From Parvibaculum lavamentivorans DS-1 (GTDB taxonomy: Bacteria; Pseudomonadota; Alphaproteobacteria; Parvibaculales; Parvibaculaceae): a stretch of DNA of 64,000 bases. Below are positions 1 through 64,000 of the stretch, piece after piece; the first letter of the stretch is position 1, and the number at the start of each line of letters is the position of its first letter. The position numbers and the translations under genes are program-made. The stretch lies in contig NC_009719.1 in assembly GCF_000017565.1 (NCBI RefSeq), positions 744,001-808,000 on the forward strand. Reading direction: 5' to 3'. The notes under the pieces were generated by a model, which saw only the letters and a list, made by a program, of their open reading frames with translations, made no database searches and was not told the origin of the DNA.

Positions 1-113
1 CGCTCAAACCGGCTGTCGCCTATCGACGGCATGGCGATCAGCAATTTGCCCTCGAGGAAACCATCGTCTCCGGGGCGGTAACTCAAATCCGCCGACATAG
101 GGCTCATGCTCAT
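1..113 (-). CDS. YqgE/AlgH family protein (UPF0301), N-terminal part only
   Basis: Only the first 37 codons are inside the window; the gene runs off the left edge. The reverse strand reads MSMSPMSADLSYRPG and then FLEGKLLIAMPSIGDSRFE, the conserved opening of the YqgE/AlgH family (usually LEGQ/KLLIAMP..GD.RF). The molecular role of this family is not established. A second in-frame ATG lies two codons downstream (107). It is divergent from the DsbD-alpha-like gene at 291, with about 180 bp between them that should hold both promoters. Confidence 0.75.
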   Translation of the reverse strand, partial: MSMSPMSADLSYRPGDDGFLEGKLLIAMPSIGDSRFE

Positions 114-290
114 GACTGCCTCCACGCCGCATGATGCGCACATCGCATCATCAATGAAATCCTGCACCCTCCTGCCTGCGATGTCACAGGTTTTTGTGAG
201 CGGGTGGCCGCCACCGGATGATAAGGTGGCGTGAAAGGATGTGGCGCGATTATGCGCGGCATCAAGCCGGGATCGGATGACGGAACGGAA

Positions 291-1124
291 ATGCCGCGAA
301 CTGCCCCATACAAGCCGGGATTCTTCTTGTTGTTGTGCGCGGCACTGCTTCTTTTTTCCGTGCCGGAACGGGCGGAGGCAAGCGGGGTGACGCGGCTCGC
401 GCTTGTCGCCGCATCGACGGCGCATGATGGCGGGCCGGTGCTGGCCGGGCTCGACATGGGGCTCGACAGGGGCTGGAAGACCTATTGGCGGGAACCGGGC
501 GATTCGGGCATCGCGCCCACCTTCGACTGGTCGCAATCGGAAAATGTCGCCGATATCGAACTCCGCTGGCCGGCGCCGCGCCGCTTCGACGATCCGGGCG
601 ACATCACCTTCGGCTACACGGACGAGCTTCTGCTGCCGCTGCGCGTGACGCCGGCGGACCCGTCATTGCCGGTGACGCTGCGGCTCTCGCTGTTTTACGG
701 CATCTGTTCGGACACCATCTGCGTGCCGCGTGAGGCGGAGCTTGAGCTGATGCTGCCGGCGGGCCCGGCGGAGGGCGGCATTATGCCGACGGCGGATGCG
801 GCCCGTTTGCGCGCGGCGCTCGCCCGCGTGCCGGTGGCACCCGCCGATCCCGGCAGGCTGAGCGTGGGCTGGCGGCCGGATGCCGCGCCGACACTGGAGG
901 TGCGCCTTCACCGCTGTGGAACCGGTTGCGTTCCGCCTGCGTTGATCGTCGACGGACCGGCAAACGTCTGGTTCGATACGCCGGCGGTGACGCGCGAGGG
1001 CGAGACGGTGCTCTACAGCGTGCCGGCGGAAGTATTGTCGACCGCCATGCTCGAAGGCGAGGAACTCGTCTTTATATTTTCCGGCCCGGACGAGGCCATG
1101 GCCTTTCGCAAGACATTGCCCTAG
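291..1124 (+). CDS. Stand-alone DsbD alpha-domain-like periplasmic protein
   Basis: A protein of about 277 residues. The chosen start follows a GGAACGGAA stretch and yields a clean signal peptide (basic MPRTAPYK, a hydrophobic FFLLLCAALLLF, cleavage near AEA|SG). In-frame starts further upstream (GTG 231, ATG 252) would spoil this signal. The mature part resembles the N-terminal immunoglobulin-like domain of DsbD. It includes a GICSDTICVP motif (C139, C144) matching the redox pair that passes electrons to periplasmic thiol proteins. A second pair, CGTGC (C209, C213), lies further on. There is no membrane DsbD-beta or thioredoxin-like gamma domain here or next door, so its electron donor must be encoded elsewhere. 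A peroxiredoxin follows on the same strand. Confidence 0.75.
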   Translation: MPRTAPYKPGFFLLLCAALLLFSVPERAEASGVTRLALVAASTAHDGGPVLAGLDMGLDRGWKTYWREPGDSGIAPTFDWSQSENVADIELRWPAPRRFDDPGDITFGYTDELLLPLRVTPADPSLPVTLRLSLFYGICSDTICVPREAELELMLPAGPAEGGIMPTADAARLRAALARVPVAPADPGRLSVGWRPDAAPTLEVRLHRCGTGCVPPALIVDGPANVWFDTPAVTREGETVLYSVPAEVLSTAMLEGEELVFIFSGPDEAMAFRKTLP

Positions 1125-1228
1125 GCCGGGCGCTGAGGTTCCGGCTGGCGGCGACCCGCGAATGAGGCTTTAATGCCGCCAACCGCACGGGCCGCGAGGC
1201 ACGCAGTGAAACAACCGAGGAGGCTCGC

Positions 1229-1717
1229 ATGACCATCAATGTCGGAGACAAGATTCCCGAAGCCACGCTGATGCAGATGACCGACAAAGGCCCCGCGCCG
1301 GTGAAGACCGGCGAGTTCTTCAAGGGGCGCAAGGTCGTGGTCTTCGCGCTGCCGGGCGCCTTCACGCCGACCTGCTCGAACCAGCACCTGCCGGGCTTCA
1401 TCAAGAATGCCGACACGATCAAGGGCAAGGGCGTGGACGAAATCGTCTGCCTCTCCGTCAACGACGCTTTCGTCATGGGCGCCTGGGGAAAGCAACAGGG
1501 CGCCGACAGCAAGGTGACGATGCTCGCCGACGGCAATGGCGACTTCACCAAGGCGCTCGGCCTTGAATTCGACGGCAGTAATTTCGGCATGGGCGTCCGC
1601 TCGTCGCGCTATTCCATGCTGGTCGATGACGGCGTTGTGAAAAGCCTCAACAAGGAGCCCGCGGGCGGCAAGGCCGAAGTGTCGGGCGCGGAAAACATCC
1701 TGCAGCAGTTGAGCTGA
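1229..1717 (+). CDS. Prx5-type peroxiredoxin
   Basis: A 162-residue cytosolic thiol peroxidase, full length for the Prx5 subfamily, reducing H2O2 and organic peroxides with electrons from thioredoxin, glutaredoxin or glutathione. The peroxidatic cysteine is C49 in PGAFTPTCS. C74 in EIVCLSVND is the second cysteine commonly seen in this subgroup. The conserved arginine near SSRYSM and the LADGNGDFTKALGL segment fit the fold. The start is preceded by GAGGCTCGC, a usable ribosome site (AACCGAGGAGG just upstream). It is followed directly by a strong bidirectional terminator, so it ends its transcript. Confidence 0.92.
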   Translation: MTINVGDKIPEATLMQMTDKGPAPVKTGEFFKGRKVVVFALPGAFTPTCSNQHLPGFIKNADTIKGKGVDEIVCLSVNDAFVMGAWGKQQGADSKVTMLADGNGDFTKALGLEFDGSNFGMGVRSSRYSMLVDDGVVKSLNKEPAGGKAEVSGAENILQQLS

Positions 1718-1732
1718 TCTTTTCCGGTTGAG

Positions 1733-1764
1733 AAAAGCCTCCCCGGAAACGGGGAGGCTTTTTT
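1733..1764. terminator. Bidirectional rho-independent terminator
   Basis: A GC-rich stem (AAAAGCCTCCCC with GGGGAGGCTTTT, 6-nt loop) flanked by A and T runs. It serves the peroxiredoxin gene on the plus strand and, by symmetry, rnhA on the minus strand, whose TAA stop (1763-1765) lies in its T run. Confidence 0.9.
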
Positions 1765-2215
1765 ATTTCGACGGCAAATAGGGCGCCATGCCCTGACGGG
1801 CGAGCGCATCCGCGCGATCGTTCTCCGGATGATCGGAATGGCCTTTTACCCAGTGCCAGCTTACCTGATGCGTCGAGATTGCCGCTTCGAGTCGCCGCCA
1901 GAGTTCGGCATTCTTGACCGGCTGCTTGGCGGCATTCTTCCAGCCGTTCTTTTTCCAGCCGTGAATCCACTTGGTGATGCCGTCTTTCACATAGTTGGAA
2001 TCCGTGTGAATGCGGACATGCGCGTCGCGCTTCAACGCCTCGAGCGCCTGGATGGCGGCCATCAGCTCCATGCGGTTATTGGTGGTGGCCTGTTCGCCGC
2101 CGCAAAGCTCTTTCTCGCGATCCTTGTAGATCATCAAAACGCCCCAGCCGCCCGGGCCGGGATTTCCCGAGCAGGCGCCGTCTGTATATATCTCGACGAT
2201 ATCCTCACCGCTCAT
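1763..2215 (-). CDS. rnhA: Ribonuclease HI
   Basis: 150 residues, close to the E. coli enzyme. It cleaves the RNA strand of RNA-DNA hybrids. The opening [17 protein letters not shown] carries D12. E50 ([10 protein letters not shown]), D72 (HTDSNYV) and D136 ([10 protein letters not shown]) complete the metal-binding set, and KGHSDHPEN holds the catalytic histidine loop. The reading frame stays open upstream, but the ATG at 2215 overlaps the TGA of thrB (ATGA), which is the usual arrangement and gives a family-length protein. It is the last gene of the ispH-thrB-rnhA block. Confidence 0.96.
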
Positions 2216-3177
2216 GCGTCGAGCCCGTAGCCTGCGGGCGAGGCGACGCCGCGGTGGAAGCGGAGCCGCGTCAGATATTCTTTCGGATCCTTCGGCTTCA
2301 CGAATGCACCTGGCGGATGATTGATGAGGTCGTAGAGCCGCGTCAGCAGAAAGCGCATCGCCGAACCGCGCGCGAGCAGCGGCAGCGCATGGATTTCCGC
2401 CGGCTCGAGCGGGCGCACTTGCGTGTAAGCCTGAAGCAGCGCCCGCGCCTTGGTGATGTTGAACGAGCCGTCCGCCTCGAAGCACCAGGCATTGAGGCAG
2501 ATCGCTAGGTCGTAAGCGAAGGCATCGTTGCAAGCGAAATAGAAATCGATAAGCCCCGACAGGCGGTCTCCTATGAAGAAGACATTGTCCGGGAAAAGAT
2601 CGGCATGGATGACGCCATGCGGCAGGTCGCGCGGCCACTCGCGCGTCAGCACCGCGAGTTCCTTGTCGAGTTCCTGAGCGAGGCCGGGCTGATAGGCGTC
2701 GATGCCGTCGCGGCAGGAATCGAACAGCGGTCCCCAGCCATCCACATTGAGTGCGTTCTTGCGGGCAAGCTTGAAATCCGCGCCAGCCATATGCAGCTGC
2801 GCCAGCGCGCGGCCGAGCTCGACACAGTGGCGCGGCTGCGGCCGGCGCACCGAAATCCCCTCAAGAAAACTGACTATGGCGGCAGGCCGCTCCGCAAGCC
2901 GCCCGAGCATTTCGCCCTTCCGGTTGCGGATCGGCGTCGGGCAGCTGATGCCGCGATCGACAAGATGGTTCATCAGCCCGAGAAAGAACGGCAATTCGCT
3001 TTCCGCCACGCGCTTTTCATAAAGCGTGAGGAAATAGGTGCCGGCATCCGTATGCAGCATGAAATTCGAGTTTTCGACGCCCTCGGCTATGCCCTTGTAG
3101 GACATCAGGGTGCCGATATCGTATGTGGCGAGGAAGGCTTCGAGCTCCTCGTCGGGCACTTCGGTATAGACGGCCAT
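2212..3177 (-). CDS. thrB: Homoserine kinase (ThrB, APH fold)
   Basis: 321 residues. It phosphorylates homoserine in threonine synthesis. This is the aminoglycoside-phosphotransferase-fold type common in alphaproteobacteria, not the GHMP type of enterics. The start [19 protein letters not shown] and the [13 protein letters not shown] glycine-rich segment are typical. The catalytic loop appears as [14 protein letters not shown] (HxDxxxxN), followed by GLIDFYFA, the metal-binding aspartate. It lies 11 bp downstream of ispH and overlaps rnhA by 4 bp, so the three genes are probably one transcript. Confidence 0.94.
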
Positions 3178-3188
3178 AAAACCCCCGC

Positions 3189-4145
3189 TCAGCCGGCCAG
3201 CGCGCGCGGCAGCTTGAACTGTACCGATTCGCGCCGCACGGGGCTTTCTTCAACCGTCACTTCGAAGCGCTGCCGGAACGCATCGATCACTTCCTCAACC
3301 AGGACTTCGGGCGCGCTGGCGCCGGCCGTGAGGCCAACGATGGCGGGGGAGCCGAGCGCCGCCCAGTCGATATCGGTCGCGCGCTGCAGCAGCGCCGCAT
3401 AGCGGCAGCCCGCGCGCTCGGCGACCTCGACGAGCCGCATGGAGTTCGATGAATTTGGCGCCCCGATGACGAGCATGGCGTCGACCAGCGGCGCTATCGC
3501 CTTCACGGCTTCCTGACGATTGGTCGTGGCATAGCAGATGTCCTCCTTGCGCGGCCCCGCTATGGCGGGAAAGCGGCGGCGAAGGATGGCAACAATGGCG
3601 GCCGTGTCGTCCACCGACAGGGTCGTCTGCGTGACGAAGGCGACTTTCTCCGGGTCTTGCGGCTGAAAGGCCTCTGCATCGGCGGCCGTTTCGATCAACC
3701 TGACCGATCCCTCGGGCAGCTGACCCATCGTGCCGATCACTTCCGGATGGCCGGCATGACCGATCAGCAGGATTTCGTGGCCTCGCGAATACAGCCGCTC
3801 GGCCTCCACATGGACCTTGGAAACGAGGGGGCAGGTGGCATCGAGGTAAAAAAGCTCACGCGATTGCGCGTCCGCCGGAACCGCCTTTGGCACGCCATGA
3901 GCCGAAAAGATCACCTTCGCGCCGGACGGCACCTCGTCGAGCTCCTCCACGAAGATGGCGCCTTTCCGCTCCAGCTCTTCCACGACATAGCGGTTATGCA
4001 CGATCTCGTGGCGGACATAGACCGGGGGGCCGTATTTTTCTATGGCGAGTTCCACGATCTGGATGGCCCGGTCGACACCGGCGCAGAAGCCGCGAGGGCT
4101 TGCCAGCAGCAGCGTCAGGGGGGGCTTTGAAATCGTCTCGCTCAT
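3189..4145 (-). CDS. ispH: 4-hydroxy-3-methylbut-2-enyl diphosphate reductase
   Basis: The last step of the MEP isoprenoid pathway, an iron-sulfur enzyme making IPP and DMAPP. The ATG at 4145 gives 318 residues, the family length, starting [23 protein letters not shown]. The frame is open upstream, but that part has no homology I recognise. All three cluster cysteines are present, in [19 protein letters not shown] and [13 protein letters not shown]. Also visible are HEIVHN and the NSSNSMRL substrate loop. It heads the ispH-thrB-rnhA block; ispE of the same pathway is at 41366. Confidence 0.96.
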
Positions 4146-4444
4146 AAGCTCGCTCAAGGGTAATGCCCGAGGGGGCCGGCCCGTCCGGCAGGCGGAGGCG
4201 GCATCTCGTCCGCCTTGTGAGTCAGGAACCACTCCGATAGAGTTTCCGCGCCGTCGGGAACAGTCCGCAGCCTTGACTAACCTTATAAAAACCAAGGCTT
4301 TAGAGGCCGTTCACGCCGGTAATAGAGGGGGCTCGCCGGGGAAAGTCAAGAAAGCCCGCCGCAGCGTCCCTGCCAGTTAATATGCCTGCCGACCGACGCC
4401 AGACAATCCCGCCATACATCGCCAACAGATCGAGTGAGATCAAG
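4146..4444. other. Divergent intergenic region between ispH and the lipoprotein gene
   Basis: About 300 bp without a convincing gene. A short AT-rich patch (CTTATAAAAACCAAGG near 4280) interrupts otherwise GC-rich DNA and is the best place for the promoters of the two divergent genes. No structured RNA or repeat was seen. Confidence 0.5.
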
Positions 4445-5059
4445 ATGCCGTTTCCGACCGCACCCTGCCGCCCGCTAGCCACCGTCTCCCGCATTCGCGG
4501 CAGCGCCGCGCCCGCGCTTCTTGCGCTGGTTGCGCTTGGCCTTTCCGGCTGCAGCTGGTTCGGCATGGGCGATACCACGAGGGCTGGCGGCACGGCGCAA
4601 TATCCATGTCCGTCGGTCGGCGTCCTGAATGAAACCGATCATGTAACGCTGGTGCGCGGCGCGGGCACCGATCTGACGGACGTAATCGCCAAGGCGGAAA
4701 TCGGCCGGGTCGTCTCCCAATGCAGCTACAATGTCGATGAATCGACAATCAGCGTCGACATCGCTTTCGACGGCGTGGCCGAGATCGGGCCAGCCGCGAC
4801 GTCCCGCGAGATGACGTTCAATACGTTTGTCGCCGTGACGCGCCGCTTCAGCACCTTCGACAAGAAGCAGGTCTATGAAGTCCCGGTTACCTTCGTGCCG
4901 GGGCAGCGCCAGGTCCGCTTCGTGAAAACGGTCGAGGGCACAGTCCTGCCATATGGCGGCGACGCGGACGGGCGCATCTATCAAATCCTGATCGGCTTTC
5001 AGCTGACCGGTGAACAGCTCGCCTTCAATCGGCGCGTTCCCTACGCGCCGATCCGCTGA
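4445..5059 (+). CDS. Hypothetical outer-membrane-type lipoprotein
   Basis: About 204 residues with a type II signal peptide: basic region, hydrophobic ALLALVALGL and lipobox LSGC (C36), so the mature protein should be lipid-anchored. An ATG 21 codons upstream (4382) would give an unusually long N-terminal region, so 4445 is preferred. The mature part carries a CSYNVDES segment and mixed beta-like sequence (VDIAFDGVAEIG, YQILIGFQLTGEQL). I do not recognise a characterised family. It stands alone between ispH and the glycine riboswitch. Export is well supported; the function is unknown. Confidence 0.7.
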   Translation: MPFPTAPCRPLATVSRIRGSAAPALLALVALGLSGCSWFGMGDTTRAGGTAQYPCPSVGVLNETDHVTLVRGAGTDLTDVIAKAEIGRVVSQCSYNVDESTISVDIAFDGVAEIGPAATSREMTFNTFVAVTRRFSTFDKKQVYEVPVTFVPGQRQVRFVKTVEGTVLPYGGDADGRIYQILIGFQLTGEQLAFNRRVPYAPIR

Positions 5060-5163
5060 TAGCCGTAAAAAGCGTGTGATTCGCGGTTTTTAGCCGCAAT
5101 TTGAGGCGCGGGCGCGATTGACTCTCGCGGGCCCGCCCATATGATCGGCTTACACAGACGAAC

Positions 5164-5375
5164 CCTGCGGGAGAGATCGTACCCGCCTATACGAGGGTCC
5201 GACGCCGAAGGAGCAACCGCCCCGGAAACTCTCAGGCATCAGGGACCGCAGGGGGATGAATCTCTGGAAAGTAGACCGGCGCATGTTTTTTGCCAGGTCT
5301 CACCGAAGGGCGTAAGCGGCGGGAAAATTCTCCCTCACCGCGAAATCTCTCAGGTTCAGCGACAGAGTGGGGCGC
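5164..5375 (+). promoter_or_regulatory. Tandem glycine riboswitch (two aptamers)
   Basis: The leader of gcvT carries two copies of the glycine aptamer core. The first is GGGAGAGA (5169) followed by GCCGAAGGAGCAA and CCGGAAACTCTCAGGCA. The second is CACCGAAGGGCGTAAGCGGC followed by AATCTCTCAGGTTCAGCGAC. Both have the conserved purine-rich GAAGG(A/G)GC and the CTCTCAGG strand, with a short linker near 5275. Such tandem elements turn on glycine cleavage genes when glycine is plentiful, and the gcv genes start 75 bp downstream. A GC-rich inverted stretch at 5380-5405 could be part of the expression platform. Confidence 0.93.
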
Positions 5376-5449
5376 TACAAGCGGAGAAATCCGCCGGGTA
5401 GCGGCCAATTCGATTCGCTTTCGTCCAAAGGGACGAGCCTGGAAGCCCA

Positions 5450-6592
5450 ATGTCGGAACCTGCCGTTCAAACGGAAATCCTGAAGACGACGCCGCTACAC
5501 GCGTTACACGTCGAACTCGGCGCGAAGATGGTGCCTTTCGCGGGCTATGACATGCCGGTGCAATATCCGGACGGTGTGCTGGCGGAGCATCTGCACACGC
5601 GCAAGGCGGCGGGACTGTTCGATGTTTCGCATATGGGACAGGCATACCTTGTGGGCCCCGACCATGCGAGCATATCGGCCGCCATCGAGGCGCTCGTGCC
5701 GGGCGACATACTCGGCCTGGAGCCGCTCGCCATTCGCTATACGCTGCTGCTGAACGACAAGGGCGGCATACGCGACGACCTCATGGTGACCAGGACGGCG
5801 AAGGACGGCATGCTTTTCCTCGTCGTCAACGCCGCCTGCAAGGATGCGGACTTCGCGCATATCGCCGCCAACCTGCCCAAGGGCATCGAGCTGCGCCGTC
5901 TTGAGGACCGCGCGCTGATCGCGCTGCAGGGACCCGAAGCCGCCGCCGTATTCGCGCGGCTCGCGCCCGGGGCGGCGACGCAGGACTTCATGACCGGGGT
6001 CGAAATGACAGTGGCGGGCATTCCCTGCCTCGTCAGCCGCTCCGGCTATACCGGCGAGGATGGCTACGAGATTTCAGTGCCGGACGGCGAGGCGGTTGCG
6101 CTGACGAAAAAACTTCTCGCCGAACCGGAGGTCAAGCCGATAGGCCTTGGCGCACGCGATTCATTGCGCCTTGAAGCGGGACTATGCCTTTATGGGCACG
6201 ATATCGATGAGACGACGACGCCCGTCGAGGGCGCGCTAACCTGGACGATTTCGAAGCGCCGCCGCGAAGAGGGGAACTTCCCCGGTGCGAAAATCATTCT
6301 CGATCAGGTTGCGAACGGCGTGACGAGGAAGCGCGTGGGACTGTTGCCGGAAGGCAAGGCGCCCGCCCGCGAGGGGACGGAAATCACCGATAAGTCGGGC
6401 CGCAAGATCGGTGTGGTCACGAGCGGCGGTTATGGGCCGAGTGTCGGCGGACCGATCGCAATGGGATATGTCGAGACTTCGCACGCAAAATCCGGCACGG
6501 ATATCGAGCTTATGGTGCGGGGCAAGGGACGGCCGGCAAAGGTCGTGCCCATGCCCTTTGTCGAAAAACGTTTTTACCGGCCGGCTAAATAG
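5450..6592 (+). CDS. gcvT: Glycine cleavage system T protein (aminomethyltransferase)
   Basis: 380 residues. It transfers the aminomethyl group from lipoyl-GcvH to tetrahydrofolate, releasing ammonia. The hallmarks are LGAKMVPFAGYDMPVQY at the N-terminus, FDVSHMGQ, YTLLLNDKGGIRDDL, SRSGYTGEDGYEI and LEAGLCLYGHDI, ending in the GKIG-type VTSGGYGPSVGGPIAMGY domain. It is the first gene after the glycine riboswitch and is followed by gcvH after 33 bp. The operon is ordered T-H-PA-PB. Confidence 0.97.
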   Translation: MSEPAVQTEILKTTPLHALHVELGAKMVPFAGYDMPVQYPDGVLAEHLHTRKAAGLFDVSHMGQAYLVGPDHASISAAIEALVPGDILGLEPLAIRYTLLLNDKGGIRDDLMVTRTAKDGMLFLVVNAACKDADFAHIAANLPKGIELRRLEDRALIALQGPEAAAVFARLAPGAATQDFMTGVEMTVAGIPCLVSRSGYTGEDGYEISVPDGEAVALTKKLLAEPEVKPIGLGARDSLRLEAGLCLYGHDIDETTTPVEGALTWTISKRRREEGNFPGAKIILDQVANGVTRKRVGLLPEGKAPAREGTEITDKSGRKIGVVTSGGYGPSVGGPIAMGYVETSHAKSGTDIELMVRGKGRPAKVVPMPFVEKRFYRPAK

Positions 6593-6625
6593 AACCGGCA
6601 CACAACAAGGATCAGGGGACTTTGC

Positions 6626-7003
6626 ATGAGCGACATTCGCTTTACGGATCAACATGAATGGGTGCGTGTCGATGGCGACATCGCGACCATCGGCATCACG
6701 GATTATGCGCAGGAGCAGCTCGGTGACGTCGTGTTCGTCGAACTGCCGGAAGTCGGCAAGGACATCGCAGCCGGGGACGAGGCGGCGGTTGTCGAATCCG
6801 TCAAGGCGGCCAGCGAGGTCTATTCGCCGGTGAGCGGCGAAGTCATCGATGTCAATAGCGACATCGAGAAGACCCCGGCGGGCGTCAATGAAAATGCGAT
6901 GGGCGACGGCTGGTTCATAAAGCTGCGGCTCGCCGACCCCTCCGAACTCGACAAGCTGATGGACGAAGCCGCCTACAGTGAATTTGTCGAGAGCCTTCAG
7001 TAA
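6626..7003 (+). CDS. gcvH: Glycine cleavage system H protein
   Basis: 125 residues. It is the lipoylated carrier that shuttles the aminomethyl intermediate between the P, T and L proteins. The lipoyl lysine is K60 in [20 protein letters not shown]. The typical [28 protein letters not shown]-terminus is seen in pieces. The gene lies between gcvT and gcvPA with short gaps, consistent with one riboswitch-controlled transcript. Confidence 0.97.
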
Positions 7004-7028
7004 GGCTGACAAAAAGGAAATTCAGATC

Positions 7029-8375
7029 ATGCGTTATCTGCCTCTGACCGAAAACGACCGGCGCGAAATGCTCGGAGTGATCGGTGCGAAAAGCGTCGAT
7101 GAACTCTTCCGCGACGTGCCGGAGCGCGCGCGGCGGGAAGGGCTGGTCGATCTCCCTCGCCGCCAGGGCGAACTGGAGGTGGAGCGCATGCTCGGGCGCA
7201 TGGCGGCGAAGAATACGCCCGCCGCCTCCGTGCCATTCTTCGTCGGCGCGGGCGCTTATCGTCATCACGTGCCTGCGGCGGTAGACCACCTGATCCAGCG
7301 GTCTGAATTTCTCACCTCCTATACGCCCTACCAGCCCGAAATCACGCAGGGCACGCTGCAATATCTGTTCGAGTTCCAGACGCAGGTTGCGATGATTACC
7401 GGCATGGAAGTGGCGAACGCCTCCATGTATGACGGCGCGACCGGCTGCGGCGAAGCCGTGCTGATGGCGCATCGCGTGACCAAGCGGCGCAAGGCTGTTC
7501 TTTCCGGCACGTTGCATCCGCAATATGCGGCGGTGGTGCAGAACCTGTCCGATTTCGCCGACTACGAACTCGAAGTGATGCCTCCCGCGCTGCCGGGGCA
7601 GGCGGAAGATATTCTCGCCCATATTCACGACGACATCAGCTGCGTCGTTGTGCAGACCCCGGGCTTCTTCGGCGAACTCCACGATCTGCGCCCGATTGCG
7701 GAAGCGGCTCACGCGAAAGGCGCATTGCTGATTGCGGTGGTGCCCGAAATCCTGTCGCTCGGCGCGGTGACGCCGCCCGGCGAAATGGGCGCCGACATTG
7801 TGGTCGGCGAAGGCCAATCCATAGGCAACGGCCTCAATTTCGGCGGGCCTTATGTCGGTCTCTTTGCGACGCGTGAGAAATACATGCGGCAGATGCCCGG
7901 ACGGCTTTGCGGCGAGACTGTGGACGCGGATGGCAATCGCGGCTTCGTGCTCACGCTCTCGACGCGCGAACAACATATCCGCCGTGAGAAGGCGACGTCG
8001 AACATCTGCACGAATTCCGGGCTTTGCTGCCTGGCCTTCACGATCCACATGTCGTTGCTCGGCGAGGAAGGCTACAAGCGCCTGGCGCGCATCAATCACG
8101 CGGCGGCCGTGAAACTTGCAGAGCGCCTGGCGAAAGTGCCCGGTGTGGAAATTCTCAACCAGGCCTTTTTCAACGAGTTCACGATGCGTCTGCCGAAGCC
8201 GGCGGCGGAAGTCGTGGATGCGCTGGTAGACAAGGGTGTGATCGGCGGACTGCCCGCATCCCGCCTGCTGCCCGGCGTGGCTGAGGTAGAAGATCTGCTG
8301 ATCGTCGCCTCGACGGAAATCAATACGGAAGCTGATCGCGCCGCCTATGAAGCCGCGCTGAAGGAGGTGCTGTAA
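7029..8375 (+). CDS. gcvPA: Glycine dehydrogenase (decarboxylating) subunit 1
   Basis: 448 residues: the N-terminal half of the P protein in organisms that split it. It starts [19 protein letters not shown] at the ATG after GGAAATTCAGATC; an upstream in-frame extension would overlap gcvH and is not needed. Family motifs include [35 protein letters not shown] and [10 protein letters not shown]. The PLP lysine is on subunit 2. The stop is followed immediately by the gcvPB start, so translation is probably coupled. Confidence 0.96.
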
Positions 8376-9956
8376 ATGTCGGGCATGAACAAGCAGGGCC
8401 GACCCACCTCTCTCGCCGGCACCGGAAGCGGCGGCACCCGCGAAACGTTCACGGGCAACCGCGCTTTGCATCTGGAAGAGCCGATCCTGTTCGAGCTCGA
8501 TAATCCTGGCGCCTGCGGCGTCGATCTCGACGAGCCCGAGGAGTTCGCGCCGCGTCTCGGCAATTTCGCACGGGCTGGCCGCATCGGCCTTCCAAGCGTG
8601 TCGGAGCCGGAAGTCGTACGTCACTTTGTACGCCTCTCCTCCAAGAATTATTCGATCGATGCGGGGCTCTACCCGCTCGGTTCCTGCACCATGAAGCACA
8701 ACCCGCGCCTGAACGAAAAGATGGCAAGGCTGCCGGGTCTCGGCGACGTACACCCGCTGCAGCCGGTGAAAACCGTGCAAGGCGCGCTTGAGCTGATGCA
8801 CGAACTCTCGCATTGGCTGAAGGAGTTGACGGGCATGCCCGCCGTCGCGCTGTCGCCCAAGGCCGGCGCACATGGCGAACTCTGCGGCATGATGGCGATC
8901 CGCGCGGCACTCATCGCGCGTGGCGAGGATGAAACGCGAAGCCGCGTGCTGGTGCCGGAATCGGCGCATGGTACAAATCCCGCGACCGCGGCATTGCTCG
9001 GCTACAAGGTGGATGCCATTCCCGCGACAAAGGAAGGCCGTGTCGACCTTGAAGCCTTCAAGGCGAAGCTCGGGCCGGATGTGGCCGCCATCATGCTCAC
9101 CAATCCGAACACATGCGGGCTTTTCGAGCGCGATATCATAGACATCGCCGATGCTGTGCATGAAGCGGGCGCCTATTTTTACTGTGACGGCGCGAATTTC
9201 AACGCGATCGTCGGACGGGTGCGGCCGGGCGATCTAGGCGTCGATGCGATGCACATCAATCTCCACAAGACCTTCTCGACGCCGCATGGCGGCGGCGGTC
9301 CCGGTGCGGGCCCCGTGGTCTTCTCCGAGGCGCTCGCGCCTTTCGCGCCGCTTCCTTACGTCGTGCACGACAAGGATGGCTTCCGCCTGGTCGAGACCGA
9401 GGGAGACGCGAAGGCGGACGGCACAAACCCCTTCGGCCGCATGGTCGCCTTCCATGGGCAGATGGGCATGTTCGTGCGGGCGCTGGCCTATATGATGAGC
9501 CATGGTTCGGACGGTCTCCGGCAGGTGGCGGAGGACGCGGTGTTGAACGCGAACTATGTGCTCGCATCGCTGAAGGAAGATTTCTCCGCGCCCTTTGAAG
9601 GACCTTGCATGCATGAGGCACTGTTCGACGACCGTTTCCTGAAGGGAACAGGCGTCGAAACGCTCGACTTTGCCAAGGCGATGATCGACGAGGGCTACCA
9701 TCCGATGACGATGTATTTCCCGCTGGTCGTTCATGGCGCCATGCTGATCGAACCGACGGAAACGGAATCGAAGCAGTCGGTCGATCTTTTTATCGCCACG
9801 ATGAAAGACCTCGCCCGCGCGGCCAAATCCAACGACAAGGACCGCTTCACCGGCGCGCCTTACATGGCGCCGCGCCGGCGCCTGGACGAGACGGGAGCAG
9901 CGAGAAAACCCGTGCTGCGCTGGGCGCCGCCGGCACCGAAACAGGCTGCCGAGTAA
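8376..9956 (+). CDS. gcvPB: Glycine dehydrogenase (decarboxylating) subunit 2
   Basis: 526 residues: the C-terminal, PLP-bearing half of the P protein, which decarboxylates glycine and loads the aminomethyl group on GcvH. The PLP lysine is K298 in HINLHKTFSTPHGGGGPG. Also present are YPLGSCTMKHNPRLNE, SPKAGAHGELCGMM and PESAHGTNPATAA. AAGGAG precedes the start, inside the end of gcvPA. The C-terminal tail after PYMAPRRRLDE is rich in Ala and Pro. The next gene begins one base after its stop. Confidence 0.97.
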   Translation: MSGMNKQGRPTSLAGTGSGGTRETFTGNRALHLEEPILFELDNPGACGVDLDEPEEFAPRLGNFARAGRIGLPSVSEPEVVRHFVRLSSKNYSIDAGLYPLGSCTMKHNPRLNEKMARLPGLGDVHPLQPVKTVQGALELMHELSHWLKELTGMPAVALSPKAGAHGELCGMMAIRAALIARGEDETRSRVLVPESAHGTNPATAALLGYKVDAIPATKEGRVDLEAFKAKLGPDVAAIMLTNPNTCGLFERDIIDIADAVHEAGAYFYCDGANFNAIVGRVRPGDLGVDAMHINLHKTFSTPHGGGGPGAGPVVFSEALAPFAPLPYVVHDKDGFRLVETEGDAKADGTNPFGRMVAFHGQMGMFVRALAYMMSHGSDGLRQVAEDAVLNANYVLASLKEDFSAPFEGPCMHEALFDDRFLKGTGVETLDFAKAMIDEGYHPMTMYFPLVVHGAMLIEPTETESKQSVDLFIATMKDLARAAKSNDKDRFTGAPYMAPRRRLDETGAARKPVLRWAPPAPKQAAE

Positions 9957-9957
9957 T

Positions 9958-10521
9958 ATGGATGAGGCACGGTTCCTTTCGCTCGCACTGACGAACGAAA
10001 AGAACCGCACCATTCTCCAGCACCTTCCTGAATTGAAGCTGCCCGACGCATGGCTTGTGTCGGGCAGTCTCTTTCAGACGGTCTGGAACGGCATGACGGG
10101 CCGGCCGCCGGAACACGGCATCAAGGATTACGATGTCTTCTACTTCGACCCGGATACCGGTTGGGATGCGGAGGACGCGGCGATCCGGCGCTGCCGCGAG
10201 ATGTTTCTGCCGCACGGCATCGATGTAGAGCTGCGCAATCAGGCGCGCGTACATATCTGGTACGAAGAGAAATTCGGGACCCCTTATCCGCCGCTTCGCA
10301 GCTCGGCGGAGGGCATCGACAGGTTTCTCGCGCCCGCCTGCATGGTGGGTATCTCGCCCGGGTGCGGAGAGTTGGATATCTACGCGCCCTGTGGCTTCGG
10401 CGACATCGCGAACATGACAATTCGCCCCAACCGCATGCCGAATTTCAGCGCCGCCCGCTATGCGGAGAAGGCGGCGCGCTGGAAGGAACGCTGGCCCGAG
10501 CTGACGATTGTCGAAGCCTAG
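9958..10521 (+). CDS. Nucleotidyltransferase family protein (DUF925-like)
   Basis: 187 residues. The pattern of WLVSGSLFQTVWN, GIKDYDVFYFD and a later DVELRNQARVHIWYEEKFG fits the DUF925 family, a predicted nucleotidyltransferase fold in which the paired acidic residues (DYDVFYFD) would bind metal. No substrate is known. Starting 2 bp after gcvPB, it may ride on the gcv transcript, although its product has no obvious link to glycine. Its stop overlaps the stop of the convergent hydrolase gene. Confidence 0.75.
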   Translation: MDEARFLSLALTNEKNRTILQHLPELKLPDAWLVSGSLFQTVWNGMTGRPPEHGIKDYDVFYFDPDTGWDAEDAAIRRCREMFLPHGIDVELRNQARVHIWYEEKFGTPYPPLRSSAEGIDRFLAPACMVGISPGCGELDIYAPCGFGDIANMTIRPNRMPNFSAARYAEKAARWKERWPELTIVEA

Positions 10522-11300
10522 GCCCCAAGTAGCCTTTCCTGAAAGAAGGCGATGACGCGCCTTGCTGCTTCCTTCGTCGGCTCGCCGTCGCGGTCGATCA
10601 GGTCGACTGTCAGAACGCTGTGGGGCTTGGGCGCCGGCGACGCCGGATTGGCATGTTTGTCATCGAGCTCGATGCCTTCGAAAGCATCGCCGAGTTCGCG
10701 TCTGAGCGCCTCGAATTTCTCCGGCGGACACATCGGGTCGCCCTTGAAGCGAAGGCCCAGAACCTTGTCCCCCTTGGCGCATCGCTCCTTCACGCATTGA
10801 AGCTCTTCCGGCGAGACGTGAAGTGCCCCCTTTCTCGCCGACCCGATCGGCAGGGGCATGGAAGGCTGCGACAGTACGGGTGCCATGAGCGCAGGCTCCA
10901 TCATCATCGACAGCGCAAAATTGCCCGAGAAGCACATGCCGATGGCGCCCACTCCCTTGCCTCCGGCTTCTGCGTGAGCGTGCCGGGCCAGCGCCCGCAA
11001 CCAGCCCGTCACCGGACTGGAGCGATGGGAGGCCAGAACATGGAATTCGCGGCTGATACAGAGCTTCGCGATGGAGCCCAGCGCATAGGGCAGCGTAATG
11101 GGCTTGCCGGCCTTGCCCAGCAATTCGGGCATGTAGACGCGGAAACCCGCAGCCACGACCCAGTCCGCGAAGCGGATCACCTCCGGCGTGATGCCGGGGA
11201 CCTCATGGATGACGATGACTGCAGGCCCCGAGCCGCGCACATAGACGGGCTTCGTTACGCCCTCATCCGTGAACTCTGTCTTGCTGTACGTCTCAAGCAT
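10518..11300 (-). CDS. Dienelactone hydrolase family protein
   Basis: 260 residues with an alpha/beta-hydrolase fold of the dienelactone hydrolase family. The nucleophile is C123 in GAIGMCFSGNFAL, the Cys-for-Ser elbow typical of this family. The IHEVPG segment holds the usual glutamate and DKHANP near the end supplies the histidine. No signal peptide is seen, so it is cytosolic. The natural substrate is unknown; these enzymes open lactones or act on small esters. It is a single gene convergent with the nucleotidyltransferase-family gene. Confidence 0.88.
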   Translation of the reverse strand: MLETYSKTEFTDEGVTKPVYVRGSGPAVIVIHEVPGITPEVIRFADWVVAAGFRVYMPELLGKAGKPITLPYALGSIAKLCISREFHVLASHRSSPVTGWLRALARHAHAEAGGKGVGAIGMCFSGNFALSMMMEPALMAPVLSQPSMPLPIGSARKGALHVSPEELQCVKERCAKGDKVLGLRFKGDPMCPPEKFEALRRELGDAFEGIELDDKHANPASPAPKPHSVLTVDLIDRDGEPTKEAARRVIAFFQERLLGA

Positions 11301-11368
11301 GCCCGCCTCCCATTTCCTTGTTCCCCTTGTTCCTCATTCAACGGGAGGCGCGGCCTTGAAAGCAAACA

Positions 11369-11405
11369 AAAACCCCGCCCGGCAAAAATTGCGGGGCGGG
11401 GTTTT
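11369..11405 (-). terminator. Terminator of the F0 ATP synthase operon
   Basis: A 12-bp stem, AAAACCCCGCCC pairing with GGGCGGGGTTTT around a 13-nt loop, lies 14 bp beyond the atpF stop. It ends in a T run on the minus strand, and the A run on the other side lets it work in both directions. Confidence 0.9.
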
Positions 11406-11419
11406 GGAAGAGTTTGGGC

Positions 11420-11905
11420 TCAGTGAAGCTTGGAGGTGAGTTCGGAGATCGACTTTTCGACGAACTCTGCGTCCTTGCCGGCATCGACCTTGGCGGCGAT
11501 GACGCGGCGGGCGGCCCCGACTGCGACTTCCGCGGCGGTTGCCCGGACGTCGTTGAGGGCCTGGGTCTCGGCCTGGGCAATCTTGTCCTCGGCGAGCTTC
11601 GTGCGGCGCTCCACCTGGATTTCCATGTTGGCCCGGGTTTCCTTCGCCAGCTGTTCCGCCTCGACCTTCGCCTGCGCGACGATGTCTTCGGCTTCCTTCA
11701 TGGCTTCGCGCTGCTTGCGCTGATAGGAGGCGAGAAGCTGCTGCGCTTCCTCGCGGAGACGGCGGGCTTCATCGAGCTCGGCCGCAATGTCGGCGGCCCG
11801 CTTGTCGAGCGTGGCTGCAAGCGTGCGGTGCACTTTGAAATAGCCAAGGATCGCGAAGAAGGCCACGAGACAGGCCAGGATCCAGAATTCGGCGGTGGCG
11901 AACAT
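11420..11905 (-). CDS. atpF: F0F1 ATP synthase subunit b
   Basis: 161 residues. It is one of the two peripheral-stalk subunits linking F1 to the membrane a subunit. A single N-terminal membrane helix (FWILACLVAFFAILGYF) precedes a long charged coiled coil (DKRAADIAAELDEARRLREEAQQLL onward). It is the last gene of the operon, after its paralogue b'. Paired b and b' genes are the rule in alphaproteobacteria and phototrophs, where they form a heterodimer. Confidence 0.94.
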   Translation of the reverse strand: MFATAEFWILACLVAFFAILGYFKVHRTLAATLDKRAADIAAELDEARRLREEAQQLLASYQRKQREAMKEAEDIVAQAKVEAEQLAKETRANMEIQVERRTKLAEDKIAQAETQALNDVRATAAEVAVGAARRVIAAKVDAGKDAEFVEKSISELTSKLH

Positions 11906-11923
11906 GGTTTTCCGGTCCTTCGC

Positions 11924-12544
11924 TTAGCTGAGTTCTGTGTCGACGGCGCGCTCGGTCGCCGAGCGGTCGCTGTCGCCGAGAAGTTGTGCCACGATCGTGT
12001 CCGCCACATCGACGGCGACGGCGCGCACATTCTGCAGAGCCGCGTCCTTGGTGGCCGCGATCTGCTTTTCCGCTTCCGAAATTTTCTCGGCGAGACGGGC
12101 CTCGATGGCGAGGCGTTGACGCTCGGTCTCTTCCTGCAGTCTGTCGCGCGTTTCCTGCGCGATGCCCTGTGCCTTGGCCCGGGCTTCGGCAAGGGCCTTT
12201 TCGTAAGCCCCGATCGCTTCCTCGGTCTGCAGCTGGAACTGGGCAGCCTGGTCGAGATCGTCGGCGATACGGTCGCGGCGCTCTTCCAGCACGTTGGCGA
12301 TGCGGGGCAGCGCCACGCGCGACATGAGCAGGTAGAGAGCGGCGAAGCTCAGTACCAGCCAGACGAGCTGAGACTCGAAAGAAGCGGCGTCGAAAGGCGG
12401 AAAACCTCCCGCATGCTCGGCATCCGGGACTTGCGTCTCGGAGATGAGCTCGGAACCTGGTTCCTGGGCCATGGCTTCGGCGATCATAGGGGACTCCGGT
12501 CGTTCAGGCGGGCTGCCGGCTGCCCCTCGGGGAACAGCCGGCAA
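11924..12544 (-). CDS. atpG: F0F1 ATP synthase subunit b'
   Basis: 206 residues. It is the second stalk subunit and is longer than b because of an N-terminal extension (about 60 residues) before the single membrane helix (SQLVWLVLSFAALYLLMSRV). A coiled coil follows (RIANVLEERRDRIADDL to the end). The full frame begins MPAVPRGAAG, but the ATG at MIAEAMAQEPG (12487) is a plausible alternative start and would better match other b' proteins. The symbol atpG is also used for the gamma subunit, so it must be read here as b'. Confidence 0.88.
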   Translation of the reverse strand: MPAVPRGAAGSPPERPESPMIAEAMAQEPGSELISETQVPDAEHAGGFPPFDAASFESQLVWLVLSFAALYLLMSRVALPRIANVLEERRDRIADDLDQAAQFQLQTEEAIGAYEKALAEARAKAQGIAQETRDRLQEETERQRLAIEARLAEKISEAEKQIAATKDAALQNVRAVAVDVADTIVAQLLGDSDRSATERAVDTELS

Positions 12545-12560
12545 ACCGACCCGAAAAGGA

Positions 12561-12785
12561 TCAGACGAAGAGCAGGATCAGCGCGACGAGCAGCGAGAAG
12601 ATGCCCAGCGCTTCCGTCACGGCGAAGCCGAAGATCAGACGGGCGAACTGGCCATCTGCGGCCGACGGGTTGCGGAGGGCGCCGGCGAGGTAGTTGCCGA
12701 AAATGTTGCCCACGCCGATGGCTGCGCCACCCATGCCGAGGCAGGCGATGCCGGCGCCGATAAACTTTGCTGCTTCTGCTTCCAT
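12561..12785 (-). CDS. atpE: F0F1 ATP synthase subunit c
   Basis: 74 residues forming two membrane helices, the proteolipid that makes the rotor ring. The proton-binding carboxylate is E58 in [12 protein letters not shown]. The first helix carries the glycine-rich [14 protein letters not shown], and ALRNPSA is the cytoplasmic loop that touches F1. An AGGAGC ribosome site precedes the start. It lies between atpB and the b' gene. Confidence 0.97.
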
Positions 12786-12880
12786 AATCAGGTGCTCCTA
12801 TTAGGACGTTTAGAGGTTAGGGAACGGCCATGGAGCCGCAACCATGTCATTTATTGGGGTGGTTTGCCCCGAACCCGGGA

Positions 12881-13663
12881 TCAGTGACCCGGATGCAGCG
12901 CGTCGTGAAGATACATGCAGGTCAGAATGGTGAAGACGTAGGCCTGAAGGGCGGCCACGAGAAATTCGAGCGCGGTGAGCGCGACGATCATGAAGAGCGG
13001 CAGGATCATGCCGGCCCAGCCGACGACGCCCATCGTCATGAAGGTGAGAACGAAGCCCGCGAACACCTTCAGCATGATGTGTCCCGCCAGCATGTTGGCG
13101 AAAAGACGTACCGAATGGCTGATGGGCCGCGAGAAATAAGAGATGATCTCGATCGCCACGACGAGTGGCAACAAGGCCATAGGGACGCCGCTCGGAACGA
13201 AAACCTTGAGGAAGCGCGGGCCGTGCAGAACGAAGCCCGTCAGCGTCACGCCGAGGAAGACGACGATGGCGAGGGCAAAGGTCACGACGATATGGCTCGT
13301 CACGGTGAAGGCGTAGGGGAACATCCCGATCATGTTCGCGAAGAAGATGAACATGAAGAGCGAAAAGATGAACGGGAAGAACCGCATGGCATCATGGCCG
13401 GCATTGTCGCGGACCATGTTGGCGATGAAGGTGTAGAAGCTCTCGACCACCGATTGCATTCGGCCCGGCACCATGGCGCCCGAGCGCATGCCCAGTGTCA
13501 TGAAGAGGCCGATCGCCACAACCGTCACGACCATCCAGAGACTGGCATTGGTGAAGGAGGCATCGAGGCCGCCTATGTTCAGGGGAATGAGGGGCTGCAC
13601 AACGAACTGGTGCAGGGGATCGACGGGAAAACCGCCTCCGGTTTGTTCGGCGCCTGTTGCCAC
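12881..13663 (-). CDS. atpB: F0F1 ATP synthase subunit a
   Basis: 260 residues of an integral membrane protein forming the proton half-channels against the c ring. The essential arginine is in [18 protein letters not shown]. Several long hydrophobic helices are visible ([22 protein letters not shown], among others). It is preceded by atpI after 15 bp and followed by atpE. The F1 genes (delta, alpha, gamma, beta, epsilon) are not in the window, as is normal for alphaproteobacteria with separate F0 and F1 operons. Confidence 0.96.
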
Positions 13664-13678
13664 GGTATTGCCTCAGCC

Positions 13679-14104
13679 TCAGTTCTTGTCGCCGGATGAA
13701 GGTCCGGCCGTTGCGTCGCCGGGCGGTAGCCCGGATGGATCTTGTTTCGTGTCCGCCGCGGTCGCATTCATTGCCTGCGTCGCGCGAAGCACATTCTTTA
13801 CGCCCGCCACCGTTCCCAATCCGGTGAAAATCACCAGGAAGATCGGCAGCGTGCCGAAAAACCAGTCTACGAACCAGCCGATGCCGGCCCCGAGAAGTAC
13901 GCCGGCCACGAGCTCCGAGGAGAGCCGCATGGCCACACCCATATCGGAGGGCCTGCCCGTCGGTGCCCGCCTTGGGCCGGTCGCCTCGTCCTTGCGCCGC
14001 GCGTTGCGCGCGGCGGCGATGCGGCTTCCGAGAAGGTCGCGTTCTCTCTTCTGGGCGGCGCTGTCGCCTTCCGTGGGAGTCCCGGCTTCCTCGTTCCGTG
14101 TCAA
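13679..14104 (-). CDS. atpI: ATP synthase protein I
   Basis: 141 residues, first gene of the F0 operon. AtpI proteins are small membrane factors that help assemble the c ring. A charged N-terminal region (KRERDLLGSRIAAARNARRKDE) is followed by two hydrophobic helices (AGVLLGAGIGWFVDWFFG and LPIFLVIFTGLGTVAGV), with the conserved GIGWFVDW motif. The C-terminal tail is low in complexity and rich in Asp, Gly and Pro. About 200 bp upstream separate it from the smc terminator. Confidence 0.9.
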   Translation of the reverse strand: MTRNEEAGTPTEGDSAAQKRERDLLGSRIAAARNARRKDEATGPRRAPTGRPSDMGVAMRLSSELVAGVLLGAGIGWFVDWFFGTLPIFLVIFTGLGTVAGVKNVLRATQAMNATAADTKQDPSGLPPGDATAGPSSGDKN

Positions 14105-14305
14105 AGCGAAGCCTCGCCGTCAGAAAATGCTCTTTTTCGAGCCCGCCCCCGGACCGAAGCCGCGCGCACCCTACTGTCAGGGTCATAACCTGTCAAGAAC
14201 CGCTGGAGCCTGATTAAGTCATTGATCCACAAGTATTTTTGACGGCTTTTCGCGGCTGCGGCATTCGGCCTCGGCACAGGGCGCCGGCGAGTCTCCTTTC
14301 GACAA

Positions 14306-14334
14306 GAAAAAGCCCCTCGCCGAGGGGCCTTTTC
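14306..14334 (-). terminator. Terminator downstream of smc
   Basis: A compact hairpin (GCCCCTC / GAGGGGC with a 3-nt loop) flanked by an A run on one side and TTTT on the other, about 30 bp past the smc stop on the minus strand. Confidence 0.8.
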
Positions 14335-14362
14335 GACTGCGCCGGAAGGTGCCGAAAGGGTC

Positions 14363-17300
14363 TCAGGACGCCTCGCGGAGCCCCTCCGCGGCGTCAAGAT
14401 CGACCGATACGAGGGTCGAGACGCCGCGCTCCTGCATGGTGACGCCAAAGAGGCGGTTCATGCGGGCCATGGTGAGGGCGTGGTGGGTGATGATGAGGAA
14501 GCGCGTGTCGGTTGTACGCGTCATCTCGTCCATCAGGTCGCAGAACCGCTCGACATTGGCATCGTCCAGCGGCGCGTCCACTTCGTCCAGCACACAGATG
14601 GGCGAGGGGTTGGTGAGGAAGACGGCGAAGATGAGCGACATGGCCGTCAGCGCCTGCTCACCGCCCGAAAGCAGCGACATCACCTGCAGACGCTTGCCAG
14701 GCGGGCGGGCGAAGATTTCGAGGCCGGCTTCCAGCGGATCGTCGGATTCGGTGAGTTTCAGATGCGCTTCGCCACCGCCGAAAAGGTGGGTGAAGAGGCG
14801 CGAGAAATTGGCGTTCACCTTCTCGAAGGCTTCGAGCATGCGCTCGCGCCCCTCGCGATTGAGACTGCCGATACCCTGACGCAGTTTCGCGATGGCGCTG
14901 ACGAGATCTTCGCGCTCGCTTGTCATGGTTTCGAGCTGCTCTGTCAGTTCGCGTGCTTCTTCCTCGGCGCGCAGGTTGACGCCGCCAAGGCTTTCACGCT
15001 CGCGCTTCAGCCGTTCGAGCTTTGCGTCTATCTGTTCGAGGTTCGGCATCTCCGCGCCTTCCTCGAGATTGGCCTGGGCGAGCGCTTCGGCCGGTTCGCA
15101 TTCCAGCACTTCGCGGATGCGGGCTTCTGCTTCGGCGCGGCGCTCGCGGCCGCCATCGACCAGACCGTCGATGCGGGCGCGCTCTTCGCGTGTCTCGCCG
15201 AGATTGTGTTGCACTTCCTTGGCATGTTTTGCCGTTTCGGAGAGCAGCTTCTCGGCCTCGGCGAGCGCGTCCGCAGCTTCGCCACGTCCCGTTTCCGCCT
15301 CGGCGATCAGCGTCAGCAGCACATGGCGCTTCTGTTCGATCTCCGCGGGCACGCCCTCAAGCGCCTTGAGCTCGGCTTCGGCCTCCGCCTTGCGCTGTTC
15401 CAGCGTCCCGATCTGGCGTTCGGCATTGGTTGCGCGCAACTGCCAGGCGTTGCTTTCTTCCGCGATGGTCGAGAGGCGCCGGGTGCGCGCTTCGGCTTCG
15501 CGCCGCAATCCTTCATACGCTGCGCGGGCCTCCGACAATTCGAGCCGCAGGCTTGCGACCTGGTCGCGCAGCTCGCTTGCGCGGGCACGCGGCTCCTCGT
15601 CGGGCTTCAGGTTCTGTAGTGCGATCTCGGCTTCTTCAAGGGCGCGTGCGGCCTCTACATTGTCGCCGGAAAGCCGTTCATGGGATTCCGCCAGCGCCGC
15701 CAGACGGGAGAGCTGCGCCGATGCCGCACGTTCCGCTGCCTGCAGCGTGTCGCGGATACGGTTGTGCTCGCCCTGCGCCTCACGGAGAGCCGCGCGGCGC
15801 GACTGTTCTTCCTGCAGTGCCTTTTCGGCGGCGACATGGGCGGCGTCGAAAGCGGCGCGCGCTTCGGCGGCTGTCGCCCGCGCGGCGGCAAGTTCGCCTT
15901 CGAGATCGATGAGCCGGTTGCGCTGTTCGAGCCGGCGGGCGGAAGCGGTCGGCGCATCGGCGGCTGCCGTGTAGCCGTCCCAACGCCACAGCGCACCTTC
16001 GCGTGTGACGAGGCGCTGGCCTGGCGTCAGCAGCGGTTGAAGCCGGTTGCCTTCCTCGACCGAGACGACAATGCCGATTTGCGAAAGACGCCGCGCAAGC
16101 GCGTTCGGGCCCTTCACGAAATAGGAAAGCGGCGTTGCGCCGTCGGGAAGGGCCGGTGTCGTCTCGAAGGCGGGAAGCGATCCCCAGTGGATCGGCGCCG
16201 CCGCATCTTCCGGCACCGCGAGATCGTCGCCGAGCGCCGCGCCAAGGGCCGTTTCATAGCCATGCTCCACCGACACGGCATCGATGACCGGCGGCCAGAG
16301 ATCGCTTTCGCCGACGGCGAGAAGATCGGCGAGCGTCTTGGCTTCCGCCGCAAGGTCGCCGGCGGCGCGATCGGCAATCTGCATCGGCTCGCGCGAAGCC
16401 TTTTCGGCTTCCTGTGCGGCCCGTCGCGCTTCCTCCGCATCGAGCGCGGCACGCTCGGCATTGGCCACCTTGCCTGCGGCTTCTTCAAGCTCTGCGGATT
16501 GCAGTGCGATCTGCGCCTTTTTCTCTTCCGCGTCGGACAGCGTTTCGCGTTCGCGCGCGATCTCCGCGAGTTGCCGCTCCAGCTTTTCGATGCGCTGACG
16601 GCCCGCTTCGACGGTGCGGACAAGGCTGGTGCGTTCCGCGCTGAGGCGGGCGATTTCCTGATTGAGCTGGTCGAGTTCGCGCTCGCTTGCTTCGAGCTTC
16701 GTCTGCGTTTCGCCGACGCGGGCTTCGGCGGCGGCTTGCGCTTCCGCCTGGCCTTCTTCGGCGCCGCGAAGTTCCTGCGCTTCCGTTTCCAGGCGTGTCA
16801 TCGCGCCTTGCGTATCTTCGATCAGATGGCGCTCGCGGCCGAGATCCTGTCCGATTTGTTCGAGGCGCGCCGTGAGGCGGCCGGCCTGATCGCGGGCGCG
16901 GGCTTCTTCCGCGTCGAGGTTGTCGCGCTCCACTGTGAGGCGGTGCAGACGGGCGGCGGCTTCCGCTTCCTTTTCACGCAAGGGCGGCAGACGATCAGCC
17001 ACTTCCGCTTCCATGGTGACGGCGGCGGCGGCTTCGCGGGTGAGTTCGGCGACGCGCACATCCGTCGCCGCGAGGCGCTCTTCCGAGTGCTTCAGCGTCT
17101 CGACGGCCTGCGTCCAGCGGAGGTGAAGGAGGATCGCTTCCGTCTCGCGGATCTGGCCGGAAAGATTGCGGTAACGCACGGCCTGGCGCGCCTGACGCTT
17201 GAGGCTTGCGAGCTGCGATTCCACCTGCGCCACCACGTCGTCGAGGCGAGTGAGGTTCGTTTCCGCCGCTTTCAGGCGAAGCTCCGCCTCATGACGCCGC

Positions 17301-17824
17301 GTATAGAGGCCGGTGATGCCCGCCGCTTCTTCGAGAATGCGGCGGCGGTTGATCGGCTTGGATGAAATGAGCTGCGCGATCTGGCCCTGACGGACGAGGG
17401 CAGGCGAATGCGCGCCGGTGGAGGCGTCGGCAAAGAGCAACTGCACGTCGCGGGCGCGGACTTCGCGGCCATTGATGCGATAGGTCGAGCCCTGGTCGCG
17501 CTCGATCTTGCGCGACACTTCGATGACTTCGCTGTCGTTATAGGCAGGAGGTGCGGAGCGGTCCCCATTGTCGATATAGAGAACGACCTCGGCATGATTG
17601 CGTGCGGGGCGCCCGGATGTGCCGGCGAAGATCACATCTTCCATGCCCGAGCCGCGCATGTTCTTGAACGAATTCTCGCCCATCACCCAGCGCATGGCCT
17701 CGAGGAGGTTCGACTTGCCGCAGCCATTGGGCCCGACGATACCCGTCAGCCCCGGCTCGATGATGAGATCGGTCGGGTCTACGAAAGATTTGAAACCTGA
17801 AAGCCTGAGGCGATTGAACTTCAC
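14363..17824 (-). CDS. smc: Chromosome segregation protein SMC
   Basis: 1153 residues, full length. It is the ATPase core of the bacterial condensin that organises the chromosome. The N-terminal Walker A is GIVGPNGCGKSN. The ABC signature LLSGGEQALTAMSLIFA and Walker B VCVLDEVDAPLDDANVERF-type segment (ICVLDEVDAPLDD) are at the C-terminus. Between them run two long coiled coils and a hinge around LADLLAVGESDLWPPVIDAV. The protein is very rich in Glu, Ala and Arg. It is downstream of the dsbA-like gene on the same strand, a common alphaproteobacterial neighbourhood. Confidence 0.97.
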   Translation of the reverse strand: MKFNRLRLSGFKSFVDPTDLIIEPGLTGIVGPNGCGKSNLLEAMRWVMGENSFKNMRGSGMEDVIFAGTSGRPARNHAEVVLYIDNGDRSAPPAYNDSEVIEVSRKIERDQGSTYRINGREVRARDVQLLFADASTGAHSPALVRQGQIAQLISSKPINRRRILEEAAGITGLYTRRHEAELRLKAAETNLTRLDDVVAQVESQLASLKRQARQAVRYRNLSGQIRETEAILLHLRWTQAVETLKHSEERLAATDVRVAELTREAAAAVTMEAEVADRLPPLREKEAEAAARLHRLTVERDNLDAEEARARDQAGRLTARLEQIGQDLGRERHLIEDTQGAMTRLETEAQELRGAEEGQAEAQAAAEARVGETQTKLEASERELDQLNQEIARLSAERTSLVRTVEAGRQRIEKLERQLAEIARERETLSDAEEKKAQIALQSAELEEAAGKVANAERAALDAEEARRAAQEAEKASREPMQIADRAAGDLAAEAKTLADLLAVGESDLWPPVIDAVSVEHGYETALGAALGDDLAVPEDAAAPIHWGSLPAFETTPALPDGATPLSYFVKGPNALARRLSQIGIVVSVEEGNRLQPLLTPGQRLVTREGALWRWDGYTAAADAPTASARRLEQRNRLIDLEGELAAARATAAEARAAFDAAHVAAEKALQEEQSRRAALREAQGEHNRIRDTLQAAERAASAQLSRLAALAESHERLSGDNVEAARALEEAEIALQNLKPDEEPRARASELRDQVASLRLELSEARAAYEGLRREAEARTRRLSTIAEESNAWQLRATNAERQIGTLEQRKAEAEAELKALEGVPAEIEQKRHVLLTLIAEAETGRGEAADALAEAEKLLSETAKHAKEVQHNLGETREERARIDGLVDGGRERRAEAEARIREVLECEPAEALAQANLEEGAEMPNLEQIDAKLERLKRERESLGGVNLRAEEEARELTEQLETMTSEREDLVSAIAKLRQGIGSLNREGRERMLEAFEKVNANFSRLFTHLFGGGEAHLKLTESDDPLEAGLEIFARPPGKRLQVMSLLSGGEQALTAMSLIFAVFLTNPSPICVLDEVDAPLDDANVERFCDLMDEMTRTTDTRFLIITHHALTMARMNRLFGVTMQERGVSTLVSVDLDAAEGLREAS

Positions 17825-17897
17825 TGTGGGTCTCGATCCTTAAGAGGTGTCGGTCTTCTTGAACGGAGCATCGTGCCCCGCGACGCGCGTGCGGGGA

Positions 17898-18629
17898 TTA
17901 CTCCTCCGCGGGCGCCGCCGGTGTGGACGCGCCATCGGCGGGCACGTCCGAAATCCTCTGTCCCGCAAGGGCTTTTTCGATCAGGGGCTCGAACTCGCGC
18001 CACGGCAGCGCGCCTTCGATCTTTTCGCCATTGATGAAGAATGTGGGCGTGGAGCGGACGCCGAATGTCTTCGCGCCGCGCGTCGCCACTTCCTTCACGT
18101 GATTGAAAACCTTCTCGTCTTTCATGCAGGCGTCGAAGCGTTCTTCCGAAATCCCGCCCTGCCGCGCCAGCGCCTTCAGGTCTTCCATCGGCGTCTGCGT
18201 GAAGGCCCATTGCGCCTGCTGGCGGAAGAGGACGCCGACGAAACCGAAATAGCGCTCCGGCCCCGCGCAATGCGCGAGCATGAAGCCCGCAGTGGCGACG
18301 GGATCGAAGGGGAAATCGCGCAGGATGTAATGAACCTTGCCGGTCTCGATGTATTTTTCCTTGAGCTGCGGCAGCGTGTTGATCTCGAAAGCCGCGCAAT
18401 GCGAGCAGGTGAGCGAGGCATAGTCGATCACCGTGACCGGCGCGTCGGGATCGCCGAGCGTCATGTCGCCCAGAGGGCCGGCAACGAGCAGTTCCTGCTC
18501 GAAGGCGCTGCCACCCGCGCGGCCCGGCGTGGCCCCGTTGGAAGAGCCGAAAAAGAGATAGGCCCCATAGGCGAGCGCGATGAGAACGACGGCGGCGAAG
18601 CCGATAATGATTGCTCTATTTTGATTCAC
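17898..18629 (-). CDS. DsbA-family thiol-disulfide oxidoreductase
   Basis: 243 residues. An N-terminal membrane anchor or signal (AIIIGFAAVVLIALAYGAYLFF) places the thioredoxin-fold domain in the periplasm. The redox motif is CSHC (C75, C78) in YASLTCSHCAAFE. The cis-proline loop is RSTPTFFING. An additional cysteine pair (HCAGPER, FDACMKD) lies in the helical insert. It resembles the BdbD/DsbA-like thioredoxin_4 family, which oxidises or isomerises exported proteins. It sits between dciA and smc on one strand. Confidence 0.93.
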   Translation of the reverse strand: MNQNRAIIIGFAAVVLIALAYGAYLFFGSSNGATPGRAGGSAFEQELLVAGPLGDMTLGDPDAPVTVIDYASLTCSHCAAFEINTLPQLKEKYIETGKVHYILRDFPFDPVATAGFMLAHCAGPERYFGFVGVLFRQQAQWAFTQTPMEDLKALARQGGISEERFDACMKDEKVFNHVKEVATRGAKTFGVRSTPTFFINGEKIEGALPWREFEPLIEKALAGQRISDVPADGASTPAAPAEE

Positions 18630-18733
18630 GACAGCTTCTTCCTACCAGATGTTGGGGCATTATGGCCGCGGCGGGCAGCGCCCTCAACCAAACCTTTCAG
18701 TTGCCTTGGACCGAGAATCGGGACTCGCGCGGC

Positions 18734-19264
18734 TCAGCGCCGCCGCTGCGCGCCGATGACCCGCTCGCCAAGCTTTTCCAGCGACTTTCTGAGCGCCGGT
18801 TCTTCAATTTTTTCAAGGCCTTGGTCAAGCGCCGCGCGCTCCTCCGGCGCCAGCGGCCTGATCTTGCGATAGCGCGGCCGCGCCTTGACCGGCAGCGGGC
18901 CTTGCACGAGTTTCAGCCGCGCGACGGCGCTGTATCCATAATAGGAATTGATGCGCTCGACGATCTGCGGTTCGAGGTGACGGATTTCGACCGCGACCGG
19001 ACCGTCGACACGGATGGTGAGAACCGCGCCGCTGCGCCGGCCCTTGCCCGCGTCGTCACCGGAAGTCCTTGGAAACACAAGCTTTTCCGGCGCCGAAAAT
19101 TCCGCGAGGCCGCCGCCGACGATCTCCGGCCAATGCGCCAGCACATGCGCTTCCTGGAAGCCGCGCTTCACGAAGGCGGCGCGCGCCACCTGCATCACCC
19201 GCGCGCCGACGGGCGGCAGGCTGAAGCGGCGCGACGCAATCCTGTTGCCGGTGATGCCGTTCAT
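18734..19264 (-). CDS. DUF721 protein, DciA-like
   Basis: About 176 residues from the ATG at 19264 (MNGITGNRIASRRFSLPPVG); the frame extends further upstream without recognisable homology. The N-terminal half (VLAHWPEIVGGGLAEFSAPEKL, LTIRVDGPVAVEIRHLEPQIVERIN) is the DUF721 core, named DciA where it helps load the replicative helicase DnaB in bacteria lacking DnaC. The C-terminus is a charged helical tail, as in other alphaproteobacterial forms. It is divergent from mutY, with which it shares a promoter region of about 90 bp. Confidence 0.85.
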   Translation of the reverse strand: MNGITGNRIASRRFSLPPVGARVMQVARAAFVKRGFQEAHVLAHWPEIVGGGLAEFSAPEKLVFPRTSGDDAGKGRRSGAVLTIRVDGPVAVEIRHLEPQIVERINSYYGYSAVARLKLVQGPLPVKARPRYRKIRPLAPEERAALDQGLEKIEEPALRKSLEKLGERVIGAQRRR

Positions 19265-19354
19265 CTCGTTTCCTCTGAACCGGCGCGCATTCTGACTCGA
19301 AATCGTCATCCATGCGAATTGACGGATGAGGGCATTCCAAGCGAAGACTGGTGC

Positions 19355-20509
19355 ATGAGCATGAAGGCGAAAAAAGCCAAGGAAATCAGCGGGAAAGCGG
19401 CCGCCGCGCCGCTGCTCGCCTGGTATGACAAACATGCCCGCGTGCTGCCCTGGCGTGCGCGAAAAGGCGAACGGGCGGACCCTTATGCGGTCTGGCTTTC
19501 CGAAATCATGCTGCAACAGACGACGGTGGCGACGGTCGGGCCTTATTTTACGGGCTTTTTGAAGCGCTGGCCGAATGTGGAGGCACTGGCCGCCGCGCCG
19601 CAGGAAGAGGTGATGAAGGCATGGGCGGGGCTCGGTTATTACAGCCGGGCGCGCAATCTTCATGCCTGTGCGAAGGAAGTATCGTCCGAGTACGGAGGGA
19701 AATTTCCCGATACGGTGGAAGGACTTGAGAGCCTGCCGGGCATCGGCCCCTATACGGCGGCGGCAATCGCGGCGATCGCCTTTGGAAGAGCTGCGACGGT
19801 GGTGGATGGAAATGTCGAGCGCGTGGTGGCGCGGCTTTTCGAGATCGAAACGCCGCTGCCGGCGGCGAAGCCGGATATCCGGGAGAAGGCCCGCACCCTG
19901 ACGCCGGAGCAGCGGGCAGGCGACTTCGCGCAGGCCATGATGGACCTCGGCGCGACCATCTGCACGCCGCGCTCTCCCGCCTGTAATCGCTGTCCGATCA
20001 ATGACTTATGCGATGCACGGGCGGCGGGCACGCAAAATCTCCTGCCTGCCCGGGCGCCGAAAAAGGCCCGCCCGACGCGCCGCGGCGCCTGCTTCTGGCT
20101 GGTGCGGGAGGGGCATGTCTGGCTCCGCCGGCGGCCCGACAAGGGGCTCCTCGGCGGCATGCTGGAAGTGCCCGGAACGCCCTGGGATGAGAGCGACCGT
20201 CATCGAACTGTCATCGAACTGTCACACGACGAAAATGGAGGCCGCCGGGGTGTCGCCGGAGAGGTGCTCGACCACGCGCCGATGGAAGCGGAATGGCGAC
20301 TTGTCCCCGGTTTGGTTGAACACACGTTCACGCATTTTCATCTCGAGCTGGAAGTCTTCACCGCGACGACGCGAAAAAAAATTGTCCCCGGGCGCGAAGG
20401 CATGTGGGTGCCGCTTGAGGAGGTCGCCGGCGAGGCGCTGCCGACCGTGATGCGGAAGGTCGCGGCACATGCGATGCCGGATGCGGGACCGCTTTTTGTG
20501 AAGCGGTGA
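19355..20509 (+). CDS. mutY: A/G-specific adenine glycosylase
   Basis: 384 residues. It removes adenine mispaired with 8-oxoguanine. The order is a helical domain with PWRxR-type LPWRARKGERADPYAVWLSE, catalytic MLQQTTVATV, helix-hairpin-helix LPGIGPYTAAAIAAIAFG, and VDGNVERVVARL with the catalytic aspartate. A 4Fe-4S cluster follows (C-x6-C-x2-C-x5-C in CTPRSPACNRCPINDLC), then a C-terminal NUDIX-like domain that reads 8-oxoG (GGMLEVPGTPW, HTFTHFHLEL). The linker in the last domain contains an 11-bp tandem duplication (20199-20220). A start at 19361 is equally possible. Confidence 0.96.
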   Translation: MSMKAKKAKEISGKAAAAPLLAWYDKHARVLPWRARKGERADPYAVWLSEIMLQQTTVATVGPYFTGFLKRWPNVEALAAAPQEEVMKAWAGLGYYSRARNLHACAKEVSSEYGGKFPDTVEGLESLPGIGPYTAAAIAAIAFGRAATVVDGNVERVVARLFEIETPLPAAKPDIREKARTLTPEQRAGDFAQAMMDLGATICTPRSPACNRCPINDLCDARAAGTQNLLPARAPKKARPTRRGACFWLVREGHVWLRRRPDKGLLGGMLEVPGTPWDESDRHRTVIELSHDENGGRRGVAGEVLDHAPMEAEWRLVPGLVEHTFTHFHLELEVFTATTRKKIVPGREGMWVPLEEVAGEALPTVMRKVAAHAMPDAGPLFVKR

Positions 20510-20532
20510 GGTTTGTCCGTGTACAAATAATA

Positions 20533-20571
20533 AAAACAAATGTCATCCCGGCGAAAGCCGGGACCCATTGG
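20533..20571 (+). repeat. REP-like palindrome, copy A
   Basis: A hairpin unit with the core CCCGGCGAAAGCCGGG (GAAA tetraloop), preceded by an A-rich tract and GTCAT and followed by ACCCATTGG. It is in the convergent gap between mutY and ccrM, facing copy B in inverted orientation. Variants of the same unit are at 24311 and 24648. Confidence 0.85.
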
Positions 20572-20647
20572 TTCCCTCAGCAAGGGCTATTTAAAATGAC
20601 GCCGTCGACCTGGAGCGCATCGGGCGCGGGGCAAGGGGCGAGGTGGA

Positions 20648-20684
20648 TTGGGTCCCGGCTTTCGCCGGGATGACAATTTTATTT
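20648..20684 (-). repeat. REP-like palindrome, copy B (inverted)
   Basis: Reverse-complement copy of the unit at 20542, identical through GTCAT, the CCCGGCGAAAGCCGGG core and ACCCA. On its own strand it is also preceded by an A/T-rich tract. Copies A and B enclose 77 bp with no gene, and may act together as a terminator for the two convergent genes. Confidence 0.85.
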
Positions 20685-20709
20685 GGAGGGGAAAGGCACG
20701 TGTGGCGCC

Positions 20710-21846
<1,137 letters not shown>

Positions 21847-21850
21847 TCAT

Positions 21851-21906
21851 GAGTCAGCGCGGAATCGCGGTCAATAAGCTTTTTGAATCAAGAGGTTAAC
21901 AGATTC
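21851..21906 (-). promoter_or_regulatory. Cluster of four GANTC sites upstream of ccrM
   Basis: GAGTC 21851, GAATC 21862, GAATC 21885 and GATTC 21902 fall within 56 bp just upstream of the ccrM start and reach into the end of rnhB. In Caulobacter, GANTC sites in the ccrM promoter feed methylation state back on its transcription. A TTGACC / CATGAT pair lies in the same stretch on the minus strand as a possible promoter. Confidence 0.6.
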
Positions 21907-22593
21907 GCCGGACACAAGATCGAGTCCCTCTTCGAGGCCGGGACTCAACATCTTGCGTACCGGCGCGAAGGAGCGGCGGTGGATCGCACACGGCCCGAGG
22001 CGCGAAAGCGCATCGAAATGCTCCGGCGTCGAATAGCCCATGTGTTTTTCGAAGCCGTAGCCCGGATGCGTTTCGGCGAGCGCGGCCATCATCCGGTCGC
22101 GCGTGACCTTGGCGACGATGGAAGCGGCGGCGATCGAGCGCGCCAGCGCATCGCCGCCGATGACGGCGCGCGACGCGCAGGCGAGCGAGGGCGGACAGCG
22201 GTTGCCGTCGATGAGCGCGATATGCGGCGCGCGGGGGAGGCTCGCGACGGCGCGCGTCATGGCGAGCATGGTGGCGTGGAGAATGTTGATCTCGTCGATC
22301 TCCTCGACGCTGGCGATGCCGACGCCGATTTCGGCGCAGTCCGCGAGCTCGGCGAGAAGATCGGCGCGGCGCGCGGCATCGAGCTTCTTGGAATCGTTGA
22401 GCCCTTCCGGGCAGCGCGTGAGGTCGATGATGACGGCGGCGGCAACGACCGGCCCGGCAAGCGGCCCGCGCCCCGCCTCATCGACGCCGCAAACGAGACG
22501 CGCGGGCGCCCCTTCCTCGATCTCGAAACGGAAATCGGGCAGAAGCGGCAGAGGCTTCTTTTTCTGTGCGGGTTTTTTGGCAGGCGGCGGCAT
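21871..22593 (-). CDS. rnhB: Ribonuclease HII
   Basis: 240 residues from the ATG at 22593 ([14 protein letters not shown], a basic N-terminal tail). It removes RNA, including single ribonucleotides, from DNA duplexes. The acidic motif [17 protein letters not shown] carries D38 and E39, and later elements are [21 protein letters not shown] and [13 protein letters not shown]. It lies 57 bp upstream of ccrM on the same strand. RNase HI is at 1763. Confidence 0.95.
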
Positions 22594-22717
22594 GGGGCGG
22601 AGTGTGCCGCAAGCGCAGGGGAGAGGGAAGGCCGGTCGTTCTCTCCCGCTTTCTCCAGGCACGGAAAAACCGGGCCGCATGGCTGCGGCCCGGCTTCGGT
22701 GCGGCTGAGGTCTTGCC

Positions 22718-23647
22718 TCAGTTCCGGATGAACGCCAGCAGGTCGGCGTTGACCACGTCCGGGTGGGTGGCGAAGAGGCCATGCGGCAGACCGGGATAGG
22801 TCTTCAGGCTGCCTTTCGCGAGCAGGGCAACCGCCCGGCGCGCCGTTTCATCGACCGGCACGATCTGATCGTCCTCGCCATGCAATACGAGAACCGGCAC
22901 GGTGATCGCCTTCAGGTCTTCGGTGAAATCCGTCTCCGAGAAGGCCGTGATCGTGTCGAGCTGCGCCTTCGCGCTGCCGGCCATGCCCTGGCGCCACCAG
23001 TTCTGGATCAGACCCTGGCTGACTTCCGCGCCCGGCCGGTTGAAGCCGTAGAACGGGCCGGAGGGCAGATCGAGATAATATTGCGACCGGTTGTCGATCA
23101 GCGCCTTGCGGAAGCCGTCGAACACTTCCAGCGGGATGCCGGTGGGGTTCGATTCCGTTTTACCGAGGATCGGCGTGATCGCGCCGATCAGGACCGCCTT
23201 GGACACGCGGCCCGGCTCTGCCTGCGCCACATAGCGGGCGACAACGCCGCCGCCGGTGGAATGGCCGATCTGGACCGTGTTCTTCAGGTCGAGCGCGGCG
23301 ACGAGGTCGGCCGTGTCGGATGCAAACGTATCCATGTCATGGCCGATATCGGTCTGGGTCGAGCGGCCCTGGCCGCGGCGGTCGAAGGCGACGACGCGGT
23401 AGCCCTCCGAGAGGAAGAACAGCATCTGGTTGTCCCAGTCGTCGGAGGTCAGCGGCCAGCCATGATGGAAGACGATGGGCTGGGCGTCTTTGGGGCCCCA
23501 ATCCTTGTAATAGAGCTGGTTCCCGTCCTTGGTTGTGATCGTGGACATGTGCGTATTTCCCTGAGTTGAGGTTTCGGAACTGATTGCAGGGTCCTGACAG
23601 GCCGCGAGGGAGATCAGAGCGACCGCAGAAAGAAGGGATTTCAACAT
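22718..23647 (-). CDS. Exported alpha/beta hydrolase, non-heme chloroperoxidase type
   Basis: 309 residues. The body from [18 protein letters not shown] is a typical cofactor-free haloperoxidase/esterase: oxyanion [11 protein letters not shown], nucleophile [13 protein letters not shown], acid in [10 protein letters not shown], histidine in LPHGLFATH. Unusually, it is extended by a lipoprotein signal, [17 protein letters not shown] (C17), and this upstream ATG has a strong AAGGAG site six bases before it, so the exported form seems real. It is divergent from an OhrR-like regulator over an intergenic region full of CGCGATA repeats, suggesting control by oxidative or peroxide signals. Confidence 0.88.
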
Positions 23648-23679
23648 CTTGAGCTCCTTAAATGTTCCGCGATAATTGT

Positions 23680-23691
23680 TATCGCGATAAG
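23680..23691. promoter_or_regulatory. Palindromic operator TTATCGCGATAA
   Basis: A perfect 12-bp palindrome about 33 bp upstream of the hydrolase start, itself set between GTTCC and GGAAC arms (23665 and 23692). It is the best match to a MarR/OhrR-type dimer site in the divergent region. Confidence 0.6.
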
Positions 23692-23732
23692 GAACAGATA
23701 GGGGCTTGCACTTTTCCCGTCAACAATTATTT

Positions 23733-23760
23733 TTATCGCGATATAGGATTTCGCGATAAA
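23733..23760. promoter_or_regulatory. Two further copies of the CGCGATA operator
   Basis: TTATCGCGATAT (23733-23744) and TTTCGCGATAAA (23749-23760) lie side by side 35-60 bp before the regulator start. Spacing of the two cores is 16 bp, close to one and a half helical turns. Their position suggests autoregulation. Confidence 0.55.
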
Positions 23761-23793
23761 TATCGTTCCGGCGTTGCAGTAAGGAGTAAGAAA

Positions 23794-24264
23794 ATGACCA
23801 AATCCGACCCGGAGCCTGGCTTTCCGCCGCCGCTCACCGACCATCTCTGCCTGTGGATCTATGGGACGAACCTCGAAATCCAGCGCATTCACAAGGTTGT
23901 GCTGGATGAACTCGGGATCACCTATGCGCAGTATCTCGTGCTCAACCTTCTCTGGGAGCGGGATAAGCAGCCCGTCGGCGAACTCGCCGCCCAGCTCCGG
24001 CTGGAGACCAGCACGATGACCCCGCTGCTGAAGCGGCTCGAAGCCGGCGGCTATGTTACCCGCGTCCGCAATCCGGAAGACGAGCGTCAGGTTTTGATCG
24101 GCCTGCTGGACAAGGGCAGGGATCTGCGAAAAGTAGCCGGCCGCGTGAGCGCCAACCTGGCCGCGCGGATTGGTCTGTCCGAGGACGAACTACGCCAGCT
24201 CAATGAAACTATCCGGAAGCTGCACAATCAATTGATTGCCCCCGCCCCGGAGGAAAAGGGCTGA
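23794..24264 (+). CDS. MarR family regulator, OhrR-like
   Basis: 156 residues with an AAGGAG ribosome site. A winged-helix dimer: VLDELGITYAQYLVLNLLWE, VGELAAQLRLETSTMTPLLKRLEAGGYVTRV and DERQVLIGLLDKG are the recognition and wing elements. The N-terminal LTDHLCLWIYG places a cysteine where OhrR proteins have their peroxide-sensing cysteine (LCFALY-type motif). The gene is divergent from the chloroperoxidase-type hydrolase, a plausible target. Redox sensing is inferred from that cysteine only. Confidence 0.88.
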   Translation: MTKSDPEPGFPPPLTDHLCLWIYGTNLEIQRIHKVVLDELGITYAQYLVLNLLWERDKQPVGELAAQLRLETSTMTPLLKRLEAGGYVTRVRNPEDERQVLIGLLDKGRDLRKVAGRVSANLAARIGLSEDELRQLNETIRKLHNQLIAPAPEEKG

Positions 24265-24300
24265 GAGATTATTTTCTGTGCTGATTGCTGTTTTCCGACA

Positions 24301-24339
24301 AAAACAGAATGTCACCCCGGCGAAAGCCGGGGTCCATGG
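24301..24339 (+). repeat. REP-like palindrome, copy C
   Basis: Unit with core CCCCGGCGAAAGCCGGGG, preceded by AAAACAGAAT and GTCA and followed by TCCATGG. It ends two bases before the stop codon of the GIY-YIG gene and mirrors copy D on the other side. Confidence 0.88.
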
Positions 24340-24341
24340 GC

Positions 24342-24629
24342 TTATCGGTTCAGCGTTTCGGTGAGGTCGTTCCACTCCGGATTGGCGCCTTCGATCAGTT
24401 CGATCTTCCAGTCGCGCTTCCATTCCTTGAGCGCCTTTTCCCTTCGGATGGCCTGCTCCGCGTCGTCATGCGTTTCGGCATAGACGAGACGATGCACGCC
24501 GTATTTTCTGGTGAACTGCGAGCCGGTTCCCTCGCGATGCTCCCATGCGCGCCGTGCGATGTCGTTCGTCACGCCGACATAAAGGGTACCGTTTCTCTGA
24601 TTGGTGAGGATGTAGACGAAGTAACTCAT
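24342..24629 (-). CDS. Small GIY-YIG nuclease-domain protein
   Basis: 95 residues from the ATG at 24629; a GTG at 24647 would add six residues. A single GIY-YIG domain: YFVYILTN and TLYVGVTNDIARRAWEHREG contain the two motif strands and the catalytic arginine, and the C-terminal NPEWNDL supplies the glutamate/asparagine end. The small family is common in alphaproteobacteria and its function is unsettled. It is bounded exactly by inverted copies of a hairpin repeat (24311-24339 and 24648-24674), so it looks like a unit that moved or was duplicated with its repeats. Confidence 0.88.
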   Translation of the reverse strand: MSYFVYILTNQRNGTLYVGVTNDIARRAWEHREGTGSQFTRKYGVHRLVYAETHDDAEQAIRREKALKEWKRDWKIELIEGANPEWNDLTETLNR

Positions 24630-24646
24630 CTGTTTGCCGTTCCGCA

Positions 24647-24684
24647 CATGGACCCCGGCTTTCGCCGGGGTGACACTCTGTTTT
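24647..24684 (-). repeat. REP-like palindrome, copy D (inverted)
   Basis: Reverse-complement copy of the unit at 24301, including the AAAACAGA lead-in (seen here as TCTGTTTTT). It covers the start-proximal side of the GIY-YIG gene. Copies C and D are more similar to each other than to A and B. Confidence 0.88.
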
Positions 24685-24697
24685 TAGTTCCGCGTAT

Positions 24698-25933
24698 TCA
24701 AAGCAGGTCCAGTTGCTTGCCTCTGCCGGGGACCATGAACTGCGTGCAGTCGAGGGTTCGGGATTCGAGGGGGCGTTTGTTGAGGTTGAGTTTCTTCGTG
24801 GCGATTTCGAAGCGCCGCGCGATCTGCCAGGCATAGGGGCCGGTGCCGGACTGGCGTTCGCCCCATGTGCTGTCGTAATCCTTGCCGCCGCGCATCTGGC
24901 GGATGAGGGACATGACGCGGGACGCGCGGTCGGGCACATGTTCCTCCAGCCATTCGACGAAGAGGTCGCGGATTTCGAGCGGCAGGCGGAGGATGACGAA
25001 ATTGGCGCTTTCAGCGCCGGCATAGGCGACGCCGGTGAGGAGCTTTTCGATCTCGGCGTCGTTCAAGGCCGGGATGATCGGTGCGATCATGGCGCCGGTG
25101 GGGATGCCGGCTTGCGCGAGAATGCGGATCGCCTCGATGCGGCGCGCGGGCGTGGAGGCGCGGGGCTCCAGCGCGCGGGCGAGCCTCGGGTCGAGCGTCG
25201 TGACCGAGAGGGCGACGCGGACGAGATTGCGCTTCGCGAGCGAGGTGAGGATGTCGAGGTCGCGCGTGATGCGCGCCGACTTCGTGAGGATCGTCACCGG
25301 ATGATTGAACTCGGACAGCACTTCGAGAAGGCTGCGCGTGATGCGGTATCGCTGCTCGATCGGCTGGTAGGGATCTGTATTCGTGCCCATGGCGATGGGC
25401 GCGACCTTGTAGCCGGGCTTTGCGAGTTCCTTGCGGAGAAGGTCCGCCGCGTTCGGCTTGGCGAAGAGCTTGCTCTCGAAATCGAGCCCGGCGGAGAGGC
25501 CCATATAGGCATGGGTCGGCCGCGCGAAGCAGTAGACGCAGCCATGCTCGCAGCCGCGATAGGCATTGATCGACCGGTCGAAGCCGATATCGGGCGAGGA
25601 ATTGCGCGTGATGATGTGGCGCGCGGTCTCTTCCGTCACATGGGTCTTGAGGGGCGGCGGCGCCTCCTCGATCGTGTCCCAGCCATCATCGAGCACCGTG
25701 CGGGACTGCGGCTCGTAACGGCCGCTCTTGTTGGTAAGCGCGCCCCGGCCGCGGCGGCCGCTCTCGGGCAGAATAGGCTCGCGGACGCTCGGGGGTACGA
25801 GGGCGGCCCCACGGGGGGAGGGGCTGTGGTCCGGGAGCCCGCGGGACCGCTGAACGTCACGCGCGCCAACCGGGGAATTGGCATTTGCGCGGACGGGGCG
25901 GCCGGGGGGCGCTATGTCGCGACTCATCGTCAT
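24698..25933 (-). CDS. PA0069/Rv2578c-type radical SAM protein
   Basis: About 411 residues from the ATG at 25933 (25927 and 25963 are alternatives). The radical SAM cluster motif is CEHGCVYC (CxxxCxxC) in YRGCEHGCVYCFARPTHAYMG. It resembles the spore photoproduct lyase-related family (LSAGLDFESKLFAKPNA, PIAMGTNTDPYQPIE, ILTKSARITRDLDIL), whose substrate is unknown. The first 100 residues are Pro/Arg-rich and probably disordered. No clear partner gene is adjacent. Confidence 0.88.
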   Translation of the reverse strand: MTMSRDIAPPGRPVRANANSPVGARDVQRSRGLPDHSPSPRGAALVPPSVREPILPESGRRGRGALTNKSGRYEPQSRTVLDDGWDTIEEAPPPLKTHVTEETARHIITRNSSPDIGFDRSINAYRGCEHGCVYCFARPTHAYMGLSAGLDFESKLFAKPNAADLLRKELAKPGYKVAPIAMGTNTDPYQPIEQRYRITRSLLEVLSEFNHPVTILTKSARITRDLDILTSLAKRNLVRVALSVTTLDPRLARALEPRASTPARRIEAIRILAQAGIPTGAMIAPIIPALNDAEIEKLLTGVAYAGAESANFVILRLPLEIRDLFVEWLEEHVPDRASRVMSLIRQMRGGKDYDSTWGERQSGTGPYAWQIARRFEIATKKLNLNKRPLESRTLDCTQFMVPGRGKQLDLL

Positions 25934-25979
25934 GGAAATGAGTATAGCGCAGCATGAGAACATAACAAGAACATTTCGT

Positions 25980-26028
25980 TCTCTTCACCTGCCACCCTCC
26001 CCCAAAGGCAGGGTGGCAGGTGAAGAGA
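25980..26028. repeat. Long perfect inverted repeat upstream of the glycosyltransferase gene
   Basis: A 19-bp perfect stem (TCTCTTCACCTGCCACCCT with its complement at 26010-26028) around an 11-nt loop. It has no T run, so it is not a classical terminator. It sits between the divergent radical SAM and glycosyltransferase genes and looks like a dispersed palindromic element. Confidence 0.75.
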
Positions 26029-26093
26029 GGGGAGAGGCGCTTTTCTCCACGGGAATGGTCGCGCCTTCATTTGGCTAAAACCTTTGGATCGTT

Positions 26094-26801
26094 ATGATGC
26101 GCGCCATGTTGAGCGTCATCATTCCCACACTGAATGCCGAAGAGACCCTGACCCGGACGCTGGCGCCGCTGGTGCCGGCGGCTGTGCGCGGGCTGGTGCA
26201 GGAGGTGATCGTGGTCGATGGCGGCTCCGGCGACGAGACGCTGGAGATCGTCGAGGCAGCGGGGGCGAAGCTCGTCAGGGCCGAGCGCGGCCGGGGCAAG
26301 CAGCTCATGGCGGGCGCGAAAGCGGCGCGCGGCAACTGGCTGCTCTTTCTCCATGCCGACACGGTGCTGGAGCCCGGCTGGGTGAGCGAGGTCGAGAAAT
26401 TTTTCGAGCAGATCGAGAGCGGCCGCTTCCGCGACCACGAGATGGCGGCGGCGTTCCGCTTCGCGCTGGACGACTTCTCCGGCTGGGCGCGCTTCATCGA
26501 GTGGATGGTGGGGCTGCGCTGCTTTTTGTTCAGGCTGCCTTATGGCGACCAGGGCTTGCTGGTGAACCGCAGGCTTTATGACCGCATGGGCGGCTTCCGC
26601 GATCTGTCGCTGATGGAGGATGTCGATCTCGTCCGCCGCATTCCGCGCCGCCGCCTCGTCATGATGCGGACGCTCGCGGTGACGAGCCCGGCGCGCTACC
26701 TGAAAGAAGGCTTCGTCGCGCGCTCCTTCCGCAATCTCTTCTGCCTCGCGCTTTATTATCTGCGGGTGCCGCCGAGGGTGATCGCGCGGATGTATGGGTG
26801 A
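26094..26801 (+). CDS. Family 2 glycosyltransferase, TIGR04283-like
   Basis: 235 residues. A GT-A domain with SVIIPTLNAEETL at the N-terminus, VVDGGSGDETLEI (nucleotide-sugar contact), LFLHADTVLE (DxD-like metal site) and PYGDQGLLVNRRLYDRMGGF. The ATG at 26106 is another possible start. The family is named from arsenosugar gene clusters but is widespread without them, and no other arsenosugar gene is seen here. It overlaps the next gene, its usual partner, so the two act together; the product is unknown. Confidence 0.85.
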   Translation: MMRAMLSVIIPTLNAEETLTRTLAPLVPAAVRGLVQEVIVVDGGSGDETLEIVEAAGAKLVRAERGRGKQLMAGAKAARGNWLLFLHADTVLEPGWVSEVEKFFEQIESGRFRDHEMAAAFRFALDDFSGWARFIEWMVGLRCFLFRLPYGDQGLLVNRRLYDRMGGFRDLSLMEDVDLVRRIPRRRLVMMRTLAVTSPARYLKEGFVARSFRNLFCLALYYLRVPPRVIARMYG

Positions 26802-27406
26802 GGGCCATGTCCCTCGATCCGCAACTTGTCATCATGGCGAAGACGCCGCTGATCGGCCGTGTGAAGACGCGGCTGGCGCGGGACGTGGGCGGCGTCGAGG
26901 CGCTGCGTTTTTTTCGCGGGGCGAGCACGGGGCTGATCCGGCGCGTCGGCAACGATCCGCGCTGGCGGACCCTGCTGGCGCTGGCGCCCGACCGGGCGGT
27001 GCATGAGAAGGGCATCTGGCCGGAGGGCATTCCCCGCATCGCGCAAGGGCAGGGCGATCTCGGCCACCGCATGGGACGGCTCTTCCGCGACCTGCCGCCG
27101 GGGCCGGTGGTAATCGTCGGTGCGGATATTCCGGGCATCGGCGCGGCCCAAGTGGCCGCCGCCTTCGCGGCGCTGGGGCGGCACGACGCCGTGTTCGGCC
27201 AGGCGGAGGATGGCGGCTACTGGCTGGTGGGGCTGAAGCGGCGGCCGCGTGTCCTGGATATTTTCGAGGGCGTGCGCTGGTCGAGCGAATATGCGCTGGC
27301 GGACACCGTGAAGAATGTCCGTAGGCAGAGCATGAGCGTGGCGATGCTGGAAAGCCTGCCGGACATCGACACGGGCGCGGATTACGCCAAGTGGAAGCGC
27401 GGGTGA
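26798..27406 (+). CDS. DUF2064 / TIGR04282-like glycosyltransferase-fold protein
   Basis: 202 residues. The N-terminal VIMAKTPLIGRVKTRLAR, the central VVIVGADIPGI and FGQAEDGGYWLVGLKR match the DUF2064 family, a nucleotidyltransferase/glycosyltransferase-like fold. It starts either at GTG 26798, overlapping the previous stop, or at ATG 26807. The pairing with the TIGR04283-like gene is conserved across many bacteria. A specific reaction cannot be assigned. Confidence 0.85.
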   Translation: MRAMSLDPQLVIMAKTPLIGRVKTRLARDVGGVEALRFFRGASTGLIRRVGNDPRWRTLLALAPDRAVHEKGIWPEGIPRIAQGQGDLGHRMGRLFRDLPPGPVVIVGADIPGIGAAQVAAAFAALGRHDAVFGQAEDGGYWLVGLKRRPRVLDIFEGVRWSSEYALADTVKNVRRQSMSVAMLESLPDIDTGADYAKWKRG

Positions 27407-27461
27407 ACGACGGCCTGTACGACACGCAATGCGCGGCCTGAAGTCGATATTCAGTTGAAAG

Positions 27462-27486
27462 TACCAATAAATATTATATATTGGTA
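27462..27486 (+). promoter_or_regulatory. Operator/promoter of the parDE module
   Basis: Inverted repeat TACCAATA...TATTGGTA with a 9-nt AT-rich spacer just before parD (AATATTATA gives a -10-like element). Antitoxins of this type usually repress their own operon at such sites. Confidence 0.6.
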
Positions 27487-27504
27487 TCGACGCGGAGGCT
27501 GCTC

Positions 27505-27750
27505 ATGGCAAAGAATACGTCCATTTCCCTCGGGGATCATTTCAACGACTTTGTCGAAAGCCGGGTGGCGCGTGGCCGTTACGGCTCGGCAAGCGAGGTC
27601 GTGCGTGCCGCCTTGCGGCTGCTCGAGGAGCATGAAGCGAAGGTGGAAGCGCTGCGCGCGGCCCTGATCGCGGGCGAACAAAGCGGCCCGTCCTCGCCGT
27701 TCGATTTCGATGATTTTATCCGCGAGAAACAGACGTCGCGCTCGAAATGA
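27505..27750 (+). CDS. ParD-type antitoxin
   Basis: 81 residues with CGGAGG before the ATG. The N-terminal part (MAKNTSISLGDHFNDFVESRVARGRY) and GSASEVVRAALRLLEEHE form the ribbon-helix-helix DNA-binding domain. The acidic C-terminal tail (SPFDFDDFIREKQTSRSK) would bind and neutralise the toxin. It overlaps the toxin gene by 4 bp. Confidence 0.92.
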   Translation: MAKNTSISLGDHFNDFVESRVARGRYGSASEVVRAALRLLEEHEAKVEALRAALIAGEQSGPSSPFDFDDFIREKQTSRSK

Positions 27751-28049
27751 GCGCCTATGTCTTTTCGCCAGCCGCGCGAGCCGATCTCGAAGAGATATGG
27801 AACTACTCCGTCGAGCAATGGGGCGCGGAACGGGCTGAGACCTACATTCTGCAAATTCGCGATGCCTGCGAGGCGCTGGCGGGCGGGAAAAAGAAGGGCC
27901 GCGCGATCGACGGCATTCGCCCCGGCTATCTGAAGCTCGCCGCCGGTTCCCATTTTCTGTTCTTTCGTATCGGGAACGGCGGGGTCATCGACGTGGTGCG
28001 GATACTTCATCAGCGCATGGACGTATCCGCGCATCTGAACGAGCCGTGA
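27747..28049 (+). CDS. ParE/RelE-superfamily toxin
   Basis: 100 residues. FSPAARADLEEIWNYSVEQWG and the C-terminal FRIGNGGVIDVVRILHQRMD are typical of ParE toxins, which poison DNA gyrase. The ATGA overlap with parD ensures coupled synthesis. Gyrase as the target is taken from the family and is not shown by this sequence. Confidence 0.9.
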   Translation: MSAYVFSPAARADLEEIWNYSVEQWGAERAETYILQIRDACEALAGGKKKGRAIDGIRPGYLKLAAGSHFLFFRIGNGGVIDVVRILHQRMDVSAHLNEP

Positions 28050-28077
28050 CAACGGCCGGTCGCACCGTTTTTCTTTA

Positions 28078-29126
<1,049 letters not shown>

Positions 29127-29347
29127 GAGGACACTCGCCTGTGAGGGGGCCTGTTGGAGGGGCCCTGTGTTGGGGGCGGCTTTCCGCAAGGGAAGGCGCC
29201 TTATAGACCAAAAGATTTCAAGAGTCCCGCCGTTGCCGCCGCGCCATCAGCCATGAAGACGGCGCGGCGGCGGTGCCCGGCGCGGAGAGCCGCCGCCCGA
29301 GGGAAAACGGCGGCAGTCCCGGAACGCGCCGGGGCGGGGGGCAGGGA

Positions 29348-32300
29348 TCAGGCGGTCTGGTGGCCACCCGATACCTCGTTGCCGCCGGGCTCACCGATAT
29401 CGAGCGCCTCGCCATGCTGGCGGAGCGGCCTGTTGCCGGTGAGACGGCGGAGCAGCACGTAGAAGACGGGCGTCAGGAAGATGCCGAAGATCGTGACGCC
29501 GAGCATGCCGGAGAGTACGGCGATGCCCATGGCGTTGCGCATCTCCGCGCCCGCACCCGTCGAGGTGGCGAGCGGCAGCACGCCCATGATGAAGGCGATC
29601 GACGTCATCAGGATCGGCCGCAGGCGAAGGCGGCTCGCCTCGACCGCCGCCTGATAGGGCGAGCGCCCCGCGAATTCGAGCTCGCGCGCGAATTCGACGA
29701 TCAGGATGGCGTTCTTCGCCGACAAACCGACAAGGACGATGAGGCCTATCTGCGTGAAGACGTTGTTGTCGCCCGCCGAAAGCCAGACGCCGGTCATCGC
29801 GGCGAGAAGGCCCGTCGGCACGATCATGATGATCGAGAGCGGTAGCGTCAGGCTTTCATACTGCGCGGCCAGCACCAGGAAGACGAGGAAGATCGCGATC
29901 GGGAAGACGAGGATCGCGGAATTGCCCGCCAGGATTTCCTGATAGGTGAGCTCCGTCCATTCATATTCGAAACCCTTGGGCAGCGTTTCGGCGGCGATGC
30001 GCGCGACGGCGGCCTGCGCCTCGCCGGTCGAATAGCCGGGCGCGGCCCCGCCATTCACATCCGCCGAGGGGAAGCCGTTATAGCGCAAGGCACGCTCCGG
30101 CCCCGTGCTCGACTGCACGCGGACAAGGGCGGAGAGCGGCACCATCTCGCCGGAATTGGAACGCACCTGGAGCTTGCCGATATCCTCCGGCCGCGCGCGA
30201 TAGGCGGCATCGGCCTGAGCGCGCACCGAATAGGTGCGGCCGAAGACGTTGAAGTCGTTCACATAGAGCGAGCCGAGATAGACCTGCATCGTCTCGAAGA
30301 CGCTGGTCACGGGAACGCCGAGCTGGCGTGCGCGTGTGCGGTCGAGATCGACATAGAGTTGCGGCACGTTCACCTGATAGCTGGAGAAGAGGCCCGTCAG
30401 CTCCGGCGCCTTCTCGGCGGCGGCGAGGAACGCCTTGGTCACGGTATCGAGCTCGGCATAGCCGCGCCCTGTCCTGTCCTCGATCTGCAGCTTGAAGCCG
30501 CCGATCGTGCCGAGGCCCTGAACGGGCGGCGGCGGGAACATGGCGATATAGGCATCCTGTATGCCGCCGAACTTCTCGTTCAATTGTTCGGCAATGGCGA
30601 TGCCGCTGAGGGCAGGGTCCTTGCGCTTGTCGAACTCGTCGAGGCCGAGAAAGACGATGCCGGCATTGGCACTGTTGGTGAAGCCGTTGATCGAGAGGCC
30701 GGGGAACTGGATGGCATTGACGACGCCCGGCTGTTCGAGCGCGATCTCGCCCATGCGGCGAATGACATCCTCCGTGCGGTCGAGCGTGGCGCCGTCGGGC
30801 AGTTGTGCGAAGCCGACAAGATATTGCTTGTCCTGCGCCGGCACGAAACCGCCCGGCACGACGCGGAACATCAGCGCCGCGAGCGCGACGAGCACGAGAT
30901 AGACACCCATCGTAGCGGCCTTGCGCGAAAGGACGCCGGTGACGCCACGGCCATAGGCTTCCGAACCGCGCGAGAAAAGCGCGTTGAAGCGGCGGAAGAG
31001 CCAGCCGAGCCAGCGATCCATGAAGCGCGTCAGCCCATCCTTCGGCGCGTCATGGCCCTTGAGCAGAAGCGCCGCGAGCGCGGGCGACAGCGTCAGCGAG
31101 TTGATTGCCGAGATCACCGTCGAGATCGCGATGGTGAGCGCGAACTGGCGGTAGAACTGGCCGGTAAGGCCGGAGATCATGGCCAGCGGCACGAAGACCG
31201 CGACGAGGACGAGCGCGATGGCAACGATCGGACCCGAGACTTCGCGCATGGCCTGATAGCTTGCCTGCAAGGGCTTGAGGCCGCGCTCGATATTGCGCTC
31301 GACATTTTCCACCACGACGATGGCGTCATCGACGACGATGCCGATGGCGAGCACGAGGCCGAAGAGGCTCAAGGCATTGATCGAGAAGCCGAAGAGATAC
31401 ATGACGGCGAAGGTGCCGATGATCGAGACGGGAACCGCGAGCAGCGGGATGATCGAGGCACGCCATGTCTGCAGGAAGAGGATGACGACGAGGACGACGA
31501 GCGCCACCGCTTCGAGCAATGTGTGGATCACCGCCTCGATGGAGGCACGCACGAACTGCGTCGGATCGTAGACGATCGAGTAGTCGACGCCTTCCGGCAT
31601 GTGTTCCTTCAGCTCCGCCATCGTCTCGCGGACATTGTCGGAAATCCGGATCGCGTTTGAGCCGGGCGCCTGAAAGATCGGAATGGCGACGGCGCTCTTG
31701 TTGTTGAGGAGCGAACGAAGCGCATATTCCGCGGCGCCAAGCTCGATGCGCGAAATATCGCGAAGCCGCGTGACCTCTCCGTTTTCGCCCGTCTTGACGA
31801 TGATCTCGCCGAATTCCTCCGGCGTCTGGAGGCGGCCTTGCGCATTCACCGAAAGCTGCAGGTCGATGCCGGGCAGCGAGGGCGAGCCACCGATGATGCC
31901 GGCCGCCGCCTGCACGTTCTGCGAGCGGATTTCCTGCACGACATCGCCGGCGGAAAGATTGCGCTCCGCGATCTTCTGCGGGTCGAGCCATATGCGCATG
32001 GAATAGTCGCCGGAGCCGAAGAGGCCCACTTCGCCGACACCCTCGATCCGCGCCAGCCGGTCCTTCACGTTGAGGACGGCGTAGTTGCGCAGATAGGTCA
32101 TGTCGTAGCGGTCGTTCGGCGAGGTCAGGTGGACGACCATGGTGAGGTCGGGCGAGCTCTTGATGGTGGTGACGCCGAGGCGGCGGACTTCTTCCGGCAG
32201 GCGCGGCTCGGCCTGGGAGACGCGGTTCTGCACGAGCTGCTGCGCCTTGTCGGGATCGGCGCCGAGGCGGAAAGTGACGGTGAGCGTCATCAACCCGTCG

Positions 32301-32557
32301 GTCGTCGCCTGGCTCGACATGTAGAGCATGTCCTCGACGCCATTGATGGATTCCTCAAGCGGCGTTGCAACCGTTTCCGCGATCACCTTGGGATTGGCGC
32401 CGGGATATTGCGCGCGGACCACGACGGTGGGCGGCACGACTTCGGGATATTCGGAGATCGGCAGGTTCGGCATGGCGAGCAGACCCGCGAGGAAGATCAT
32501 GATCGACAGCACACCTGCAAAGATCGGGCGGTCGATGAAGAACCTGGAGATGTTCAT
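29348..32557 (-). CDS. RND multidrug efflux transporter (HAE1 family)
   Basis: 1069 residues, full length, an AcrB-type inner-membrane pump driven by protons. It has 12 predicted helices and two large periplasmic loops. The proton-relay aspartates are in TM4 (LVLAIGIVVDDAIVVVENVER) and the N-terminus MNISRFFIDRPIFAGVL is typical. Other marks are LPISEYPEV and GFNGFPSADVNG-like porter segments. It is downstream of its adaptor (150 bp, with a stem-loop) and both are divergent from a TetR regulator. No outer-membrane channel gene follows, so a shared TolC-type channel is needed. Confidence 0.95.
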   Translation of the reverse strand: MNISRFFIDRPIFAGVLSIMIFLAGLLAMPNLPISEYPEVVPPTVVVRAQYPGANPKVIAETVATPLEESINGVEDMLYMSSQATTDGLMTLTVTFRLGADPDKAQQLVQNRVSQAEPRLPEEVRRLGVTTIKSSPDLTMVVHLTSPNDRYDMTYLRNYAVLNVKDRLARIEGVGEVGLFGSGDYSMRIWLDPQKIAERNLSAGDVVQEIRSQNVQAAAGIIGGSPSLPGIDLQLSVNAQGRLQTPEEFGEIIVKTGENGEVTRLRDISRIELGAAEYALRSLLNNKSAVAIPIFQAPGSNAIRISDNVRETMAELKEHMPEGVDYSIVYDPTQFVRASIEAVIHTLLEAVALVVLVVILFLQTWRASIIPLLAVPVSIIGTFAVMYLFGFSINALSLFGLVLAIGIVVDDAIVVVENVERNIERGLKPLQASYQAMREVSGPIVAIALVLVAVFVPLAMISGLTGQFYRQFALTIAISTVISAINSLTLSPALAALLLKGHDAPKDGLTRFMDRWLGWLFRRFNALFSRGSEAYGRGVTGVLSRKAATMGVYLVLVALAALMFRVVPGGFVPAQDKQYLVGFAQLPDGATLDRTEDVIRRMGEIALEQPGVVNAIQFPGLSINGFTNSANAGIVFLGLDEFDKRKDPALSGIAIAEQLNEKFGGIQDAYIAMFPPPPVQGLGTIGGFKLQIEDRTGRGYAELDTVTKAFLAAAEKAPELTGLFSSYQVNVPQLYVDLDRTRARQLGVPVTSVFETMQVYLGSLYVNDFNVFGRTYSVRAQADAAYRARPEDIGKLQVRSNSGEMVPLSALVRVQSSTGPERALRYNGFPSADVNGGAAPGYSTGEAQAAVARIAAETLPKGFEYEWTELTYQEILAGNSAILVFPIAIFLVFLVLAAQYESLTLPLSIIMIVPTGLLAAMTGVWLSAGDNNVFTQIGLIVLVGLSAKNAILIVEFARELEFAGRSPYQAAVEASRLRLRPILMTSIAFIMGVLPLATSTGAGAEMRNAMGIAVLSGMLGVTIFGIFLTPVFYVLLRRLTGNRPLRQHGEALDIGEPGGNEVSGGHQTA

Positions 32558-32627
32558 GGCTGTGGCTCCGGTTTGCGGATGCGCTGGAGGCTCTGCGGCG
32601 CTGCAGCGTTCGGGTTTCGGGCCTCAT

Positions 32628-32680
32628 GTTTTGCAGTGGGCTCCGGCAAGGTTCCGGCTCGCCGGCGCCCGCTGCAAAAC
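32628..32680 (-). repeat. Stem-loop between the adaptor and pump genes
   Basis: Arms GTTTTGCAGTGGGC (32628-32641) and GCCCGCTGCAAAAC (32667-32680) pair over 14 positions with one G-T wobble. It lies inside the presumed operon, where it could stabilise or partly terminate the adaptor mRNA. Confidence 0.55.
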
Positions 32681-32707
32681 CTGAGCGGTCTTCTTCAGTG
32701 AGGCGAC

Positions 32708-33922
32708 TTACCGCGTCGCCGTCCGGCCATTACCGGCCTCTGCAACCTGGGCGGGATATTCCATCGAGGCGGACTGGGGCTCGATGAGATCGCCCGGACG
32801 CACGCGCTGCAGACCGTTGACCACGATGCGTTCGCCGGCGGCGAGGCCATGCGTCACTTCCCGCAAGGCGCCGAAGGATTCGCCAAGCGTCACTTCGCGG
32901 TAGGCGACGTGGTTGTCTTCTTCGACCACGAGCACGAACTTCTTGTCTTGATCGATTCCGACGGCGCGTTCCGTGATGGCGATCACCGGGCGCGACTGGG
33001 CCTGCCCCATGCGGAGCCGGGCGAACTGGCCGGGGATCAGGGTGCCGTCTTCATTGTCGAAGACCGCACGGACCCGGACCGTGCCGCTCAGCGCATCGAC
33101 CTGGTTGTCGATGAGCTGGAGATGGCCGCGGAAGGGCGTGCCATCCGTGGCCGAGGTGCCCATCTGGACCGGGATCTGCCCGACCTGCGTGCGGGCATCG
33201 GCACCGGCGAGACCGTTCAAGGCACGCGCGACGACCCGCTCATCGGCATTGAAGCTGGCATAGATGGGGCTGACCGAGACAAGCGTGGTCAGAACCGGGG
33301 CGCCCGGACCGGCCGCGACGAGATTGCCCGTCGTGATTTCGGCCTTGCCGACACGGCCCGAGATCGGCGCGCGGATTTCCGTGTATTCGAGGTTGAGGCG
33401 CGTTGCCTCGAGATTGGCTTCGGCGCCGTGAAGGGCGGCTTCGGCCTCGCCGAAAATGTTGACGCGCTCATCAAGGGTGCGCTTGGAGATCGTGCCCTTG
33501 CTAACGAGCTGGCGGGCACGGTCGAGATCGACCTTCGCGAAGGCGTAGCTGGACCGGGCGGAGGCCAGCTGGGCTTCCGCGCGCTGGACTTCGGCCGCGT
33601 AGGGCGCGCGGTCGATGGTGAAGAGGAGGTCGCCCTTGCGGACGAGCGAGCCTTCACGGAAGTGAACGTCCTGGACGACGCCGGCGACGCGGGGGCGGAT
33701 TTCGACGCGCTCGACGGCTTCGAGGCGGCCGGAGAACTCATCCCAGCCGGCGGCTTCGCGCTCATCGACGGTGGCGACCGAGACGGCGACGGCCTGGGGG
33801 GCGGCGGCGCTCTCCTCGTTTTCGGCGGTGAGGCCGAAGCCCGCAATGCCGGCGACGGCAGCGAGCGCAATACCGGCGCCCAGCAGGCGGCCACGAAGGG
33901 TGTGGGGGGCGAAGTTTTTCAT
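32708..33922 (-). CDS. RND efflux periplasmic adaptor (membrane fusion protein)
   Basis: 404 residues. An N-terminal hydrophobic signal/anchor (LLGAGIALAAVAGIAGFGL, no lipobox cysteine), a split lipoyl/barrel domain (VERVEIRPRVAGVVQDVHFREGSLVRKGDLLFTID, IRAPISGRVGKAEITTGNLV), a helical hairpin and the membrane-proximal domain. It connects the RND pump to the outer-membrane channel. The gene is the first of the pump operon and is divergent from the TetR gene. Confidence 0.94.
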   Translation of the reverse strand: MKNFAPHTLRGRLLGAGIALAAVAGIAGFGLTAENEESAAAPQAVAVSVATVDEREAAGWDEFSGRLEAVERVEIRPRVAGVVQDVHFREGSLVRKGDLLFTIDRAPYAAEVQRAEAQLASARSSYAFAKVDLDRARQLVSKGTISKRTLDERVNIFGEAEAALHGAEANLEATRLNLEYTEIRAPISGRVGKAEITTGNLVAAGPGAPVLTTLVSVSPIYASFNADERVVARALNGLAGADARTQVGQIPVQMGTSATDGTPFRGHLQLIDNQVDALSGTVRVRAVFDNEDGTLIPGQFARLRMGQAQSRPVIAITERAVGIDQDKKFVLVVEEDNHVAYREVTLGESFGALREVTHGLAAGERIVVNGLQRVRPGDLIEPQSASMEYPAQVAEAGNGRTATR

Positions 33923-34123
33923 GGCGAAACTCCTTTAATACTCAAGGTCTTGAAAAGACTGACTGTTTTGGCCGGAGGCAGACCGGGGGAGGGGCGGTCC
34001 GGCGGGTCGGAGAGGGGGACTTCTGTAACGACTTGTGTAGCGATGGATACGAATATGGGGGTTGAAGGCCACCTATCAAGATGCTTATGTACTGAGAACT
34101 AAAAAAAGAATTGGAGGAAAACG
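33923..34123. promoter_or_regulatory. Divergent region between the efflux operon and its TetR regulator
   Basis: 200 bp with promoters for both directions; AT-rich near 34050-34110 (ATCAAGATGCTTATGTACTGAG). I looked for a TetR-type palindrome and saw no convincing one by eye, although regulation of the pump by this repressor is likely from the arrangement. Confidence 0.4.
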
Positions 34124-34711
34124 ATGGCAATGGGACGTCCCCGCGCTTTCGATGTGAGCGAGGCGCTCGACAAGGCGCTCGTCGTGTTCTGGCGGAAGGG
34201 ATATGAGGGCGCGTCGCTGTCCGACCTCACGGCGGCGATGGGCATCAACCCGCCGAGCCTCTATGCCTGTTTCGGAAACAAGGAAGGCCTCTTCCGCCGC
34301 GCGCTCGACAGATATGAAGAGATGCAGGGCTGCTATATAGAAGAGGCGCTGGCCGCACCGACCGCGCGCGAAGCGGTGGAGCGGCTGCTCTGCCAATCCG
34401 CCAAGCTTCAATGCGAGGAAGGCCATCCGCAGGGCTGCCTGCTGGTGACGGCCGGGCTTTCGGGCGGCGAGGAAAGCAGCGCCATCCGCGAAGAGCTGGC
34501 CGAGCGCCGCAAGGCAAGCGAGACCGACATAAAGAAGCGTCTCGAACGCGCGAAGAAGGAAGGCGACCTGCCCAAGGACGCCAACCCCGCCGCGCTCGCC
34601 CGCTACATCTCCACCATCATGCGCGGCATGTCCGTGCAGGCCGCAAGCGGCGCGACGGCGAAGGAGCTGAAGCAGGTGGCGGAAATGGCGATGAAGGTCT
34701 GGCCGGAATAG
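34124..34711 (+). CDS. TetR/AcrR family transcriptional regulator
   Basis: 195 residues with GGAGGAAAACG before the ATG. The N-terminal helix-turn-helix is GRPRAFDVSEALDKALVVFWRKGYEGASLSDLTAAMGI followed by PPSLYACFGNKEGLFRRAL. The C-terminal helical domain would bind the inducing compound and contains a cysteine pair (CYIEE, LLCQSAKLQCEEGHPQGC). It is most likely the repressor of the divergent RND operon. Confidence 0.92.
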   Translation: MAMGRPRAFDVSEALDKALVVFWRKGYEGASLSDLTAAMGINPPSLYACFGNKEGLFRRALDRYEEMQGCYIEEALAAPTAREAVERLLCQSAKLQCEEGHPQGCLLVTAGLSGGEESSAIREELAERRKASETDIKKRLERAKKEGDLPKDANPAALARYISTIMRGMSVQAASGATAKELKQVAEMAMKVWPE

Positions 34712-34714
34712 GGC

Positions 34715-36565
34715 CTAGCGGCGAATGCTGCCGACCGCGCTTTCATAGACCGGCCAGGTGCCCGAGGCCGAGGCGTCGAGCGTGCCGACGGGCTGGCCGA
34801 GGCGCTCGCTGTAGATCCAGTAATTGGTGACGACGCGCTCGATGTAGCCGCGCGTCTCGGCGGCCGGAATGCTCTCGATGAAGAGGAACGGGTCGCCCTT
34901 GAAATCCATGCTTGCGAGCCAGCGGCTGAGATTGCCCGGGCCGCCATTATAGGCGGTGGTGAGCATGAAGAGATTGCCGTAAGGCTCGCCCGCGCTCATC
35001 AGTTCGGCGAGATATTCCTGCCCCAGCGTGACGTTGAAAGTCGGGTCGAGCAGCTTGTCCTTGTTCGCCTGTGCGAGCGAACGGTCCTGTGTGATGTGGC
35101 TCGCTGTGGCGGGCATGATCTGCATGAGGCCGCGCGCGCCCGCATAAGACATCGCATCCGGCTGGAACTTGCTTTCCTGCCGCATGAAGGCCAGCAGCAG
35201 CGCGCGGTCGACTTTATATCCCGTGCTCGGCTTGTAATCCGGCACCGGAAAGAGGCCCGCATTGAGGGGGATGCGTCCGTTGCGCGCGCCGCGCGCCGGC
35301 AGATGGGCGGCATTCGCGACCTGAAGCTGCACCGCCGGAAGATCGTAGGCAATGGCGAGCGCGATGAGCGCCTGATCGAGCGACGGATCGATATGAGCGT
35401 GGGCGCGCACCAGTTCCTCGCGCGCCATGTCCCGCCGTCCGATCTGGACAAGGGCAACGGCGCGGGCAACGGCTTGATTTTCCGTCAGTGCACGGAAGGA
35501 AGCTTCATCGACGCGCGGCTCGATCCAGTCGATGCGGAGGTCGCGGCCAAGCTGGCGCGTTGCGAGAATGCCGTAGAAGGTGGGCCCGGTATCGGCGGCG
35601 AGTTCGAGCAGCGGCGCGACTTTTTCAGGCTGGCCGTCGGCGAGCCAGGCCCGCGCCGCCCAGAAACCGCCTGCCGCCTTCGACCAATAGGACACATTCG
35701 CCCGCGCCAGCCGCTCGAAATGCCGTCCGGCATTGTCGTAATTTCCCATGCGCCAGGCGGCGAGCCCCGCATACCAGTCCGCCAGCGGCACTTCGCGCGC
35801 ATGAGCCTGGAGGATTTCATTGGCGAGCAGATAAGCGCGGTTGTCCTCGCCTTCGAGGAAATAGGAAGCGACGACGCGCTCGCGCACCTTGTCGTATTCG
35901 GCGCTTGTCAGCGCGGCCTGGATATTGCGGCTCTTGAGATAGGCATGAGCGGTCTCGCCCTTGCCGTCGCGCACCATGCGGCGGATTTCATTGTCGATCT
36001 CGCGGAAGCGCGGCGACGGGTTTTCCATCATGCCGCCATCGACGGCATAGGCGGCATGCACCGGCTGGCGCCAGCGGCGCTGCGCCGGCCGCTGCGGCAC
36101 GGCGGCGGAGGCGGGCCGCCGCAGCATGGCGAGCTTGTGGATTTCGACCGCGCCGGGCAAGTCGTTATAGGCGGCAAGCCAGTCCCGCAGCTCCGCATAG
36201 CTCGTCCGGTAATGCGCGCCCATGTATTTCGCATGAAGGACATAGCCCATCAGGCGGCGGTCGCTGAGTTTCGCGGCGAGCTTGTCGGCTTCGGCGAACC
36301 GGCCCCGCTCGGTCGCCTCGAAGAGCTTGCGATAGGTTTCGCGGTCGGTGCCGCTGAGGATTTCGGGGCTCCAGATGCGCTTCGGCTGGAGGCTGGCCGT
36401 GGCGGCGGGGGTCTGCGCCGCCAGATTACCGGCCTGGACCGGCTGCATGGCGAGAAGCGCCGCACCGAGAAGCGGCAGCGCAAGAAGCGCCGCCCGCCTG
36501 ACGAGCACAGTGAAAGGATGGTCCGCCGGCTGCGCGGCGGAAGGATGACGAGCCCCCCGGTTCAT
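34715..36565 (-). CDS. Soluble-type lytic murein transglycosylase
   Basis: About 616 residues from the ATG at 36565, with a signal-like segment (RRAALLALPLLGAALLAMQPVQA). The long helical solenoid (FEATERGRFAEADKLAAKLSDRRLMGYVLHAKYMG onward) is the U-shaped domain of Slt70. The C-terminal SLT domain has the catalytic glutamate in RQESKFQPDAMSYAGARGLMQIMPATA and YNGGPGNLSRWL. It cleaves peptidoglycan glycan strands in the periplasm. It ends 4 bp after the TetR stop, convergent. Confidence 0.92.
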   Translation of the reverse strand: MNRGARHPSAAQPADHPFTVLVRRAALLALPLLGAALLAMQPVQAGNLAAQTPAATASLQPKRIWSPEILSGTDRETYRKLFEATERGRFAEADKLAAKLSDRRLMGYVLHAKYMGAHYRTSYAELRDWLAAYNDLPGAVEIHKLAMLRRPASAAVPQRPAQRRWRQPVHAAYAVDGGMMENPSPRFREIDNEIRRMVRDGKGETAHAYLKSRNIQAALTSAEYDKVRERVVASYFLEGEDNRAYLLANEILQAHAREVPLADWYAGLAAWRMGNYDNAGRHFERLARANVSYWSKAAGGFWAARAWLADGQPEKVAPLLELAADTGPTFYGILATRQLGRDLRIDWIEPRVDEASFRALTENQAVARAVALVQIGRRDMAREELVRAHAHIDPSLDQALIALAIAYDLPAVQLQVANAAHLPARGARNGRIPLNAGLFPVPDYKPSTGYKVDRALLLAFMRQESKFQPDAMSYAGARGLMQIMPATASHITQDRSLAQANKDKLLDPTFNVTLGQEYLAELMSAGEPYGNLFMLTTAYNGGPGNLSRWLASMDFKGDPFLFIESIPAAETRGYIERVVTNYWIYSERLGQPVGTLDASASGTWPVYESAVGSIRR

Positions 36566-36641
36566 GGCCGGTATCTTAGCCAAGCAAGCCCGGCTCACAA
36601 GGCCGGATAGGTCCGGACGTGCCAGAAAAAGACGAAAAAGG

Positions 36642-37514
36642 TTAATCGGCAGAGGTCTCGTCCAGCCACGCGCGGAAGGACATGAGATCCCGCCAGGCGA
36701 GACGCTTCTGGGCGGGCTGACGCAGCAGATAGGCCGGATGGAGGGTGGGCAGGGCCGGGATATCGCATTCGCCGATCCGCGCCGTGGTCCACCGCCCCCG
36801 CAGCCGCATGATGCCGGTATCCGTCCGCAGGAGCTGCTTGGCGGAAACGCCGCCGAGGAGAAGCAGCACTTTCGGCGCCATGAGCTCGATATGCCGCTCG
36901 ATGAAGGGCATGCAGATGGCGTGCTCGGCGGGGGTGGGCGTGCGGTTGCCCGGCGGGCGCCAGGGCAGGGTGTTGGCGATATAGACGGAGGTCCGGTCTA
37001 GGCCGATGGCGGCGAGCATCCGGTCGAGCAACTGGCCGGAACGGCCGACAAAGGGCAGGCCCTGCAAATCCTCGTCCCGGCCCGGCGCCTCGCCGACCAG
37101 CATGATACGAGCTTGCGGGTTGCCATCGGCGAAGACGAGGTTCTTGGCGGTGTAGCGGAGCGGGCAGCCCTCGAAGGCCGCCAGCGTCTGCCGCAATTCC
37201 TCGAGCGTGTTGCAGCGGGCGGCGGCGATCTGCGCGCTTTCGGCGGCCTGCGCATCCTCGAGCGGAATGGCGGCGGGCGCGGCGACGCGGGCGGCAGGCG
37301 GCGGCGCCATCTCGCCGCGCGGATCGGCGCGAATGGTGCGTGGCGCTTCGGGCGCGCGTGCGAGGGGAACGGGAGCAGACCGCGCCGCCTCGTCGGCCAG
37401 CGCATAGCGGTTGACCGGCTCATCGCCCAACGCATCCGTGACGCCCGCCTCCACATAGAAGGAAAGGAGCGCGGCGGCTTCCTCGGGCGTCATGTCTGGG
37501 CCGGAGCGGTTCAT
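36642..37514 (-). CDS. Family-4-like uracil-DNA glycosylase
   Basis: 290 residues. It removes uracil from DNA. The catalytic core is present: [45 protein letters not shown] and [16 protein letters not shown]. The first 100 residues are a variable Ala/Pro-rich segment. Family 4 enzymes usually hold a 4Fe-4S cluster through a CxxC pair just before the core. Here only the second cysteine (FEGCPLRYT) is seen in that place, so cluster binding is doubtful. It is divergent from ETF-QO. Confidence 0.88.
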
Positions 37515-37662
37515 CGGCGGTCAGGGTTCCTTTGTGGCCGAGCAGCGCGTCACGTTTGACGGTCGGGGGCACACTTCTACACTTGTTACGTCACAGGCCA
37601 GAAGGGCGGCTTTGTTGAGAATAACACGCAACTAGCGTCTCGAAGGCTATGAGCCTCAATAT

Positions 37663-37681
37663 ATTGACCAATTGGGTCAAT
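37663..37681 (+). promoter_or_regulatory. Inverted repeat upstream of the ETF-QO gene
   Basis: ATTGACC-AATTG-GGTCAAT, a 7-5-7 palindrome about 80 bp before the ETF-QO start, in an AT-rich patch of an otherwise gene-free 248 bp region. It may be an operator or overlap a -35 element (TTGACC). Confidence 0.45.
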
Positions 37682-37762
37682 CGCACCATAACGGAGCCCT
37701 GTTTTTTGCGGCGGTCCGGCGGCGCGCGTAAGCGCGAAAACGCCGGATAAGGAGAAGAAATA

Positions 37763-39436
37763 ATGAGCGACCAGGCGGCAGTCGAACGCGAATACATGGA
37801 ATATGACGTCGTCATCGTCGGCGGCGGCCCGGCGGGCCTTTCGGCGGCGATCCGCCTGCGGCAACTGGCGGCGGAGGAGGATTTCGACATTTCGGTCTGC
37901 GTGATCGAAAAGGGCTCCGAAATCGGCGCACATATCCTGTCGGGCGCGGTGATGGACCCGATCGGTCTCGACACGCTGCTGCCCGACTGGCGCAACATGG
38001 GCGCCCCGGTGGATACGGAAGTGACGGCCGACCATTTTATCTATCTCGGCCCGGCCGGCGGCATCCGCATCCCGAATTTCCTGTTCCCGCCGCTGATGAA
38101 CAATCACGGCAATTATATCGGCAGCCTCGGCAATCTGTGCCGCTGGCTCGCCGAACAGGCCGAAGGGCTCGGCGTCGAAATCTATCCGGGCTTCCCGGGC
38201 GCGGAAGTGCTTTACGACGATGAAGGCGCGGTGCGCGGCGTCGTCACCGGCGACATGGGCGTGGCGCGGGATGGCAGCCACAAGGACAGCTACACGCCGG
38301 GAATGGAACTGCGCGGCAAGTACACGCTCTTCGCCGAAGGTGTGCGCGGTTCGCTGTCGAAGGAGCTGATCCGCAAATTCAAGCTGGACGAAGGGCGCGA
38401 GCCGCAGAAATTCGGCATCGGCCTGAAGGAATTGTGGGAGGTCGAGCCTTCCAAGCACAAGAAGGGCCTTGTGCAGCACACGATGGGCTGGCCGCTCGAC
38501 AATTCGACCGGCGGCGGCTCGTTCCTCTATCACTTCGGCGAGAACCTCGTTTCGGTCGGCTTCGTGCTGCACCTGAACTACAAGAACCCCTATCTCTCGC
38601 CCTTCGACGAGTTCCAGCGCTTCAAGCATCATCCGTCGATCGTCGACACTTTTGTCGGCGGCAAGCGCATCGCCTATGGCGCGCGCGCCATCACCGAAGG
38701 CGGTTTCCAGTCCGTGCCGAAGCTCACCTTCCCCGGCGGCGCGCTGATCGGCTGCTCGGCCGGTTTCGTCAACGTGCCGCGCATCAAGGGCAGCCATAAC
38801 GCGATCCTGACCGGCATCATGGGCGCCGACGCGGCCTTCGAGGCGGTGAAGGACGGACGCCAGGGCGACGAACTGACGAGCTATACGGAAGCCTACGAAC
38901 AGAGCGCGGTCTACAAGGACCTGAAGCGCGTCCGCAACGTGAAGCCGCTCTGGTCGAAGCTCGGCACCTTCATCGGCATCGGCCTCGGCGGCATCGACAT
39001 GTGGATGAACAATCTCGGGATAGGCCTGCCTTTCACGCTGCGGCACAAGAAGGCGGATTTCGAGTCGATCAAGAAGGCAAGCGAGTGCAAGCCGATTGCC
39101 TATCCGAAGCCCGACGGCAAGATCTCCTTCGACAAGCTCTCTTCCGTTTTCCTCTCGGCGACCAACCACGAGGAAGACCAGCCGGTCCATCTGAAGCTGA
39201 AGGACCCGGCAATCCCGATCGCCTACAACCTGCCGATGTATGACGAGCCGGCGCAGCGCTATTGCCCGGCACAGGTCTATGAGGTGGTGCGGGACGATGA
39301 CGGCTCCAATCCGCGCTTCCAGATCAATGCGCAGAACTGCGTCCACTGCAAAACCTGCGACATCAAGGACCCGGCCCAGAACATCAACTGGACGGTGCCG
39401 GAAGGCGGCGGCGGCCCGAATTACCCGAATATGTGA
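37763..39436 (+). CDS. Electron-transfer flavoprotein-ubiquinone oxidoreductase
   Basis: 557 residues with AAGGAGAAGAAATA before the start. A membrane-associated FAD and 4Fe-4S enzyme that passes electrons from ETF (fatty acid and amino acid oxidation) to ubiquinone. The N-terminal FAD site is DVVIVGGGPAGLSAAIRL. Quinone-side segments include GEKGSEIGAHILSGAV-like EKGSEIGAHILSGAVMD. The cluster cysteines are in CPAQVYEVV and NCVHCKTCDIKDP near the C-terminus. It stands alone; no ETF genes are adjacent. Confidence 0.96.
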   Translation: MSDQAAVEREYMEYDVVIVGGGPAGLSAAIRLRQLAAEEDFDISVCVIEKGSEIGAHILSGAVMDPIGLDTLLPDWRNMGAPVDTEVTADHFIYLGPAGGIRIPNFLFPPLMNNHGNYIGSLGNLCRWLAEQAEGLGVEIYPGFPGAEVLYDDEGAVRGVVTGDMGVARDGSHKDSYTPGMELRGKYTLFAEGVRGSLSKELIRKFKLDEGREPQKFGIGLKELWEVEPSKHKKGLVQHTMGWPLDNSTGGGSFLYHFGENLVSVGFVLHLNYKNPYLSPFDEFQRFKHHPSIVDTFVGGKRIAYGARAITEGGFQSVPKLTFPGGALIGCSAGFVNVPRIKGSHNAILTGIMGADAAFEAVKDGRQGDELTSYTEAYEQSAVYKDLKRVRNVKPLWSKLGTFIGIGLGGIDMWMNNLGIGLPFTLRHKKADFESIKKASECKPIAYPKPDGKISFDKLSSVFLSATNHEEDQPVHLKLKDPAIPIAYNLPMYDEPAQRYCPAQVYEVVRDDDGSNPRFQINAQNCVHCKTCDIKDPAQNINWTVPEGGGGPNYPNM

Positions 39437-39573
39437 GATTATGGGCCTGAAACCGTGGCGATCCGCGCCACGGCCGCCTCTCGCAACTATATCCCGGGAC
39501 CGGTTTTATATAGTGTGGTGAGGCTCGCCGCGTCGGCGGGCTTCAGTCCGAGGCTCGGAGGCCAGGCCCTTAA

Positions 39574-41361
39574 ATGATGTGTGTCGTTACGGCGTTTGTC
39601 CGTGGAACGCCGATCGTGCGTTTGACGAGGGGGGTCTGCTTCGCAGCCTTGCTCGGCATGGGTCTGAGCGGATGCGCGGGCACCGGCGGCTTTTCCGGCG
39701 GACTTTTCAGCAAGGAAGCCGAAAGCCCCTATGGCGCCTATCTGGCAGGACGCCACGCCGCCTCCGTAAACGACAACAGGGAAGCCGCCACCTTCTATGA
39801 CAGGGCGCTGCGGGACGAGCCGAACGATCCCATAATTCTCGAACGGGCCTTCATGGCATCCGTGACGGCCGGCGACATGGAGCGCGCCGTGCCGCTCGCG
39901 AGGCGGCTTGTGGCCATCGAGCCCGGCCAGCGCATGGCGCGGCTGACGCTCTCGCTTGCCGATGTGAAGAACGGCAAATATGCCTCGGCGCGCGAGGAAA
40001 TCGCGCTGGCGGAGCCGGGACCCTTCACGGCGCTTGTCGGCGTTCTGGCCTCCGCCTGGGCGGCGGCCGGCGAAGGCGACAAGGCGCTCGCGCTTGAACA
40101 GCTTTCTGCCTTCGAGGGGCGGGCTGCCTTTGCGCTTTTCCGTGCCTATCACGAGGCTCTGATGCTCGAAATCCTCGGCGATGCCGAAGGCGCGGGCGAG
40201 GCCTACAAGGCGGCGATGGAGACGAGCGGCGGCGGCAGCATCCGCGTCGTGCAGGCCTATGCAAGCTATCTTTCGCGGCAGGGGCGGACAGACGATGCGC
40301 GCGCCGTTCTCGAAGGCTTCATCGGCCTTTCCCCGGATCATCCGTTGGCGGAATATGAGCTGAAGAAGCTGAATGCGGAAGGCACGCTGCCACCTCTTGT
40401 GAAGAATGCGCCGGAAGGCGTGGCCGAAGCGCTATACGGCCTCGGCAGCGCGCTTGCGACCGATACGTCGAGCAATCTCGCGGAGCTTTACCTCAACCTC
40501 GCCATCTATATGCGCCCCGATTTCGACATCGCCCGCTCGCTGCTGGCCGGATCCTATGAAGCGCAATCGCGCTGGGCCGACGCCATCGCCGCCTATGACG
40601 AGGTGGGCAAGGGCACGCCGCTCTACATGAACGCGCGCATCCAGTCGGCGCTCGCACTCGACCGGCTCGACAAGGAGGCTGAGGCCATCGCCGTTCTCGA
40701 ACGGCTGGCGAAAGACGACCCGGAAGCGATCGAACCGCATGTCGCGATGGGCGATATTCTCCGCGCCAAGGAAAAATATGCGGAAGCCGCCGTGCATTAC
40801 GACCGCGCCATCGCGATGTCGGGAGAGCCCGATGAGCGCGACTGGACGCTTTACTACGCGCGCGGCATCTGCGCCGAACGGCTCGGCCAGTGGGACCGCG
40901 CGGAAGCGGACCTGACGCTTGCGCTCGAACTGTCGGACGACCACCCGCTGGTGCTGAACTATCTCGGCTATTCATGGATCGAGCAGCATCATCGTCTCGA
41001 CGAGGCGCTTGCGATGATCGAGAAGGCGGTGGAGCGCCGGCCCAATGACGGCTTCATCGTCGACAGCCTCGGCTGGGCGCGCTACCGGCTCGGCGAATAT
41101 GCCACCGCCGTGAAATATCTCGAACGCGCCGCCGAACTGCAGCCGGGCGATCCGACCATCAACGAACATCTGGGCGATGCACTCTGGAAGGTGGGCCGCA
41201 AGATCGAGGCCCGTTTCCAGTGGCGTCATGCCCTGGCGCTTGAGCCCGAGAAAAAGCGCGAGGACATTCTGCGCACGAAACTCGATTTCGGACTGGAAGC
41301 CGGCGAGAACGCCGAGAAGGCCGAAAACGAGAAGACCGCGCCGGCGCCCGCGGGCTCCTGA
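39574..41361 (+). CDS. TPR-repeat lipoprotein
   Basis: 595 residues with a lipobox LSGC (C34) after a hydrophobic FAALLGMG, so it is probably anchored in the outer membrane. The rest is a run of tetratricopeptide repeats; the clearest are [43 protein letters not shown] and [25 protein letters not shown]. The C-terminal tail is Glu/Ala-rich. Such proteins serve as scaffolds in envelope complexes; the partner is unknown. ispE starts 5 bp beyond its stop. Confidence 0.85.
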
Positions 41362-41365
41362 CCTG

Positions 41366-42238
41366 GTGTCCGGCCCGGTGACGGAAGCGGCGCGAGCGAA
41401 AATCAACCTGACGCTGCGCGTTCTCGGCAAGCGGGCCGACGGCTATCATGAATTGCAGAGCCTTGTCGTCTTCGCGCAGTCGGGCGACCGCCTGACCGCG
41501 CGCGAGGCGGATGAATTACGGCTCGATGTGGCGGGGCGCTTTGCCGCCGCGCTTCAGGGCGAGCCGGACAATCTGGTGCTGCGCGCGGCGCGGATGCTGC
41601 GTGAAGAGACCGGCATTAAAAGCGGCGCACACCTCACGCTGGAAAAGAACCTGCCCGTCGCCTCCGGCATCGGTGGCGGTTCGGCGGATGCGGCCGCGGC
41701 CCTGCGCGCGCTGACGGCGTTGTGGGGCGTCGCGCCCGGCGATGAAGTGTTGAGCCGTATCGCTGCGGCCCTCGGTGCGGATGTGCTGGTATGTCTCCAC
41801 TCGCGCACCGCGATGATGTGGGGGAAGGGCGAGAAGATCATGCCGCTGGCGGACCTGCCGCGCTTCTGGCTGGTGCTCGCGAATGCAGGAATCGCGCTTT
41901 CGACGGCGGCGGTTTTCCGCGAACTGGCGGCGGCGCCGCTCGCTGCCGCGCCGAGTGATCCTGCTCCCGTGCCGCCGGGCACGCTCGACGATCTTGCGGC
42001 CTGGCTGGCGGCGGAGGGAAACGATCTCGAGCCGCCCGCCCTGACGCTCGCGCCGGAAATCGGCGAGACGATTTCAGCACTGGCGCTCACTGCCGGTTGC
42101 CTGCTCGCGCGCATGTCTGGTTCGGGCGCCACCTGCTTCGGCCTGTATGCCGCGGAAGAGGAAGCGCGCGAAGCGGCGCTTGTGCTGCAGGCGGCGCATC
42201 CCGGCTGGTGGCTGGAGGTCTCTGCCGCCGGCGGCTAG
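41366..42238 (+). CDS. ispE: 4-diphosphocytidyl-2-C-methyl-D-erythritol kinase
   Basis: About 290 residues from GTG 41366, with GTG 41378 ([15 protein letters not shown]) also possible; the longer frame from 41177 overlaps the TPR gene and is not credible. The GHMP-kinase ATP site is [20 protein letters not shown] and the N-terminal [20 protein letters not shown] is diagnostic. It performs the fourth step of the MEP pathway; ispH is at 3189. It is convergent with the polyprenyl synthase, overlapping by 4 bp. Confidence 0.95.
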
Positions 42239-43254
42239 TGATTCCTGTTGATGCAGAAATCGACGAGATCCGTCAGCGCCTGGCGATAGGGGCTGTCGGG
42301 GAAGATCGCAAGCGCGTCATTGGCGATGGCGCCGTAATGCCTCGCGCGCAGGATCGTGTCCTCCAGCGCGGCATGCTTGTTCATCAGGTCGACGGCATGT
42401 TCGAGGTCGCCCTCCTGCCGGTCGCCCTGTTGCAGCGTGCGCTCCCAGAAGGCGCGCTCCTCCGCGTTGCCGCGCCGGAAGGCGAGCACCACGGGGAGCG
42501 TGATCTTGCCCTCGCGGAAATCGTCGCCGACATTCTTGCCGAGGGAAGCCGCGCGGCCGCCATAATCGAGCGCATCGTCGACAAGCTGGAATGCGATACC
42601 GAGATTGCGGCCATAGGATTCAAGCGCCGCTGCCTCGCTGCCGTTTTTCTCGGAGATGACCGCGCCGATCTCCGTTGCCGCGGCGAACAGCGCCGCCGTC
42701 TTCGCCTGGATGACGCGGAGATAGGCGTCTTCCGTCGTGCCGGTATCCTTGGCGGCGGCAAGCTGCATCACTTCGCCCTCGGCGATGACCGAGGCGGCAT
42801 CGGCGATGATTTCCAGCGCGCGCAGCGATTTCGTTTCGACCATAAGCTTGAAGGCGCGCCCCAACAGAAAATCGCCGACAAGGACGCTTGCCTGGTTGCC
42901 CCAGAGCATCCGGGCGGTCTTCGCGCCGCGCCGCATGTCGCTCTCGTCCACGACATCGTCATGAAGGAGTGTCGCGGTATGAAGGAATTCGACGGTGGCG
43001 GCGAGCTTGATGTGGTCCGTACCATTATAGCCGCAGAGCCGCGAAGCCGCGATGGTAAGCATCGGCCGAAGCCGTTTGCCACCCGAATTTATGAGATGGC
43101 TCGCAAGCTCGGGCACCATGGGCACATCCGAAGCCATCCGTTCACGGATGAATTCATTGACCGCCTGCATCTCCTTTGCGACCAGTGCCTGAAGCTGCGC
43201 GACGGCGTTCTGTCCGCGTCCGCGATCGTCCTCAAGGGGTACAACAACGCCCAC
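42235..43254 (-). CDS. Trans-polyprenyl diphosphate synthase
   Basis: 339 residues from GTG 43254 ([10 protein letters not shown]), preceded by AGGAG; the frame is open further upstream but lacks family sequence. It makes long-chain prenyl diphosphate, probably for ubiquinone. The first aspartate-rich motif is [15 protein letters not shown], the second [11 protein letters not shown], and [12 protein letters not shown] binds IPP. Octaprenyl or decaprenyl product length cannot be read from the sequence by eye. It is divergent from the DUF2007 gene. Confidence 0.93.
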
Positions 43255-43478
43255 TCGCCACTCCTGAATTTGAGCGCGGGCCCCTGAAGCGGGGCCCGAA
43301 TTTCCACATACGGCTTGTGTTATCCTGCCGTCACAGTGAGCATAGGTTGACCCTCCCCATGCGGCAAGGCCGGGAGGACCGCGAAAAACCAGCCGCTCGG
43401 GCAAAATCACGCCTTGTTGAGGGGCGATGTCTATATGCCGCACCTTTAATGTTCGTGGGGTATGGAGAAGGGAACCGT

Positions 43479-43694
43479 GTGAAGGAATTGATCCGAACCA
43501 ATGACCCCGTGCTCTTGTCCTATCTGGTCCACAGATTGGGAGAGGTCGGCATTGAACCCTTCCAGATGGACATGCATATGAGCCTTATGGAAGGGTCGCT
43601 CGGGATACTGCCGAAGCGTATCATGGTGGTTGACGAGGACTACGAGGACGCGCGGAAAATTCTCGACGAGGTAAAGCGAGGCGAGGACGGATGA
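43479..43694 (+). CDS. DUF2007 family small protein
   Basis: 71 residues from GTG 43479 with GGAGAAGGG just upstream; an ATG at 43449 would add ten residues. VKELIRTNDPVLLSYLVHRL, EGSLGILPKRIMVVDEDYEDARKIL matches the DUF2007 family, a small alpha-beta fold of putative signal-transducing role. It overlaps the TrmN6-like gene by 4 bp. Confidence 0.85.
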   Translation: MKELIRTNDPVLLSYLVHRLGEVGIEPFQMDMHMSLMEGSLGILPKRIMVVDEDYEDARKILDEVKRGEDG

Positions 43695-44473
43695 GCGGCA
43701 CGGCGACGGAAGACGGCACGACCGATGACGGATTTCTCGGCGGCAGACTCAAAATGCTGCAGCCGGAAAAGGGCTATCGCGCCGGGCTCGATGCGGTGCT
43801 GCTCGCGGCATCCGTGCCCGCGCGCGAAGGCGAGCGCGCGCTGGAAGCAGGCGCGGGCGTCGGCGTTGCGAGCCTCTGCCTTGCCTCGCGTGTGAGCGGG
43901 CTTGAGGTGGCGGGCATAGAGCTGCAGCCGGAGCTCGCGCGTCTCGCATCGGAGAATATCGCGCGCAACGGTCTGGCGGAGCGTGTTTCAATCGTCACGG
44001 GCGATATCGGCCATCCGGTGCGCAACCTGGCGGCGATGGGGCTTGAGCCGAATGGCTGGCATCATGTTTTCGCCAATCCGCCTTTCCATGATCCGGCGAC
44101 AAGCCCGGCGCCGCCCGATGCGAGCAAGGCGCAGGCGCATCTTACGCTTGGCTCCGATCTCGATGACTGGGTGCGCTTTGCCTGTGTGATGGCAAAGCCC
44201 AAAGGCACCGTGACCTTCATCCATCGGGCCGATGCACTCGGCGCACTTCTCTCCGCAATGGCGGGGCATCTCGGCGGCATCGAGATTTTTCCGCTCTGGC
44301 CGGCGGCGGGCAAGCCTGCTTCGCGCGTCATTATGCGAGGGATACGCGGTTCGCGCGCGCCGCTGACGCTCCGTTCCGGCCTGGTGCTGCATGGCCGCGA
44401 CGGCCGTTTCACCGAGCGGACGGAGGCGCTTTTGAGAGGCGGCGAGGCGCTGCTGCTCGACCAGCCGGTCTGA
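43691..44473 (+). CDS. TrmN6-like tRNA1(Val) adenine-N6 methyltransferase
   Basis: 260 residues, a class I methyltransferase. The AdoMet site is ERALEAGAGVGVASLCLASRV and the catalytic NPPF motif is HHVFANPPFHDPAT, as in N6-adenine methylases of the YfiC/TrmN6 group. The N-terminal DGFLGGRLKMLQPEKGYRAGLDAVLLAA is also characteristic. The exact substrate is by homology only. It is in a four-gene plus-strand run with the DUF2007, S49 and downstream genes. Confidence 0.88.
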   Translation: MSGTATEDGTTDDGFLGGRLKMLQPEKGYRAGLDAVLLAASVPAREGERALEAGAGVGVASLCLASRVSGLEVAGIELQPELARLASENIARNGLAERVSIVTGDIGHPVRNLAAMGLEPNGWHHVFANPPFHDPATSPAPPDASKAQAHLTLGSDLDDWVRFACVMAKPKGTVTFIHRADALGALLSAMAGHLGGIEIFPLWPAAGKPASRVIMRGIRGSRAPLTLRSGLVLHGRDGRFTERTEALLRGGEALLLDQPV

Positions 44474-44515
44474 GCCGACTTGCCGCGCGGCGGGCGGCCT
44501 CCTATCTATGGTCTT

Positions 44516-45418
44516 ATGAAAAACATCATCGCGCCCTATCTCCCGAGCCCTCTTCGCAAGCGCGTCGCGCCCGACTGGGAGCCGAAGCCTGTTGTCGCCG
44601 TGGTGCGGCTTTCAGGCACCATCGGCCCCTCGCAGCCCCTGCGCGGCGGGCTCAACCTCGCGGCCGTCGCGGCACCGCTCGAAGCGGCCTTCTCGATGAG
44701 GAACGTCAAGGCGGTGGCGCTGCTTATCAATTCGCCCGGCGGCTCGCCGGTGCAATCCTCGCTGATCTACAAGCGCATCCGCGCGCTGGCGGAAGAGAAG
44801 AGCGTACCGGTCTATGCCTTCGCCGAAGATGTGGCGGCCTCGGGCGGCTACATGATCGCCTGCGCAGCGGACGAGATCTATGCAGATGAAAGCTCCATCG
44901 TCGGTTCCATCGGCGTCGTCTCGGCGGGTTTCGGTTTCACCGGCCTGATCGAGAAACTCGGCGTCGAGCGGCGCGTGCATACGGCCGGCGAGAGCAAGGC
45001 GATGCTCGATCCCTTCCAGCCCGAGCGGGAGGAAGATGTCCGCCGCCTTGAGGCGCTGCAGCTCGATGTCCATGAGAACTTCAAGAAGCTGGTGCGCGGC
45101 GCGCGCGGCGAGAGGCTGAAGGCGGACGACCCGGCGATCTTCTCCGGCGAGTTCTGGGCTGGGCAGGGCGCGGTCGAACGCGGCCTGATCGACGGGCTGG
45201 GCGACGTCCGCAGCAAGATGCGGAGCCTCTTCGGCGAGAATGTGAAATTGCGGCTCGTTTCGCCGCGCACGCCCTGGTGGCGGCCCGGCGGCGGCATCGC
45301 TTCCAGCCGATTCGGCGGCCTGTCCGAAGGATTTGGGGCCGGATTCGCATCACAAATTGGCGAGGGACTGATCGCCGCAGCCGAGAGGCGTTCCCTTTGG
45401 AGCCGTTTTGGCCTTTAA
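44516..45418 (+). CDS. S49 family serine protease (SppA/SohB-like)
   Basis: 300 residues from the ATG at 44516. A Ser-Lys protease that degrades signal peptides or membrane proteins. The catalytic serine is S109 in AEDVAASGGYMIACAADEI and the lysine is K161 in TAGESKAMLDPF. LLINSPGGSPVQSSLIYKRI is the oxyanion region. There is no clear N-terminal membrane helix, unlike many SppA proteins, so it may be cytoplasmic and membrane-peripheral. Confidence 0.92.
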   Translation: MKNIIAPYLPSPLRKRVAPDWEPKPVVAVVRLSGTIGPSQPLRGGLNLAAVAAPLEAAFSMRNVKAVALLINSPGGSPVQSSLIYKRIRALAEEKSVPVYAFAEDVAASGGYMIACAADEIYADESSIVGSIGVVSAGFGFTGLIEKLGVERRVHTAGESKAMLDPFQPEREEDVRRLEALQLDVHENFKKLVRGARGERLKADDPAIFSGEFWAGQGAVERGLIDGLGDVRSKMRSLFGENVKLRLVSPRTPWWRPGGGIASSRFGGLSEGFGAGFASQIGEGLIAAAERRSLWSRFGL

Positions 45419-45465
45419 TGGAGACTTCCGGGGCATGAGTTCCGGTAGTTGAGAGGACGATAAAC

Positions 45466-45666
45466 ATGACGAAGATCGTCTTTGCAGCCGTGTTCATCGC
45501 GGCCTGCTATGCGGCCTATCAAGCCCTGACACGCGCGGCTGAACGCCAGCGCCAGGCTTTCGCGCGTGCGCGGAGCCACCACCGGGTTGAGCCGCGCGAT
45601 CTCGGCACGCTGCGCGATGCCGGCGATGGCATCTACGTGCCGGAGCACAGCCGCCGCGACCGCTGA
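45466..45666 (+). CDS. Small single-helix membrane protein, unknown
   Basis: 66 residues. An N-terminal membrane helix (KIVFAAVFIAACYAAYQAL) is followed by an Arg-rich tail (RAAERQRQAFARARSHHR...) and a VPEHSRRDR end. It belongs to no family I recognise. GAGAGGACGATAAAC precedes the ATG, which supports translation. It stands between the S49 protease and glyQ; whether it is transcribed with either is not clear. Confidence 0.6.
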   Translation: MTKIVFAAVFIAACYAAYQALTRAAERQRQAFARARSHHRVEPRDLGTLRDAGDGIYVPEHSRRDR

Positions 45667-45830
45667 GCGCGGCCCTGAATATCCTGTGATTCCCGTCGCT
45701 TGGCGGCAAATCCGCTTGCTTGACCCTAAGGGGGCTGGCGGCTACCTTGCGCGCGCCTTCAGGGGCGGCGCCCGCCGCCCGGCCCGCATGCTGAGCCGAG
45801 CCTGAGAGGCGCGACACGCGACAGGCCAAA

Positions 45831-46724
45831 ATGACGGCGAAGCCCGACAATTCATTTCAGTCTTTGATCCTGAAACTGCAGGCCTATTGGGCGCGGCAGG
45901 GCTGCGTCATCCTGCAGCCCTACGACATGTCGATGGGCGCTGGCACGTTTCACCCGGCGACCACGCTGCGCGCGCTGGGGCCAAAGCCCTGGAAGGCGGC
46001 CTATGTGCAGCCCTCGCGCCGCCCGACGGACGGCCGCTATGGCGAGAACCCGAACCGCTTCCAGCACTACTACCAGTTTCAGGTGATCCTGAAGCCGAAC
46101 CCGGACAATCTTCAGGAGCTTTATCTCGAAAGCCTCGAAGAGCTGGGAGTCGATGCGCGGAACCACGACATCCGCTTCGTCGAGGACGACTGGGAAAGCC
46201 CGACGCTGGGCGCCTGGGGGCTGGGCTGGGAAGTCTGGTGCGACGGCATGGAAGTCTCGCAGTTCACCTATTTCCAGCAGGTGGGCGGCTTCGACTGCTC
46301 GCCCGTCTCCGGCGAACTCACCTATGGCCTCGAACGCCTCGCCATGTACATCCAGGGCGTCGACAATGGCTATGAGCTCGACTTCAACGGCGCGACGGGC
46401 GCCGACCGCGTCACCTATGGCGACGTCTTCCATCAGGCGGAGGTCGAATATTCCGCACATAACTTCGAGGCGGCGAACACCGAAATGCTGTTCCGCCATT
46501 TCGAGGATGCGGAAAAGGAATGCGCGGCGCTGCTCGGCCGCGAGCAACCGCTGACGCTGCCGGCCTATGATCAGGTCATCAAGGCGAGCCACAATTTCAA
46601 CCTGCTCGATGCGCGCGGCGTCATCTCCGTCACCGAACGGCAGGCCTATATCGGCCGCGTCCGCGCGCTGGCGAAAGCCTGCGCCGAAGCCTGGCTGAAA
46701 ACGCCGGCGGGGGGCGCGGAATGA
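45831..46724 (+). CDS. glyQ: Glycyl-tRNA synthetase alpha subunit
   Basis: 297 residues, the catalytic class II half of the heterotetrameric enzyme. [26 protein letters not shown] is the usual opening, and [11 protein letters not shown]-like [17 protein letters not shown] with [27 protein letters not shown] are the class II motifs. [11 protein letters not shown] is motif 3-like. It overlaps glyS by 4 bp. Confidence 0.97.
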
Positions 46725-48946
46725 GCGAACTTCTGCTCGAACTCTTCTCCGAGGAAATCCCGGCCCGCATGCAGAAGCGCGCGGGCGAGGACCTTGTGCG
46801 TCTCGTCACCGATGCGCTGAAGGCGGCGGGTGTCGAGGGCAAGAATGCGCGTGCCTTCGCGACGCCACGGCGGCTGGCGCTGGTGATCGACGGACTGCCG
46901 GACAAGACGCCGGATGTGAAGGAAGAGCGCAAGGGCCCGAAAGTCGGCGCACCGCAACAGGCGATCGACGGCTTCCTGCGCGCGGCCGGCCTCGCAAGCA
47001 TCGACGAAGCGACGGTGCAGGAAGACAAGAAGGGCGCCTTCTATGTCGCCGTCACCGAGAAGCAGGGCCGCGACACCGCCGCGCTGATCGCCGAGATCGT
47101 GCCGGCCGTCATCCGCGCCTTTCCCTGGCCGAAATCCATGCGCTGGGGCTCGGGCAGCTTGCGCTGGGTGCGTCCGCTGCATTCGATCCTCTGCCTGCTC
47201 GGCGGCAAGGTGGTGAATTTCGAGGTCGACGGCATCAAATCCGGCAACACGACGCGCGGCCACCGCTTCATGGCGCCGGATGCTTTCGTGGTGACGGATT
47301 TTGCCGACTACGAGATGAAGCTGCTCGATGCGAAGGTCGTGCTCGATCCGGCGAAGCGCGCGCATTTCATCCATGCAGGCGCAAAGGCGCTGGCGGAGGC
47401 CGAGGGCCTCGTGCTGGTCGAGGACGAGGCGCTGCTGCATGAAGTGGCGGGCCTTGTCGAATGGCCCGTGCCGCTGATCGGCCGCATCGACGACGAATTC
47501 ATGTCCGTGCCGCAGGAAGTGCTGACCAGCACCATGCGCGCGAACCAGAAATATTTTGCGCTCCACGACAAGACGGGGAAGCTCGCGCCGCGCTTCGTCG
47601 TGATCGCCAACCTTGAAGCTGAAGACGGCGGCAAGGCCATCGTCAACGGCAACGAGCGCGTCCTCCGCGCCCGCTTCGCCGACGCGCGCTTCCTGTGGGA
47701 TCAGGACCGGAAGCACACGCTGACGAGCCGTCTGCCGAAGCTGCAGGAAGTCGTCTTCCACGCCAAGCTCGGCACGGTGCACGACAAGGCGATGCGCATC
47801 GGCAAGCTCGCGCGCGAACTGGCGGCCTTCGTGCCCGGCGCGGACCCCGACAAGGCGCAGATCGCGGGAGAACTCGCCAAGGCCGACCTCACCACCGGCA
47901 TGGTCGGCGAGTTCCCCGAGTTGCAGGGCCTCATGGGCGCGTACTACGCGCGGAACGATGGATTGGACGACGAAATCGCGGCTGCGATTGCCGAACATTA
48001 TGCGCCGCTGGGGCCGACCGATGCTGTGCCTTTGACGCCGCTTGGCAGGGTTGTTGCTCTCGCGGATAAGATCGACACGCTGGTTGGATTCTGGGCGATT
48101 GATGAAAAGCCCACCGGCTCCAAGGACCCTTACGCGCTTCGCCGCGCGGCTCTAGGGGTTATTCGCGTTGTCATGGAAGGTCAAATCAGACTTTCACTTG
48201 TGCAAATCTTTGAGACTGCGCAAAACGAATTACGACTTTCAACAGAACAGGTAAGCGTTGAACTTCTGAACAAGAGTGATGCTAAAGAAAGTGATACGCT
48301 GGGTCTTGATTTGGGCGCGAAATCACTTGGATATGCCTCTGTCCACGAAAGAAGTGTCCGAGGTGCTAGTGTTCGAGTTATTCGCTCTGGAAGGAGAGTT
48401 TTTGGTGAAAGTATTGAATCTCAACTCCTCTCCTTCTTTGCCGACCGCCTGAAAATCTATCTTCGTGATCGTGGCGCGCGGCACGATCTGGTCGATGCCG
48501 TCTTCGCGCTCGAAGGTCAGGACGATCTCGTCCTCATCGTGAAGCGCGTCGAGGCATTGTCGGAATTTCTTGCCACCGAAGACGGCAAGAACCTGCTCGC
48601 GGGCTACAAGCGCGCGACGAATATTCTTCGCATCGAAGAGAGGAAGGACGGCGAGGGCGCGTTCAATGCCGCGCCGGATGCCTCGCTCTTCGCGCAGGAC
48701 GAAGAGAAGGCGCTGGGCGCCGCTATCGAGGCCGCGACGAAGGAAGCGAAAGCCGCCGTCGCAAAGGAAGACTTCGCCGCCGCCATGTCGGCGCTTGCGA
48801 AGCTCCGCGCGCCGGTCGATGCCTTCTTCGAGAAGGTGACGGTGAATGCCGACGATGCGGCCCTCCGCGCGAACCGTTTGAAGCTTCTGGCACAGATACG
48901 CGCGGCCTTGCACGAGGTCGCTGATTTTTCGAAGGTCGAGGGCTAG
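46721..48946 (+). CDS. glyS: Glycyl-tRNA synthetase beta subunit with an internal AT-rich insertion
   Basis: 741 residues, the tRNA-binding half of GlyRS. The N-terminal [15 protein letters not shown], the central [46 protein letters not shown] and the C-terminal [15 protein letters not shown] are all typical. Between residue 485 and 568 lies a stretch with no clear GlyS counterpart, coded by DNA of about 43% GC by my count (48181-48420) in a gene otherwise near 65%. Residues 527-541 read [15 protein letters not shown], followed by [11 protein letters not shown], like the start of Cas9. After it the family sequence resumes ([22 protein letters not shown]). The frame is intact, so the protein is probably functional. 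Confidence 0.93.
48173..48424 (+). other. In-frame foreign-looking segment within glyS, Cas9 RuvC-I-like
   Basis: About 84 codons of low GC and unusual codon choice (AGA, AAA, TCA, GTT, CTT). Its centre encodes [15 protein letters not shown] (D530 in the place of the RuvC aspartate) and, ten residues on, [11 protein letters not shown], with the spacing of the first two strands of a type II Cas9. The Arg-rich bridge helix that follows in Cas9 is missing. RuvX/YqgF shares the first motif but not the second. The boundaries are approximate. Confidence 0.5.
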
Positions 48947-48963
48947 GCCCCGGCCCTCCCACC

Positions 48964-49013
48964 CGAGAAATTCGCGTGCCGCGAATTTCTCGACCTCCCC
49001 GCGAGGGGGAGGT
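48964..49013. repeat. Twin hairpins between glyS and ppdK
   Basis: First, a perfect 13-bp stem CGAGAAATTCGCG / CGCGAATTTCTCG with a 3-nt loop (48964-48992). Then ACCTCCCC / GGGGAGGT with a 5-nt loop (48993-49013). Neither has a T run. They probably act as an mRNA barrier or are a dispersed palindromic element. Confidence 0.75.
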
Positions 49014-49080
49014 GTTTGAAGTGAAGGCCCTGGCTCTGTGGCCGGGCTTTCGTGTGACGGCCAAACCAAAGGCGAGTGCG

Positions 49081-51780
49081 ATGGCTGAGAAGAAGTGGGT
49101 TTATTCCTTCGGCGACGGCAAGGCGGAAGGCGCGGCGAAGTTGCGCGACCTTCTGGGCGGCAAGGGCGCGAACCTTGCCGAGATGTCGAATATTGGCCTG
49201 CCGGTGCCGCCCGGCTTCACCATCACCACGGAAGTCTGCACCGCCTTTTATGAAAACGACCGCGCCTTTCCCGCCGGACTGAAGGAACAGGTCGAGAAGG
49301 CACTCGCCGATATCGGCAATTCGGTCGGCGCGCATTTCGGCGATGCCGCGAACCCGCTTCTCGTTTCCGTGCGCTCCGGCGCGCGCGCTTCCATGCCCGG
49401 CATGATGGACACGGTGCTGAACCTCGGCCTCAACGACGAGACGGCGGCGGGCCTCGGCAAGCGCGCGGGCGACGAACGCTTCGCCTATGACAGCTATCGC
49501 CGTTTCATCTCGATGTATTCGGATGTGGTGCTCGGCGTCGAGCATCACAATTTCGAGGAGATACTGGAGTACTTCAAGGAAGAGCAGGAATATTCGCTCG
49601 ACACGGAGCTCTCCGCCGACGACTGGAAGAACGTCATCGCGCGCTACAAGGAGCGCGTGCAGGAAGAGCTGGGCAAGCCCTTCCCCCAGGATGTGAACGA
49701 GCAGATCTGGGGCGCGATCGGCGCTGTATTCGGTTCGTGGCGCAACCGCCGTGCGGAAACCTATCGCCGCCTCCACAACATTCCCGAAAGCTGGGGCACC
49801 GCCGTCAACATCCAGGCGATGGTGTTCGGCAATATGGGCGACACGAGCGCCACGGGCGTTGCCTTCACGCGCAATCCCTCGACCGGCGAGAAGGCCTATT
49901 ACGGCGAGTTCCTCGTCAATGCTCAAGGCGAGGACGTGGTGGCAGGCATTCGCACGCCGCAAAGCCTGACCAAAAAGGCGCGCCTCGAAGGCAACGACAA
50001 GAAGCCCTCGATGGAAGAAGCAATGCCGGACGCATTCGCGGAACTGGCGGCGACATTCGAGCGGCTTGAGAAGCACTACACGGACATGCAGGACGTGGAA
50101 TTCACCGTGCAGGAAGGCAAGCTCTGGATGCTGCAGACGCGGAGCGGAAAGCGCACGGCGAAAGCGGCATTGAAGATCGCCGTCGAAATGGTGGGCGAAG
50201 GGCTGATCGACGAGAAGACGGCGATCGGCCGCGTCGATCCCGCCTCGCTCGATCAACTCCTGCATCCGACGCTCGACCCCGATGCGCCGCGCGATGTATT
50301 GGCGACGGGCCTGCCCGCCTCGCCCGGCGCGGCGTCTGGCACGGTCGTCTTCAATTCCGACGAAGCCGCCGCCATGCGGCAGGCGGGCAAGGACGTCGTA
50401 CTCGTGCGCGTCGAGACGAGCCCGGAAGACATCAACGGCATGCATTCCGCTGTCGCGATCCTGACGACGCGCGGCGGCATGACGAGCCACGCGGCCGTCG
50501 TCGCGCGCGGCATGGGGCGGCCTTGCGTCTCCGGCGCGGGCTCCATCCGCATCGACTACAAGACCGAGACGTTCACGGCCTCGGGCGTCACCGTGAAGAA
50601 GGGCGACATCATTACGGTGGACGGCTCGACCGGGCAGGTCCTCAAGGGACAGATACCGACGTTGCAGCCGGAACTCTCCGGCGATTTCGCGACATTGATG
50701 ACATGGGCGGACAAATATCGCCGCATGCAGGTGCGCACCAACGCCGAAACGCCGCATGACGCGGAAACAGCGCGCAAGTTCGGCGCCGAAGGCATCGGCC
50801 TCTGCCGTACCGAACACATGTTCTTCGACGAGGACCGCATCGTCGCCGTGCGCCAGATGATCCTCGCCGATGACGCGAAGGGACGCCGCGCGCCGCTTGA
50901 GAAAATCCTGCCGATGCAGCGCGACGATTTCCGTCAGTTGTTCGAGATCATGCAAGGCTTGCCGGTGACGATCCGCCTGCTCGATCCGCCGCTGCATGAA
51001 TTCCTGCCGAAGGGCGACGAGGAAATCGCGCAGGTGTCGGAAGATACCGGCATTCCGGCCGACAAGCTGACGCGGCGCCTCGCGGAACTCGCGGAGACGA
51101 ACCCGATGCTTGGTCATCGCGGTTGCCGCCTCGGCATTTCCTATCCCGAGATCTACGAGATGCAGGCACGCGCGATTTTCGAGGGCGCGCTTCTCGCGGC
51201 AAAGGAAACGGGCGCCCCGGTGATCCCCGAAATCATGATCCCGCTTGTCGGCATGAAGACCGAACTCGACTTCCTCAAGGCGCGCGTCGTGGCGGTGGCC
51301 GCGGAAGTTGAAAAGGAACAGGGAAAGAAGCTCGAATATTCCGTCGGCACCATGATCGAGCTGCCACGCGCGGCGCTGATGGCGCGTGAAATCGCCGCCT
51401 CCGCCGAGTTCTTTTCCTTCGGCACCAACGACCTGACACAGACGACCTTCGGCATCAGCCGCGACGATGCCGCGCAGTTCATGAATGATTATCTGGGCAA
51501 GAAAATCCTGACCCAGGATCCCTTCGTTTCGCTCGATATCGACGGTGTGGGCGAGCTTGTGCGTCTTGCAGCGGAGCGGGGCAGGGCGGCACGGCCCGAC
51601 ATCAAGCTCGGCATCTGCGGCGAACATGGCGGCGACCCGGCATCCATCGCCTTCTGCGAGGAGGTGGGCCTCTCCTATGTCTCCTGCTCGCCCTACCGGG
51701 TGCCGATCGCACGTCTCGCAGCTGCACAATCGGCTCTTGCCGTTGCGTCAGGTGCGGCGCAAGGCAGCGGCACCGCCTGA
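49081..51780 (+). CDS. ppdK: Pyruvate, phosphate dikinase
   Basis: 899 residues from the ATG at 49081 (MAEKKWVYSFGDGKAEG); the open frame upstream runs through the hairpin element and is not coding. It interconverts pyruvate, ATP and phosphate with PEP, AMP and diphosphate. The nucleotide-binding domain opens LLGGKGANLAEM. The phosphohistidine is H470 in RGGMTSHAAVVARGMGRPCVSG. The C-terminal PEP/pyruvate barrel has IGLCRTEHMFF, RLLDPPLHEFLP and SFGTNDLTQTTFG. No partner regulatory protein gene is adjacent. Confidence 0.97.
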   Translation: MAEKKWVYSFGDGKAEGAAKLRDLLGGKGANLAEMSNIGLPVPPGFTITTEVCTAFYENDRAFPAGLKEQVEKALADIGNSVGAHFGDAANPLLVSVRSGARASMPGMMDTVLNLGLNDETAAGLGKRAGDERFAYDSYRRFISMYSDVVLGVEHHNFEEILEYFKEEQEYSLDTELSADDWKNVIARYKERVQEELGKPFPQDVNEQIWGAIGAVFGSWRNRRAETYRRLHNIPESWGTAVNIQAMVFGNMGDTSATGVAFTRNPSTGEKAYYGEFLVNAQGEDVVAGIRTPQSLTKKARLEGNDKKPSMEEAMPDAFAELAATFERLEKHYTDMQDVEFTVQEGKLWMLQTRSGKRTAKAALKIAVEMVGEGLIDEKTAIGRVDPASLDQLLHPTLDPDAPRDVLATGLPASPGAASGTVVFNSDEAAAMRQAGKDVVLVRVETSPEDINGMHSAVAILTTRGGMTSHAAVVARGMGRPCVSGAGSIRIDYKTETFTASGVTVKKGDIITVDGSTGQVLKGQIPTLQPELSGDFATLMTWADKYRRMQVRTNAETPHDAETARKFGAEGIGLCRTEHMFFDEDRIVAVRQMILADDAKGRRAPLEKILPMQRDDFRQLFEIMQGLPVTIRLLDPPLHEFLPKGDEEIAQVSEDTGIPADKLTRRLAELAETNPMLGHRGCRLGISYPEIYEMQARAIFEGALLAAKETGAPVIPEIMIPLVGMKTELDFLKARVVAVAAEVEKEQGKKLEYSVGTMIELPRAALMAREIAASAEFFSFGTNDLTQTTFGISRDDAAQFMNDYLGKKILTQDPFVSLDIDGVGELVRLAAERGRAARPDIKLGICGEHGGDPASIAFCEEVGLSYVSCSPYRVPIARLAAAQSALAVASGAAQGSGTA

Positions 51781-52240
51781 CGGATGCCGGCATTATCCGT
51801 GAGCGGAATGTCCCGTATCGGGATAGATCGTGTACGGAGTATTAACGATTATGACTAAATTGAGTCAATCTCGTTAATGTTTGAGTCGCGTGAAAATGCA
51901 TTTTGCATAATGATTTAACCACGCGCACACGACACATAATCACTGTGAATACAATTTGTCGCAGTGTAAAACCTGTTGTGGTTCAATGACATAGCCCTTG
52001 GCGCTAATACTGCCGCAATTATGACATTGTTGCGCCGGAATCCCCATGTTACTTCCCCCTCGCTGTTAATGACTAAGTGATTGCCCAGGTGTCGATGCGG
52101 CATCGGGCTCTGGCACGTTTATAGCGGTGCTGTCCGACAGGCTCTGAGAAGGCTCTCGCGAGAGGGCCGGGTGGTTCTCCAAAAGTGGCGAGCGCACCAA
52201 GGGGTCTGCAAGAACAACAAAGCAGACGGTTTAGAGAACG
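51781..52240. promoter_or_regulatory. AT-rich intergenic region upstream of the cell-wall hydrolase
   Basis: 460 bp with no convincing gene, markedly AT-rich between 51835 and 52080. It holds two GANTC (GAGTC) sites at 51862 and 51883 and several TTAAC/GTTAA words (51842, 51873, 51913) of the sort found in CtrA half-sites, but no full TTAA-N7-TTAA match. It is the likely promoter region of the hydrolase gene. No RNA gene was recognised. Confidence 0.5.
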
Positions 52241-52978
52241 ATGCGTAAATTGTTTCAATGGCTCGACCTGGGCCACATTGTCGGCGGTGCTGCCCAGACG
52301 GCTGCTGCACTCGTGTGCCTCGGTGTGGTCACCAGCACCGTCGTGGGCGCCATGAACACGCCGACCCCGCATATCGAACCTCTGCCCAATACGGCGCCCC
52401 TCGTCGCCTATGCGCCGTCTCATGGCCGCGACCTCGCAGGCGCCTTTGTGGGCGACGACGAGACGCTGGACGCCTATGTGGAGAACGCAAGCATCATCCT
52501 GCCGTCTCCGGGCGTCCCCATGGACGTGGATACGCCCCTGGTGCAGCTGAAGGCCCGTATGCTGGAAGAAGAGCGCCGCTGCCTCGCCGTCGGCATCTAT
52601 TTCGAGGCGCGGGGCGAATCGACCGAAGGCCAGCTCGCCGTTGCACGCGTGATCCTCAATCGCGTCGGTTCCGCGAATTATCCCGACAGCATCTGCGGCG
52701 TCGTCTATCAGGGCGCCAGCCGCTCTACCGGTTGCCAGTTCTCGTTTACCTGCGACGGCAAGCTGAGCAAGGTGCCGAACGAACGCCGCGCCTGGGCCAA
52801 GGCGCGCCGGACCGCGCAATATGTGACGATGGGCAGGGATGCCGATCCGACGCTCGCACCGGCGATGTTCTACCATGCCGACTATGTGCAGCCTTACTGG
52901 GCCTCTGGCATGGTCGAGGTCAAGAAGATCGGCCGCCACATCTTCTATCGCCCCGCCGGCTCCGAGGGAAAATCCTGA
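52241..52978 (+). CDS. SleB-type cell wall hydrolase
   Basis: 245 residues. An N-terminal hydrophobic segment (VGGAAQTAAALVCLGVVTSTVVGA) probably anchors or exports the protein. The C-terminal Hydrolase_2 domain has CLAVGIYFEARGESTEGQLAVARVILNRV with the catalytic glutamate, YPDSICGVVYQGA, CQFSFTCDG and ATMFYHADYVQPYW-like MFYHADYV. It cleaves peptidoglycan during remodelling. It follows a long AT-rich region with GANTC sites, which suggests cell-cycle timing. Confidence 0.88.
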   Translation: MRKLFQWLDLGHIVGGAAQTAAALVCLGVVTSTVVGAMNTPTPHIEPLPNTAPLVAYAPSHGRDLAGAFVGDDETLDAYVENASIILPSPGVPMDVDTPLVQLKARMLEEERRCLAVGIYFEARGESTEGQLAVARVILNRVGSANYPDSICGVVYQGASRSTGCQFSFTCDGKLSKVPNERRAWAKARRTAQYVTMGRDADPTLAPAMFYHADYVQPYWASGMVEVKKIGRHIFYRPAGSEGKS

Positions 52979-53003
52979 TCCCCCGGGCGGCTTGCGGTGC
53001 GGC

Positions 53004-53828
53004 CTAGCCCTTCGCGGCGTCTGCTTCCATCTGCTTGAAGAGCGGCGCCAGCGGCCCCGACATCGCGATCTGCTGACGTGTCGTCTCGGGCGCATTGCCC
53101 GCCGCCTTGTCGAGCTCCACAAGCTCCGGCGGCACGAACCAGTGCAGCTTGTCCGAGCCATAGGCCTCCCACACAACCTTCGCCACTTCGACTGGCGGTA
53201 TCGCGCGGAACATGCCTTCCTTGGGCGCATTTGCGGCCGCGCCTTCCGGCAGGATCGGCGTGTCGATAAGCCCCGGCAGCACATCCGCCGCGCGCACGCC
53301 GATGAGGCGGAACTCGATGGAGAGTGCTTCGGTGAGGCCCTTCACCGCGTGCTTCGTCGCCGAATAGACGGCAATGCCCGGCATGCCATAGGTCGCCGAT
53401 GACGAGGATGTGGTGAAGCAGAGCGAATTCTTCGTCGCTTTCAGAAGCGGCAGCGCCGCGTAGATGCCGTTCAGCACGCCGACGAAATTCACATTCACGA
53501 CGGCCAGAATGTCTTCAAACGGCATCTGCTCGAAGAGCCCGCCGCGGCCGATGCCGGCATTGTTGAAGAGCAGGTCGAGCTTGCCGCCGGTCGCTTCGCC
53601 GAACCTTGCAACCGCTGCGTCGAACGCCTTCTTGTCCGTCACATCGAGCTTCGCGACGACGCAGTTCTCGGCGCCAAGCTCCTTTTCCAGCGCGGCCAGA
53701 CCTTCGCCGTTCACATCATAGCCGCCGACAAACCAGCCTTTGCCCGCAAAGAGCCGCGCCGTTTCGAGCCCCATACCGGAAGCCGCGCCCGTGATGAAAA
53801 TACTCTGCCGCCCGTTCGCTTGTCCCAT
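53004..53828 (-). CDS. Short-chain dehydrogenase/reductase
   Basis: 274 residues from the ATG at 53828 (MGQANGRQSIFITGAASGMGLETARLFA). A Rossmann-fold oxidoreductase with TGAASGMG (dinucleotide), NNAGIG, the catalytic serine in SSSSATYG and YSATKHA (Tyr-x3-Lys). The DVNGEGL segment after strand two suggests preference for NAD(H). The substrate is unknown. The gap to nadC is 71 bp on the same strand; a functional link with NAD synthesis is not implied. Confidence 0.92.
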   Translation of the reverse strand: MGQANGRQSIFITGAASGMGLETARLFAGKGWFVGGYDVNGEGLAALEKELGAENCVVAKLDVTDKKAFDAAVARFGEATGGKLDLLFNNAGIGRGGLFEQMPFEDILAVVNVNFVGVLNGIYAALPLLKATKNSLCFTTSSSSATYGMPGIAVYSATKHAVKGLTEALSIEFRLIGVRAADVLPGLIDTPILPEGAAANAPKEGMFRAIPPVEVAKVVWEAYGSDKLHWFVPPELVELDKAAGNAPETTRQQIAMSGPLAPLFKQMEADAAKG

Positions 53829-53899
53829 GATCGTCTCCCGCTTTTTATGTTCTGGATTTTGTGGACCGTAGTCCACTTTTGCCACACGGGGAAGCGCGA

Positions 53900-54769
53900 T
53901 CAGGAGGCCGTCAGGCTTTCGAAATCGAGGCCGACATCGAGACAGGGCGCGGAATGCGTAATCCAGCCACAGGAGATGAGATCGACGCCCGAGGCGGCGA
54001 TGGCAGGCGCCGTAGCGGCTGTGATACGGCCAGATGCTTCCGCGACGGCGCGTCCGCCGATGCGGCGCACGGCTTCGGTGAGCATCTCCGGCGTCATGTT
54101 GTCGAGCAGCACCGCGTCCACACCCACGGCAAGCGCTTGATCGAGCTGGTCGAGTGTGTCCACCTCGACCTCGATCTTGACCATGTGGCCGCTCGCCGCC
54201 TTCGCGCGTGAGATCGCCGCTTCGATGCCGCCCGACATGGCGATGTGGTTGTCCTTGATGAGAACGGCATCGTCGAGGCCGAAGCGGTGGTTCATGCCGC
54301 CGCCGGCGCGCACGGCGTATTTTTCGAATATGCGAAGGCCTGGCGTCGTCTTGCGCGTGCAGCAGACATGCGCTTTCGTGCCTTCGATGGCACGGGCGAT
54401 TTCGCGCGTCGAGGTCGCGATGCCCGACATATGGCCGAGGAAATTCAAAGCCACGCGCTCGCCCGTGAGAATGCCGCGCGCGGGCCCTTCGATGGCGGCG
54501 ATGGTGTCGCCCGGCTCGACATCCGATCCATCGGCTTTCACCACCGCGACCTTGAGCGACGGATCCACTAGGCGGAAAGCCATGCGCGCGCAATCGAGCC
54601 CCGCAACACGGCCGGGCTGGCGCGCATTGATGAGCACGCGCGCCTTCGCCTCCGCCGGCACGGTTGCCTGCGTGGTGATGTCGCCCGCGCGGCCGAGATC
54701 TTCCGCCAGCGCGGCGCGCACGGCCGGCTCGATCATGAGGGCGGGCAGGGGCGTCAGCTGAAGCGTCAT
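53900..54769 (-). CDS. nadC: Nicotinate-nucleotide pyrophosphorylase (carboxylating)
   Basis: 289 residues from the ATG at 54769, overlapping the nadB stop (ATGA). Quinolinate phosphoribosyltransferase, the third step of de novo NAD synthesis. [52 protein letters not shown] and VDAVLLDNM are all diagnostic. It is the last gene of nadA-nadB-nadC. Confidence 0.96.
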
Positions 54770-56379
54770 AGGCAAGCCTGTATCTCTGCCGCGCCGGCCG
54801 CGGGGGCTTCGGCGATGGCAGCATCCGCAATCCGTGCCGCTTCCTTCAGCGTGATGAACGTGCGGTGCCGCCAGGGCGCGCGTGGCGAGGCGAAGTCGCT
54901 CCGGTAGTGGCCGCCGCGGCTTTCCTCGCGCGCATAAGCGGCGGCGGTGACAAGCTTCGCCGTCGTCGCGATATTGCCGAAAAGGCTCGCCGGTCCCGCC
55001 GCGCGCTCAAGCCGCGCAATCTCCCCAAGCGCGAATGCAAGACCGCCCGCGTTGCGCTCGACGCCGACATGCGCCGTCATGATCTGGCGTAGCTGCGCCA
55101 GCATCGGCGCGTCGGGTATCGCAGCCGATGCGAGAACCGGGGGCGCGACATGCGCGCCCGCGCGTGCGCCGGGAACGCAGCCGTCGATGTCGGTGGCGAT
55201 GCGTGCGCCGAAGACGATGGCTTCGAGAAGCGAATTGCTCGCGAGCCTGTTCGCGCCATGCATGCCGGTCGAGGCGACTTCGCCACAGGCCCACAGCCCC
55301 TCGATGCTGCTGCGCCCGCGCGCATCCACATGGATGCCGCCCATGTGGTAATGCGCGGCCGGTGCAACGGGGATGGGCTGGCGCGCCGGGTCGATGCCGA
55401 GCGACATGCAGGTCTCATAAACGGTAGGGAAGGTTGCCGCAAATTTCTCGCCGAGTGCCGCGCGTGCATCGAGAAAGGCACCGCGCCCCGCCTCGATCTC
55501 GCGAAAGATCGCGCGCGCCACGATATCGCGCGGCGCGAGTTCGGCGTCGGCATGAATAGAAGGCATGAAACGTCGGCCCATATTATCGATCAGGATTGCG
55601 CCCTCGCCACGTAGCGCTTCCGTGACCAGGGGCGCCGGATCGCGCGTGGAAGCAATAGCGGTCGGATGGAACTGCACGAATTCCGGGTCTGCGATCAGCG
55701 CGCCCGCGCGCGCCGCCATGGCAACGCCTTCGCCGCGTGCCTGCGGCGGATTGGTCGTGACGGCAAAGAGCTGGCCAACGCCGCCACTGGCGAGCACCAC
55801 GGCACGCGCCTTGATGAACAGCGGTTGCGGCGCGGTCGCGGCATGAGCAGGCCGCGCGAAAACGCCGGCGGCACGCCCGTTTTCTATGGCGAGCTCATAG
55901 GCTGACAATCCTTCCATCACGCGAATGGAGGGCGTGGCGCGCACGGCGGCAACAAGCGCCTGCATGATCGCCTTGCCCGCCTGGTCGCCCTTCACGCGGA
56001 CGATGCGGCGATGGCTGTGCGCAGCCTCCCGCCCCGCCGAGAGCTTGCCCTCTATGTCGCGGTCGAAGGGGACACCGAGCTTCAGCAAATCCTCGATGCG
56101 AAGCGCCGCCTCCCGCGCGATGGAAAGCGCGGCTTCCTCGTCCACCGTGCCGGCACCTGCCGCGATCGTGTCTGCGGCATGGGCTTCGGCCGTATCGCCC
56201 GGCTCTATGGCCGCCGCGATGCCACCCTGCGCCCAGGCGCTTGACGCGCCGTCGCCTATGGGCGCGCCCGCGAGAACGGTGACGGGGCGGGGACTGAGTT
56301 TCAATGCCGTGAAGAGGCCCGCAAGTCCCGCGCCGACGATCAGAACGTCGCCGGCATCGACGATGTTGCCCTGCGCCAT
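54766..56379 (-). CDS. nadB: L-aspartate oxidase
   Basis: 537 residues. An FAD enzyme turning aspartate to iminoaspartate for quinolinate. The N-terminal [17 protein letters not shown] and [16 protein letters not shown] are the FAD motifs; [34 protein letters not shown] and [15 protein letters not shown] are typical of the family. It overlaps nadC and follows nadA after 27 bp. Confidence 0.96.
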
Positions 56380-56406
56380 GATGGCGTCTCCTGTGCGATC
56401 CGCGGC

Positions 56407-57483
56407 CTAGTTGCCGAGATTGATCATCCGCTCGACCGCCGCCCGCGCCCGTACCGCGACGGCGGGATCAACGGTCACTTCCTCGCGCATATAGACGAGG
56501 CTTTCGAGAATGTTCTTCAGCGAAATCCGCTTCATATGCGGGCAGAGATTGCAGGGCCGCACGAACTCGACATTTGGATTTTCCACCGCCACGTTGTCGC
56601 TCATGGAACATTCCGTCACCATGACGACGCGCTTCGGCTGGTTTTGCTTCACCCAGTTGATCATGCCGGAGGTGGAGCCGGAGAAATCGGCTTCAGCCAC
56701 GACTTCCGGCGGGCATTCGGGATGCGCGATGATGACGATGTTCGGATCGTCGCGGCGATAGGCACGCAGTTCCTCCGCCGTGAAGCGCTCATGCACTTCG
56801 CAATGACCCTTCCAGGTGAGGATTTTCACATTCGTCTGCTTGGCGATGTTCTTCGCCAGGAACTCGTCCGGAATGCAGAGCACGCGGTCGACGCCGAAGC
56901 TCTCGACGATCTGCAGCGCGTTGGATGAGGTGCAGCAGATGTCGCTTTCCGCCTTCACGTCAGCGGAGGTATTCACATAAGTGACGACCGGCACGCCGGG
57001 ATAAGTCTCGCGCAGCAGCCGCACATCGGCGCCGGTGATCGAGTCGGCAAGCGAGCAGCCAGCCTTCACATCGGGAATGAGAACGGTCTTCTGCGGATTG
57101 AGCAGCTTCGATGTCTCGGCCATGAAGTGCACGCCGCACTGGACGATGACATCGGCATCGACCTTCGCCGCTTCCTTGGCGAGCTGCAGGCTGTCGCCGG
57201 CAATGTCGGCGACGCAATGAAAGATTTCCGGCGTCTGGTAATTATGCGCGAGCACAACGGCGTCGCGCTCTTTCTTCAGCCGGTTGATGGCATGGATATA
57301 GGGCGCGAAGAACGGCCACTCGACCGAGGGAATGACGCTTTTCACCTTCTCGTAAAGCGGCGCCATCTCCTTCGCGAGGCCGGGCGTATATTCAAGCTCG
57401 GGCATTTCCAGCGGCTTGAACCTGCGCGCTGCCGCGGGCGTTGCGCTGCCCGTCTTGTGCTGCATGCTACCTGCGAGGGCCAT
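56407..57483 (-). CDS. nadA: Quinolinate synthase A
   Basis: 358 residues. A 4Fe-4S enzyme condensing iminoaspartate with dihydroxyacetone phosphate to quinolinate. The cluster cysteines fall in [22 protein letters not shown] and [12 protein letters not shown]. Other landmarks are [11 protein letters not shown] and [11 protein letters not shown]. It is first in the nadABC operon, 25 bp downstream of a perfect 23-bp palindrome that is a likely regulator site. Confidence 0.96.
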
Positions 57484-57507
57484 GATGACCTCCCTGTTCG
57501 CTGCCCA

Positions 57508-57530
57508 TATATACTCACAGTGAGTATATA
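57508..57530 (-). promoter_or_regulatory. Palindromic operator of the nadABC operon
   Basis: TATATACTCAC-A-GTGAGTATATA, a perfect 11-1-11 inverted repeat just before nadA. It overlaps TATATA elements that fit a -10 box, so a bound repressor would block transcription. The best candidate is the NadQ/COG4111-like regulator at 58061. Confidence 0.75.
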
Positions 57531-57588
57531 TAAGGGATCAAAAACACCGGCACCGAGAAAGGGGCCGGGCTCCATTGATAGATATGCT

Positions 57589-57610
57589 ACGCTTGAGCAT
57601 TATCAAGCGT
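57589..57610. repeat. Small inverted repeat in the nadA upstream region
   Basis: ACGCTTGA / TCAAGCGT with a 6-nt spacer, between the nad operator and the end of the next minus-strand gene. It could be a further regulatory site or a weak terminator. Confidence 0.35.
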
Positions 57611-57670
57611 CAACAAGGAATATCCGGCTGTTTCCACCTTGGCTGTTCAAAAGGGAACAGGCCAGAAAGG

Positions 57671-58045
57671 TCAATGTTTTCCTGTAGTTGAATAGAGGTA
57701 GCCGCCAAGGGCGCCAAGCGCGATATTGGCAACGAGTATGGCAGCCGTGAACGCCGTGGCGGGAACGAGAAAAGTCATGGCGATTAGACCCCACACCACG
57801 TTGAGGAAGGGCGACAGGGCGCCATGCAGAACGGGCTGCGCCGGGGCGAGCCGCGCCGCCAGATAGCCCGCCGCAACCGGCGCCGCGAGCGCCAGCATCG
57901 AGAACCACGACTGCTCGAAATCAGCCGCGGTTCCACCGCTGAACAGCAGCGGATAGAGCGCGCCCAGCACCATGATGAGAACGAGCATCAGCACGAAGCC
58001 GAAGATCGAGCTGATGAGAATTGCCTTGATTGAAATGCCGTTCAT
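57671..58045 (-). CDS. Hypothetical small membrane protein
   Basis: 124 residues with about four hydrophobic helices (AILISSIFGFVLMLVLIMVLGALYPLL, MLALAAPVAAGYLAARLA, FLNVVWGLIAMTFLVPATAFTA, ILVANIALGALGGYL). It resembles generic small inner-membrane proteins and I cannot name a family. It lies between the NadQ-like regulator and nadA on the same strand, 15 bp after the regulator, so it may be in that transcript. Confidence 0.7.
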   Translation of the reverse strand: MNGISIKAILISSIFGFVLMLVLIMVLGALYPLLFSGGTAADFEQSWFSMLALAAPVAAGYLAARLAPAQPVLHGALSPFLNVVWGLIAMTFLVPATAFTAAILVANIALGALGGYLYSTTGKH

Positions 58046-58060
58046 GGCCGCTCCCGATAA

Positions 58061-59116
58061 TCAGCTATTTGCCCGGCTGCGCGAAGGCGCAAGCCTGAGG
58101 CCCGGCGCGGGGCGCTCGTTCAGCACCTCGCGGCGGAAACGGAATTGCTCGGCGGGCCGCCCGCCCGTCCGCGTCGACATGCGCCCTGTTCGTTCCACAA
58201 GGCCGGCATTTTCGACCAGCCGCCGGAAGTTCTGCTTGTGGACATGAAGGCCCAGAAGCGCCTCCACGGTCTTCTGCAGTTCATAAAGCGTGAAAGCCGG
58301 TGGCATCAGCTCGAAGGCAACGGGCCTGTATTTGATTTTTGCACGCAGCCTGCTCATCGCGGTCGCGAGAATGCGCCGATGGTCGAACTGCATAGGCCGT
58401 CCAAGCTGCGGCGCCTGTCCGTTGAGAAGTTTCTGCGCATTAGGGCGTTCGTCCCGCGCCGCTTCGAGCAGAAGGCCCGCGCTGTAGAGAAGTTCGTAAC
58501 GCTCCAGCGCTTTCTCATCGTCCCACGGCACGCCGTCGACGCCGAAGCAGAGCCGCATCCGGTCGCGCCGCTTGCCGCGTGCGAGTTCTTCGGAAGAGGC
58601 TTCGTTTTGCCGTCCGGCCCATTCCCGAAGAAGCGGCACGATCACCTGGTCGATGATAGGCGGCTTTCCGTTGCGCCAGTCTTCCCATGGGAAGTGCTGA
58701 TACCAGTCTCGCCACGCCGCGCCTTTCAGCGTTTCGTCATGGCTCCGCGTCAATGCGAGATAGCCGACCGAAACCACATGCTCCCCCGGCGCTTCCACTT
58801 CCAGCGAATGCCGCCCCCGATCGCCGAACGTGTAGAGTTGTTCGACATAGCCGAGATCGAGGCTCGTCTGTTCCTGCACCCATGAGCGCAGGCCGATTTC
58901 CAGCGTGCGATGCTGCGTCGGATTGAACGGCCCGAAAGGCAGCGCATCCCAGCCGCTCGCGCCATCCGTTTCACTATGCGGCACGACGAGAATTTTCGGT
59001 TCGTCGTCCGAGACGGTGACGATGGCAGCGTTGAGGCCAATAACGACGGACTTGTCCGCGCGCATCGCTGCCTCGGCGTTGGATTGTACGGAAGGCTTCG
59101 CCCGCGCCTTGGTCAT
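58061..59116 (-). CDS. NadQ/COG4111-like NUDIX transcriptional regulator
   Basis: 351 residues from the ATG at 59116, with GAGGA before it. The N-terminal half (VVIGLNAAIVTVSDDEPKILVV, WDALPFGPFNPTQHRTLEIGLRSWVQEQT) is a degenerate NUDIX-like domain. The C-terminal half (FTLYELQKTVEALLGLHVHKQNFRRLVENAGLVER) is a winged helix. This layout matches the alphaproteobacterial NAD regulator NadQ and parallels NrtR elsewhere. With a palindrome at nadA and the nad operon next door, repression of nadABC in response to an NAD-related metabolite is the likely job. The ligand is unknown. Confidence 0.75.
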   Translation of the reverse strand: MTKARAKPSVQSNAEAAMRADKSVVIGLNAAIVTVSDDEPKILVVPHSETDGASGWDALPFGPFNPTQHRTLEIGLRSWVQEQTSLDLGYVEQLYTFGDRGRHSLEVEAPGEHVVSVGYLALTRSHDETLKGAAWRDWYQHFPWEDWRNGKPPIIDQVIVPLLREWAGRQNEASSEELARGKRRDRMRLCFGVDGVPWDDEKALERYELLYSAGLLLEAARDERPNAQKLLNGQAPQLGRPMQFDHRRILATAMSRLRAKIKYRPVAFELMPPAFTLYELQKTVEALLGLHVHKQNFRRLVENAGLVERTGRMSTRTGGRPAEQFRFRREVLNERPAPGLRLAPSRSRANS

Positions 59117-59123
59117 TCTGTCC

Positions 59124-59672
59124 TCAGCGGCTTCGCGGGAAGCGGGCTGTCGAAAGGTCATCAGCGGGGCGCAGTGGGATCGCGAAAAGTTCGCCTTCCC
59201 AACAGGCGCGTCCCGGTCCGAGCGCCTCCACGGCCGCCGACATGCGTCCCTCGCGGGCGAGCAGTTCATCCGCCAGCTTGACCATCAGCCGGTTGGGGTG
59301 TGCGTGGGAACCGCAACTGCGCACAAGCTGCGCGAGTTCGTCCTCGGGGTGTTCTTCGTTCAATGCGCAAAGCGTGATGAAGGCGGCAGCCGTGGACCGG
59401 CTGATCCCGGCCCAACAGTGAACCAGCAGGGGCTGGCGCTGGTCCCACCCGCGCACGAAATCGATCAGCGCGGACACATGCTCGGTGCCCGGCGGCACGA
59501 GATCGTCGATCGCTTCCGCGATGTCGTTGATGCCGATCCGCAGGTGCCGGTCGGGCAGGATGCCCTCCGGCGTACCGATCATCGTTTCGGGGTCGAGCAG
59601 GCTCACGAGATGCGAGGGCCGCACTTCGCGGATCGCATCCTCGACCGCACTGAGGGGGCTTACATAGATCAT
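59124..59672 (-). CDS. Tyrosine/dual-specificity protein phosphatase-like protein
   Basis: 182 residues from the ATG at 59672; a longer start at 59771 adds a segment without homology. The P-loop is HCWAGISRSTAAAF (C86, R92, matching HCxxGxxRS), and the upstream aspartate loop lies in HLRIGINDIAEA. This is a cytosolic cysteine phosphatase fold as in the DSP group. It ends 7 bp before the NadQ-like regulator, so they are probably co-transcribed; the substrate is unknown. Confidence 0.85.
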   Translation of the reverse strand: MIYVSPLSAVEDAIREVRPSHLVSLLDPETMIGTPEGILPDRHLRIGINDIAEAIDDLVPPGTEHVSALIDFVRGWDQRQPLLVHCWAGISRSTAAAFITLCALNEEHPEDELAQLVRSCGSHAHPNRLMVKLADELLAREGRMSAAVEALGPGRACWEGELFAIPLRPADDLSTARFPRSR

Positions 59673-59842
59673 CTGTTGCTCGTCATCGGCTGGGTTATGC
59701 CGGAATCGATCATATTTCCCTGATAGCACAGATTTGTGCAAAGCTAGGCCAAAATCCAGATTTGACAGCACTTTATCCTTTCAATCCCGGTCAAATAGGT
59801 TGTCAGATAGGCTCAAGCTCGAATGCGGGATGTGGGGGGAAT

Positions 59843-60655
59843 ATGAAGCGCATAATTATGACACTCGCCGCTTTGACGGTGGCGGGCGGCCTGGTCACGG
59901 AGGTTCGGGCCGAGACGCGGGATTTCACCGTCGATGTTTCCGACTACGCAGCCGAGCGCGAGCTGGAGATCGATGTGGAACTGTCTCTTCCCGCCGGGCG
60001 GAAGACCTGGCCGGTCGTCTTCGTGCTGCATGGTTGCGATGGCATAACCCGGTTTTCAGCGCCTACGCTGAAAAAGCGGGCGGCGTTTTACAGGGACCGT
60101 GGTTTCGCTACCGTCATACTCGATAGCTGGCGCCCGCGCGGGATCGACAATGTGTGCACGCCCGGCGCCGCCGACACCGCCCTTTATCTCGATCCGGTAA
60201 ACCGCATCTCCGACATCGAGGCCGTCACTTCTCACATCGCGACGCTTGACGGCTTCGACGGCCGGATTGTGGTGGATGGATTGAGCCATGGCGGATGGAC
60301 GGCGCTCAGCATCCTGTCGTCTCCGGGCGATGAACCGCTTCAGGCCGAGGTCGCCGGTATCGTCGTCTGGTATCCGCCATGCGGCATCGTGGACGCTACG
60401 CATCGGACACCGACGCTGATCTTCTCGGGCGGAAAGGACGCACACCCGGCAATCAATCCGCAGGCTTGCGTCGAAGAAGGAGAGCGTTACGGCTGGGTTG
60501 AAACCGTTCTCTTCAAGAATGCCACCCACGCCTTCGACTATTCCTATACCGGCCCGTCCGGCGGCCCCTCGGGCTTCATCCGCCACGATGCGCAGGCGAC
60601 GCATGAAGCCTATCTCCGGCTGGAGGACTGGCTGAAAGAACAAGGCCTGCCGTAA
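59843..60655 (+). CDS. Exported dienelactone hydrolase-family protein
   Basis: 270 residues with a GGGGGGA ribosome site. A signal peptide (KRIIMTLAALTVAGGLVTEVRA) precedes an alpha/beta hydrolase: VVFVLHGCDGITRFS (oxyanion), DGLSHGGWTALSI (nucleophile serine) and THAFDYS (histidine). It also has cysteines in LHGCDG, DNVCTPG, PPCGIV and QACVEE that could form disulfides in the periplasm. The substrate is unknown. It is convergent with the HD gene, 3 bp apart. Confidence 0.85.
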   Translation: MKRIIMTLAALTVAGGLVTEVRAETRDFTVDVSDYAAERELEIDVELSLPAGRKTWPVVFVLHGCDGITRFSAPTLKKRAAFYRDRGFATVILDSWRPRGIDNVCTPGAADTALYLDPVNRISDIEAVTSHIATLDGFDGRIVVDGLSHGGWTALSILSSPGDEPLQAEVAGIVVWYPPCGIVDATHRTPTLIFSGGKDAHPAINPQACVEEGERYGWVETVLFKNATHAFDYSYTGPSGGPSGFIRHDAQATHEAYLRLEDWLKEQGLP

Positions 60656-60658
60656 AGG

Positions 60659-61270
60659 TCAGCTCTCCGTCAGTTCGGCGAACCGCGCCAGAAAGCGCGC
60701 CTGAGCTTTCTTCGTCGGCAGCGGCGAGAGCGCGATCGGCGTAAGCCCGCGCGGGCGGCCAAAAATTTGCGCGGCTTCAGCGTCGGAAAATCCGGCGATC
60801 TGGGTTGCCTCGAAGAAGGCCGATGCCTTGTCGGCCCGCTTGATCGTCTCCTCAACAGTCTGCGGCAATTCGGCGGGCAGGCCGAAACGCATATGGATCG
60901 CGGCGGCGAGCCGGTGCTCGAACGCCTTGTAGTCGATCCCGAGCGCCGCCTTGAACGGGCTGATCATATCGCCCACCACATACTCCGGCGCATCATGTAG
61001 CAGCGCCGCAAGCCGCCACTTCACCGGCCAGCCGGGCCGGAACCGGACGCAGATATCGTCCACCAGCACGCAATGCTCGGCAACGGTGAAGGCATGGTCG
61101 CCCTTCGTCTGTCCGTTCCACCGCGCCACTCGCGCAAGTCCATGCGCGATATCCTCGATCTCCACATCGAGAGGCGAGGGATCGAGCAGGTCGAGCCGCC
61201 GCCCGCTCAGCATACGTTGCCAGGCGCGGGGTTTGGGGGTGCTGTCGCGTTTCTTGTCGGACGGAGCCAT
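60659..61270 (-). CDS. HD-domain phosphohydrolase (YfbR-like)
   Basis: 203 residues from the ATG at 61270 (MAPSDKKRDSTPKP); the frame is open further upstream without support. HAFTVAEHCVLVDDICVRF and AALLHDAPEYVVGDMISPFK carry the H...HD...D metal motif. It resembles 5'-deoxynucleotidase YfbR and related HD hydrolases of nucleotide metabolism. It is divergent from the Lon-like protease across 158 bp. Confidence 0.88.
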   Translation of the reverse strand: MAPSDKKRDSTPKPRAWQRMLSGRRLDLLDPSPLDVEIEDIAHGLARVARWNGQTKGDHAFTVAEHCVLVDDICVRFRPGWPVKWRLAALLHDAPEYVVGDMISPFKAALGIDYKAFEHRLAAAIHMRFGLPAELPQTVEETIKRADKASAFFEATQIAGFSDAEAAQIFGRPRGLTPIALSPLPTKKAQARFLARFAELTES

Positions 61271-61428
61271 GGATTGCCCGATGTGAAGTTGAACGCGCAA
61301 CTTAGGCGGCGGGTGAAAGCTTGTCACCCGGCTGATCCGTCGCAGGGCGGAGTGTTTGCCCCGGACAGCAGCGCAGCCTAAAGTCATGGGAAGAAACGCC
61401 TGCGGCATGCCGCTGAAACAGGAGGAAC

Positions 61429-63960
61429 ATGGCTGTCGAACCCATTCCCGCGGAGATGCTGTATCGCGCCTGCGACGTGAGCCAGTTCGCGTTCGAGAAC
61501 ACGGCGGAGCTGGGCGAGCATGCGGGTCTTGTCGGCCAGGAGCGCGTGCTTGATGCCTTGCGCTTCGGCACCGGCATTCGCCGTCAGGGCTACAACATCT
61601 TCGTTTTGGGGCAGAACGGCGCCGGCAAGCATGAGGCGGTACTGCGCTTCCTTTCCGGCATCGCGCTCAAGGAGCGCGCGCCCTCCGACTGGGTCTATGT
61701 CAACAATTTCAGGACGCCCCACAAGCCTGTCGCCCTCGAGCTTGGCGCCGGTACCGGCCGCGCGCTGAAAGAGGGCATGGCCCGTCTCGTCGATGATCTC
61801 AAGGTCACCATCCCCTCGATCATCGAGAGCGAGGAATATCAGAACCGGCGCCAGTCCATCGACGAGGAATATCAGGAAAAGCAGGAACACGCCTTCGAGG
61901 AGCTGCGCGCCAAGGCCGAGGTGCAGGAAATTGCGTTGCTGCGCACACCCGCCGGCTTTGCGCTCGCGCCTGTGCAAGACGGCAATGTGTTGAAGCCGGA
62001 CGAGTTCAACAAACTCCCCGAGCAGGAGCGCAAACGGATCGAAAGTGTCATCGAAACGTTGCAGAAGGAACTTGCCGAAATCATCGAGCATGTGCCGGGT
62101 TGGGAAAAGGAACATCGTCAGCGAGTTCGCGCGCTCAACCGCGAAGTCGCCGAACGCGAGGTGAAGCGCGCCATGCGCGAAGTGCGCGCGCTCTTCGAGG
62201 GCATGACGGCGGTCGCCGCCTGGCTCACGGCGGTGATGGGCGATCTCGTTGAGAATATCGGCATGTTCGCAAGCGGCGGCGATGCGGTGCCGGAGCAGCA
62301 GCGCGCGATCGTCACCATGCAGGCTGCAATGCAGGGGCGCGGTCCCGACCTTGGCGCGAGCGACCCCTTCCGCCGTTACGAGGTCAACATCGTCGTCGAC
62401 AACAGCAATGAAGCCCGCAAGAGCGGCTCCTCCAAATGGCGCGCGCAGGATATTGCCGATGCGGGCGGTTATATCGGTGGCGGCGCACCGATCATTTATG
62501 AAGACCATCCCACGATGGCGAACCTGCTCGGCCGCGTCGAGCACATGCCGCAAATGGGCGCGCTCGTCACCGATTTCACACTCATCAAGCCGGGCTCGCT
62601 TCACCGCGCGAATGGCGGCTATCTCCTTGTCGATGCGCTGAAGCTTCTGCGGGAGCCGCTTGCCTGGGAAGCGTTGAAGCGCGCCATCCGCCGCCGCAAA
62701 GTGGTAATCGAAAGTGCCGGCGAATATATGAGCCTCATCAGCACCGTGACCCTGGAGCCGGATCCGATCCCGCTCGACATCAAGATCATCCTTTTCGGCG
62801 ATCGTTATCTCTATTACGTGCTGAGTAACAACGATCCCGACTTCGGCGAGCTTTTCAAGGTCGCCGCCGACTTCGAGGACGAGATCGATCGCGAGCCAGA
62901 GAACGACCTGCTCTATGCCTGCTTGCTCGCCAGCACCTGCCGCGATGAAGGACTGTTGCCGCTCGACCGTTCCGGCGTCGGCCGCGTCATCGAGCGGTCG
63001 TCGCGGCAGGCGGAAGATGCCGAAAAACTTTCCACCGTCATGCGTCCCATCGTCGATCTTCTCTGCGAGGCCGACCATATCGCGCGCAGCGAAGCCGCGA
63101 CCGCAATTTCGGCGCATCACGTCGATGAAGCCGTGGATGCGCAGATCGCGCGCGCCGACCGTTTGCGCGAGCGCAGCCTCGAGATGATCACGCGCGACAT
63201 CGTCATGATCGACACCGAGGGCGAGCGTGTCGGCCAAGTGAACGGTCTTTCGGTCCTCTCCATGGGCAGCGTCTCCTTCGGCCGCCCGAGCCGCATCACG
63301 GCGCGGGTCCGCATGGGCCTCGGCAGCGCCCGCGTCATCGACATCGAGCGCGAGGTGGCGCTGGGCGGGCCGATACACACCAAGGGCGTGCTCATCCTCT
63401 CCGGCTACATCTCGGGTCAGTTCCTTCCCGCCATCCCGCTCTCCATGAGCGCCAGCGTCGTCTTCGAGCAGTCTTATGGCGGCATAGACGGCGACAGCGC
63501 CTCTTCCGCGGAGCTCTATGCGCTTATCTCCGCGCTTGCCGAAGCACCCATCGCGCAAGGCCTTGCCGTCACAGGCTCCGTCAATCAGCTCGGCGAAGTG
63601 CAGGCGATCGGAGGTGTAAACGACAAGATCGAAGGCTTCTTCGATATCTGCATGCGCCGCGGTCTTACCGGCGATCAGGGCGTGCTGATCCCGGCTTCCA
63701 ATGTGAAACATCTCATGCTCCGCCAGGACGTGGTGGATGCGGTGGAGCGCGGCATGTTCGCGATCTATCCCGTCGAACACGTGGAGGAGGGCGTCGAGCT
63801 GCTGATGAGCGCGCCCGCGGGTATTCGTGGTGCGGACGGGCATTTCCCCGCCGGCAGCATCTATGCGCGCGCCGAGCAAAGGCTCGCGGCCTTCGCGGAC
63901 AACCAGATACGCTTCGCCCAGCGGCCGGATGACAATACGCCCGGCAGGAAGGGGGCGTGA
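61429..63960 (+). CDS. Lon-related ATP-dependent protease (COG1067 family)
   Basis: 843 residues. An N-terminal AAA+ region with Walker A-like GQNGAGKH (residues 61-68) and an extended helical insert (residues 110-260). A second AAA+ part follows (GGYLLVDALKLLREPLAWEALKRAI), then a Lon protease domain with catalytic S690 (DGDSASSAELYALI) and K733 (GGVNDKIEGFFD). It lacks the Lon substrate-binding N-domain, as expected for COG1067 proteins, which are distinct from LonA. Its substrates are not known. The Walker A Ser/Thr is replaced by H68 and the second motif has D-A rather than D-E. Confidence 0.9.
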   Translation: MAVEPIPAEMLYRACDVSQFAFENTAELGEHAGLVGQERVLDALRFGTGIRRQGYNIFVLGQNGAGKHEAVLRFLSGIALKERAPSDWVYVNNFRTPHKPVALELGAGTGRALKEGMARLVDDLKVTIPSIIESEEYQNRRQSIDEEYQEKQEHAFEELRAKAEVQEIALLRTPAGFALAPVQDGNVLKPDEFNKLPEQERKRIESVIETLQKELAEIIEHVPGWEKEHRQRVRALNREVAEREVKRAMREVRALFEGMTAVAAWLTAVMGDLVENIGMFASGGDAVPEQQRAIVTMQAAMQGRGPDLGASDPFRRYEVNIVVDNSNEARKSGSSKWRAQDIADAGGYIGGGAPIIYEDHPTMANLLGRVEHMPQMGALVTDFTLIKPGSLHRANGGYLLVDALKLLREPLAWEALKRAIRRRKVVIESAGEYMSLISTVTLEPDPIPLDIKIILFGDRYLYYVLSNNDPDFGELFKVAADFEDEIDREPENDLLYACLLASTCRDEGLLPLDRSGVGRVIERSSRQAEDAEKLSTVMRPIVDLLCEADHIARSEAATAISAHHVDEAVDAQIARADRLRERSLEMITRDIVMIDTEGERVGQVNGLSVLSMGSVSFGRPSRITARVRMGLGSARVIDIEREVALGGPIHTKGVLILSGYISGQFLPAIPLSMSASVVFEQSYGGIDGDSASSAELYALISALAEAPIAQGLAVTGSVNQLGEVQAIGGVNDKIEGFFDICMRRGLTGDQGVLIPASNVKHLMLRQDVVDAVERGMFAIYPVEHVEEGVELLMSAPAGIRGADGHFPAGSIYARAEQRLAAFADNQIRFAQRPDDNTPGRKGA

Positions 63961-64000
63961 TGGCGGCATCGGGACCTTCCAAAAGCACAATGCCGCAGGA
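63960..64000 (+). CDS. Start of a further gene, truncated by the window edge
   Basis: An ATG overlaps the protease stop (TGATG) and opens a frame MAASGPSKSTMPQ that runs off the right edge. Too short to identify; the coupling suggests an operon with the COG1067 protease. Confidence 0.45.
   Translation, partial: MAASGPSKSTMPQ

Follow-up and report, generated by a model that had tools for sequence, protein, structure and literature searches.

Why should a small nuclease gene lie between two mirror-image copies of the same hairpin? The question is raised by a locus of Parvibaculum lavamentivorans DS-1 in a 64,000-nucleotide stretch of DNA (called the window below, meaning the whole stretch that was analysed), where two identical 27-nt palindromes, TGTCACCCCGGCGAAAGCCGGGGTCCA, bracket a GIY-YIG nuclease gene in mirror orientation, their tags pointing outward. 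The first-pass annotation had likened this layout to RAYT transposase genes bordered by REP sequences, with a GIY-YIG nuclease in place of the Y1 transposase, and had supposed that such a nuclease may help to spread or maintain the repeats. The features concerned are as follows.

20541 to 20567, plus strand: REP with the same core, left half of a gene-less inverted pair (REPIN-like)
20649 to 20675, minus strand: REP with the same core, right half of the gene-less inverted pair
24300 to 24308, plus strand: A-rich lead-in AAAAACAGA, outside the left REP
24310 to 24336, plus strand: CGTC-type REP on the 3' side of the GIY-YIG gene; 8-bp stem, GAAA loop, CCA tail, tag outward
24342 to 24629, minus strand: GIY-YIG nuclease gene, 95 aa from the ATG at 24629; PF01541 at E 4e-17
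24647, minus strand: GTG, an alternative start of the GIY-YIG gene that would give 101 aa
24649 to 24675, minus strand: REP on the 5' side of the GIY-YIG gene, same sequence as the 3'-side REP in mirror orientation
24677 to 24685, minus strand: A-rich lead-in AAAAACAGA, outside the right REP

The palindromes that the annotation had placed near both gene ends are indeed there in mirror orientation, the left one ending 5 bp from the stop codon (24342-24344) and the right one 19 bp from the ATG, and the lead-in it had reported at both is present on each outer side. With up to three mismatches allowed, the core occurs four times in the window (mean 0.32 and maximum 2 in 100 shuffles); a scan of the window for tag, hairpin and CCA tail returned the same four copies only, five block shuffles giving 0, 0, 0, 1 and 0.

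These palindromes are CGTC-tagged REPs. They carry a CGTC or TGTC tag at one end and a CCA tail at the other, have a stem of 8-9 bp with a loop of 4-5 nt, and are arranged in the genome mostly as head-to-head (tag-outward) dimers; the same tag, stem, loop, tail and dimers, frequent in alphaproteobacteria, characterize the CGTC-REP superfamily in the part of its description available to us (Di Nocera et al. 2013, PMC3733652). The exact core is found 72 times in the single-contig genome of 3,914,745 bp, and its reversed control not once. Neighbouring cores no more than 500 bp apart form 21 tag-outward, one tag-inward and seven same-strand pairs. Among the 21, the two cores around the window gene are 338 bp apart and those of the other 20 pairs 55-137 bp; such short inverted pairs take in 40 of the 72 copies, and one of them adjoins the genome's second GIY-YIG gene, for which the REP on the right is the distal member of a REP pair. 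An A-rich lead-in is a general feature of the genome's core copies: the 17 nt before the tag position contain 46% A (first 30 of the 72 cores), against 18% in the window. A GTCAT or GTCAC tag stands on 26 of these 30 cores, the normal tag being missing from four. The REPs come in a 27-nt form (stem 8, loop 4) and a 30-nt form (9 and 5), with the ATTGCGAG type longer and outside this fit. Hairpin pairing is kept through double changes at nine of nine positions, a count in which only the double changes are informative because the hairpins were pre-selected for pairing. Elsewhere in this genome (C1:973659-974373), three same-strand cores spaced 354 and 345 bp apart have an odd 5' part, with CCTGT for GTCAT, and look like a small tandem array.

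The nuclease gene itself is not the 'lone' gene it had been taken for. Six matches to its protein occur in the genome. Inverted palindromes stand within 200 bp on either side of five of them; none accompany the sixth, which is distantly related. The REP types at the five paralogues differ (CCCCGGCGAAAGCCGGGG, CCCGGCGAAAGCCGGG, CCCGGCACTTGTTGCCGGG, CCCCCGGGCTTGACCCGGGGG and ATTGCGAG...GCAAT), sharing an outer (C/T)GTCA and an inner CCA. The predicted model of the window protein (mean pLDDT 92) and its sequence are closest to two solved UPF0213 structures, 1zg2 and 1ywl, followed among fold matches by Slx1 and, further down, I-TevI, E being below 0.001 for the first match only. Seven residues (Y6, Y17, G19, R27, H31, E64 and N83 in the 95-aa numbering) are invariant in 54 sequences and are putative catalytic positions of the GIY-YIG domain.

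How general is this association? A search of 27 Parvibaculum genomes gave 61 genes above 80 bits, in 20 genomes, plus a low-scoring group. Counting as a mirror repeat any pair scoring 17 or more, with flanks allowed to run 80 nt into the open reading frame (ORF), we found one at 57 of the 61 genus genes, at 61 of the best 80 named loci and at 21 of the best 30 loci of the class; the corresponding counts are 0 of 24 for the low-scoring GIY-YIG genes and 16 of 344 for other ORFs at the same loci. The named and class sets are best-scoring matches and no random samples; the former takes in three loci named Parvibaculum (L145, L146, L207) as well as L144, which is almost a duplicate of one of the genus genes, and two loci of the latter overlap with the genus set. 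Left out of the 24 low-scoring genes was L114, which is bordered by another repeat and is the single positive of an earlier count with narrower flanks (55 of 61 genus genes versus 1 of 25 low-scoring genes). L117 (frameshifted, 56 bits) and L118 (a fragment) were also set aside, though both have mirror repeats, and so was one contig-edge locus. REP tags being shared, upstream and downstream flanks taken from different genomes also reach the threshold of 17, in 91 of 387 pairings; the more suitable control is given by neighbouring ORFs.

A REP-bordered nuclease gene is thus a general pattern. The family is found at E 1e-15 or better in 123 of 385 genomes of the class, and the named loci extend to beta- and gammaproteobacteria and to bins labelled Nitrospira, Omnitrophota and Planctomycetota, labels that may be wrong for single metagenome contigs. 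Two outcomes would have spoken against the annotation's idea: repeats no commoner near such genes than elsewhere, and relatives with the gene that lack the repeats. Neither prevailed. Of the 568 cores in the 27 genomes, 31 are no further than 250 bp from such a gene, where about 0.3 would be expected (neighbourhoods of about 49 kb in about 91 Mb, by arithmetic from rounded sizes), and just four of the 61 genus genes are without mirror repeats (L041, L066, L070, which scores 16, and L098).

Some loci met in the survey deserve separate mention. L114 (G001:C2:19444-19722, read with 1.5-kb flanks) is a GIY-YIG gene of another subgroup between mirror copies of GGCCTCGTCCTTAGAGACGG...CTCAGGATGAGG, a repeat different from the CGTC REPs, so that nuclease-repeat pairing may reach further. 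On plasmid p1 of the cyanobacterium Planktothrix agardhii (L302), a relative of the nuclease sits between a type IIL restriction gene and the DISARM gene drmA, flanked on either side by TGTCATTCTGAG repeats. Three records filed under plasmids, NZ_CP119140.1, NZ_CP119142.1 and NZ_AP026896.1, are of chromosome size (2.2 Mb and 4.9 Mb).

Does each nuclease have its own REP? Protein distance and REP distance are correlated among 57 genus genes (Mantel r 0.69) and among 81 genes outside the genus (r 0.38), with none of 2000 permutations as high in either case. Paralogue pairs inside one genome, for which host ancestry is constant, still give r 0.65 (71 pairs). When paralogues of other genomes are compared, the one nearest by protein has the nearer REP in 662 comparisons and not in 230, with 23 ties. 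Nine clusters built from protein sequence alone, a number picked after the REPs were seen, largely separate the REP types. Two of the groups have a common GAAA core and differing tails; the REP attributed to L087 is an unrelated one lying nearby, and no REP was extracted for four other genes. Linked inheritance of a gene and its flanking REPs explains part of this co-divergence.

REP copies away from the genes also follow the matching clade. For the four REP types tested in 27 genomes, with copies within 250 bp of any such gene removed, copies are commoner where the matching clade is present (A1, p 0.005; A2, 0.012; B, 0.004; C, 0.020), and shuffling the clade labels within genomes reached the observed sum in 2 of 20000 trials. 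The clades of a first version of this test had been named with the REPs in view; the values just given come from its repeat on protein-only clusters and without gene-near copies, and are weaker (p 0.004-0.02). Type C copies rise also with the non-matching clades A1 and B (p 0.022 and 0.017), the window's own genome has six type B copies and no clade B gene, and genome G011 has 28 cores without a matching clade. Genome G012, given as 100% complete, holds 55 cores but lacks such a gene, and G002, which possesses one, holds just four cores. Cognate pairing of nuclease clade and REP type is well supported, and this specificity is a stronger result than what the annotation had put forward.

The comparison of empty sites in relatives, which the annotation had suggested, shows cassettes present or absent at orthologous positions. 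Downstream of the radical-SAM gene beside the window's cassette, the nuclease gene occurs in 8 of 24 genomes read. G002 has REP-gene-REP there; G018, whose flanks are closely similar, has one symmetric palindrome with both outer tags, and G024 has a palindrome like that of G018. Symmetric palindromes of the window's REP type number 25, in 14 of the 27 genomes, the window's own genome having none. At a second site, downstream of a thioesterase gene, 12 of 23 genomes read are informative: G000 and G016 carry the cassette; G006, G009, G011 and G012 a gene-less pair; G002 and G023 a symmetric palindrome; G003, G005 and G021 nothing. In G017 most of the gene is missing from the cassette and its first codons are left between the REPs; because the pair keeps the start of the gene, the gene-bearing form came first at that site. 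The other 11 genomes show other REP types, other sequence or a contig end. Flanking DNA sorts the 61 genes into 41 clade-and-site groups, with 14 same-site pairs across clades.

The radical-SAM site is occupied by clade 7 in some species and clade 9 in others. In G005 it holds two tandem nuclease frames (L127), the second interrupted and no intact REPs alongside, which are apparently decaying.

Similar differences are seen outside the genus. The sufB-sufC gap of Azospirillum lipoferum 4B measures 617 bp and consists of a REP pair, the gene and a second REP pair, so that the gene lies between two pairs and outside either; the gap is 91 bp in A. ramasamyi, 87 bp in A. oryzae and 129 bp in strain B510, relatives 96.5, 95.3 and 94.7% identical to 4B. 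On pSymB of Sinorhizobium meliloti, a 5'-truncated nuclease copy between REPs adjoins an intact one. Sinorhizobium sp. K101, whose DNA to either side is about 95% identical, has neither copy; one symmetric palindrome lies there between outer flanks matching those of the truncated copy. Symmetric palindromes and internal deletions could also arise by slippage between short repeats without any nuclease.

The reading that we favour, and consider fairly probable, is that of a REPtron-like unit in which a GIY-YIG nuclease stands in place of the Y1 enzyme, cuts its own REP and helps REP pairs to persist or disperse. REP-nuclease-REP would be the gene-bearing member of a REP family. The nuclease would recognize the hairpin of its own REP type, most likely when it is met in single-stranded DNA, as in the lagging-strand template or incoming DNA, and its cuts would favour the survival and dispersal of the REP pairs. 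REPINs, the inverted pairs that lack a gene, would be the non-autonomous form, some of them produced by internal deletion of the gene, and the single symmetric palindromes may be either collapsed remnants or targets. GIY-YIG enzymes hydrolyse DNA and we know of none that rejoins it, so a host polymerase, recombinase or ligase would have to complete the reaction. We infer mobilization of the REPs from comparative evidence. Several points count against the favoured reading: the orphan cores of G012, the core counts of G011 and G002, the four bare genes among 61, the 230 contrary comparisons, the rise of type C with two non-matching clades, the A. lipoferum layout, and the slippage and linked inheritance mentioned above.

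Could the nuclease act on the REPs without spreading them? A relative in a Neisseria gonorrhoeae record, 51.7% identical over query residues 1-89, is surrounded by dRS3-like CGTC repeats, CCGTCATTCCCGCGCAGGCGGGAATCTAG copies (CCGTCATTCCCGC...GCGGGAATCTAG) standing on either side. This makes it a candidate member of the Ssn family of single-stranded DNA nucleases. A paper of 2025 is said to have given the neisserial enzyme this name, as a single-stranded DNA nuclease with specificity for a repeat of this kind, and the Ssn family of Neisseria reportedly cuts these repeats and modulates transformation. Ssn is a small stand-alone GIY-YIG protein; so is the window protein, which is homologous to the neisserial frame. 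With this link the pairing as such is less novel, and cutting of the flanking hairpins by the window's enzyme becomes more likely; the REPtron layout, the REPINs and the site polymorphism are those seen here in alphaproteobacteria. The window's enzyme might then be an Ssn-like site-specific nuclease of single-stranded DNA that serves mainly to cut repeat-bearing DNA and so tunes, for instance, DNA uptake or genome stability, the REPs being its substrates and marks and spreading by other means. The gonococcal relative (52% identity) with repeats on both sides and the activity reported for Ssn make this a possibility worth keeping, if a rather doubtful one: alone, it leaves unexplained both the REP-bounded cassettes present or absent at orthologous sites and the copy numbers that follow the matching clade.

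A homing-like parasite would exploit an older repeat family, its nuclease cutting gene-less REP or REPIN sites and repair copying the gene in. Classical homing endonucleases are found among GIY-YIG enzymes, as far as the portion of the literature available to us goes; the cassettes lie between inverted REPs, families of orphan REPs exist without a gene (G012), and the symmetric palindromes at cassette sites could be targets instead of remnants. However, GIY-YIG homing endonucleases have NUMOD domains and reside in introns, inteins or phages, whereas the 95-aa window protein, in which the domain search reported PF01541 and an overlapping PF10544 match only, and no NUMOD or other targeting domain, is encoded in an intergenic REP setting without intron, intein or phage. 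REP types, moreover, follow protein clades, and the gene-bearing form came first at the G017 site. The idea that the gene had inserted into a REPIN spacer already present was rejected, since no spacer halves were seen by eye around the gene in the cassettes read. We regard the homing reading as unlikely.

Chance is far less plausible still. Small genes might simply fall into REP-rich intergenic space, the palindromes serving as terminators or mRNA stabilizers; REPs are mostly intergenic in the available part of the 2013 survey (PMC3733652), and 537 of the 568 cores lie away from such genes. However, tagged hairpins stand on both sides of 37 of 61 genus genes, 38 of 80 named loci and 16 of 30 class loci, whereas 3 of the 344 control ORFs and none of the 24 low-scoring GIY-YIG genes have them, and it is on these neighbouring-ORF and low-score controls that chance nesting was rejected. 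Tags also point outward more often than inward (left/right 37/40 versus 7/12 of 60 in the genus, 48/43 versus 10/19 of 78 named loci, 18/19 versus 7/9 of 30 class loci), and REP types match protein clades.

The comparison with RAYTs is closer in layout than in chemistry. In RAYT/REPIN systems as described in the parts of the sources available to us, inverted REPs border the gene, the REP type fits the protein and inverted pairs are the repeated unit, as they are here. RAYTs are Y1 tyrosine transposases (PF01797) with GTAG-tagged REPs, whereas the window unit has a GIY-YIG hydrolase (PF01541) and GTCA-tagged REPs of the CGTC type; its inverted REPs fit the protein clade, and neither a Y1/HUH transposase of PF01797 nor the GTAG tag is found with them. 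As an analogy of layout, the annotation's proposal holds, with mirror repeats at nearly all genus genes. That a RAYT elsewhere mobilizes these REPs, as proposed for GTAG-tagged ones in the portions available of two papers (Bertels and Rainey 2011, PMC3116915; PMC2817692, presumably Nunvar et al. 2010), is hardly credible, PF01797 being absent from this genome and present in 1 of the 27 of the genus (the positive control gave matches in 5 of 14 reference genomes), which contradicts such mobilization for the genus at the level of this model, and no tyrosine transposase gene flanked by CGTC sequences having been found according to the available part of PMC3733652.

That part of the paper by Di Nocera et al. 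describes CGTC REPs as present in all orders of alphaproteobacteria, without a dedicated transposase and perhaps heading for extinction, and equates the neisserial dRS3 with CGTC-1 REPs; the term GIY-YIG does not occur in it. A literature search over titles and the beginnings of abstracts gave no link between GIY-YIG and REPs among the matches listed. Here, REP types of this supposedly transposase-less superfamily go with particular nuclease clades. Repeats stated in 2013, in that same part of PMC3733652, to have no dedicated enzyme thereby gain in the cognate nuclease a partner open to testing. Such a nuclease also offers a reason for the coexistence of several REP types within a genome, and it connects the dRS3-like repeats of Neisseria with this system. 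We see roughly an even chance that CGTC REPs are mobile elements driven by a GIY-YIG nuclease, which would make them a second, independent form of REP/REPIN mobility, working by hydrolytic cutting of hairpins in single-stranded DNA and without tyrosine transposition. If the enzyme drives their spread, a hydrolytic nuclease would do what was thought to need a Y1 transposase, and one may expect many sequence-specific hairpin nucleases, the target of each readable from the flanks of its own gene.
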